DNA from: a virus | Direction: 5' to 3' (one strand) | Length of the DNA: 23,670 nucleotides | IMG/VR virus record: IMGVR_UViG_3300009167_000032 | Location: 1-23,670 of that record | Shown here: piece after piece, positions 1 through 23,670 of the stretch | How positions within the stretch are numbered: position 1 is the stretch's first letter | How the letters are laid out: each line of letters opens with the position of its first letter | Notes under the pieces: generated by a model | What the model was told of the DNA's origin: nothing | The model's input: the letters and a program-made list of their open reading frames with translations, nothing else | Databases searched by the model: none | Position numbers and translations under genes: made by a program

Positions 1-322
1 CCGTCTGCACGGTGATGCCGGTCAGCGCCGCGTCGTCGGTCAAGTCCTTGTTCGGCAACGTCAACGTGAAGTATTCGACGTACACGCCGCCGCCCGTCGC
101 GGTGAACAGGTCGTAGGTGTTCGCCGCGTTATGGAGATCGATCGTCCCCGGCTGCACGACGGAGTTCTCGCTCCACGCGATCCAATTCGTTCCATCGTAG
201 GTCTTGAACATGACCCCGGTGTCATAGCACCAGAACGAGGAACCGATCGGCGCGTCCGTCGGCTTCGTGTCGGTCGACAGACCGACGAATCTTTTTATCG
301 TCGTCACCTGATATACCGTCAT
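1..322 (-). CDS. Phage structural protein, 3' end outside window
   Basis: The reading frame opens at ATG 322 after a GGGGGAA ribosome site and runs off the left edge, so only about 107 N-terminal residues are visible. It begins MTVYQVTTIKRFVGLSTD and continues with a short-strand, threonine-rich sequence (for example FKTYDGTNWIAWSEN), which looks like a small beta-rich head or tail protein. It is the last gene seen in the late cluster, downstream of the capsid gene and four other small genes. That position favours a head-completion, decoration or tail role, but I do not recognise the family. The reading frame is certain and the function is not. The C terminus and total length cannot be given. 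Confidence 0.75.
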   Translation of the reverse strand, partial: MTVYQVTTIKRFVGLSTDTKPTDAPIGSSFWCYDTGVMFKTYDGTNWIAWSENSVVQPGTIDLHNAANTYDLFTATGGGVYVEYFTLTLPNKDLTDDAALTGITVQT

Positions 323-385
323 GCCGGTTCCCCCTCAATGTTGGCGGGGAGGTTCTCCCCGAACTCCCTCCCCGCCGTCCGGTTG

Positions 386-898
386 TTAGATCAATGCCTC
401 CGCGTATGCACCCTCGCTGATCGGAACGTACAGCAGCGTGACCTTCGACGTCGCCGTCGCTCCGGTCTGCGCCGCGCCTGCGCCGGTCAGATAGAGCACG
501 CCCGTCCCGCCTTCCGCGCCGACGTCGACGGGGGAAGTCCCGAGCGACACGGTCTGGTTCGCGGATTCGAGCGCACCCGTGGCAAGCGCATCACCCTTGA
601 CTGCGACCCGTTTCCCCCTCGCGAGGGACGTGAGCGCACCGGACGCGGTGCAGAGATCGACCGCTGCCACCGCAGGGTCGGAAGAGTCGAACCCGAACTT
701 CAGGGTCGTCGCATCCGCCGACCATGTGGTGATCGCCTCGATCCCGAGGTAGATGATCCTGATCACGCCCTTCACGGTGAAGAGCGACTGCTGCGCGACC
801 CCGATGTAGGTCGCATTGAGGAACGTGGTCGTCTGCACGCACAGACCGCGATTGATGTCCGCGACTCGTGCGATCGTGCTCGGACTGTAACTCGACAT
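386..898 (-). CDS. Probable head/tail structural protein, 170 aa
   Basis: This 170-residue protein starts at ATG 898, seven bases after a near-perfect GGAGGTGA ribosome site. It has no signal peptide or membrane segment. It is rich in Thr, Ala, Gly and Val, and the alternating pattern (VTLLYVPISEGAY near the C terminus) suggests a beta-strand fold. Low charge and position in the late operon fit a virion protein such as a decoration or head-tail joining protein. I do not recognise the family by motif. It lies 63 bases upstream of the edge gene and 39 bases downstream of the preceding small gene, and probably shares a late transcript with both. Confidence 0.75.
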   Translation of the reverse strand: MSSYSPSTIARVADINRGLCVQTTTFLNATYIGVAQQSLFTVKGVIRIIYLGIEAITTWSADATTLKFGFDSSDPAVAAVDLCTASGALTSLARGKRVAVKGDALATGALESANQTVSLGTSPVDVGAEGGTGVLYLTGAGAAQTGATATSKVTLLYVPISEGAYAEALI

Positions 899-937
899 GA
901 CTCACCTCCGTGGCTCGCCCTGTTCGGACGCAGCCGA

Positions 938-1117
938 TTAGATGTTGTCCTTCTCCGGTGTCGACTTCCACGTATCGCCCCCGCCGAACACGGGATCGGC
1001 GACCACGACGGGCGCGGGCGGCGGTGCCTCCTTCTTCCTTGCCTCCGCCTTCTCGATCTCTTCGATCGCGATCTCCCGCGAGATCTTGCGAATCGCATGC
1101 AGAATCTCTTGGTGCAT
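938..1117 (-). CDS. Small helical late protein, 59 aa
   Basis: This short gene is supported by an excellent ribosome site (AGAGGAGG, five bases before ATG 1117) and by its place in the gap between two structural genes. The first 30 residues are strongly amphipathic and charged (KISREIAIEEIEKAEARKKE) and should form a helix or short coiled coil. A proline-alanine linker (APPPAPVVVA) and a glycine-rich tail follow. It has no membrane segment. It could be a small head-associated or scaffolding-like protein, but that is only inference from its neighbourhood. No known family is recognised. Confidence 0.65.
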   Translation of the reverse strand: MHQEILHAIRKISREIAIEEIEKAEARKKEAPPPAPVVVADPVFGGGDTWKSTPEKDNI

Positions 1118-1167
1118 CCAGTCCTCCTCTGATGGGGCGGAGTCGTGAAGACCTCCGCCCCCGTTTG

Positions 1168-1662
1168 TTAGTCGACCGTCGTCGGGCTCTGCGGCGAACC
1201 GTACCGCGACCCGCTCAAGATCGCCACCGCTGAAGTGAACTGCTCCGCAGCGGGATCGACGATGTCGAGCCGGAACCCGACATGCCCCGATACCAGTTGC
1301 GAGGACTCCAGTTCGATGACGTAGAAGATGCCGGTCGTACCCGCCGGCGGGACGATGCCGGTCGTGTCGTCCACGGCAACCTTCGCGCCGAGGACGTCGT
1401 CGTTCGCGGACCCGTACGCGGTCTCGCACTTGTAGGCGGTGAAGTCGATCTTCGTGTTCGTGCCTCCACCGCCAAGCGCGGAGCACGACTCGACGGTGAT
1501 GACCCCCGCCGCTCGCGATGCCGCGCCGATCTGCACGAGCATCGTGCAGTGGGCGTACCCCTCCATGTTCACCACGTCGCTATGATGGTCCCCGCCGTTC
1601 AAGTCGTGCGGAATGACCAATTGGACGACGTGTCCGTTCTCCGCGATATTGAAACCGCTCAT
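1168..1662 (-). CDS. Head-associated structural protein, paralogue A, 164 aa
   Basis: The gene starts at ATG 1662 behind GGAGGGAGAGAC. The protein has a beta-rich composition and ends in a motif (AILSGSRYGSPQSPTTVD) that resembles the end of its upstream neighbour (TYLLDAPRFAPSPTAIA). Both proteins start with a short segment before a strand pair and have a Gly/Thr-rich middle, so they look like diverged copies. Two such genes directly downstream of a major capsid gene commonly encode decoration or head-stabilising proteins, and I infer that role here. There are no transmembrane or signal segments. Functional certainty is modest; coding certainty is high. Confidence 0.75.
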   Translation of the reverse strand: MSGFNIAENGHVVQLVIPHDLNGGDHHSDVVNMEGYAHCTMLVQIGAASRAAGVITVESCSALGGGGTNTKIDFTAYKCETAYGSANDDVLGAKVAVDDTTGIVPPAGTTGIFYVIELESSQLVSGHVGFRLDIVDPAAEQFTSAVAILSGSRYGSPQSPTTVD

Positions 1663-1680
1663 GTCTCTCCCTCCGTTTTC

Positions 1681-2157
1681 TTACGCGATGGCGGTTGGCG
1701 ACGGCGCGAACCGTGGCGCGTCGAGCAGGTACGTCACGGCGACGCGATTGTTTGCGTGCCCGCCGCTCGACCCGAGGGCGATCCACGAATTCCCCGCCGC
1801 GAGGATCGAGGCGTCGATGTAGAACGCGACCTGATTCAGTTTCGCCGGGGTCGCGTCGATGGTGTACGTCGCGGCGTCCGTCTGCCGAGTCCACAGATCG
1901 GTAGCCGCGCAGTCGAGGTTCGTCCAGATCGGGAAGGTCGCGGAGATCGCGGTCCCACCCGCAGCGGCAAGCGCCGCCGTGGACCCCTCGTGGACAGTGA
2001 GGACGAGATCCGTATCCCCGCCGCCGGAGTTCTCGGAGACGAGGATCAGCACGCCCTTCGCGCCTTTGAGGGAGATCGCATCGGACGTGTCTCCGAGAGC
2101 GTTCGACGCGGCGGGCTCGTGCCCCATGATGATCGCGATATTCTCGGGGGTCAGCAT
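1681..2157 (-). CDS. Head-associated structural protein, paralogue B, 158 aa
   Basis: This is the first gene after the major capsid gene, starting at ATG 2157 only 12 bases beyond the capsid stop, with an AAGGGGGTGA ribosome site. The N terminus (MLTPENIAIIMGHEPA) is followed by alternating hydrophobic segments (KGVLILVSENSGGGDTD) typical of beta-rich virion proteins. The C-terminal segment RFAPSPTAIA matches the pattern at the end of the next gene, which suggests duplication and divergence. Position next to the capsid gene favours a decoration or capsid-stabilising role. I cannot assign a named family. Confidence 0.75.
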   Translation of the reverse strand: MLTPENIAIIMGHEPAASNALGDTSDAISLKGAKGVLILVSENSGGGDTDLVLTVHEGSTAALAAAGGTAISATFPIWTNLDCAATDLWTRQTDAATYTIDATPAKLNQVAFYIDASILAAGNSWIALGSSGGHANNRVAVTYLLDAPRFAPSPTAIA

Positions 2158-2169
2158 GTGATCACCCCC

Positions 2170-3489
2170 TTACGATCTGGTCTGGAGCGCGATGAAGTGC
2201 GACATGGTCGCCGACGCGCCGCCCTTGTACGGCGTGAGCGCGGACGCCCGGACCGGCTGGCCGTCGACCCGCATGATGAAACGGAACACCTGCTCGTCGT
2301 ACTCGAACCGGACGTGAATGCTTACGTCCGACCGAATGCCACCCTTCTCCGCGAGGACGTACCCGTTGGCGAAGTTGCAGAGGCAGATGTCGCCGACCGT
2401 CCCGAGCGCCGCCGCCTGCTCGATGGCGATTGCCGGAAGCCCCTTGATCCGACCGTAGGGGGCGTCCGCCATGCCGCCGGGCGGGAGGTACACCGGGATG
2501 CCGCCGGTGCCGACCGAGTACGCCATCTGCGACAGTTGCGGCTCGATCGTCTGGTTGTAGACCCAGATGTAGTTCGACGTCTGGCCGGCGAACCGACGCG
2601 AGTACATCTTGTCGATGTTCTCCGCCTGCACGGTCGCCGCCTTCTGCCCCGTCTCCTTGTCGACGGTCACGAGGCACCCGGCATTGAGGAACCCGAGCGG
2701 CTGGCCCGCGCCGGTCCCGTTGACGATCGCCTCGTCGAGCAGGAACCCGAACTCGCCGATGAACGACTCGCGGATGACGCCCTCCAGTTGCGCGGCGTCT
2801 TCGAGCGACTCGTCCGTGGCGTAGCAGAGGCCGGTCAGTTTCTTCAGCGTCAGTTCGATCTTGCGGAACTTCGGCTTCTTGCCGGTGAACTGATCCGCCT
2901 CGCCCTCCCAGTACCCGACGACGCCGCCGTAGCGGGTCGACACGCGGGAGGTCTCGTCCACGCCGTTGATCTTCGTGCCGTTCGCGCCGCCGCTGATCGG
3001 CACCCTGCGGCACCGGGAGGCGAGGACGCCGGTCGTGAACACGTCCTGCAGCAGTTGCGTGGAGAAGTCCGTCTGCACGAGGAACCCGCCATCGGACGGA
3101 ACGGTCTCGGACAGCCCCGAGATGGCACGCGACTTGTACAGACGCGGATCGACGGACCCGCCGGGCAGGCCGGCGCGATACACCGCCGCCATCTGCTCAC
3201 CGAAAGACATGAACCGATCCTGCCGCCGCTCCTCTGGCGGGGTGCTTTGCGGACGCGGGCGCGACAGGGGCTGCGCGCTCGGGGCTTCGAGGTCCGTGGT
3301 CATCCGCTCCTGCCGCTCCTGCGTCGCGATGATCGTGCGCAGTTCGTCGACGCCGTCCATGAGTTCCGTCTTCAGTTTGATCTCGCTCGCGGACGGATCG
3401 CGATTCTCGGCGATGCACTTTGCATCGATGTCTCCGACCTTCTTGACGAGCCGCGCAAGATCCTCGCGGTACTGCGTGATCGTCTTCAT
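2170..3489 (-). CDS. HK97-fold major capsid protein
   Basis: This 439-residue protein has the layout of HK97-type major capsid proteins. Residues 1-105 form a charged, helical delta-domain-like segment (KTITQYREDLARLVKKVGD) that ends in a proline-rich linker. The shell domain follows, with family-typical phrases such as ETVPSDGGFLVQTDFSTQLL, then the E-loop region (KKPKFRKIELTLKKLTGLCYATDE) and GTGAGQPLGFLNA. The N-terminal domain should act as a built-in scaffold and be removed by the upstream-encoded protease. The start at ATG 3489 has a GGAGGT site. A 145-base leader separates it from the protease gene and contains two hairpins with the same loop (separate entry). In HK97-type phages it assembles into the icosahedral shell. 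Confidence 0.95.
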   Translation of the reverse strand: MKTITQYREDLARLVKKVGDIDAKCIAENRDPSASEIKLKTELMDGVDELRTIIATQERQERMTTDLEAPSAQPLSRPRPQSTPPEERRQDRFMSFGEQMAAVYRAGLPGGSVDPRLYKSRAISGLSETVPSDGGFLVQTDFSTQLLQDVFTTGVLASRCRRVPISGGANGTKINGVDETSRVSTRYGGVVGYWEGEADQFTGKKPKFRKIELTLKKLTGLCYATDESLEDAAQLEGVIRESFIGEFGFLLDEAIVNGTGAGQPLGFLNAGCLVTVDKETGQKAATVQAENIDKMYSRRFAGQTSNYIWVYNQTIEPQLSQMAYSVGTGGIPVYLPPGGMADAPYGRIKGLPAIAIEQAAALGTVGDICLCNFANGYVLAEKGGIRSDVSIHVRFEYDEQVFRFIMRVDGQPVRASALTPYKGGASATMSHFIALQTRS

Positions 3490-3551
3490 CCTGTCCTACC
3501 TCCGCATGTATTGTCAGATAGTTGAAGTCCGACCCCGACCTCGTATGCGAT

Positions 3552-3612
3552 GCGGAATGGTTTGCAAGCCGGTTCCGCTTCGCCCCCCGTATGGTTTGCA
3601 AGCCGGTACGGG
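3552..3612 (-). promoter_or_regulatory. Twin hairpins with identical loops before the capsid gene
   Basis: Two 27-base hairpins sit 63 bases upstream of the capsid start. The upstream one in transcription order (3586-3612) has a 6-bp stem CCCGTA/TACGGG. The other (3552-3578) has a 6-bp stem GCGGAA/TTCCGC. The stems differ completely, yet both enclose the same 15-base loop, CCGGCTTGCAAACCA on the transcribed strand. The loop contains the self-complementary hexamer TTGCAA. Conserved loops on compensated stems suggest an RNA element, perhaps protein-bound or a loop-loop kissing pair, that controls capsid translation or mRNA stability. Neither hairpin has a U-run, so they are not intrinsic terminators. 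Confidence 0.7.
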
Positions 3613-3634
3613 AGGATCGTGGCAAAGCCCGTTA

Positions 3635-4507
3635 TCACGCCGTCGCCTTCTCTGCCCTGTAGAACAGTTCCGTGAACTTGTCCATCACCTTCGCCGGGGC
3701 GGGAGGCGGGTCCTGCGGCTTCTCCTGCAGCCCCGGGAGGAACGCCAGCATCGTGCGCAGTTCGTCGGCGGTGAGTTCCTGCCGGTCGCGAATCTTGTCG
3801 GCGATCCGGTACAGTTCCTTCCACTCCTCCGTGATCGGCGGAGGTAGGACGATCCCGCCGGGAACGATCACGCCTCCGGGGACCAGTCCCCAGTCCGTCC
3901 TCACCGCCGTGCCGTCGCTGTTGACCCACCCCGTCGAGGCGGCTTCGCTCGACACGGTGATGGTGCCGGTGGTCGTCACGGACGGCATCTTCCCCTTGTT
4001 CTGGAACAGCGATCGCACCTGCGCGGAGGTCGTCGGATACGCGGGGAACGTCACCACGCTCACGTCGAACAGCGTGACATCCGTCAACACGCGCTCGTCC
4101 TTGTCGTAGTCGTACTCCGCCTTGTTCACGATGAACCCGAACGACATCTGATTCACATCGCCGCGCCGCATCGACACGAGCAGGTCGTTCGCCCACGTCG
4201 TCCCCGGCGGGGTGATCGTCGTCGCGAGTCCCTTGTCGTCCTCGCGCAGCGTCAGCGTCTTCGCCTTGTTCCTGCCGAGGACGAAGTTCTCGTCATGATT
4301 CACGAGGCCCCGGATGTCGTTCTCCTTGATCGTCTTCGCGAACGCCCCCGGGCGGATGGACTCGCGGAACCACCCTCCGATGTCCGCCCATGTGTTGAAG
4401 ACGGCGGCATACCCTGTGATCTTCGGAGCATCCTCCCCGTCAACGCGCAGTTCGACTTCCGACATCGGCAGGCATCTGCGTTCCACCTCGTCCACCTTGT
4501 AGTACAT
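3635..4507 (-). CDS. HK97-family prohead maturation protease
   Basis: This is a 290-residue prohead protease of the S78/U35 type, which cleaves capsid N-terminal domains during maturation. Residues 27-60 carry the usual opening (ITGYAAVFNTW and FRESIRPGAFAKTI). The catalytic histidine is H71 in NHDENFVLGR and the catalytic serine is S122 in QMSFGF. A family-typical closing segment (LFDVSVVTFPAYPTTSAQVR) follows. An unusual extension of roughly 120 residues follows the protease domain; it is Gly/Val/Pro-rich and then helical (EEWKELYRIADKIRDR), possibly a scaffold-like tail. I chose ATG 4507 because AAGGAGGT lies directly before it. An ATG at 4522 would overlap the previous stop as ATGA but has no clear ribosome site. 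Confidence 0.92.
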   Translation of the reverse strand: MYYKVDEVERRCLPMSEVELRVDGEDAPKITGYAAVFNTWADIGGWFRESIRPGAFAKTIKENDIRGLVNHDENFVLGRNKAKTLTLREDDKGLATTITPPGTTWANDLLVSMRRGDVNQMSFGFIVNKAEYDYDKDERVLTDVTLFDVSVVTFPAYPTTSAQVRSLFQNKGKMPSVTTTGTITVSSEAASTGWVNSDGTAVRTDWGLVPGGVIVPGGIVLPPPITEEWKELYRIADKIRDRQELTADELRTMLAFLPGLQEKPQDPPPAPAKVMDKFTELFYRAEKATA

Positions 4508-4518
4508 GATGACCTCCT

Positions 4519-4674
4519 TCATCTCGTCTCGTATTTCGGCAGGATCGCCTTCTCTCTTCCACGCTTCTTCTCTTCTATATCCGCCTGCGCCCGCTCGAGG
4601 ATGTCGATCGCGAGGCGAATCGGGATCTTCTTCTTGAGCAGAAAGTTCAACAGTTCCTCACGCGGGTTCGACAT
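4519..4674 (-). CDS. Small basic helical protein between portal and protease, 51 aa
   Basis: This small gene overlaps the end of the portal gene by 17 bases and begins at ATG 4674 after a strong AGGAGGAG ribosome site. The ribosome site is the main evidence that it is real. The protein is helical and charged (REELLNFLLKKKIPIRLAI, then ERAQADIEEKKRGREKA), with no membrane segment. Its stop overlaps an ATG at 4522, one possible start of the protease. Small helical proteins between portal and protease genes are common in HK97-like phages, but their roles are mostly unknown. A longer frame starting at 4719 lacks a ribosome site and is less likely. Confidence 0.7.
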   Translation of the reverse strand: MSNPREELLNFLLKKKIPIRLAIDILERAQADIEEKKRGREKAILPKYETR

Positions 4675-5980
4675 CGCTCTCCTCCTGACCTTCCTCTTCC
4701 TCCGACGTGTCCTTGCCATTCCCCTTGTTCGGAGGGACAGCAGGCGCGGGCGGCTTCAGGGCATTCTGCGGCGTCGTCATGTTCAACGGAACGACACGGA
4801 TGTCCCCGCCGGGGTACGGGTCCATGTCTTCCTTCTCCCGAATCTCGTTCGGGCTCATCGCCCCGACGTTGAACATCTTCGTATAGAAGTCCGCACGACT
4901 GGCGGAGTCGCCGCGGAGGAGCCCCTCCACGACGTGCTTGAAATACAGGCGTCCATGCCCGCGCAGGTTCTTGTCGTCCTTCGTCAGCAATTGCATATTG
5001 TAGTTCTGCTCCAGCCGCACGAGCCACGGCAGGATCGAGTCCGTCACGAAACTGATCTGTTCGCTCTCGATATTCGAGAACGACGACCGGGTGAGATCCT
5101 TGAGTTTATGCGGCGGAAGATTGAACCAGCGGGCGACCTCCGGGATCTGAAACTGCCGGCTCTCGAGGAACTGCGCATCGTCCGGTGGGACACCGAACTT
5201 CTGCACCGTCATCCCCTCCTCGATCAGCAGCAGCCGATGGGACTTCCCAAGCCCCGAGTACGCCTGCGTCAACGATTCCTGCAGATTGTTATGGGCTGCG
5301 TCCGAGAGTTTCCCGGGATGCGAGATGATCGTCCCGGGGTGGGTCCCATTCGAGAAGTACAGGGACCCGAACGTCTCCAGCGCCATGCCGAGCCCGAGTG
5401 ATCTGCGGGCCATCGCCACGACCGAGTACCCCTGAAAGCCATCGAATCCCAGCCCCGGCACATGAAGGATATTGCCCCTCGGGATGGCGACGTCCTTGCC
5501 GTCGACCCGCACGATGTAGATCATCTGCCCGTCGCGCATGATGACCCGCACGCGATTCGGAGTGATGGGCCAGAGTTGAATGATCTCCCCCATCCCGTTC
5601 CGTACGATCTCCGCGTATCCGTTTCCCCACAGAAGGACGTGGGACATCATCGTCTCGCGGAAGGCCATCGCCGTCATGTAATCGTTCGCCTGATCGTGCA
5701 TGACCCAGTACAGTCGCTGATTGTCCGCGATCTTCTTGCTCTTCTCCTTCCGCTGCATGAGATGAAGCGGAAGGGCGCCGATGCTTCCGGCGATCAGGGC
5801 CACCGCGTTCCAGACCGCCGCATAGGTCATCGCGGTCGATTCGGTCACATTCTCCCCGCTCACGGATTGCGCCCCGATCAGGTTCCACAGACTCGGGTTC
5901 CACGCCTTCTCGTTCGTCAAGGAGACGTCCCGGGTCAGGCCGTTGAGGAACCTCTCGATCCTCCCGTAGAGTCCCATCAT
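4658..5980 (-). CDS. HK97-family portal protein
   Basis: This 440-residue protein is the dodecameric portal through which DNA enters the head. Recognisable family features include YAAVWNAVALIAGSIGALPL near residues 50-70 and LLWGNGYAEIVRNGMGEI around 110-130. Later it has WFNLPPHKLKD and the GAMSPNEIREKEDMDPYPGGD turn typical of HK97 portals. The C terminus is very acidic (TSEEEEGQEESDVEPA), as in many portals. It starts at ATG 5980 and overlaps the terminase stop as ATGA, implying translational coupling. The order terminase, portal, protease, capsid is the usual one for this head type. Confidence 0.95.
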   Translation of the reverse strand: MMGLYGRIERFLNGLTRDVSLTNEKAWNPSLWNLIGAQSVSGENVTESTAMTYAAVWNAVALIAGSIGALPLHLMQRKEKSKKIADNQRLYWVMHDQANDYMTAMAFRETMMSHVLLWGNGYAEIVRNGMGEIIQLWPITPNRVRVIMRDGQMIYIVRVDGKDVAIPRGNILHVPGLGFDGFQGYSVVAMARRSLGLGMALETFGSLYFSNGTHPGTIISHPGKLSDAAHNNLQESLTQAYSGLGKSHRLLLIEEGMTVQKFGVPPDDAQFLESRQFQIPEVARWFNLPPHKLKDLTRSSFSNIESEQISFVTDSILPWLVRLEQNYNMQLLTKDDKNLRGHGRLYFKHVVEGLLRGDSASRADFYTKMFNVGAMSPNEIREKEDMDPYPGGDIRVVPLNMTTPQNALKPPAPAVPPNKGNGKDTSEEEEGQEESDVEPA

Positions 5981-7686
5981 GCCTCCCCTTGTCCGCCGCC
6001 GGGCGAGAAGGTAAGGACGCCGCGCTTCTCGTACACGCTCACATCCCCGCCAGCCCGGCTCGCCCGATCGATCGCCATAACGAGCGCCACGATGCCGTCA
6101 ATTCGTTCCGTCGATTTCGCCTTGTCCGGCTTGATATTCCCGGCGGGATCGGTGCGCACGACCGCATTGCTCGCCATCCATCGGAGGACGGGATTCCCAC
6201 CGTGCGCCAGTTCCCCGCTCAGCACGATCTTCTCCAGTTCCTTCGAGGGAGGCGACAACGATTGGTAGCCCTGCCCGATCGGGACTATCGTCAGCCCCAT
6301 GTCCTGCAATTGAGTCTGTATCCGCGAGGCTCCCCACCGATCGAACCCGATCTCCTTCACGTCGAACGTCTCTGCATCGTCGGCGACCTGCTTCAGAACG
6401 TAGTCGTAATCCACGACGTTCCCGGGCGTCGCCGTGATGAACCCCTGCCGAATCCAGACATCGTATGGAACACGATCCTGCTTGACCCTCTTCGCCACGT
6501 TGTCCTGCGGCATGAAAAACCGACAGAGGACTTTGTGTTTATCCCCGGCGCATTCCTTCGGAAAGAAATGAATGAGCGCCGTCAGGTCGGTCGTGGTCGA
6601 CAAGTCCAATCCCGTGTAGCACGTCGTCCCCCGCAGGCCATCCGCATCGACGGGGCCATCGCACCGGGCCCACGCGTCCGGCGGAATCCAGCGGACGGAC
6701 GACTCCGTCCATTGATTCATCCGCAGTCGAAGGAAACTATTCAATTGAGTCGGAAGATCACGGGCCCGTATCGCCTGCAGTCGAAGGTCTTCCCACTTCA
6801 CGCTGATGCCGAGGTTCGGATTCGCCTTGATCCAGACCGCCTCCTCCTCCCACGAGTCGTCCGTGTCCAGCGCGTAGATCATCCCGAAGTACGTTTCGTC
6901 GGGGAGGACTCCATCCAGCACCTTCTCGAGGTAAGCATGCTGATCCCAGCAGATCGTCTGCTTGTCGAATCCCGCCGTCGTGATGGCGACCTGAATGGGC
7001 TGCCGCCTCGCACCGGACGCCGTCTCCAGCAGGTCCCAGACGCCCCGGGACTTGTGGGCGTGCAACTCGTCGATTATCGAGGCGTGCGGGTTCAGCCCGT
7101 CCATCGTGTCATCGTCCGCTCCCAGCGGCTCGAACTTGGAGGCGTTCTCCTCCACCGTCAACGCCGTTCGATACAGATCGATCTTCCTTCGCAGGACCGG
7201 AGACTTCTGCACCATCCGCCGCGCCTCGCCCCAGACGATCTTCGCCTGATCCCGCTTCGTCGCGGCGCAGTACACCTCGGCCCCGGGCTCCCCATCGTAC
7301 GCGAACAGGTACAGGCCGATGCCGGCGAAGAAAGTCGACTTGCCGTTCTTCCTCGCCACCTCGATGTACCCCGTGCGGAACCGCCGCAACTTCGATGCCT
7401 TCCACTTCCAGCCGAACAGGTTCCAGAGAATGAACTCCTGCCACGGCTCGAGGCGGAAGACCTGCCCGGCCCACTCCCCCTTGCTGTGCTTCAGCAGGGA
7501 GAAAAACCGGATGACACGCTGGGCTGCATCCGAATCGAAGTAGATCCCCAACTCGTCCTGCCGCTCGATGTCCGTGAAGTATCGCTCGCACGCCAAGCGA
7601 ACCCAGCGGGACGCGACGATCTCCCCGTAGACGACCGCGCGGGCGTACTGCTCCGCCGGCGGCAGGCCGGAAGCGTCGTCTACCAT
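5977..7686 (-). CDS. terL: Terminase large subunit (TerL)
   Basis: This 569-residue terminase large subunit (Terminase_1 type) is the ATP-driven packaging motor and nuclease. The Walker A-like motif is ARKNGKST at residues 111-118. The Walker B motif is SIIDELHAH at 203-211, with acidic residues D206 and E207. A coupling segment (AITTAGFDKQTICWDQ) follows. The RNase H-like nuclease domain begins with YTGLDLSTTTDLTAL (D361), and further acidic residues lie near FDRWGAS and ERIDGIVA. Its length is normal for the family. The start at 7686 overlaps the small-subunit stop by 7 bases, and the stop overlaps the portal start. Together with TerS and the HNH protein it makes a complete packaging module, consistent with cos-type ends. 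Confidence 0.96.
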   Translation of the reverse strand: MVDDASGLPPAEQYARAVVYGEIVASRWVRLACERYFTDIERQDELGIYFDSDAAQRVIRFFSLLKHSKGEWAGQVFRLEPWQEFILWNLFGWKWKASKLRRFRTGYIEVARKNGKSTFFAGIGLYLFAYDGEPGAEVYCAATKRDQAKIVWGEARRMVQKSPVLRRKIDLYRTALTVEENASKFEPLGADDDTMDGLNPHASIIDELHAHKSRGVWDLLETASGARRQPIQVAITTAGFDKQTICWDQHAYLEKVLDGVLPDETYFGMIYALDTDDSWEEEAVWIKANPNLGISVKWEDLRLQAIRARDLPTQLNSFLRLRMNQWTESSVRWIPPDAWARCDGPVDADGLRGTTCYTGLDLSTTTDLTALIHFFPKECAGDKHKVLCRFFMPQDNVAKRVKQDRVPYDVWIRQGFITATPGNVVDYDYVLKQVADDAETFDVKEIGFDRWGASRIQTQLQDMGLTIVPIGQGYQSLSPPSKELEKIVLSGELAHGGNPVLRWMASNAVVRTDPAGNIKPDKAKSTERIDGIVALVMAIDRASRAGGDVSVYEKRGVLTFSPGGGQGEA

Positions 7687-8126
7687 TCATCAGCCCCACC
7701 TGAGCCGGCCGGGTCGATGTCGATGCGGGAGCGCGAGGACGGCGTCATCCCGAACTCGGTCAGGACCCGCAGCATCTGTTCCATCGCACGGTTCGAGATC
7801 GACAGGTACGGGGACTGAACCAAGAAGTTCCGAGGCGACTTTATGACCGTCCCGAACTTCCGCAACTTCTCCTCAGCGTCCGCCCAGCGCTCGTACGCGA
7901 TGCAATAGGCCGCCAACGCCGAGCCATCGTTTTCCGTCAGCAGTTTCTGCCGATGGAGTCGTTTCGAGATCCTCTTCCACTCCTCCAGCGCCACACCCTG
8001 CACATGAGCGGGCGGCCGGGGCATTCTCCTCTTCGGCTTCGGCTCCTCGTTCGGCAGCCGCTCCGGGCGATCCGTACCCCGCAGGACCTTGAGAACCGTG
8101 GGCAGGGGGCGTCTTCCGACGGTCAT
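7680..8126 (-). CDS. terS: Terminase small subunit, P27 family (TerS)
   Basis: This 148-residue protein opens with the P27/Terminase_4 signature TVGRRPLPTVLKVLRGTDRP, followed by PPAHVQGVALEEWKRISKRL and a helical C-terminal half. Small subunits of this family recognise packaging-site DNA and hand it to TerL. I chose ATG 8126 because the family signature starts immediately after it, and a GGTGGTGA ribosome-like site lies just before it. The frame is open further upstream, with ATGs at 8249 and 8279. The extra stretch contains G-run-encoded glycines and does not resemble the family, so I treat it as non-coding. Confidence 0.88.
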   Translation of the reverse strand: MTVGRRPLPTVLKVLRGTDRPERLPNEEPKPKRRMPRPPAHVQGVALEEWKRISKRLHRQKLLTENDGSALAAYCIAYERWADAEEKLRKFGTVIKSPRNFLVQSPYLSISNRAMEQMLRVLTEFGMTPSSRSRIDIDPAGSGGADEW

Positions 8127-8291
8127 TTCACCACCCCCCCCCCATGCCAATTCGGGTTTGCGTGCGCACGCATACCAGCGCGGGTAGCCTCGCGCATGTC
8201 CGGGAGATGAAGCCCCCCCCGCACCGCCGTTTTCCGTCAAAAGATTCATGATTCCACCCTCGGCCCACCATCGGGCCACCGCGCCCGGCTT
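8127..8291. other. G-run-rich gap between HNH and TerS, candidate cos region
   Basis: This 165-base interval lies between the HNH stop and the chosen TerS start. On the coding strand it has one run of ten Gs just before TerS and a second of eight near 8215. An alternative TerS start at ATG 8249 would make part of it coding. In cos phages with an HNH protein beside the terminase, the cohesive-end site often lies near these genes, so this is one candidate. I see no clear dyad that would prove it. Confidence 0.25.
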
Positions 8292-8648
8292 TCATTGGCG
8301 TCTCCACTTGCCGTCTATGCGCCGATGCTTCTCATCGTGGCAGCCACGGCAGAGCGATTGATGATTTCCTTCGGCGTAGAAGAGGGGATCGTTCGGCCCA
8401 CTCACCGGAACGATATGATCGACGACCTCCGCAGCCCTCCCGCACTTGACGCAGATGGGCTCCCGCTGAATCCACCATCGACGGAACCTATGCCAGCGGG
8501 AGTCGTATCCGCGGGACTGAGAATTCGATCGATAGTTGTCATCTATTCGAATCTGCGAAGAACGATGTTCTGGACAGTAACGATCAGCGGAGGGAATGAG
8601 AGCGGGGCAATCCGATACCCGACAGGCTTTCAGTGGCGCGCTCGGCAA
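8292..8648 (-). CDS. HNH endonuclease next to terminase
   Basis: This 118-residue HNH protein has two metal sites. An N-terminal zinc-like cluster is formed by C9, C14, C25 and H28. The HNH core has C66 and C69 (ICVKCG), the D77-H78 pair in VVDHIVPV, N95 in GNHQSLC, and C100, C103 and H104. HNH proteins adjacent to terminase genes, such as HK97 gp74, stimulate terminase cleavage at cos sites; that role fits here. The start is TTG at 8648, preceded by a run of seven Gs that is also one arm of a hairpin. It lies 61 bases after the ParB-like gene and 165 bases before TerS. Confidence 0.88.
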   Translation of the reverse strand: MPSAPLKACRVSDCPALIPSADRYCPEHRSSQIRIDDNYRSNSQSRGYDSRWHRFRRWWIQREPICVKCGRAAEVVDHIVPVSGPNDPLFYAEGNHQSLCRGCHDEKHRRIDGKWRRQ

Positions 8649-8653
8649 TAGGC

Positions 8654-8681
8654 CCCCCCATTTGAGGCGAATAATGGGGGG
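8654..8681 (-). promoter_or_regulatory. Hairpin covering the HNH ribosome site
   Basis: A perfect 7-bp stem (CCCCCCA with TGGGGGG on either strand) with a 14-base loop lies immediately before the TTG start of the HNH gene. On the transcribed strand the second arm is the G-run that would serve as the ribosome site. Folding should therefore reduce translation. There is no U-run, so it is not a terminator. Confidence 0.45.
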
Positions 8682-8709
8682 TGCTCATGGCCATGTCAAA
8701 CAAATTATT

Positions 8710-9447
8710 TCACGAGGGGGTCTCCGGCGCCATGCCTGCGCCGGCCAGATAGTCTGCGCAGATCAATTCGAGGGCCCGCCCTTCCGGGCATTTCAATTCA
8801 TCCCGCACAGCCTTGATCGCCACGTCGATGATCTTCTTCTGCGCGGGCGTCATGTAGATCTTCCGCAGCACGACGACCCGTATTTGCGTGTCTCCATCGC
8901 GGTCCTGCGGCTCCGCCACGATCTCCTCGATGCGACGGAACTGACTCTCCGTCACCTTGTAGTCGTGCTTGGCATCCGGCCCCTTCTCCTCGAACGTCAC
9001 CTCTGCCATGCCGTACGTCGCCCAGTCGAAGGAAAGGAACTGTTTCATCTCCTCGATCTCGTCCATCGTATACGGCAGGGAGAAGCCCTGCATCGTCGAC
9101 AATTCGACAACGAGTTTCGCGAGCGCGACTTCCTCGAAAGGGACTTGCTGCTGATACCAGATCGTGAGTTCCTTCGCATCCTGATCCGACACCTTCCCCT
9201 CGTTGTAGATCGGGATCGACTTGAACCCGATCTCCTTGCAGGCGGACCATCGCTGCTGCCCGTCGATGATCTCGTATCCGCCGTCGACTTCCCTCACCGG
9301 GATCGGCATCCGCAGCCCCTTCTCCCTGATGCCCCGGACGATGCGGCCGTACTCATCGGTCCCTTCCTCCTTCGGGTTCCACGGGTTCGGCCTGACCGTT
9401 CCGATCGGCACCACGACCAGTTTCTTCGGATCGAACTCGATCTTCAT
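8710..9447 (-). CDS. ParB/sulfiredoxin-fold protein
   Basis: This 245-residue protein has an N-terminal ParB-like nuclease/kinase-fold domain: RPNPWNPKEEGTDEYGRI, then GLRMPIPVREVDGGYEIIDG and the signature DGQQRWSACKEIG at residues 62-74. The rest is helical, with an acidic segment (TMDEIEEMKQFL) and a basic C-terminal half. There is no ParB helix-turn-helix partner domain that I recognise and no ParA gene nearby, so plasmid-type partitioning is unlikely. ParB-fold proteins also act as nucleases, CTPases and small-molecule kinases, and are frequent in phage modification clusters. It sits between dpdA and the packaging genes, after a 143-base gap. A GGGGGAG site precedes ATG 9447. Confidence 0.8.
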   Translation of the reverse strand: MKIEFDPKKLVVVPIGTVRPNPWNPKEEGTDEYGRIVRGIREKGLRMPIPVREVDGGYEIIDGQQRWSACKEIGFKSIPIYNEGKVSDQDAKELTIWYQQQVPFEEVALAKLVVELSTMQGFSLPYTMDEIEEMKQFLSFDWATYGMAEVTFEEKGPDAKHDYKVTESQFRRIEEIVAEPQDRDGDTQIRVVVLRKIYMTPAQKKIIDVAIKAVRDELKCPEGRALELICADYLAGAGMAPETPS

Positions 9448-9590
9448 TTCTCCCCCTTATATTTCAATGACTTAGCCCTTTTATCAGGAACCTGTCTCAC
9501 GGGGACCCCCATCCTATCCCCCGAGGGGGTATCGTTGCGCTCAGCACAGGGGCGTTCTGTGCGAATTCCGGGGGGTTTTGCCGCTTTGAT
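9448..9590. other. Structured gap between dpdA and the ParB-like gene
   Basis: This 143-base interval separates the modification operon from the late genes. It has one perfect 6-bp hairpin (GCACAG/CTGTGC, 9544-9562) and a C-run facing a G-run around 9518-9529. Neither is followed by a U-run on the minus strand, so I do not call a terminator. A late promoter or the packaging site may lie here, but I see no convincing -35/-10 pair. Confidence 0.35.
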
Positions 9591-10424
9591 TCAGGCCGGA
9601 CCGGGAGCGGAATCCCCCGCCAGCCCGGGGGCGGCCACCGCCGGGGCCCCGGGGGCATCCCAGTCCACGCCCCGCTCCTTCCACGCCCGGGTAGCGAACC
9701 TCGCCATCTCCATCAGCGAGAGAATGTTCCGCAGGTTCAGTTTCTTGTACTTCTCCACGATCGCGCGCCAGCGCATCATCGATTCCTCGTCATCCTGCAT
9801 GCCGATCAGGCGGGGCTTCCGGCTCTTCGAATCGAAGGACATCAGCCGGCGATACTTCCCGCCCACGATGTACGAGGTCGCGTCCACCGAATAGAAGGGA
9901 TAGCGATCCCAGATCCACCACGCGTTCAGACCATACGCATGAGTCTTCAGCCCGGGCTTCCTCCTCACGATCGAAAAGCAGTTGTCGAGATGGGCCCGCA
10001 GCCGACTCTTGTTCCGCTCCCGAGCGATTCCCCCCAGCGCGATGTAGTCGTACCGTTCCACCATCCGCTCCAATTCCTCGTATGGCGAGCGCGCATGGAA
10101 GGTGGCCATCGGAGCCAGCCCGAGCGCCTCCATCCTCTCCTGATTCTCGCGGGTCTTGACGTAGTCCCCGATCACGTCGAGGTTCGCGTACACCGTCAGG
10201 AAGGGGAGCACCCTCTTCACGAACTCCGCATACGCGTTCAGGTCGATGGTCACGCCCTTCGTCATGGCGGTGAAGGCCCCTGAATCGAGGAACACCCTCC
10301 CCTTCACCTTCGACAGATCCACCCGCTTGTCCGATTGAATGTAGTAGTACGAGAACAGACAGTCCGCCCCAGCCTCCTGCAGCAGCGGGAGGAACGCCTC
10401 TGCTCCGGCGAAGTACAGGATCAC
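9591..10424 (-). CDS. dpdA: DpdA-like DNA guanine transglycosylase
   Basis: This 277-residue protein belongs to the tRNA-guanine transglycosylase superfamily in its phage DpdA form, which exchanges guanine in DNA for a 7-deazaguanine such as preQ0. Key points along the chain are VFLDSGAFTAM (D47, the counterpart of the TGT DSGGF active-site motif) and YANLDVIGD (D83, D87). ALGGIARERNKS (G131-G132) is the base-binding loop, and SVDATSY (D181) is the likely nucleophile region. The C-terminal 25 residues are an Ala/Pro/Gly tail. It starts at GTG 10424, overlapping the preceding stop as GTGA. It is last in an operon with all four preQ0 synthesis genes, which strongly supports the assignment. Compared with bacterial TGT (about 370 aa) it is short, as phage forms are. 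Confidence 0.87.
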   Translation of the reverse strand: MILYFAGAEAFLPLLQEAGADCLFSYYYIQSDKRVDLSKVKGRVFLDSGAFTAMTKGVTIDLNAYAEFVKRVLPFLTVYANLDVIGDYVKTRENQERMEALGLAPMATFHARSPYEELERMVERYDYIALGGIARERNKSRLRAHLDNCFSIVRRKPGLKTHAYGLNAWWIWDRYPFYSVDATSYIVGGKYRRLMSFDSKSRKPRLIGMQDDEESMMRWRAIVEKYKKLNLRNILSLMEMARFATRAWKERGVDWDAPGAPAVAAPGLAGDSAPGPA

Positions 10425-10594
10425 TTCGAGGTCTTCCGCATCTCGTCAGCCAGCCAGATCACGTCCGCGATCAGATCGGCCATCACCTCCGTCAGATCAT
10501 CCTGCGTCACCGGGGTCGCGTCCCCCTGATCGTCCGTCACCCGTCGATGCAGATCCTGCAGGTCCGAGATGATCTCGTCCATCACGCGACGCAT
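10421..10594 (-). CDS. Small acidic protein in the modification operon, 57 aa
   Basis: A short frame fills the gap exactly between the 186-residue gene and dpdA. It starts at ATG 10594 one base after the previous stop, and its stop overlaps the dpdA GTG. This packing is good evidence of translation. The protein is helical and acidic, beginning MRRVMDEIISDLQDLHRRV and ending LIADVIWLADEMRKTSK, with no cysteines and no membrane segment. It could be a small partner of DpdA or of the upstream nuclease-like protein, but this is inferred only from gene order. No family is recognised. Confidence 0.65.
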   Translation of the reverse strand: MRRVMDEIISDLQDLHRRVTDDQGDATPVTQDDLTEVMADLIADVIWLADEMRKTSK

Positions 10595-10595
10595 T

Positions 10596-11156
10596 TCAGG
10601 TTCTCTCGAAATGCCGGGCGTCGATCATGTAGCAGGACTCCACGACCGGCTTCCCGTTTTCATATACCCGCCCGTTCCTTCCATGCGTCTCGACAGGGCA
10701 GTTCAGGACTCCATCCAGCGGATCGTACATCTTGCAGGTACGAACCCCGTCATCGAACCCCACCACGAAATAGAAATTGCACGCCCGCTCCTTCGCCTCG
10801 GCGATGCACTTGTCCGCCTTCGCTTTCGACAGCCAGATGTTCGGGTATCTCCTGTACGGAACGTGTCGCCTCTTCATCTCCATCAGCGCGAACAGGATCT
10901 CCGCGCTCCGATCGTGAACCTCGAAGTCGAAATGATGCAGCGGGGGCATCTCCGTCGATTGCATCCACGGGAACTTCCCGCACAGCGCCGCCATGATCTC
11001 CCGCTGCTCGACCCGGTCCTCCTCCTTCTCGAAGATCACGCCCGGACTCACCACCTCCACCTGCGCCGGGGATGGATCGAAATGCGTCGCCACGACATCC
11101 GTCCACTCCTCGTCCTCCCACTCGTCCGCCCCGGGCTCGCGCATCACTTCGCCCAT
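10596..11156 (-). CDS. Unknown protein, possible PD-(D/E)XK fold, in modification operon
   Basis: This 186-residue protein starts at ATG 11156 after AGGAGGAGG. Residues 1-50 are acidic. The central part looks like a restriction-nuclease-type core: D77 and D82 in FDFEVHDRSAEI, then LMEMKRR with E93 and K95. A helix (WLSKAKADKCIAEAKE) and a core strand (NFYFVVGFDDGVR) follow. A D82-x10-E93-x-K95 spacing and the following strand match the PD-(D/E)XK pattern seen in several phage nucleases, but this is pattern reading, not proof. It lies between gpt-folE and the 57-residue gene, so it probably serves DNA modification or discrimination of modified from unmodified DNA. It could instead be a non-nuclease accessory protein. 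Confidence 0.7.
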   Translation of the reverse strand: MGEVMREPGADEWEDEEWTDVVATHFDPSPAQVEVVSPGVIFEKEEDRVEQREIMAALCGKFPWMQSTEMPPLHHFDFEVHDRSAEILFALMEMKRRHVPYRRYPNIWLSKAKADKCIAEAKERACNFYFVVGFDDGVRTCKMYDPLDGVLNCPVETHGRNGRVYENGKPVVESCYMIDARHFERT

Positions 11157-11172
11157 CGCCTCCTCCTCTCGT

Positions 11173-12078
11173 TTACTTCTTCCAGTCCAGCAGGGCGAGG
11201 AACTCCGCCCGGGTCGCCGGATTCTCCCGGAACCTGCCCCGCAGGTCTGATGTCACCATCTCTCCTTGATTCTTGATCCCCCGCAGTTCCTTGCAGAGAT
11301 GCCGGCCCCGCAGCACCAGCGCGATCCCCAGCGGCTGAATCGACGCCTCGAGGTCGTCCACGATCTCCTTCACCAGCCGTTCCTGTATCTGCAGTTTCGC
11401 CGCGCGCCACTCCACCAGCCGGGCCACCTTCGACAGCCCGATCAATTTTCCCGCCGGGGCGGGGATGTAGGCGAAATAGTAGTCCCCGAAAAACGGCAGC
11501 ATGTGATGCTCGCAGAACGAATAGAACCTTCCCCGATCGGAGATCATCGAGTCATACGACACGCCGTCCTTCCCGTTCGGGAACGCCGTCAGCCGGGGAG
11601 CGGCGTCGCCATACCCCCGAAAGATCTCCCGGTACATCTGCGCGACCCGCTTCGGGGTGTCCGCCAGCCCTTCCCGGTTCGGGTCCTCGCCGATCGCCGA
11701 CAGCATCCGGGTCACGTTGTCCTCGATCGTCTCCTCCTTGCGCTCCCACGGAAAATGAATCCAGTCGGCCGTCTCGTGGACATGGTAATGGGCCCGCGCC
11801 GAGGCGTGCGGCTTCGAGTACAGGGCCGCCGTCACGTACTTCTTCAGGAACGGCTCGATCGTCCTTCCCGAATCCACGATGTCGTCGACGATCAGGGTGC
11901 TGCGGCCCGGTTCGTCGTGAACAGGGAGACGCAGTCGATGCGCCACCTCGAGGGCGACGTACCCTCCACCCCGGGGAATGCCCCAGACTCCGGTGAACCG
12001 ATGCCTCTTCTTCCCCATGAACTTCCCCGCCAACGCCGCGCAGTCCTTCCTGAACTGCTCCCACGTCACATCCTTCAT
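11173..12078 (-). CDS. folE: Gpt-like phosphoribosyltransferase fused to GTP cyclohydrolase I
   Basis: This 301-residue fusion has two enzyme domains. Residues 1-112 resemble E. coli Gpt. VTWEQFRKDCAALAGKF matches its N terminus in style, VWGIPRGGGYVA is the first active-site loop, and LIVDDIVDSGRT (62-73) is the PRPP-binding loop with D65 and D66. ADWIHFPWE (104-112) matches the base-binding tail of Gpt (DTWIEQPWD). Residues 117-301 are GTP cyclohydrolase I. FCEHHMLPF supplies zinc ligands C189 and H192 and catalytic H191, RHLC supplies H260 and ligand C262, and RGIKNQGEMVTSDLRG follows. The FolE part makes dihydroneopterin triphosphate, the first step to preQ0; the Gpt part should convert guanine or xanthine plus PRPP to the nucleotide. 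ATG 12078 overlaps the queE stop as ATGA. Confidence 0.92.
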   Translation of the reverse strand: MKDVTWEQFRKDCAALAGKFMGKKRHRFTGVWGIPRGGGYVALEVAHRLRLPVHDEPGRSTLIVDDIVDSGRTIEPFLKKYVTAALYSKPHASARAHYHVHETADWIHFPWERKEETIEDNVTRMLSAIGEDPNREGLADTPKRVAQMYREIFRGYGDAAPRLTAFPNGKDGVSYDSMISDRGRFYSFCEHHMLPFFGDYYFAYIPAPAGKLIGLSKVARLVEWRAAKLQIQERLVKEIVDDLEASIQPLGIALVLRGRHLCKELRGIKNQGEMVTSDLRGRFRENPATRAEFLALLDWKK

Positions 12079-12800
12079 CTTCCGCGCACCCCTTCCCAGA
12101 GTTCGACATGAAGCCGGGGCGACAGCCGGTACCCCTGCCGCTTGCACACTTCCGCGAGAGCCTGCATTCGCCGCACCCGCTCCGCTCCCCGCACATCCTC
12201 CCCGGTCCGGGGCATGAGTATGATCCGGGAGACGGGGATGCCGTACTTCCGCTCCAGTTCCCTGATCCTCACCATGTCCGTCCGGGGATCGTCCACCACG
12301 AACTTGAAGTACGCCTTCCCGTTGCGGAGGAACGCCATGATCGCGTCGGGGATCTCCGTCTCCACCCGGTTCTTCGCGTTCCCGATCTTGATGCAGACAT
12401 TGAATTGATCGATGGCCGCCGTCAGGGTCGGCGCCGGAGGGATCGTCCCATTCGTCTCCACCTCGACGAATATCTTCTTGCGCTTCAATTCCCGGGCGAG
12501 GTGTGCCACCACTCCCGCCTGCAGCAGCGGCTCCCCACCGGTGACGACGACGTGCTTCGCCGGGAACTTCTCCACCTCGTCCACCATCTTCAGGACCGAC
12601 ACCTTCTTCGTATCGTTCCAGACCTTCCACGCGTACGTGCTGTCGCACCACGCGCAACGAAGATTGCAGCCCGACAGGCGAATGAACACCGCGGGGACAC
12701 CGAGGTGAATCCCCTCGCCTTGCAGGGAGTAGAAGACCTCCGAGACCCTCAGTACGACAGGGTCACGAGGTTCGACTGGTCGCCCTTGAATCCCTCCCAC
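12075..12800 (-). CDS. queE: 7-carboxy-7-deazaguanine synthase QueE
   Basis: This radical-SAM enzyme converts 6-carboxytetrahydropterin to 7-carboxy-7-deazaguanine. The [4Fe-4S] motif is CNLRCAWC (CX3CX2C, C45, C49 and C52 from the GTG start). The family opening VSEVFYSLQGEG precedes it, and TGGEPLLQ and VEVETNGTIPP follow. The start is unclear. GTG 12800 has a GGGGGTGA-like site and gives 241 residues, but overlaps queD by 52 bases. The conserved family sequence begins only at a CTG at 12752, which overlaps the queD stop. A CTG start would give 225 residues, nearer the usual family length. The frame has no ATG close to either. The stop overlaps the gpt-folE start. Confidence 0.9.
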   Translation of the reverse strand: MGGIQGRPVEPRDPVVLRVSEVFYSLQGEGIHLGVPAVFIRLSGCNLRCAWCDSTYAWKVWNDTKKVSVLKMVDEVEKFPAKHVVVTGGEPLLQAGVVAHLARELKRKKIFVEVETNGTIPPAPTLTAAIDQFNVCIKIGNAKNRVETEIPDAIMAFLRNGKAYFKFVVDDPRTDMVRIRELERKYGIPVSRIILMPRTGEDVRGAERVRRMQALAEVCKRQGYRLSPRLHVELWEGVRGR

Positions 12801-13144
12801 ACCCTCACCCCCACCACGAACGTCCCGGCCGGTAGAATTTCTTGAACTTCCTGCCAGAGCAGGGTCGCGAAGTTCTCCGCCGTCGTCGGCCTCGACTCGT
12901 AGTTCTTCACCTTCTTGAACTCGTCGTTCAGGTATCGATGATCGAACCGCCGCAGGACTTCCTTCACCCGACCGAAGTCCACGACGATGTCCTCCATCTC
13001 GATCCCGCCACGACCTTCCGCCTCGATGTCCATCTCGACCTTGTAGGTATGGCCATGCAGATTGCAGCACTTCTTCGTCGTCAGCCACGGCATGTCCGGC
13101 AATTGATGCGCGCACTCCAAGAAATCCACCACCGTCACCATCAT
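12749..13144 (-). CDS. queD: 6-carboxy-5,6,7,8-tetrahydropterin synthase QueD
   Basis: This 131-residue enzyme turns dihydroneopterin triphosphate into 6-carboxytetrahydropterin. Zinc ligands are H13 in ECAHQL and H30 and H32 in CCNLHGHTY; the catalytic cysteine is C26 or C27 just before. FDHRYLND (D69, H70) and VWEG (E117) complete the active site, and PTTAENFATLLW is a family hallmark. Length is typical. I use ATG 13144; GGAGGTGAG lies upstream, and a GTG at 13150 has even better spacing and would add two residues. A farther ATG at 13189 would overlap queC and has no ribosome site. It sits four to ten bases downstream of queC. Confidence 0.93.
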   Translation of the reverse strand: MMVTVVDFLECAHQLPDMPWLTTKKCCNLHGHTYKVEMDIEAEGRGGIEMEDIVVDFGRVKEVLRRFDHRYLNDEFKKVKNYESRPTTAENFATLLWQEVQEILPAGTFVVGVRVWEGFKGDQSNLVTLSY

Positions 13145-13154
13145 CTTCACGACC

Positions 13155-13841
13155 TCACCTCCCGCCGTCCTCGACTCCCGCTTCCGCAAACGCCGCCGCC
13201 CGGGAGATACACGTCGGACAGGTTCCGCAAGGAGCGGGCCCGCCGGCGTAGCACGACCACGTCAAGGCGAACGGCAACTTCATCGACGCCCCCTTCCGAA
13301 CGACATCCGCCTTCGTCATCCACGCCAGCGGGGTCACCAGCCGGACCTTATGATAGGTCCCGACGTAGATCGCGTTCGCCATCGCCCCGAGAAACTCCGG
13401 GGTGCAGTCCGGGTATGCCCAGTTTCTCGCATCCTCCGCGTGCATCCCCGCGTAGATGTACCCGACCTGATGCCGCAGGGCCAGCGCAGCCGCGACCGAC
13501 AGCAGGTTCCCGTTCCTGAACGGAACGTATGTCGGGGAGACACCGAACGACTCCTGCAGTTCCTCGTAGGTCATCTTCGGCAGCGGCGCATCCGGGTCGG
13601 TCAGGGTCGATCCCTGCCCCCGGAAGATTCCCGGGTCCAGCGTCACCACCTCGTGCGGGACCCCGTAATAGGTCGACACATCCTTCGCCGCTCCTACCTC
13701 GCGTTCATGTTTCTGACCGTACGACAGGGAAAGGGCCCGCACATTCTCTTCGCCGAACGCCCCGACGGCGATGGCCAGACAGACCGAGGAGTCAAGACCT
13801 CCCGACAACAGCACCAGCGCGCGTTTCTTTTGTGGCTGCAC
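13155..13841 (-). CDS. queC: 7-cyano-7-deazaguanine (preQ0) synthase QueC
   Basis: This 228-residue enzyme uses ATP and ammonia to convert 7-carboxy-7-deazaguanine to preQ0. The PP-loop ATP site is SGGLDSS at residues 13-19, and VPFRNGNLLS (106-115) is a family motif. The zinc cluster C197, C205, C208 and C211 sits in SCYAGGPAPCGTCPTC. The start is GTG 13841 with a perfect AGGAGG six bases upstream. The gene overlaps the preceding HNH gene by 50 bases. There is no fused glutamine amidotransferase domain, so the product should be preQ0 itself rather than an amidine precursor. Confidence 0.94.
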   Translation of the reverse strand: MQPQKKRALVLLSGGLDSSVCLAIAVGAFGEENVRALSLSYGQKHEREVGAAKDVSTYYGVPHEVVTLDPGIFRGQGSTLTDPDAPLPKMTYEELQESFGVSPTYVPFRNGNLLSVAAALALRHQVGYIYAGMHAEDARNWAYPDCTPEFLGAMANAIYVGTYHKVRLVTPLAWMTKADVVRKGASMKLPFALTWSCYAGGPAPCGTCPTCISRAAAFAEAGVEDGGR

Positions 13842-14193
13842 CCTTCACCTCCTTGATGTACTGATTCAACGTCATCTCCACGAGGGACCAGTCGATCTTC
13901 CCCATGATCCCCATCGCCCGCATCTTCAGTTTCTCGAACCTGCCCGGAGGAAACCTCCCCATGAGAAAATCTCGGAAGATCTCCGGGTCCTCGTGCGCGA
14001 TCCGAATATGACAGTAGAAGCAGAGCAGGATTCCATTCTCCGGGTCCCAGCGGGTGGCCTTGTGACGTCTCGAGAAAATATGATGGGCTGCCGTTCCGAC
14101 GTTCTTGCAGGACCGATATTGACAGCGTTCTCCGTCGCGCGCTCGGACCGCATCCCGCCACAGCGCGTCGAGCCGTTTTGTCCGTGGGTCCAT
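13792..14193 (-). CDS. HNH endonuclease at head of modification operon
   Basis: This 133-residue HNH protein has C24 and C29 in RCQYRSC, the H37-H38 pair in TAAHHIFSRR, N53 in DPENGILLC, and C58, C61 and H66. The C-terminal half is helical and basic (FEKLKMRAMGIMGKIDW). It starts at ATG 14193, which has no ribosome site. A promoter-like pair ends eight bases before the ATG, so the message may be leaderless. It is the first gene of the modification operon and overlaps queC. It may nick or repair DNA, or may be a homing-type passenger; nothing visible decides between these. An upstream extension to 14355 would run through the terminator and is rejected. Confidence 0.82.
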   Translation of the reverse strand: MDPRTKRLDALWRDAVRARDGERCQYRSCKNVGTAAHHIFSRRHKATRWDPENGILLCFYCHIRIAHEDPEIFRDFLMGRFPPGRFEKLKMRAMGIMGKIDWSLVEMTLNQYIKEVKGAATKETRAGAVVGRS

Positions 14194-14201
14194 TGTGGGG
14201 G

Positions 14202-14231
14202 AGGATAGATCCCCGTCCAGCAGAAAGTAAA
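14202..14231 (-). promoter_or_regulatory. Candidate promoter of the modification operon
   Basis: On the minus strand TTTACT (14231-14226) and TATCCT (14207-14202) are 18 bases apart, directly after the terminator U-run. The predicted start falls at or within two bases of ATG 14193, which would explain why that gene lacks a ribosome site. The match to consensus is four of six at each box, so this is tentative. Confidence 0.35.
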
Positions 14232-14233
14232 GC

Positions 14234-14274
14234 AAAAAAAAACGCCCCGGAGGGGGCGAATCCCCCGGGGCGTT
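14234..14274 (-). terminator. Strong intrinsic terminator
   Basis: On the minus strand a 10-bp stem AACGCCCCGG/CCGGGGCGTT continues with three more G-C pairs past a bulged base and is followed by nine Ts. It is a textbook Rho-independent terminator for leftward transcripts, and separates the early region from the modification operon. Confidence 0.92.
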
Positions 14275-14320
14275 CCAAGCGGAGGCGATCCGCTGGGCTC
14301 TCCGAAGAAGGAGAGAAGGC
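14234..14320 (-). ncRNA. Candidate small RNA of three hairpins, about 87 nt
   Basis: Between a promoter-like site and the terminator lie three back-to-back hairpins and no reading frame. They are CTCTCC/GGAGAG (14298-14315, 6-base loop), AGCGGA/TCCGCT (14278-14294, 5-base loop) and the terminator hairpin (14241-14274). The spacing is compact, with only three bases between successive hairpins. The expected 5' end is near 14320, seven bases after the -10 box. It looks like a free-standing short RNA rather than an mRNA leader because it ends at the terminator. It could also be just a reinforced terminator for read-through from the right. Confidence 0.5.
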
Positions 14321-14324
14321 AAGA

Positions 14325-14355
14325 ACAGGGTAAGACTCCCCGCCCACCCTGTCAA
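14325..14355 (-). promoter_or_regulatory. Promoter with overlapping operator-like dyad
   Basis: On the minus strand a perfect TTGACA (14355-14350) is followed after 17 bases by TACCCT (14332-14327), which keeps the key T, A and final T of the -10 box. A perfect 7-base inverted repeat, ACAGGGT (14325-14331) and ACCCTGT (14346-14352), overlaps both boxes. The arm centres are 21 bases apart, two helical turns, as expected for a repressor dimer. The only thing downstream before the terminator is the candidate small RNA. Confidence 0.5.
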
Positions 14356-14371
14356 GTAAATCCATCACCTT

Positions 14372-14937
14372 TCCTTTCCTTGCCGATCTCCTCCGGTCCT
14401 CTACTTTCCACGCCGCTCCTGCCAATCCCTTCCCTTCCGATACGCTCCCTTCTTCACCGCTCCCCTCCCTTCCTTTCCTGCCGGTCCACTCCAGTCGTGT
14501 CCCCTCGTATCCAGTCTTCGCCACTCCTGCCTTGCCTCTCCGTACTACTCGCCTCCATTCCATTCCCCTCCTGCCTTGCCCTTCCACTCCGGTCGTCGCC
14601 GGTCTACTCCGGTCCGATCCCCTCTCTTCCGGTCCATTCCCTTCCTGCCGATCCTATCCCTGCCGGTGCATTCCTTTCCGATCCGCTCCTGCCCCGCCCC
14701 TCCCGTCCTATCCCTTCCACTCCGATCCCGTCCGATCCGCTCCGCTCCTGCCCTGCCTTTCCGGGCCAGTCGCCTCCGTTCCATTCTGCTCCATGCCGAT
14801 CCCATCCTGTCCTGCCGATCCGGTCCATTCGTCTCCGGTCCCTTCCAATTCCCTCCGATCCAATCCGCTCCTGCCTTTCCAATCCGCTCCGGTCGATTCC
14901 CCTCTCCGCCATTCCGATCCGTTCCTATTCTGTTGCC
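14372..14937 (-). repeat. Degenerate pentamer array with regular phase shifts
   Basis: About 566 bases are built from TCCNN units (NNGGA on the transcribed strand), roughly 113 copies with the second and third positions nearly invariant. Nine TCCTGCC motifs, at 14417, 14476, 14525, 14569, 14643, 14687, 14746, 14810 and 14869, each contain one 4-base unit (TCCT). All eight spacings (59, 49, 44, 74, 44, 59, 64, 59) equal 5k+4, so the lattice is kept exactly between phase shifts. Several frames on both strands stay open over it only because the unit rarely makes stops; I see no ribosome-site support for any. It starts right after the stop of the 162-residue gene and ends just before the small-RNA promoter. 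Confidence 0.88.
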
Positions 14938-15426
14938 TTACTTCACGACGCGATCGATCTCGGCCCACACCGACACGAGTTCCACGAGGTATTTGTACTT
15001 CTGCCGGATGTTCAGCAGCCGCGCCTTCACGTCCGACAGGAGTTGCTCGCGCATCTCGTCCGAGGCGATCGCATCCTCGATGGACTCGTATGCACGCTCC
15101 CGACTCTCCGTTCCCGCGATGCTTGGGAACGCCGGGGCGAAGACCGCTTCCTCTCCCTTCTCGTCCTGCTCGACGATGTACACCATCGCGATGAGTTGCC
15201 GCGCCTTATGCGTTCGCCAATTCGCCGCCTGCATCGCCTCGCTCTCATCGAAGAAGTACGAGTGAAGGGGATGATTCTCCGGCTTCGCCTCCTGCCAGAG
15301 ATACCTCGGCAGTTGCTGTTCCTTCCCCTCCTTCCCGCACTTGATACGGACGCGGACTATTTCCGCAGCCACTTGTTCCGCAGGGATCGCGGGTCGCGCC
15401 CCTCCCCTGCGGTAGATGTACCGCAT
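14938..15426 (-). CDS. Conserved phage protein of unknown function, 162 aa
   Basis: The gene starts at ATG 15426 behind AAGGAGGAG and lies two bases after the previous stop. The N terminus is basic (RYIYRRGGARPAIPAEQVA). The middle carries the phrase HPLHSYFFDESEAMQAANWR followed by HKARQLI, a pattern I associate with small phage proteins of unknown role. The C-terminal third is helical (LLSDVKARLLNIRQKYKYL). No catalytic motif is visible. It is co-transcribed with the 225-residue gene and is the last gene before the pentamer array, into which its transcript would continue as a long 3' untranslated region. Confidence 0.75.
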   Translation of the reverse strand: MRYIYRRGGARPAIPAEQVAAEIVRVRIKCGKEGKEQQLPRYLWQEAKPENHPLHSYFFDESEAMQAANWRTHKARQLIAMVYIVEQDEKGEEAVFAPAFPSIAGTESRERAYESIEDAIASDEMREQLLSDVKARLLNIRQKYKYLVELVSVWAEIDRVVK

Positions 15427-15428
15427 CG

Positions 15429-16106
15429 TCACTCCTCCTTGTTCTCTGCGGACATGACGACACGGAACGTCCCATTGTATCCAGACTTCTCCACGCGCCA
15501 CCCGCAAAGGCCGACGGAGAATCCGGCGAGGTTCATCATGTTCACGATCTGCGCGGGAGATATGATCGCCTTGTTGTAGCGGACAAGAACGGCCGCCTCC
15601 CACGAATCGAACACGGGCCGCCATATCGGACGAGGCGTCTTCGACGGCCCGACCCTTCCGATGTCCTCCTGCACCCGATATCCCGGGGACGAGAACTCCA
15701 CGAGGTTCCCCTCCGTCCCGATGACATGGATCGCCTGCATGAGAAACGTCTTCGTGATCTTCTTGTTCGTGGACGTGCAGGCCGACACCATCGCCTTCTT
15801 CAGCCCGCTCGCAGGGAAGGCGTACTTCCCCTTCGACGTCAGGTAGAGTTTCTCCTTCGCCTCCTCCTCCGGGTTCCGTGCGGACCGAATCATTTCCGTC
15901 TGCTCGCCGGTATGACTCAGCGCCATCTGCTGCCGCGTCTTCACCGACCAGTTCTCGAGGATCAGCGGAGCCGTCCCCTTGATGTTCACCCGCAGCAGCC
16001 CGACCTGCAGCGGCTCGAGAATGACGCTCGCCGGCGCCTCTGTCTTTTTCCCCTTCTGAACCTTCTCCTCCACCTTCTCCGCCACGTTCGTCTTCGCCCT
16101 CGCCAT
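15429..16106 (-). CDS. Conserved phage protein of unknown function, 225 aa
   Basis: This protein starts at ATG 16106 and is preceded by the repeated leader box AACCCACAACG. Residues 1-25 are lysine-rich. A beta-rich core follows (LLRVNIKGTAPLILENWS), with GKYAFPASGLKKAMVSAC, PIWRPVFDSWEAAVLVRYNK and ISPAQIVNMMNLAGFSVGL. The pattern of a strand-rich core opening with a GTAPLI motif is shared by proteins of many phages, but the function is unknown to me. A nucleic-acid-binding role is possible given the basic N terminus and replication neighbours; that is inference. It has no signal or membrane segment. Confidence 0.72.
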   Translation of the reverse strand: MARAKTNVAEKVEEKVQKGKKTEAPASVILEPLQVGLLRVNIKGTAPLILENWSVKTRQQMALSHTGEQTEMIRSARNPEEEAKEKLYLTSKGKYAFPASGLKKAMVSACTSTNKKITKTFLMQAIHVIGTEGNLVEFSSPGYRVQEDIGRVGPSKTPRPIWRPVFDSWEAAVLVRYNKAIISPAQIVNMMNLAGFSVGLCGWRVEKSGYNGTFRVVMSAENKEE

Positions 16107-16135
16107 TGCCTTCTCTCCTCTCCGTTGTGGGTTCG
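16107..16135 (-). repeat. Repeated leader box, copy C
   Basis: The sequence directly before the 225-residue gene contains AACCCACAACGGAGA followed by a purine-rich ribosome site. The same order and spacing occur before the genes starting at 17236 and 23552. Confidence 0.55.
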
Positions 16136-16157
16136 CTTCCTCCCGAACTTCGCCGCG

Positions 16158-16874
16158 TCAGGCCAGCACGTTCATCGTCGGACACTCCGCCGCCAGCCAC
16201 TTCCTCACGTTCTCGATCGCCTCCCGCTTCCACGCCCCGCCGTCGGCATTATGCAACGCCGCCGTCGGCATGGACCCTCCGCCTCCGCTCCGCATCCGCA
16301 GAACAAACTTCGATGCGGGCTGCTCCACCTCGATGAATGTCCGGTAGGGCCGCAGGGAGACGGGATTCGGTACCCTCGCCTCGGCCCTCCGATCGATCCC
16401 AGCCTTCTGCGTGATCTTCTGCGATACCCCGTCATCCGCCCAGTCCGTCACGTTCCCGTCGGCGATATTCCCGACGGTCTTCAGCAGCAGAGCCGTCGCC
16501 TCGTCCTGCACGAACTGACTCTGCAGCGCGATGATGAACGTCTCCAGATCGATCCGATCGCCGAACTCGAACCGCTCGTGCTTGCAACCCGCCACGAGGT
16601 AGCAGGTCCGGGTCTTGAACTTCGGGTCCACCGCCGACAGCACCCGCACATGATCCGGCGCGACGACATGGATCAGGGAGTTCCCCGCCGATATTGCGTC
16701 CGGGTTCTTCACCACGTAGTCCCGCAGCCCGGTCAGGGTCTCCACTTCGATCTGCTTCTGCATCGGGGGCTGCACAAGATTGATCGCCCTCGTCGCGTAT
16801 GGCAGTCCATCCTGCTCGATGATCTTCGCTTCCGACAGTTGCTCGATCTTCTCGATGAAACTCTTGTCGATCAT
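16158..16874 (-). CDS. Phage protein, possibly YfdQ/DUF2303-like, 238 aa
   Basis: This 238-residue protein begins with a charged helix (MIDKSFIEKIEQLSEAKI). It carries RPYRTFIEVEQPASKFVLRM near residue 175 and ALHNADGGAWKREAIENVRK near the C terminus. These phrases resemble what I know of YfdQ/DUF2303 phage proteins, whose function is not established. The resemblance is from memory of motifs, so I give it modest weight. The start at ATG 16874 overlaps the preceding stop as ATGA, so it is coupled to the 121-residue gene. No membrane or signal segment is present. Confidence 0.72.
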   Translation of the reverse strand: MIDKSFIEKIEQLSEAKIIEQDGLPYATRAINLVQPPMQKQIEVETLTGLRDYVVKNPDAISAGNSLIHVVAPDHVRVLSAVDPKFKTRTCYLVAGCKHERFEFGDRIDLETFIIALQSQFVQDEATALLLKTVGNIADGNVTDWADDGVSQKITQKAGIDRRAEARVPNPVSLRPYRTFIEVEQPASKFVLRMRSGGGGSMPTAALHNADGGAWKREAIENVRKWLAAECPTMNVLA

Positions 16875-17236
16875 GCCTTCCCTCCCTGAATTGTAATGAC
16901 GTCGCCCTCGCCATCCGCCTGCTTACCGAACGCCAGCCGCGCCTGTTGCGGGACATGCTCGAGGGCCGTCGGCCCCTCCTGCCCGCGCGCGAAGTAGAAG
17001 GTCGTCGCGCAGGGCCTTGGCGGCTGCGTCCTCGCATGACAGAAGACCTCCACCGCTCCCGTCATCCGGTCCGGGGCCGGCTTGATGCGGACCTTCAGCA
17101 CGATCTCCCTCGGCCCGTCCCCGGTGTTCACGTCCGCGATGTTCTTCACCACGCCGTCCAGCACATCGTCGAAGCGTTCGATCACCGCTCCCCGCGCCAG
17201 ACTCGCCAGCGATACCCGATCGAAGTCTGCTCCCAT
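16871..17236 (-). CDS. Conserved small phage protein, 121 aa
   Basis: The protein opens with LASLARGAVIERFDDVLDGV and VVKNIADVNTGDGPREIVLK, followed by a strand pair (KVRIKPAPDRMTGAVEV). This layout, with a start segment ERF.....V..NI.D.NT, matches a small family often annotated in Gram-positive phages as replication terminator protein, though the name rests on weak evidence. It starts at ATG 17236 after a strong AAGGAGGG site inside the repeated leader box. It overlaps the start of the 238-residue gene. A role in phage DNA metabolism is likely from the neighbourhood. Confidence 0.72.
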   Translation of the reverse strand: MGADFDRVSLASLARGAVIERFDDVLDGVVKNIADVNTGDGPREIVLKVRIKPAPDRMTGAVEVFCHARTQPPRPCATTFYFARGQEGPTALEHVPQQARLAFGKQADGEGDVITIQGGKA

Positions 17237-17266
17237 CTCGCCCTCCTTCTCTCCGTTGTAGGTTTA
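17237..17266 (-). repeat. Repeated leader box, copy B
   Basis: AACCTACAACGGAGA followed by AGGAGGGCGAG lies directly before ATG 17236. It differs from the copy at 23553 by few bases, and the last nine bases before the ATG are identical. Confidence 0.55.
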
Positions 17267-17303
17267 CTGCGCCCGAACCTCCACACGCCGACCCGCCTTC
17301 CCA

Positions 17304-17888
17304 TCACTCCTTCCCGATCGCCTTCGCGATCTCGCGCTGTCGGGTCCACTCCAGCGCCTTCGCCTTGCTCCCCACGTATGCGATCTGCGGGGGCTCATCA
17401 CGATGTCCTTCCGCCTCGTTGACGATCTCGTATCTGCCGGGGAGTCGCTCCGGCACCTTCTCCGGCAACGGTCGTGCTGCGAACGCGAGGTACGCCCTCT
17501 CGAAGTCCTTGCGGCGGAACTTCCACTCATCGATCTCCATTGCGCAATAGAAGGGCCACCCCCCGGTCCTCTCGATCACGACATGGATCACGGGATCGTC
17601 GAACACGACCGACTTGTATCCCCCCACCTTGAACATCGCCTCCTCGACCTTCAGGGACGCGATGATCTCCCGTCCGGTCCCCTCCACCGCCTCGCGAATC
17701 TCCGCCGGCAAGGGGAACACGCTGATCTTCTTCGTCCGCATCAGCATCCTGACGGCCCGCACCAGTTCCTCATCCGTCAGATCGGAAAGGGCGTCGTAGT
17801 ACGCCTCCATCTTCAGTTCCGAGACTTCCTTCCCGTACACCTCCCCCAGCAGCACCATCACCTTCGCGAACGCCTCATGGGTCGGCAT
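17304..17888 (-). CDS. Helicase-loader-like replication protein, 194 aa
   Basis: The N-terminal 70 residues (FAKVMVLLGEVYGKEVSELK, then YYDALSDLTDEELVRAVRM and FPLPAEIREAV) have the helical pattern of phage helicase loaders of the G39P type and similar DnaC-like adaptors. The remainder (WPFYCAMEIDEWKFRRKDFE) is mixed and lacks a Walker motif, so it is not an AAA+ loader. It lies downstream of the replisome organiser in the same cluster, which supports a role in loading the replicative helicase. ATG 17888 follows a GAGGGAAG site and overlaps the preceding gene by 14 bases. Family assignment is tentative. Confidence 0.68.
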   Translation of the reverse strand: MPTHEAFAKVMVLLGEVYGKEVSELKMEAYYDALSDLTDEELVRAVRMLMRTKKISVFPLPAEIREAVEGTGREIIASLKVEEAMFKVGGYKSVVFDDPVIHVVIERTGGWPFYCAMEIDEWKFRRKDFERAYLAFAARPLPEKVPERLPGRYEIVNEAEGHRDEPPQIAYVGSKAKALEWTRQREIAKAIGKE

Positions 17889-18150
17889 CTTCCCTCACCG
17901 CCCCGACCTTGAACTCGACGAACTTCCCATCCCTCACCACGATCTCGTCGATGCTCTCCATCGAGTCGATGTAAAACAGCCGCCGACCGGAGGGAAGCAG
18001 ACCCCTGCGGATCACCTCCTCGACGACTGCCTCCACATCATTCGTGATGGTGAGGTGCTGATCCCACGGTCCAAGATCCCGGAGGACCAGAGGGTCTCCG
18101 GGGATGTCGTGCGCGATCTCGAACCTCGCCCTCCTCCCCATCTCCTTCAC
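17875..18150 (-). CDS. Hypothetical protein, 91 aa
   Basis: This small gene starts at GTG 18150, overlapping the previous stop as GTGA; an ATG at 18141 is an alternative. The protein has FEIAHDIPGDPLVLRDLGPW and then HLTITNDVEAVVEEVIRRGL. The C-terminal half (RLFYIDSMESIDEIVVRDGK) alternates strand-like segments and is acidic. Two conserved-looking segments around the aspartates could be a binding site, but I recognise no family. It is held between two translation overlaps inside the replication cluster, so it is probably expressed. Confidence 0.65.
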   Translation of the reverse strand: MKEMGRRARFEIAHDIPGDPLVLRDLGPWDQHLTITNDVEAVVEEVIRRGLLPSGRRLFYIDSMESIDEIVVRDGKFVEFKVGAVREDADP

Positions 18151-18359
18151 CCCCTTCGGGCCCCTACCTCGATTTGCAGGAACAATTCGGTAGCCTTCTC
18201 CACGCCCACCGAGTCGAGGTCCACGAACGGACCGATCTCATCTTCCGGCATGGGCGTCACCGGCTCCTTCCGAATCACCATCTTCAGGATGCGCTTCGCC
18301 TCCGCCTTCGAGGTCTTGAACACCTTCTCGCCCTGCGTGAAATAGTACGCGCTCGCCAT
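18147..18359 (-). CDS. Hypothetical protein, 70 aa
   Basis: I place the start at ATG 18359 because GGGAGAAGGCG lies directly before it. A GTG at 18404 would overlap the organiser stop, but its ribosome site is too close. The protein begins ASAYYFTQGEKVFKTSKAEA and ends GVEKATELFLQIEVGARRG. The opening resembles small phage proteins with a Tyr-rich strand followed by a helix. No function can be assigned. A hairpin (CCGCCC/GGGCGG, 18387-18401 region) sits between the organiser stop and this gene. Confidence 0.65.
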   Translation of the reverse strand: MASAYYFTQGEKVFKTSKAEAKRILKMVIRKEPVTPMPEDEIGPFVDLDSVGVEKATELFLQIEVGARRG

Positions 18360-18400
18360 CGCCTTCTCCCTTCGCGTTTTCCTCCGCCCATCGGGCGGGG

Positions 18401-19270
18401 TCACTTCTCCTTCGGTTCTGCGTACCCCTTCTTCTTGAGCCAGTTCTTCGCCACTTCCGCGCCCCGGGCCCCCTGCTCGGTCATCCTCCCTTGCATCTCT
18501 CCGGGCGGTGAATTCAGGTACCCCTCGAACTTCGTTCCGAACAGGGTCTGCGGCCGGAGGTAGTCCATCATCTTCGGATCATCCTTCCACTTCGCGACTT
18601 GATGATCGATCACCTTCTTGAAATCATCGAAGGTGAATCCCTGCTTCATCCTCGTCCTGATCAATCGCAGGGTCTCCGGGGTCGTCGCCCGGTACTTCTT
18701 CTCCGCCTTCTCATTCAGGTACGCGACGATCGAATACACGACGGTGACACCTGAAGAGGCCCCCGCACCATTCGAGGGGTCGGGCTTGCCCGACAGAAGA
18801 TCTTCTACCCCTTCCCCTTCCCCATTCCCCATTCCCAATTCCCCATTCTCCATTCCCTTCCCCATTCCCCTTCCCTCGCGGCTGTCACCGGTACTTAACG
18901 GTGGGGTAACGGGTAAGGAACCGTGTTCCATCGGGGGAAGGACGGATTCCCTCTCGGTATGATGCGGCTTCTGATGCTTCTTGAAGTTCAGAATTTGTAT
19001 GTAGCGGCGGCCACTTACTTCATACCGGACGATGAACGGCTCCTGCGTGATCGGCTTCTTCTCCAGCAGGGGAGAGAGGACTTGTTTCTCGAAATCGATG
19101 TCGTCGTATGGAAAGATCTTGACCTTCAGATACTCCGGCCGGTCCTCCAGCCGTCCTTCCCGGTCTGCGTAGCACCACAGCCCGGCGAACCCGATCCTTG
19201 TCTCGAACGAGAACCGACAGAGGTCCTCATCATCGAAGAAGTCAGGTTTCAGGTATCTGATCCTCGGCAT
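18401..19270 (-). CDS. Replisome organiser / replication initiation protein
   Basis: This 289-residue protein has two domains. Residues 1-105 (RIRYLKPDFFDDEDLCRFSF, FAGLWCYADREGRLEDRP, YIQILNFKKHQKPHH) form the winged-helix domain found in phage replisome organisers, which bind the origin. Residues 175-255 (VVYSIVAYLNEKAEKKYRA, RMKQGFTFDDFKKVIDHQV, LRPQTLFGTKFEGYLN) match the conserved phage C-terminal domain (Phg_2220_C type) that contacts helicase or its loader. Between them, residues 132-155 are a Gly/Met/Glu low-complexity linker encoded by a purine-rich hexamer repeat, possibly the origin. The ATG at 19270 has a GAGGGG ribosome site that can be masked by an upstream RNA structure. Confidence 0.88.
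   Translation of the reverse strand: MPRIRYLKPDFFDDEDLCRFSFETRIGFAGLWCYADREGRLEDRPEYLKVKIFPYDDIDFEKQVLSPLLEKKPITQEPFIVRYEVSGRRYIQILNFKKHQKPHHTERESVLPPMEHGSLPVTPPLSTGDSREGRGMGKGMENGELGMGNGEGEGVEDLLSGKPDPSNGAGASSGVTVVYSIVAYLNEKAEKKYRATTPETLRLIRTRMKQGFTFDDFKKVIDHQVAKWKDDPKMMDYLRPQTLFGTKFEGYLNSPPGEMQGRMTEQGARGAEVAKNWLKKKGYAEPKEK
18809..18874 (-). repeat. Purine-rich hexamer repeat inside the organiser gene
   Basis: About eleven imperfect hexamers of the type GGGAAT/GGGGAA encode the linker GMGKGMENGELGMGNGEGEG. In several phages the origin repeats lie inside the initiator gene, as with the lambda O gene, so this tract could be the origin or an unwinding element. It may simply be a slippage-prone linker. 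Confidence 0.6.
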
Positions 19271-19276
19271 CGCCCG

Positions 19277-19378
19277 TGCACCCCTCCCCTCCGAGCAAAA
19301 GAATGGCCCCGCAGGGTCGAGAGGGGTGCAGCCCTATCGACGACGTCGCCGGAGCGACGCCACGGTCCTGCGGGGCCA
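19277..19378 (-). promoter_or_regulatory. Three-way-junction RNA that can mask the organiser ribosome site
   Basis: P1 is a perfect 12-bp stem TGGCCCCGCAGG/CCTGCGGGGCCA (19304-19315 with 19367-19378). P2 pairs 19316-19320 with 19337-19341 and 19322-19325 with 19332-19335. P3 is a 6-bp hairpin CGTCGC/GCGACG (19344-19349 with 19354-19359). One strand of P2 (19319-19330) is also complementary over 12 bases, one G-U, to the ribosome-site region 19277-19288. P2 and masking exclude each other. P1 is followed on the minus strand by TTCTTTT, so it may also act as a terminator. Confidence 0.65.
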
Positions 19379-19460
19379 AGATTGTTGTGAGGCATCGACT
19401 CTGCACCGTCCATGAAAAAGAATGATCTATCCTATCGGAAAAAAGAAAACCGATCCAGTC

Positions 19461-20174
19461 TCATCTTCCCGTGCGCCTGACCGACCTCTCCTTCCAGACC
19501 CTCACGCCCGGCCAGTTCATCTTGTCCTTCAGGGTATTGACGAACGTGCGGACCACATTCGGCTTGAAGTCCAGAACCGTCAGGGGGATGTTACTCGCCG
19601 GGTCCGCGACCGCCGCGACGAACTGCGGGAAGTCGTACACCTCGAACTTCCAGACATCGACTACCGTCATGCCTTCCATCTCGGACTTCACCGTCGGCAG
19701 CGCGACCGCCGACAGGGGGACATCCACGGGCTGTTGTATGATCTGCTCCGCCAGCCGATCCATCCCCTTCTTCTCCGCCATCTCCGCGAGTCGAAGTTTC
19801 CGATCCTCCTCCTCCTTCTGCGCGATCTGCCGGGCGGCGATCTCCTCCTTCTTCCGACGGTCCTCCTCCTCCACGACATACCTGTTCATCGACTTCCGCA
19901 GGAACTCCTTCGCCGCCGCCAGCGGGGCCAGCAGTTTCCGCTTCTCTTCGGTCAGGGCCCGATGCGCCTGAAACGCCCGCTGTATATGCGGGTCAAGGAA
20001 CTCGCCGATCTTCTTCTCCCGGTCGGTGATCTCGAGGAACATCCGGTTCGCGCTCTCAAGATCCCCCCGGGACTTCACCACGACCGACTCCGCGACCTTG
20101 CAGACTTCCGCCACCACTCCCTCCGCCGCCTTCACCTGCTCTGGCGTCAGGACCTCCACTTCGTTCTCCGCCAT
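19461..20174 (-). CDS. Coiled-coil phage protein next to RecT, 237 aa
   Basis: The start at ATG 20174 is set by GGAGGGAAGGC. An in-frame ATG 21 bases upstream has no ribosome site. The middle (residues 60-140) is a long charged helix: FLDPHIQRAFQAHRALTEEK, then EEEDRRKKEEIAARQIAQKE. The C-terminal part is a compact domain with MTVVDVWKFEVYDFPQFVAA and DFKPNVVRTFVNTLKDKMNW. Proteins with this layout often sit beside recombination genes in phages and may be associated with the annealase, but their function is not known to me. It is 17 bases downstream of the exonuclease gene. Confidence 0.75.
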   Translation of the reverse strand: MAENEVEVLTPEQVKAAEGVVAEVCKVAESVVVKSRGDLESANRMFLEITDREKKIGEFLDPHIQRAFQAHRALTEEKRKLLAPLAAAKEFLRKSMNRYVVEEEDRRKKEEIAARQIAQKEEEDRKLRLAEMAEKKGMDRLAEQIIQQPVDVPLSAVALPTVKSEMEGMTVVDVWKFEVYDFPQFVAAVADPASNIPLTVLDFKPNVVRTFVNTLKDKMNWPGVRVWKERSVRRTGR

Positions 20175-20191
20175 GCCTTCCCTCCAATCAT

Positions 20192-20836
20192 TCATTTGTT
20201 CACGATCTTCCATCGATTCAGGGAGAGGGCCCCACGAAACAGGTTCAACCCCTCCTCCATCCCGAGCACGTCCACCTGCTCGACCCGAGGCATCCCCCCA
20301 TCCGACCGGAGGTAGACGACATGCCCCACCATGAACTCCTTCTCCAGTTCCTCGTAGCACTCCCTCGCGAGCCCCATGTACCCCGAGACCTGTATCCTGT
20401 CGCCCGCCCGCAGCGATCCGGTCTTCAGGTCCACCACCGCGAAACGGACGTCCGCCTCCGGGACCGCGAGGGCCCCCAGAATGTCGGGGGTCCCTGCGAA
20501 CTTCCACCGTGGGGAAAACAGCGGCTGCTCCACCACCAGCGGAATGATCCCGGCCATCGCCTTCCACGTCCTGTACGAATCCAAGTACCCGCGCATCGAT
20601 ACCGCCAGCGCACTTTCGTCCAGCGTCCCCCTCTCGAACATCCGCACCATGTCGTGAACCCACGTTCCGATCTGCATGAGCGAGTCGACGGAGGGGCCGT
20701 TGCTGTACCGGCTGATCCCCTCCGCCTTCAGAATGGTAGTGACCGAGGGGAGGATCTCTCCCCCCGGCCCCCAGTAGCGATGCGCCCCCGGATCGAACTC
20801 ACACTCCTTCATGAACGGCCGGGGCGTCAGGATCAT
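20192..20836 (-). CDS. RecB/Cas4-type exonuclease, RecT partner
   Basis: This 214-residue protein has the RecB-family nuclease motif set in order: H61 in GTWVHDMV, D118 in AGTPDILGAL, the DLK catalytic core with D136 and K138 in VVDLKTGSL, and Q149 and Y153 in IQVSGYMG. Such enzymes resect dsDNA ends to make the single strands on which RecT works. The N terminus (FDPGAHRYWGPGGEILPSVT) is the usual opening of phage members. ATG 20836 overlaps the recT stop as ATGA, so the pair is translationally coupled. There are no iron-sulfur cysteines, unlike Cas4 proper. Confidence 0.88.
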   Translation of the reverse strand: MILTPRPFMKECEFDPGAHRYWGPGGEILPSVTTILKAEGISRYSNGPSVDSLMQIGTWVHDMVRMFERGTLDESALAVSMRGYLDSYRTWKAMAGIIPLVVEQPLFSPRWKFAGTPDILGALAVPEADVRFAVVDLKTGSLRAGDRIQVSGYMGLARECYEELEKEFMVGHVVYLRSDGGMPRVEQVDVLGMEEGLNLFRGALSLNRWKIVNK

Positions 20837-21909
20837 TTCGCCGCCACCTTCTTCTCCAGTTCCACCAGCACATCGATCACCGCCGACGCCTCCCGCATGG
20901 AGAGGTCCTTCAGGGACTTGAAGGGGCCCAGCCCCAGCATCTGCCCGACCGCGAGATGCCGCTCCTCGTCGGTCTTCCACCCCAGTTTGTTCAGCACCAC
21001 GTTCACCTTCCCGACCTGCTTCTCGTTCGCCGACCCCACGTCCCCGCTCATGTTCGCGCGCTGGGCCACGCCGGCCCGGGCGCACCCGACCTCGAACGTG
21101 GGCTTCCCATCCCCTTCGACGGCAGCGGCGTCCGCGACCTTCCCGCCATTCTCCACAGCCACCGCCGTCGTATCGACGGTCGATCCTGCGGCTGCAGCGG
21201 TCGCGACCTTCTCCTTCGGCGGACTGAAGTCGCGCAGTTCAGGCGAGACCGGGATCACGGGGTCCTTCCCGTACTCGTACGTCGGAGCCTCAGTCTCCGA
21301 TCCTCCCATTTCCTCGAACCCGTACAGGTGGCCCAATTCGTCGGGGAACGCCTCCCGATGCGACTGACAGAACGCCACCTTGCGGATCATCGTCGCGGGC
21401 TTCTCCGCCCACATCTTCGTGACGGTGCCGTCCGCCTTCTTCCCTTCGTACTCCTTCACCGACACCTCGTTGCGGATCGGCGCGCTCCTGTCGTCACGGA
21501 GAACCTCGCACCATCCGCCGAACACCACCTCCCCATCCAGCGCGAACGATCCCTCCCGGTAGATGATCTCCTTCGCGTTGTTCAGGAGGATCAGGCCGGC
21601 CCGGAATCCCCGGTAGTGCGGGTTCCGCTCCGCGCGCTTCGCGAACGTATCCTTGCTCGTCACCATCGACGCATCCTGCGTCCCGTACTTGATGAGGTAG
21701 ATCTCCTTCTTGAAGGGGTCCAGTTGCTGCGCCTTGCACAGCGACAGGAACATGAACGCCTCCGCGTCCGTGACCTTCGGGTTGATGAACTTCTTCACGA
21801 TCTCCAGCGTCAGTTCCGGGATCTCCGGGGCCGATGCCCTCTTCATCCGCGAGTCCGACGGCACCGCGATCGCCCTCACCACGTCCTTCCCTCCTCCTGC
21901 TCCGCTCAT
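20833..21909 (-). CDS. bet: RecT/Bet-family single-strand annealing protein
   Basis: This 358-residue recombinase anneals complementary single strands in phage recombination. The core has the Bet/RecT phrases TDAEAFMFLSLCKAQQLDPF, KKEIYLIKYG and FAKRAERNPHYRGFRAG, followed by KMWAEKPATMIRKVAFCQSH and REAFPDELGHLYGFEEM. The C-terminal third is Ala/Gly-rich and low complexity, then a short folded tail (VNVVLNKLGWKTDEERHLAV). I use ATG 21909, seven bases after AAGGAGG. A GTG at 21915 is too close to that site. The stop overlaps the exonuclease start. A single-strand annealing pair here is the core of the early operon. Confidence 0.93.
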   Translation of the reverse strand: MSGAGGGKDVVRAIAVPSDSRMKRASAPEIPELTLEIVKKFINPKVTDAEAFMFLSLCKAQQLDPFKKEIYLIKYGTQDASMVTSKDTFAKRAERNPHYRGFRAGLILLNNAKEIIYREGSFALDGEVVFGGWCEVLRDDRSAPIRNEVSVKEYEGKKADGTVTKMWAEKPATMIRKVAFCQSHREAFPDELGHLYGFEEMGGSETEAPTYEYGKDPVIPVSPELRDFSPPKEKVATAAAAGSTVDTTAVAVENGGKVADAAAVEGDGKPTFEVGCARAGVAQRANMSGDVGSANEKQVGKVNVVLNKLGWKTDEERHLAVGQMLGLGPFKSLKDLSMREASAVIDVLVELEKKVAAK

Positions 21910-21911
21910 CG

Positions 21912-22118
21912 TCACGCCTCCTTCGGCTGTAACCCAGCCCGTTGATTGTTCGCCGCCGCTTCCTTCTTCTTCTCCTCGAAATATCTCGCGTACAGGGTCC
22001 GCATGAACGCCGACATCGACTTCAGCCGCAGCCGCTTTGCCTCCGTCAGGATCATCCGCTTGTCCGCGTCCGACACGCCATAGACCAATAAGACCGACTC
22101 GTGCTTCTTCTCCGTCAC
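21912..22118 (-). CDS. Small ribbon-helix-helix-like protein, 68 aa
   Basis: The start is GTG 22118, eight bases after AGGAGG. The longer frame starting at 22202 lacks a ribosome site and overlaps the upstream small gene. The sequence has a short strand (SVLLVYGVS) followed by two helices (DADKRMILTEAKRLRLKSM and SAFMRTLYARYFEEKKKEA). This is the order of an Arc/MetJ-type ribbon-helix-helix DNA-binding protein, and the length fits. It could regulate the early operon. Without a profile search this remains a structural guess. It ends two bases before the recT start. Confidence 0.6.
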   Translation of the reverse strand: MTEKKHESVLLVYGVSDADKRMILTEAKRLRLKSMSAFMRTLYARYFEEKKKEAAANNQRAGLQPKEA

Positions 22119-22138
22119 TTCCACCACCTCCTTCTTTT

Positions 22139-22300
22139 TCAATCTCCCAACACGAACAGGATCGACACGATTGCGATCAGCGCCATCCCGACCGCGAGGC
22201 ACTTCAGCACCATGCGGCCGTCCACCACCAGCGGCTCGAACTTCCTGATCTCCTCCTTCATCAGTCTGCCCGGCAGGGTCTCCGTCAGGATCGTCCGCAT
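22139..22300 (-). CDS. Small single-span membrane protein, 53 aa
   Basis: The start at ATG 22300 follows GGAGGGAAGAGGG. The first 30 residues are soluble and basic (RTILTETLPGRLMKEEIRKF). Residues 31-51 (LKCLAVGMALIAIVSILFVL) form one hydrophobic membrane span at the C terminus, suggesting a tail-anchored protein with its N terminus in the cytoplasm. Small early membrane proteins often alter host physiology or superinfection, but nothing specific is visible. It lies between the winged-helix-like and ribbon-helix-helix-like genes. Confidence 0.6.
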   Translation of the reverse strand: MRTILTETLPGRLMKEEIRKFEPLVVDGRMVLKCLAVGMALIAIVSILFVLGD

Positions 22301-22323
22301 TGCCCTCTTCCCTCCTTCCCGCG

Positions 22324-22683
22324 TCATTTCAGGGCCCACCCTTCCTTCCCCTTCACTACCTTCCCCGCCTGCTTCAGCGACGCAAGGATCGCCGAGACGT
22401 TGCTCTTCGGGTATCCCCTATGCACAGTCATCTGCAACGCGGTCCAGATATCCAGCGGGGTCCAGACGGCCCCCTTCTTCCCGTTCTTCATGATCGCCAG
22501 CACCGTCTTCGATACCCCGACCCCGTGGTAGGGGTGGGGCCCCTTCACCTCTTCCTTCACCTCCGCGTGTCCGTTCTCCAGAAGGTTCGCGACCAGCATC
22601 AGCGCTTGCGCCATGTCCTGACAGGGAATGGAAACGATATACCCCGTCAGTTCCTTCACGATCTGCACCTCGTTCGGATTCAT
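22324..22683 (-). CDS. Winged-helix-like early protein, 119 aa
   Basis: This 119-residue protein starts at ATG 22683. The N-terminal half (NPNEVQIVKELTGYIVSIPC, then DMAQALMLVANLLENG) is helical. The C-terminal half looks like a winged helix: SKTVLAIMKNGKKGAVWTPL, ALQMTVHRGYPKSNVSAILA and LKQAGKVVKGKEGWALK. The final segment is the classic recognition helix plus beta wing. A DNA-binding regulator of early transcription is plausible. I do not recognise the exact family. It precedes the small membrane gene by 23 bases. Confidence 0.65.
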   Translation of the reverse strand: MNPNEVQIVKELTGYIVSIPCQDMAQALMLVANLLENGHAEVKEEVKGPHPYHGVGVSKTVLAIMKNGKKGAVWTPLDIWTALQMTVHRGYPKSNVSAILASLKQAGKVVKGKEGWALK

Positions 22684-22717
22684 CGCCCCGCCTCCCCTTC
22701 GAAGATCAATAGTCGCT

Positions 22718-23224
22718 TCACCTGTTCACTCCCATCGCGGATTCAAGCAACCGCCATACATCGAGAACGTCGCCGTCGACATTCTGTTTTTCCACGGCGG
22801 CGCTCGTGTATGCGGAGGACGTCTTCTGAAAGTAGAACCACGCATCCCCCGTCACGGTCCCGAACAGATGGACGTCGAACACCATCAGCGTAAGCCGTCC
22901 GCCTTCGAGCGTGAACGGCGCGTTGCCGATCCTTCCCGAGGTCGGCGAATCCCACGTCGCCGTGTACTCCCCTTCACCGTCCGTGATCTCGCCGTTGAAC
23001 ATGAATCTGATATACAGTCGAGCCGGACCGATGTCCGCCCGCCCGCTCCACGAGTACAGGTCACGCTCCGTATAGATAGTTCCGTTCGACAGCACCATCT
23101 TCAGACCGGTCATCGTGTACGTCCCGGTCAATTCCTCATGTGCGGCAGACGACGACGACCCGCCTCCTCCTCCGCCACAGCCCACGAGCAAGAACAGGGA
23201 GATAATCGCAAGAGACTTCTTCAT
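22718..23224 (-). CDS. Phage-encoded lipoprotein, 168 aa
   Basis: The protein has a clear lipoprotein signal peptide: MKKSLAIISLFLLVGCGGGG, with lipobox LVGC and the modified cysteine at C16. A Gly/Ser linker follows. The mature domain is strand-rich (ELTGTYTMTGLKMVLSNG, ARLYIRFMFNGEITDGEGEY, FTLEGGRLTLMVFDVHLFG, AWFYFQKTS) and looks like a small lipocalin-like barrel. Glycine follows the cysteine, so by the usual +2 rule it should go to the outer membrane in a Gram-negative host. Phage lipoproteins often block superinfection, which I infer here. ATG 23224 has a GGAGG site nine bases upstream. Confidence 0.8.
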   Translation of the reverse strand: MKKSLAIISLFLLVGCGGGGGGSSSSAAHEELTGTYTMTGLKMVLSNGTIYTERDLYSWSGRADIGPARLYIRFMFNGEITDGEGEYTATWDSPTSGRIGNAPFTLEGGRLTLMVFDVHLFGTVTGDAWFYFQKTSSAYTSAAVEKQNVDGDVLDVWRLLESAMGVNR

Positions 23225-23237
23225 TGGCTCGCCTCCT

Positions 23238-23552
23238 TCACTTCTGGGATGGTCGATCGACGGCGAACTTGATGAGGTTGCGGACCTCTTCTTCCGTCCA
23301 CACCTTCTTCGCCCGTTCACCGAGGTACTTCGGATGCGCATTGACGAATCGCGCCGCCACTTGCTTCGCGCATGTAGCGCCGAACCCCATCTCCATCGAC
23401 TCCTCCGCCGACAGGGGTCTTCCGCATTGCCTGCACCGCTTCGTCTTGTACAGGATGAACGCCTTGATGTACGCCGCCGTCGGCGTCAACCTCTTCCTGC
23501 CCTCCAGCGGCTTCCCGCCGGGTCCCTCGATCGCCTTCGTCGCCTCCGCCAT
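23238..23552 (-). CDS. DUF6011-like zinc-binding phage protein, 104 aa
   Basis: This 104-residue protein has the compact motif RCRQCGRPLSAEES, with C40 and C43, followed by GFGATCAKQV with C61. A CxxCGxxL...GxGxxC pattern is the hallmark of the DUF6011 type of small phage proteins; I recall this from family patterns. It probably binds one zinc and may bind nucleic acid. The start at ATG 23552 has a GGGAGGGCGAG ribosome site inside the repeated leader box. It is 13 bases upstream of the lipoprotein gene, so the two are probably co-transcribed. Confidence 0.78.
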   Translation of the reverse strand: MAEATKAIEGPGGKPLEGRKRLTPTAAYIKAFILYKTKRCRQCGRPLSAEESMEMGFGATCAKQVAARFVNAHPKYLGERAKKVWTEEEVRNLIKFAVDRPSQK

Positions 23553-23579
23553 CTCGCCCTCCCTCTCGTTGTGGGTTCA
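23553..23579 (-). repeat. Repeated leader box, copy A
   Basis: AACCCACAACGAGAG followed by GGAGGGCGAG precedes ATG 23552. The first bases overlap the stop of the upstream gene, so the box is not a promoter in an intergenic gap here. Confidence 0.55.
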
Positions 23580-23670
23580 CTTCATGATCTTCCGTCGCCC
23601 GTACTCCAGCAGGGCCTTCGTCGCCGCATCCGAGTCGCCCTCCTCCATCTGGACCGGCCGTAATTCGCAA
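23577..23670 (-). CDS. C-terminal end of a gene cut by the window edge
   Basis: The frame is open from the right edge to TGA at 23579-23577 and encodes about 30 residues ending ATKALLEYGRRKIMK. Its placement, just before the repeated leader box and in the same direction as all other genes, suggests it is the end of a real early gene. The product cannot be identified from this fragment. Confidence 0.5.
   Translation of the reverse strand, partial: CELRPVQMEEGDSDAATKALLEYGRRKIMK

Follow-up and report, generated by a model that had tools for sequence, protein, structure and literature searches.

The DNA analysed here (the window) is a phage record of 23.7 kb. Its minus strand carries a head module with genes for the terminase, the portal, a Peptidase_S78 prohead protease and an HK97-type capsid protein, and transcripts of these genes therefore correspond to the reverse complement of the displayed letters. 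Two hairpins lie between the protease and capsid genes, and the features of this region, in the order in which they are transcribed, are as follows.

3635-4522, minus strand: prohead protease (Peptidase_S78), whose C-terminal tail DKFTELFYRAEKATA stops ahead of the hairpins
3490-3634, minus strand: protease-capsid gap of 145 nt, holding both hairpins
3586-3612, minus strand: first hairpin in the mRNA, with outer stem CCCGUA/UACGGG, internal loop CC/A, inner helix GG/CC and terminal loop CUUGCAAA
3552-3578, minus strand: second hairpin in the mRNA, with outer stem GCGGAA/UUCCGC, and internal loop, inner helix and terminal loop as in the first
2170-3489, minus strand: major capsid protein, HK97 type (Phage_capsid), with a start codon approximately 62 nt downstream of the second hairpin

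The transcript letters of the two copies are CCCGUA-CCGGCUUGCAAACCA-UACGGG and GCGGAA-CCGGCUUGCAAACCA-UUCCGC, in agreement with the original prediction of two 27-nt hairpins at these positions with 6-bp stems of unlike sequence. The 15 nt between the stems are indeed identical in both copies, but they do not form the open loop that had been described: the unconstrained minimum-energy fold of the sense strand gives, in both copies, 6 bp, CC, 2 bp, an 8-nt loop, 2 bp, A and 6 bp, and this fold with the CC/A internal loop is the same one that covaries among the relatives described below. The outer stem of the first hairpin can be extended by two or three further pairs, to approximately 3583-3615, and that of the second by GCGA/UCGC beyond an A/A mismatch. 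The sense-strand fold of the pair has a z-score of −2.96, and the antisense strand of the window hairpins is the more stable (−12.4 vs −8.3 kcal/mol for the sense strand). The ribosome-binding site of the capsid gene (Shine-Dalgarno GGAGG) is outside both hairpins and is free in the predicted fold. A promoter and terminator scan of the head region of the window gave no signal above shuffled sequences, and the coding strand nearby has no terminator-like site.

Relatives were gathered by a search with the capsid protein, which provided approximately 86 distinct protease-capsid junctions. Two hairpins that share a loop but differ in their stems are present in 24 of the 86 capsid-upstream regions and in one of 253 control windows placed inside the capsid gene, which excludes a chance origin of the pair. 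At least one site is present in 50 of 66 S78 protease tails and at least two in 34 of 66, frequencies that partly reflect the collection of the metagenomic set by similarity to the window's protease; in control windows from the same loci the corresponding values are 47 of 972 and 1 of 972, and the antisense strand of the S78 tails has sites in 3 of 66. A descriptor built on the CC/A internal loop was also applied to both strands of 5.1 Mb of sequence, and among the matches listed the two-site clusters are at the protease-capsid junction only. The hairpin pair thus exists and sits at the same junction in many phages, mostly as exactly two copies and always at one position. The spacing between the twins is 33–34 nt in close relatives, and the distance to the capsid start is 64–110 nt in the window's clade. 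Separately, an exact search of viral contigs with the 15-nt loop returned 74 stretches. The relevant ones are those that carry two copies; the rest, with a single match each, resemble chance occurrences.

Placement relative to the protease gene varies. In nearly all relatives the protease reading frame contains the hairpins in its 3' end, where they occupy a linker ahead of a conserved C-terminal tail such as DKWTELFIRAERIAPS, whereas in the window and in L113 the tail ends earlier (at the DKFTELFYRAEKATA stop in the window) and the hairpins follow the stop codon and are non-coding. The earlier description of the site as the leader of the capsid gene therefore applies to the window, where the pair is non-coding and precedes that gene, but not to most relatives, which carry it inside the protease coding sequence. 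The hairpin element was thus retained while its context shifted from coding to non-coding. Two relatives, L121 and L137, have terminator-like hairpins after the protease stop, between the hairpin array and the capsid start.

The hairpins are copies of one motif with a variable outer stem of 4–9 bp, an asymmetric internal loop with CC on the 5' side and A on the 3' side, an inner helix of 2–6 bp closed by G-C, and a variable terminal loop. Both window hairpins conform to the motif rule, having 5' C[CA] and 3' A between the outer stem and a G-C-closed inner helix. The CC/A internal loop, with the pairs on either side of it, stays constant across the relatives, but there is variation in the outer stem, in the inner helix and in the terminal loop, the last being 8 nt in the window and 3–12 nt in relatives. 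Its variants within the window's clade are CTTGCAAA, CTCGCAAA, CAGCAAA, CTGCTCA, CTACAAA and GGCGA. The two-site clusters also include distant S78 phages whose inner helix and terminal loop are wholly unlike those of the window; L271, for instance, has cgag CC gag CGAAG ctc A ctcg together with cgag CC gatgg GAAC ccatc A ctcg.

The loop sequence had been taken as the conserved part, and this does not hold, as there are homologues that lack it; stem pairing, the other feature on which the original prediction was to stand or fall, is retained in the homologous leaders within the structure containing the CC/A internal loop. The suggestion that the two loops kiss through a self-complementary TTGCAA also fails, since the conserved part is the CC/A internal loop with its flanking pairs. 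The palindrome is lost in several phages in which the twins persist (CTCGCAAA in L113, CAGCAAA in L108, CTACAAA in L161 and CTGCTCA in L115), and the self-complementary core is likewise absent from L271, L274 and L299, whose loops differ entirely. In the window and in L078, L108, L113, L115, L133, L161 and L248, both copies within a phage have the same terminal loop on unlike stems, with loops differing among phages; this within-genome homogenisation is not seen in the majority of distant relatives.

Covariation was counted in 39 hairpins of equal length. There are 79 double-change cells compared with 28.7 in shuffled data and at most 13 when the partners are slid, although part of the count of 79 is inflated by the selection of sites by pairing, and the pairs that played no part in selection therefore matter; these are still Watson-Crick in 71–75% (outer pairs 4 and 5) and 85% (inner pair 2) of cases. 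A covariance model (R1) trained on the 39 hairpins, none of which comes from the window or its 27-nt sisters, matches the minus strand of the window at 3552-3578 (25.0 bits, E = 0.0021) and at 3586-3612 (22.6 bits, E = 0.0086), with no other match in the window genome at E ≤ 1. R1 also matches hairpins beyond the window's two. When R1 was run on eight whole genomes, single hairpins proved too short for specificity at genome scale.

Most sites are in frame and encode peptides resembling EPxxHS or PPAKH, so that selection at the protein level needed testing. When the codons of 64 tails were resampled synonymously, 3.2 sites were obtained on average (maximum 8) compared with 66 observed. Some sites keep the motif while encoding other peptides (KPIKIT, KPINIT, EPESSPL and GTGLQTIP), in some instances in other frames; the two copies of L078 have the same bases and yet are translated in different frames, as PACKP and GTGLQTIP. 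The resampling and the frame changes together rule out a repeat maintained at the peptide level (EPxxHS, PPAKH or RDA), and since the hairpins are coding in most relatives but, in the window and L113, follow the stop codon, it is the nucleic acid that carries the function. The pair is selected as a nucleic-acid structure, independently of the peptide that it encodes. Covarying stems had been read as evidence of a functional nucleic-acid element ahead of the capsid gene, and the tail counts, the double changes, the held-out model R1 and the synonymous resampling all bear this out.

A different array occupies the same place in phages that have a homologous capsid together with a ClpP/S14-type protease. 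These have two to five hairpins with a C-closed GNRAN pentaloop (GTGAT, GGGAT, GAGAT and others) in the corresponding tail, located in the last 330 nt of the protease genes (L080-L102, L114-L197); the sites have the form C[GNRAN]G and encode xRDx peptides, and their stems covary. Synonymous resampling gives 16.3 expected sites (maximum 28) against 88 observed, and the antisense strand has two. At the pair next to the closing pair, 143 sites comprise 98 Watson-Crick, 28 G.U and two A.C combinations, with 25% Watson-Crick in the control, and the predominance of G.U over A.C identifies the sense strand as the one that folds. This GNRA-like array is apparently a second RNA family that is also undescribed. 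Several phages (L142, L146, L155 and L166, and also L246 and L250) combine an S78 protease domain with a tail of the second type, 'LRDAGxSxxQAKEIL ... RDAE ... DRVxELLxRAE', which is otherwise found after ClpP-type proteases; with some S78 proteases carrying the ClpP-type tail, tail and hairpins together behave as a portable module that is not tied to the protease domain.

Mismatches in the CC/A motif itself show no preference for the sense strand (nine G.U vs ten A.C), and we infer that it acts as sense RNA from the direction of the operon and from the GNRA-like sister family. In the window's clade the sense strand has a conserved C opposite A at the third inner pair, corresponding to G.U on the antisense strand, which is hard to account for in a sense RNA without formation of a protonated C.A pair.

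None of the cultured S78 phages sampled (HK97, TG1, Sebastisaurus, Lrm1, QHHSV-1, phiPsal1, Rhizobium 16-3, Synechococcus Ssp-JY37 and others) has the pair, and the protease tail is short in most of them; the pair is therefore not required for HK97-type assembly in general. Among the S78 loci in the bacterial genomes sampled, one (L419, from an actinobacterial assembly) has two copies.

Comparison with known elements did not identify the motif. The Rfam 15 covariance models have no match in the window above the gathering score; with permissive settings, the window and eight relatives yielded just two sub-threshold matches, elsewhere in the window, and the hairpin region alone gave one irrelevant match of 9 bits. 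In open-access papers, where surveys centre on intergenic regions, we found no description of a hairpin motif at the protease-capsid junction, nor any earlier description of the CC/A twin hairpins as an RNA motif. As RNA-motif surveys focus on intergenic regions and this element is mostly inside a reading frame, that is probably why it has been missed.

One architectural parallel is the MS2/R17 coat operator, which has one 5' bulged A, a 2-bp upper helix and an ANYA tetraloop, lies at the coat/replicase boundary and couples translation to assembly. Both have a lower stem of free sequence, one or more unpaired bases, a 2-bp upper helix, a loop and a gene-boundary position, but the window element has 5' CC and 3' A, free loops (8 nt in the window), two copies and a dsDNA phage as its host genome; an operator of the MS2 type is rejected, the 5' bulged A and the ANYA tetraloop being absent in the window. 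The HK97-fold capsid is not known to bind RNA. The lambda boxB/N site is likewise a short phage hairpin with an interchangeable stem, and the GNRA-like pentaloops of the sister array are a further resemblance. It differs from the motif of the window, in which the loop is of 8 nt and there is an internal loop as well, and neither a boxA nor an N-like gene was found. Arrays of this kind are also formed by CsrA/RsmA sites and ANTAR targets, which have at least two short hairpins with a common loop in one transcript. CsrA/RsmA is set aside because there is no GGA in the window loop CUUGCAAA, nor in the loops of many relatives, and an ANTAR target because it needs two hexanucleotide loops with A at position 1 and G at position 4. 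HK022 put is a cis-acting phage element of approximately 70 nt with two irregular stem-loops, which follows early promoters and acts on the host RNA polymerase (PMC9378689); the window element also has two stem-loops but lies in the middle of the head operon, not after an early promoter. The S6:S18-binding motif of the RpsF leader (RF02893) has a stem, an internal loop with conserved cytosines and a short hairpin on top (PMC4647458). Mimicry of this leader is rejected, since the unpaired CCG run of the E. coli leader is 3' of the hairpin whereas the CC of the window is 5' of the inner hairpin, and there is no Rfam match.

The hairpin pair is probably a control element for phage head production. 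The reading that we tentatively prefer, at somewhat short of an even chance, is that it acts in cis, within the mRNA, as a protein-binding element and sets how much capsid is made relative to protease. A candidate protein would read the CC/A internal loop specifically, the two sites suiting a dimer or cooperative binding, and once bound would lower or time capsid translation, or the stability of the capsid mRNA, compared with the protease message. A likely candidate is an unassembled head protein, the capsid or the protease, and capsid synthesis would then be coupled to head assembly. The scaffolding protein of P22 is an example of post-transcriptional autoregulation by unassembled head proteins, a precedent that makes an assembly-sensing operator reasonable but unproven. 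Since the ribosome-binding site is free in the predicted fold, its direct sequestration is unlikely; repression by the bound protein, control of coupling from the protease gene and RNA processing are possible routes. Several points stand against a protein operator: the presence of two hairpin types in one capsid clade makes it less likely that a single, conserved binder is the capsid protein, and translating ribosomes would unfold hairpins lying inside the protease frame. The free ribosome-binding site, the lack of a sense-strand bias in the mismatches, the greater stability of the antisense fold and the absence of the pair from the cultured S78 phages sampled also weigh against it. That the CC/A arrays of S78 phages and the GNRA-like arrays of ClpP phages are unrelated, independently placed assembly-sensing operators, at which an unassembled head protein binds and throttles capsid translation, seems to us rather unlikely; if true, HK97-like dsDNA phages would have a general means of controlling the stoichiometry of head proteins at the RNA level.

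Several other explanations bear on the same observations. A site of mRNA processing or stability, at which cleavage or end protection parts a stable and abundant capsid message from the protease message with no specific regulator, is unlikely: it would fit the location between low-copy and high-copy head proteins of one operon and the survival of function on moving from coding to non-coding sequence, and twin stable hairpins ahead of the ribosome-binding site would shield a 5' end, but a general nuclease or end-protection role needs no invariant CC/A internal loop and the stems are shorter than a classical RNase III site requires. Nascent hairpins might instead load a factor on RNA polymerase, as do lambda boxB, HK022 put and the LoaP/ANTAR target hairpins, so that the long head-tail operon is read through. 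Twin hairpins of approximately 60 nt are put-like in size and number, the loops of the sister family are GNRA-like as in boxB, and the terminator-like hairpins of L121 and L137 would suit such a role in those phages; however, put and nut sites directly follow early promoters, no terminator-like site was found nearby on the window's coding strand, and a constant tie to the protease-capsid junction would be odd, so that we regard antitermination or suppression of polarity as decidedly unlikely.

The covariation would be equally expected of DNA hairpins, which would be extruded while phage DNA is single-stranded (in replication, recombination or packaging) and be recognised by a DNA-binding protein, and the CC/A motif shows no excess of G.U over A.C. 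The strict link to a capsid-upstream position in the coding-strand orientation, and the bias of the GNRA-like family towards sense RNA, make a DNA-level role improbable. A selfish or mobile palindromic repeat of the REP or RPE type, tolerated in the linker, could explain why in several close relatives the copies have a common loop and differing stems, and why the pair has shifted from the linker to an intergenic position between L078-type and window-type phages. Dispersed copies were found neither among the matches listed in 5.1 Mb, which include no clusters elsewhere, nor in the window genome, in which R1 has just two matches, and the fixed position and copy number count further against such a repeat, which we consider most improbable.

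In HK97-like heads the demand for capsid protein is far above that for protease, with the two genes adjacent in one operon, and to our knowledge how the capsid:protease ratio is set is poorly understood. A covarying element at that junction, retained across the shift from coding to non-coding sequence and giving way to another hairpin array when the protease is of a different family, opens the question to direct tests with simple reporters, and the RNA-protein pair, if found, would be a new tethering tool akin to MS2 or boxB.

Two features of the window outside the head genes were also recorded. Positions 9591-13841 (minus strand) encode QueC, QueD-like (PTPS), QueE-like (radical SAM) and FolE (GTP cyclohydrolase I) proteins and a queuine tRNA-ribosyltransferase-like gene product (PHROG 887), and this is a probable cluster of 7-deazaguanine DNA-modification genes. 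Positions 14380-15000 contain degenerate TCC-rich repeats with periods of 15–59 and 73–86% match, together with low-complexity open reading frames on both strands.

Follow-up and report, generated by a model that had tools for sequence, protein, structure and literature searches.

The hairpin stretch at 14234–14355 of an IMG/VR virus record most likely forms the 3′ end of a VIPR operon with a GGANN guide-RNA array

The DNA analyzed here (the window) comprises 23,670 nucleotides of IMG/VR virus record IMGVR_UViG_3300009167_000032. An earlier note had described the region 14234–14355 as an orphan small-RNA gene with its own repressed promoter. As judged from the sequence, this region most likely forms the 3′ terminus of a VIPR transcript, including its terminator, rather than such a gene; the probability that it forms the 3′ end of a VIPR operon is estimated at roughly 0.85. 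VIPR (Viral Interference Programmable Repeat) is a recently reported CRISPR-like system, in which Vipr, a RAMP homologue, is accompanied by an accessory vap gene (PMC13142463; bioRxiv 2026.04.26.720920 v2). The VIPR guide RNAs contain 9–16 repeats in which GGY is constant and NN varies freely; double-stranded DNA is recognized with one base skipped between pairs (i.e. two bases in three), the skipped base falling on the codon wobble base (PMC13142463). A literature search for VIPR or vrRNA revealed no other paper on this system among the matches listed. In the window, a single leftward transcript would contain the Vipr gene, the accessory gene, ten guide blocks and, finally, the hairpins and terminator (14355–14234). 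The positions of these features are summarized in Table 1.

Table 1. Features of the putative VIPR operon and of the flagged stretch (positions are those of the window).
Feature	Position	Strand	Basis
Vipr-family protein, 225 aa, RAMP fold (predicted), phrog_4652	15429–16106	minus	PHROG E 3e-15
Accessory protein in vap position, 162 aa, phrog_15946, function unknown	14938–15426	minus	PHROG E 1.5e-13
Guide-RNA (vrRNA-like) array: 104 GGANN pentamers in ten blocks, mostly ended by GGCA	14370–14930	minus	hand parsing
Block 1, 11 units	14876–14930	minus	one match, 21/22
Block 3, 11 units; decoded target: major capsid genes of other phages	14758–14812	minus	
Block 6, 13 units; decoded target: major capsid genes, GSGTGEPLGIL site	14581–14645	minus	
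Block 8, 9 units; suggested decoded target: presumed tyrosine integrase gene (VDLYGHLVP)	14483–14527	minus	one match
Promoter-like TTGACA-17-TACCCT	14327–14355	minus	read from sequence
7-base inverted repeat ACAGGGT/ACCCTGT, centres 21 apart; stem-loop in RNA	14325–14352	minus	sequence
First stem-loop after the inverted repeat	14298–14315	minus	sequence and fold
Second stem-loop after the inverted repeat	14278–14294	minus	sequence and fold
Intrinsic terminator: GC-rich stem (14274–14241) and U tract (14242–14234)	14234–14274	minus	terminator scan, fold

Directly upstream of the flagged stretch, and on the same strand, lies a pentamer array of approximately 560 bases that had been overlooked in the earlier note. 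The entropy per pentamer position (104 units, hand-parsed blocks) is 0.74, 0.35, 0.69, 1.96 and 1.98 bits; since these values are low at the first three positions and near maximal at the last two, GGA is held while NN is nearly random. The lag-5 excess peaks within the array (0.31, compared to a window mean of 0.004, sd 0.053). The third base is A in 91 of the 104 units, and 32 units deviate from GGA. The blocks consist of 8–13 units (one of the ten has 8) and end mostly in the 4-base sequence GGCA, with nine of the ten followed only by GGCA or a similar sequence. No CRISPR direct repeats with spacers were found, and both a tandem-repeat finder and parsing showed degenerate pentamers. Since the array begins 7 bases past the stop codon of the accessory gene, its transcript needs no promoter of its own.

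Foldseek analysis of the AlphaFold2 model of the Vipr-family protein (pLDDT 76.1) against the PDB gave 102 matches at E≤0.001; the best 50 of these 102 are all CRISPR Csm, Cmr, Cas7-11 or type VII structures (one of the 50, 7x7r, is titled only “a bacterial protein”). For a relative from locus L161 (pLDDT 93.5), the 50 PDB matches listed are CRISPR Csm, Cmr and type VII structures. A RAMP fold like that of Csm3/Cas7 is predicted for the window protein. Its family is annotated in PHROG as “function unknown” and also contains the Vipr protein of SUSP2 (E 1.4e-96), a relative of the preprint's SUSP1. The accessory protein belongs to a family (phrog_15946) shared with UmaThurman gp41 and a protein of locus L182 (7175–7624), and is matched at 3.3e-11 by a profile built from ten array-side genes. 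The accessory proteins of SUSP2 and LittleE are assigned to phrog_5926.

Elsewhere in the window, the minus-strand region 9591–13841 contains a queuine tRNA-ribosyltransferase (DpdA-like) gene, together with genes reading by eye as FolE, QueE, QueD and QueC; this is probably a 7-deazaguanine DNA modification cluster. An imperfect CCCATTC tandem repeat (10 copies; position 18808–18875) is located within a replication-initiation-like gene (18401–19270).

The distribution of similar arrays was examined by sequence scans. A search for ten GGANN units detected 81 stretches in viral contigs and at least 117 in one-per-species genomes; in total, 306 records were scored, drawn from the matches listed in scans that included a seven-unit scan of viral contigs. 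Two kinds were distinguished among them, homogeneous microsatellites and diversified multi-block arrays. With diversified loci defined by an NN entropy of 3 bits and 20 units, and low-diversity loci by an entropy below 2.5 bits and a run of at least 8 (intermediate loci uncounted), at least 41 diversified loci were identified, including the window and one locus (L203) from the genome collection. A Vipr-family profile matched 36 of the 41 diversified loci, compared to 3 of 203 low-diversity GGANN loci. The former fraction is partly obtained by construction, since 26 of these loci (19 distinct sequences) had served to build the profile, and the 3/203 serves as the control. The 36 loci, near-copies included, represent 28 distinct protein ends, and in all 36 the Vipr-family gene and the array are on one strand. 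No match to the profile was found in the remaining diversified loci, L060, L138, L152, L156 and L181. Three loci with a Vipr-family gene (L142, L146 and L165) contain low-diversity 19-unit GGANN arrays, possibly composed of recently duplicated guides, and a second, shorter GGANN array is present opposite the main one, on the minus strand of L161.

A tblastn search with the L161 protein detected 133 named-phage records. In each of eight named loci with a Vipr or accessory protein, the gene is accompanied by a nearby pentamer array, recognized from the lag-5 signal and by inspection, with C or T as the third base (8 counted positions each for Medea1 and phiHSIC). The guide array of UmaThurman (L312, 4241–4564) has been annotated as protein gp40, and in phiHSIC (L311, 3611–3892) ORF21 overlaps the guide array on the opposite strand. 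Pieces resembling tRNA (T-arm and acceptor-like by eye) separate the blocks in LittleE (L308, 4139–4504), MakoManhole (L306, 2884–3236) and L140 (6642–7200); no tRNA was called in these separators by ARAGORN or Rfam, and they are possible processing signals. In L067 (6887–6956) and L186 (8770–8839), the pentamer array is immediately followed by a tRNA-like gene whose anticodon is odd, and a tRNA in L067 was the only Rfam match in 12 array loci. The closely related phages L062 (10498–11778) and L147 (3703–4608) carry 20 and 15 guide blocks, respectively, which are partly shared, indicating block turnover between relatives.

The guides were decoded by reading the NN of each unit with one free base between successive pairs (the 1-nt skip of the preprint), a pattern that resembles codons with a free wobble base. 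Scans of the viral collection covered blocks 1, 3, 6 and 8 of the ten. A search with nine units of block 3 matched 12 viral contigs, and in 11 of them the site is located in a major capsid gene, on the antisense strand and in one codon register. Four of the 12 matches (three distinct sequences) agree at 22/22 positions, including both outer units, which were absent from the search pattern; the twelfth match (L322, 20/22) lies in a different gene. In the matched loci, which had been chosen by the skip-1 scan, block 3 reaches 22 at skip 1 compared to 15 at skips 0, 2 and 3. The 11 target capsid proteins are 53–67% identical to that of the window where aligned. Ten units of block 6 gave seven matches (23–25 of 26; these include copies of one sequence in L330/L332/L335 and in L331/L333), and all seven frames read GSGTGEPLGIL at the site. 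Five of the targets (L329, L330, L332, L334 and L335) align to the window capsid protein with E 0.0002 or better, whereas the capsid label of L331 and L333 rests on the shared site, since their alignment reaches only E 0.014–0.015. The window's own capsid gene mismatches both guides (15/22 for block 3 and 20/26 for block 6). Two guides of the array can be decoded to putative targets in the capsid genes of other phages.

Block 8 reads V-D/E-L-Y-G-H-L-V-P, and its only exact match in the viral collection lies in frame within an ORF which we take, from its sequence, to encode a tyrosine integrase; this target is suggestive. The single match of block 1 (21/22) is out of codon register and may be due to chance. 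Scans with blocks 1 and 8 that used 18 fixed bases, as for block 3, gave one match each, which provides a rough background only. In the targets of blocks 3, 6 and 8 the skip falls on the codon wobble base, in agreement with the preprint (PMC13142463).

Comparison of 170 blocks from the array loci with 1.8 Mb of loci (arrays masked) revealed no excess at any skip; at skip 1, at least 85% was reached by 5/170 blocks, compared to 6/170 with shuffled order. A second comparison, of 175 array-locus blocks with target loci L314 and L316–L335, doubles as a control for blocks 3 and 6. In this case, at least 85% was reached by 0/175 blocks at skip 1, 1/175 at skip 0 and 1/175 at skip 3.

In the flagged stretch itself, the letters described in the earlier note are all present: the perfect TTGACA, the 17-base spacer and TACCCT, the 7-base inverted repeat with its centres 21 bases apart, and the adjacent stem-loops ending in a strong terminator. 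The RNA 14234–14322 folds with −48 kcal/mol (z −4.87; 0 of 200 shuffles equally stable), and the terminator scan recovered the same terminator stem (15 pairs). The proposal that this phage region encodes a structured non-coding RNA and ends in a strong terminator was borne out. No Rfam match and no tRNA were found in the window. No DNA relatives of 13800–14960, in which conservation of the hairpins would be visible, were found in the phage collection, nor were close relatives of the accessory or HNH protein found among the viral contigs.

A tentative refinement, not exclusive of a VIPR operon, is that the hairpins are processed into a functional tail for block 10, the last guide RNA. The vrRNAs of the SUSP1 and P. 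fulva systems carry an invariable structured 3′ tail (PMC13142463), and a hairpin-like separator repeatedly follows the blocks in L118 and L151. However, the hairpins occur only once in the window, with blocks 1–9 ending in GGCA or the like, and this role is rather doubtful. The invariant tail is not taken as defining all VIPR types, since staggered, ribozyme-interspersed and single-guide architectures have also been reported (PMC13142463).

That the stretch is an independent small-RNA gene is improbable. Transcription would then start near 14320 from TTGACA-17-TACCCT, with a repressor acting on the inverted repeat, to yield an 87-base triple-hairpin RNA. The promoter geometry and the strong fold speak for this reading, but the −10 box matches TATAAT at only 3/6 positions (the −35 box is perfect), and a perfect TTGACA followed at 16–18 bases by a box matching 3 of 6 occurs twice in the window, compared to a mean of 1.25 in 40 shuffles; the promoter is weak and not clearly above chance. 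Furthermore, a consensus promoter scan of 12000–17000 listed none, and the searches gave no relative carrying this stretch in which conservation would show. There is an excess of 7-base inverted repeats in the 122 bases (5 starts, terminator stem counted, compared to 0.22 expected). The one at 14352–14325 exceeds chance locally, but as RNA it just adds another stem-loop. What looks like a promoter and an operator is most likely the first stem-loop of the 3′ trailer of the array, and the idea of a separate, repressed promoter was not upheld. Nor is the unit an orphan, as it directly follows the guide-RNA array, whose transcript would span it anyway. Read-through from the gene at 14938–15426, the case that the earlier note had set against its own reading, is more economical, since the array and this gene lie directly upstream on one strand. 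A second transcription start near 14320, alongside the array transcript, is possible.

Two readings of the array as something other than a set of guides are both very improbable. CsrA-like proteins bind GGA, and TRAP-like ring proteins have a pentamer register; the GGA core and strict 5-base period would suit an RNA sponge for such a host protein, but a sponge predicts neither the decoded capsid-gene matches nor the linked RAMP-fold gene, and these two findings likewise disfavour the G-quadruplex and R-loop readings. A neutral simple repeat with chance matches would agree with the homogeneous GGANN microsatellites present in many genomes, but not with an NN of near maximal entropy while GGA is held, with 11/12 and 7/7 matches in one gene kind and one codon register, or with the 0/175 blocks at skip 1 in the same target loci.

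In the VIPR operon, which remains the preferred explanation, Vipr subunits would coat each block, holding GGA and presenting NN. The complex would bind double-stranded DNA through two of every three bases, skipping the third, and repress genes of competing phages. The architecture of the array, the predicted RAMP fold, the association of arrays with Vipr-family genes and the capsid-gene matches of blocks 3 and 6 come from the sequence analysis presented here. Against this explanation stand the predominance of A at the third position, where the main motif of the preprint has Y, the units that depart from GGA, the lack of an invariant tail after each block, the out-of-register match of block 1 and the 170-block test, which gave no skip-rule signal. 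The array is most likely of the known VIPR kind, with GGA in place of the GGY stressed in the preprint. All VIPR types are reported to use GGY/NN “or a related consensus”, and “GGA” is absent from the main text (PMC13142463).

In a tree of 37 Vipr-family proteins, the window protein is nearest to that of L182 (GGA arrays, 41% identity), followed by those of UmaThurman and Ecliptus, whose arrays contain GGC/GGT; well-supported branches force at least two changes of the A label. This difference in the third repeat base among relatives offers a route to the residues that read it. The balance tilts slightly towards a broader proposal, in which GGANN would be a large separate VIPR dialect (41 loci, A as third base) that uses the 1-nt skip for at least the window's array, with at least two switches between A and C/T along the Vipr tree. 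The phage would direct two guides to separate sites in the major capsid gene, and another to an integrase gene, to silence rivals while sparing its own diverged capsid gene.

The window and arrays were picked before the preprint was found, and they support a guide code in which two of every three DNA bases are read. This code is decodable for a GGA-type array to concrete genes, and the capsid-gene guides provide a prediction on warfare between phages that is testable in laboratory strains. Most likely, the phage's own RNA-guided weapon ends in the flagged hairpins.

Compared with known systems, the terminator resembles other intrinsic (rho-independent) terminators in its GC-rich stem and U tract, and differs in the stem-loops that precede it. 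With class 1 CRISPR-Cas (type III Csm3/Cas7 filaments) the window shares the RAMP fold seen by Foldseek, but it has no CRISPR array and its guide is interrupted rather than contiguous. The nearest named Vipr relatives are those of the Gordonia phages UmaThurman and Ecliptus, which have the same accessory family and whose records do not recognize VIPR. The UmaThurman array contains GGCAGG phase shifts, like the GGCA of the window, and the arrays of these phages differ from it in the third base. VIPR type II of Escherichia phage SUSP1 (compared through its relative SUSP2) differs in its GGYNN repeats, its invariant structured tail on each vrRNA, where the window has GGCA between blocks and no such tail, and its accessory family (phrog_5926 in SUSP2); the decoded targets of the window are capsid and integrase genes. 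A strict Y at the third base does not describe the window, but the wider wording of the preprint (PMC13142463) does, with GGA/NN pentamers in blocks of 8–13 and a near-random NN. Both systems have a phrog_4652 Vipr with RAMP fold, an adjoining gene in the accessory position, pentamer arrays with GG held and NN free, and targets in phage genes read with a 1-nt skip on the wobble base, found in the window for blocks 3 and 6 and suggested for block 8.

Follow-up and report, generated by a model that had tools for sequence, protein, structure and literature searches.

The gene for the replisome organiser of the phage studied here is preceded by a 190-nt non-coding leader that may well be a structured 5′ translational operator or attenuator, masking the ribosome site of that gene. 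Modelling of the competing folds indicates that the masking would probably take the form of a pseudoknot in which P1, the long helix that closes the structure, is kept. To our knowledge, few systems have been described in which a phage controls its replisome-assembling protein after transcription. The window, i.e. the whole stretch of DNA that we analysed, is a viral contig of 23,670 nt (positions 1-23,670 of IMG/VR record IMGVR_UViG_3300009167_000032). It has a GC content of 62%, and the minus strand is the coding strand for all its recognised genes. Overall, the sequences of two phages make the element a well-supported candidate regulatory leader.

The organiser gene and its leader

The replication initiation protein, or replisome organiser, is encoded at 18401..19270 (minus strand), with an ATG start codon at 19270. 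It matches PF09524 (E 6.6e-28) and TIGR02220 (E 4.8e-27) as well as several PHROG families of replication initiation proteins, among them phrog_16167 (E 7.5e-41) and phrog_428. M1 and an N-terminal R-x-R-x-x-K-P block are invariant among its homologues, and because these proteins begin with the same block, the ATG at 19270 is certain; the masked site is therefore the true ribosome site. With both the identity of the gene and its start codon secure, the preliminary description of this DNA was right in placing the element before the gene that starts phage replication. Inside the organiser gene, ~10 tandem 7-bp units (GGGAATG on the coding strand; 18808-18875) correspond to the linker between the two domains of the protein. 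This array is iteron-like and, by analogy with lambda O, is a candidate replication origin.

The upstream neighbour of the organiser gene codes for a coiled-coil protein and ends at 19461, and the ORF map leaves 19271..19460 (minus strand) as the non-coding leader. No sigma-70-like promoter was found within these 190 nt. We gathered ~260 homologous organiser loci, 208 of them distinct. In most homologues the organiser gene starts a few nt after the preceding gene, without a leader, although leader lengths are approximate, since chance ORFs in GC-rich sequence blur them and the repeat analysis with longer ORFs may mistake short genes for leaders. Compared with these loci, the 190-nt gap of the window uncouples the organiser gene from upstream translation. 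We rejected a 54-aa ORF at 19413-19249, which overlaps the leader, as a candidate leader peptide, because the leader of the related phage L004 (see below) has no similar ORF.

All the elements of the preliminary description were found in place on the minus strand. The fold and an inverted-repeat search both identified P1, whose 5′ arm UGGCCCCGCAGG (19378-19367) and 3′ arm CCUGCGGGGCCA (19315-19304) form 12 perfect pairs; no other perfect inverted repeat in the window is as long. P1 encloses 51 nt that hold two hairpins in the minimum free energy (MFE) fold, which agrees with the 12-bp P1 closing a junction with two further helices that had been proposed. The first inner hairpin (19342..19361) has 8 bp and a UCCG loop. 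The second one (19316..19341), which is the third arm of the junction and had been called P2, consists of 5+4 bp with one mismatch and a 6-nt loop. The junction is nearly all stacked, with a 5-nt bulge only.

Part of the loop and the 3′ side of the second hairpin make up the anti-ribosome-site strand UGCACCCCUCUC (19330-19319). Its partner is the ribosome-site strand GGGAGGGGUGCA (19288-19277), which overlaps the purine-rich Shine-Dalgarno region GGAGGGGAGGGG (19292-19281). The 12-base complementarity reported earlier between P2 and the ribosome site thus exists, as 11 Watson-Crick pairs and one G-U pair, and it is inflated by the palindrome GUGCAC and by the GC-richness of the leader. Directly after P1 comes ATTCTTTT, as described before, within a T-rich tract, UUCUUUUG (19296..19303), that resembles a weak terminator tail. 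The RNA 3′ of the junction reads AUUCUUUU-GCUC-GGAGGGGAGGGGUGCACGGGCG-AUG. An imperfect direct repeat, CATTCTTTT..GGTGCA....CGATGCC, flanks the junction, with its 5′ copy at 19391..19424 and its 3′ copy over the ribosome site and the start codon (19266..19305, both on the minus strand); 30 of 1000 shuffled sequences scored as high (p ~0.03).

We next consider how unusual this structure is. The 75-nt element has an MFE of -54.6 kcal/mol, compared with a mean of -32.9 (sd 3.3) for shuffled sequences (z -6.5), none of which, out of 1000, was as stable. It also lies below all 9438 sampled 75-nt windows from both strands of the contig. The length of P1 is unremarkable by itself, since 14 of 60 shuffles of the window have an arm of at least 12 bp. 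The combination of a P1 of 11 bp or more with an anti-site strand of eight or more Watson-Crick pairs inside its loop was found in 3 of 1000 shuffles of the window leader. We applied the same descriptor to 360 distinct real leaders of 100-300 nt from the fetched loci; only the window leader and that of L253 matched it.

Additional features were observed elsewhere in the window. Genes for QueC, QueD, QueE and FolE lie at 11180-13841, and with them the phage can make 7-deazaguanine precursors, the probable use of which is DNA modification. A textbook intrinsic terminator, AACGCCCCGGGGG..CCCTCCGGGGCGTT followed by a T run, is found at 14241-14274 (minus strand). The region 14380-14935, upstream of an HNH gene, consists of ~550 nt of purine-rich, imperfectly repetitive and apparently non-coding DNA. 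Its repeats, 15-59-nt units around ggaacggatcgg, represent the strongest self-similarity of the window.

Leaders of related phages

Only one other phage with the same local gene order was found, L004. Both encode, in this order, RecT, a PD-DExK-like nuclease and a coiled-coil protein, followed by the leader and the organiser gene. The coiled-coil proteins of the two phages are 25% identical, and their organisers 62% over the N-terminal region. The L004 leader, of 116 nt, has an 11-bp P1 (CCCCGGGUAAC/GUUGCCCGGGG) and next a 9-bp hairpin, and a strand inside P1, ACCUCCUU, is perfectly complementary to the ribosome site AAGGAGGU. One feature expected of anti-Shine-Dalgarno leaders, a strand complementary to the true ribosome site, is therefore present in both phages (over 12 nt in the window and 8 nt in L004). 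Two of 1000 shuffles of the L004 leader matched the strict descriptor. After P1 comes GAAAAAAGG, an A-run, and the T-tract is missing.

The layout of the L004 leader is built from sequence unrelated to the window leader, and comparison of the two revealed no conserved junction or core nucleotides beyond what GC-rich stems give. The preliminary description had regarded loss of the pairing in related phages as an argument against it; in L004 the pairing is kept, in a wholly different sequence. L004 is the one relative that supports the element, at the level of architecture only. In the organiser tree, L004 does not group with the window phage, and the neighbours of the window organiser have no recognisable leader of this kind. 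The leader may travel with the upstream module, or it may have arisen twice. A phage close to the window phage in this tree, L335, has a tRNA-Thr gene (anticodon TGT; 1293-1370) shortly upstream of its organiser gene.

L214 suggests a possible third case: its leader combines an 11-bp P1 with two hairpins, and the loop sequence CUCCCUA is the complement of UAGGGAG at the ribosome site. L180, with an organiser 60% identical to that of the window over the N-terminal region, carries a 188-nt leader with a long P1. It was rejected as a further case, as it does not match the descriptor and its anti-site match is weak (ACCCUU with AAGGGU). Scans with the L004 and L180 organisers, clade-specific alignments and searches of GTDB yielded more homologues, none of them a close relative with a leader of the window type. 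Similarly, no distant organiser homologue has kept a clearly recognisable version of the leader, no relative of the element was detected at the DNA level in phages or in 30 related viral contigs, and the exact motif of the element has no match in IMG/VR. Two contigs of the same species, L010 and L011 (terminase 100% identical), do not include the replication region.

Other types of structure were observed before organiser genes. The leader of L276 (~1354-1500) contains two competing helices, one of them a GC-rich hairpin followed by CUAUUUUUUU, and looks like a transcription attenuator. In L277 and L195, branched three-way hairpins with closing stems of 14-19 bp followed by U-runs are located ~140-160 nt before the organiser gene; judging from their sequences, these are branched terminators.

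Competing folds and alternative explanations

We computed the energies of the open and masked states. If only nested folds are allowed, the anti-site helix of the window forms at the expense of P1, and the refolded RNA is 0.4-9 kcal/mol less stable than the one with P1 intact (0.4 for the shortest transcript, 2.6-9 for longer ones); the nested masked state of L004 is disfavoured by about 6.5-9 kcal/mol. A pseudoknot in which P1 and the first hairpin are kept and the third arm masks the site has an energy of -70.4 or -67.8 kcal/mol in the window, at a penalty of 7.0 or 9.6, respectively, which is about equal to that of the unrestricted nested ensemble (-67.1 kcal/mol). The corresponding values for L004 are -49.8 or -47.2, compared with -47.8 kcal/mol. 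In either phage, the two states thus differ by ~3 kcal/mol or less. These pseudoknot energies were computed by hand with crude, assumed penalties, and they therefore say only that the exchange is plausible. Of the two ways of weighing the states, the nested one favours the P1 state, and near-equality holds if the pseudoknot keeps P1. The earlier proposal that P2 formation and masking exclude each other can be made more specific: under the assumed penalties, the relevant pair of states is the arm versus the masking helix, with P1 kept in both.

The leader might then work as follows. In the nascent RNA, P1 and both inner hairpins would fold before the ribosome site emerges. The 3′ strand of the second arm could then leave its hairpin and pair with the ribosome site over 12 bp, forming the pseudoknot while P1 stays closed, and ribosomes would be kept from loading. 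The amount of organiser and, in turn, the timing or the strength of the start of replication would depend on the balance between these two folds. That balance could be biased by the organiser protein itself, by another phage or host RNA-binding protein, or by ribosome traffic. In-cell folding, translational repression by masking and the identity of the effector are what we infer.

A different reading is that the element is an intrinsic terminator or attenuator, in which the GC-rich 12-bp P1 and ATTCTTTT stop some transcripts short of the replication genes and antitermination allows read-through as at lambda tR1, the inner arms being a mere branched loop. The very stable stem with a T-rich tract next to it fits such a role, as do the hairpins with T-runs found just before the organiser gene in the homologues L276, L277, L195, L338 and L168. 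However, the T-tract is short and interrupted, the branched loop is far larger than the 3-8 nt of a compact hairpin, and a consensus scan assigns the T-tail not to P1 but to another stem of 5 bp, at the rate found in shuffled sequences. In addition, L004 has the same layout with an A-run in place of the T-tract, and the anti-ribosome-site strand is left unexplained. The transcriptional option that had been raised earlier is thus feasible in the window and lacks its T-tract in L004. Because this tract is needed for a terminator, we favour translational control and consider termination rather unlikely.

As for the original interpretation of the element, its core stands: a cis-regulatory leader acting on translation agrees with a layout that is non-random and recurs in L004, while its reading as a riboswitch in the strict sense has no Rfam match behind it. 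On a more speculative note, which we consider somewhat less probable than termination, the two leaders could represent a class of phage RNA switches defined by architecture (a long P1, a hairpin, an anti-site arm and masking by a pseudoknot) that gates translation of the organiser and times replication. The effector of such a class might be the organiser, binding autogenously, or a metabolite, e.g. a 7-deazaguanine precursor made by the phage. If the window leader does control translation of the organiser, with or without such a class, phages would have a second, structurally different way to meter the start of replication. It would also mean that the layout of a leader can persist while its whole sequence is replaced, and that sequence-based RNA searches miss such cases.

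Intergenic RNase III sites occur in the operons of T7 and lambda, and the coaxial P1 and first hairpin (~20 bp) might likewise be cut by this enzyme, or might protect the 5′ end of the organiser message. The length and stability of the duplex are appropriate, but processing or mRNA stability does not predict the anti-site complementarity of either the window or L004, and we find such a role unlikely.

At the DNA level, the inverted repeats, together with the direct repeat around them, could be binding sites for the initiator or part of an origin. Replication origins are commonly found in or near initiator genes; the element adjoins one, and the direct repeat has some statistical support (see above). 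Nevertheless, the iteron-like array within the organiser gene is a stronger candidate for the origin and makes an origin role of the leader less likely. Moreover, the element is GC-rich rather than AT-rich, and its L004 counterpart does not share the sequence expected for the binding sites of a related initiator. We thus regard this explanation as very unlikely.

The element could also be a product of chance, a GC-rich hairpin between two genes whose complementarity to a G-rich ribosome site is accidental, its resemblance to L004 being a coincidence. C-rich strands readily complement purine-rich ribosome sites, and three-way junctions are not enriched in the leaders of the family (3 of 13, compared with 1.6 expected). 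We nonetheless give chance even less credence, given the z value of the fold and a joint probability of ~0.003 for each of the two leaders, which come from phages that share their gene order.

Finally, a true riboswitch, whose junction would bind a small molecule that chooses between the open and the masked ribosome site, appears highly improbable: the three-way junction with its expression platform, the nearly balanced energies and a conceivable ligand, the 7-deazaguanine precursors made by the QueC, QueD, QueE and FolE enzymes, would suit it, but the leader shows no evident aptamer core, stacking takes up nearly the whole junction, and the junction nucleotides are not conserved between the window and L004. 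Rfam 15 gave no match at gathering thresholds in the window, only unrelated sub-threshold ones in a permissive search of 19180-19500, and no riboswitch match in the L004 leader. The label 'riboswitch' in its strict sense is unsupported, because there is neither a conserved core nor an Rfam family.

Comparison with known regulatory systems

Terminators of the lambda tR1 type consist of a GC-rich stem and a T-rich tract, located between the early genes and a replication gene. The window leader resembles tR1 in its GC-rich stem, its T-rich tract and its position before a replication gene. In contrast with tR1, it has a branched loop, an imperfect T-tract (none in L004) and an anti-ribosome-site strand.

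The window leader has the general plan of translational riboswitches and anti-Shine-Dalgarno switches: arms closed by a P1, and a strand with two alternative uses, as part of an arm or as a cover for the ribosome site. Unlike the riboswitches, the leader has no conserved aptamer core, no Rfam family and no known ligand, and its sequence is fully replaced in L004.

The masked initiation regions of T4, including that of gene e (PMC3014915), are similar to the window in that an intramolecular helix covers a phage ribosome site. In the gene e type, an upstream inhibitory strand is relieved by transcription from a later promoter (PMC3014915), whereas in the window a stable junction provides the masking strand with a competing partner.

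The pseudoknot in the gene 32 leader of T4, T2 and RB69 mediates autogenous translational repression of a single-stranded DNA-binding replication protein (PMC3014915). It was described as possibly the sole viral pseudoknot involved in translational autoregulation (PMC3014915, 2010), and it is reported to be absent from RB49 (PMC3014915). Like the window leader, it is thus found in some relatives and absent from others. Both leaders are structured, possibly as a pseudoknot in the case of the window, lie upstream of a phage replication gene and are placed for the control of translation initiation. The gene 32 pseudoknot is a site of protein nucleation ~67 nt upstream, without ribosome-site pairing of its own (PMC3014915). 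In contrast, the window leader is a three-way junction with no known binding protein, and a strand of one of its arms directly complements the ribosome site. Among these systems, the gene 32 pseudoknot of the T4 type appears to be the closest working analogue, and by this analogy autogenous control by the organiser would be the first candidate for the effector.
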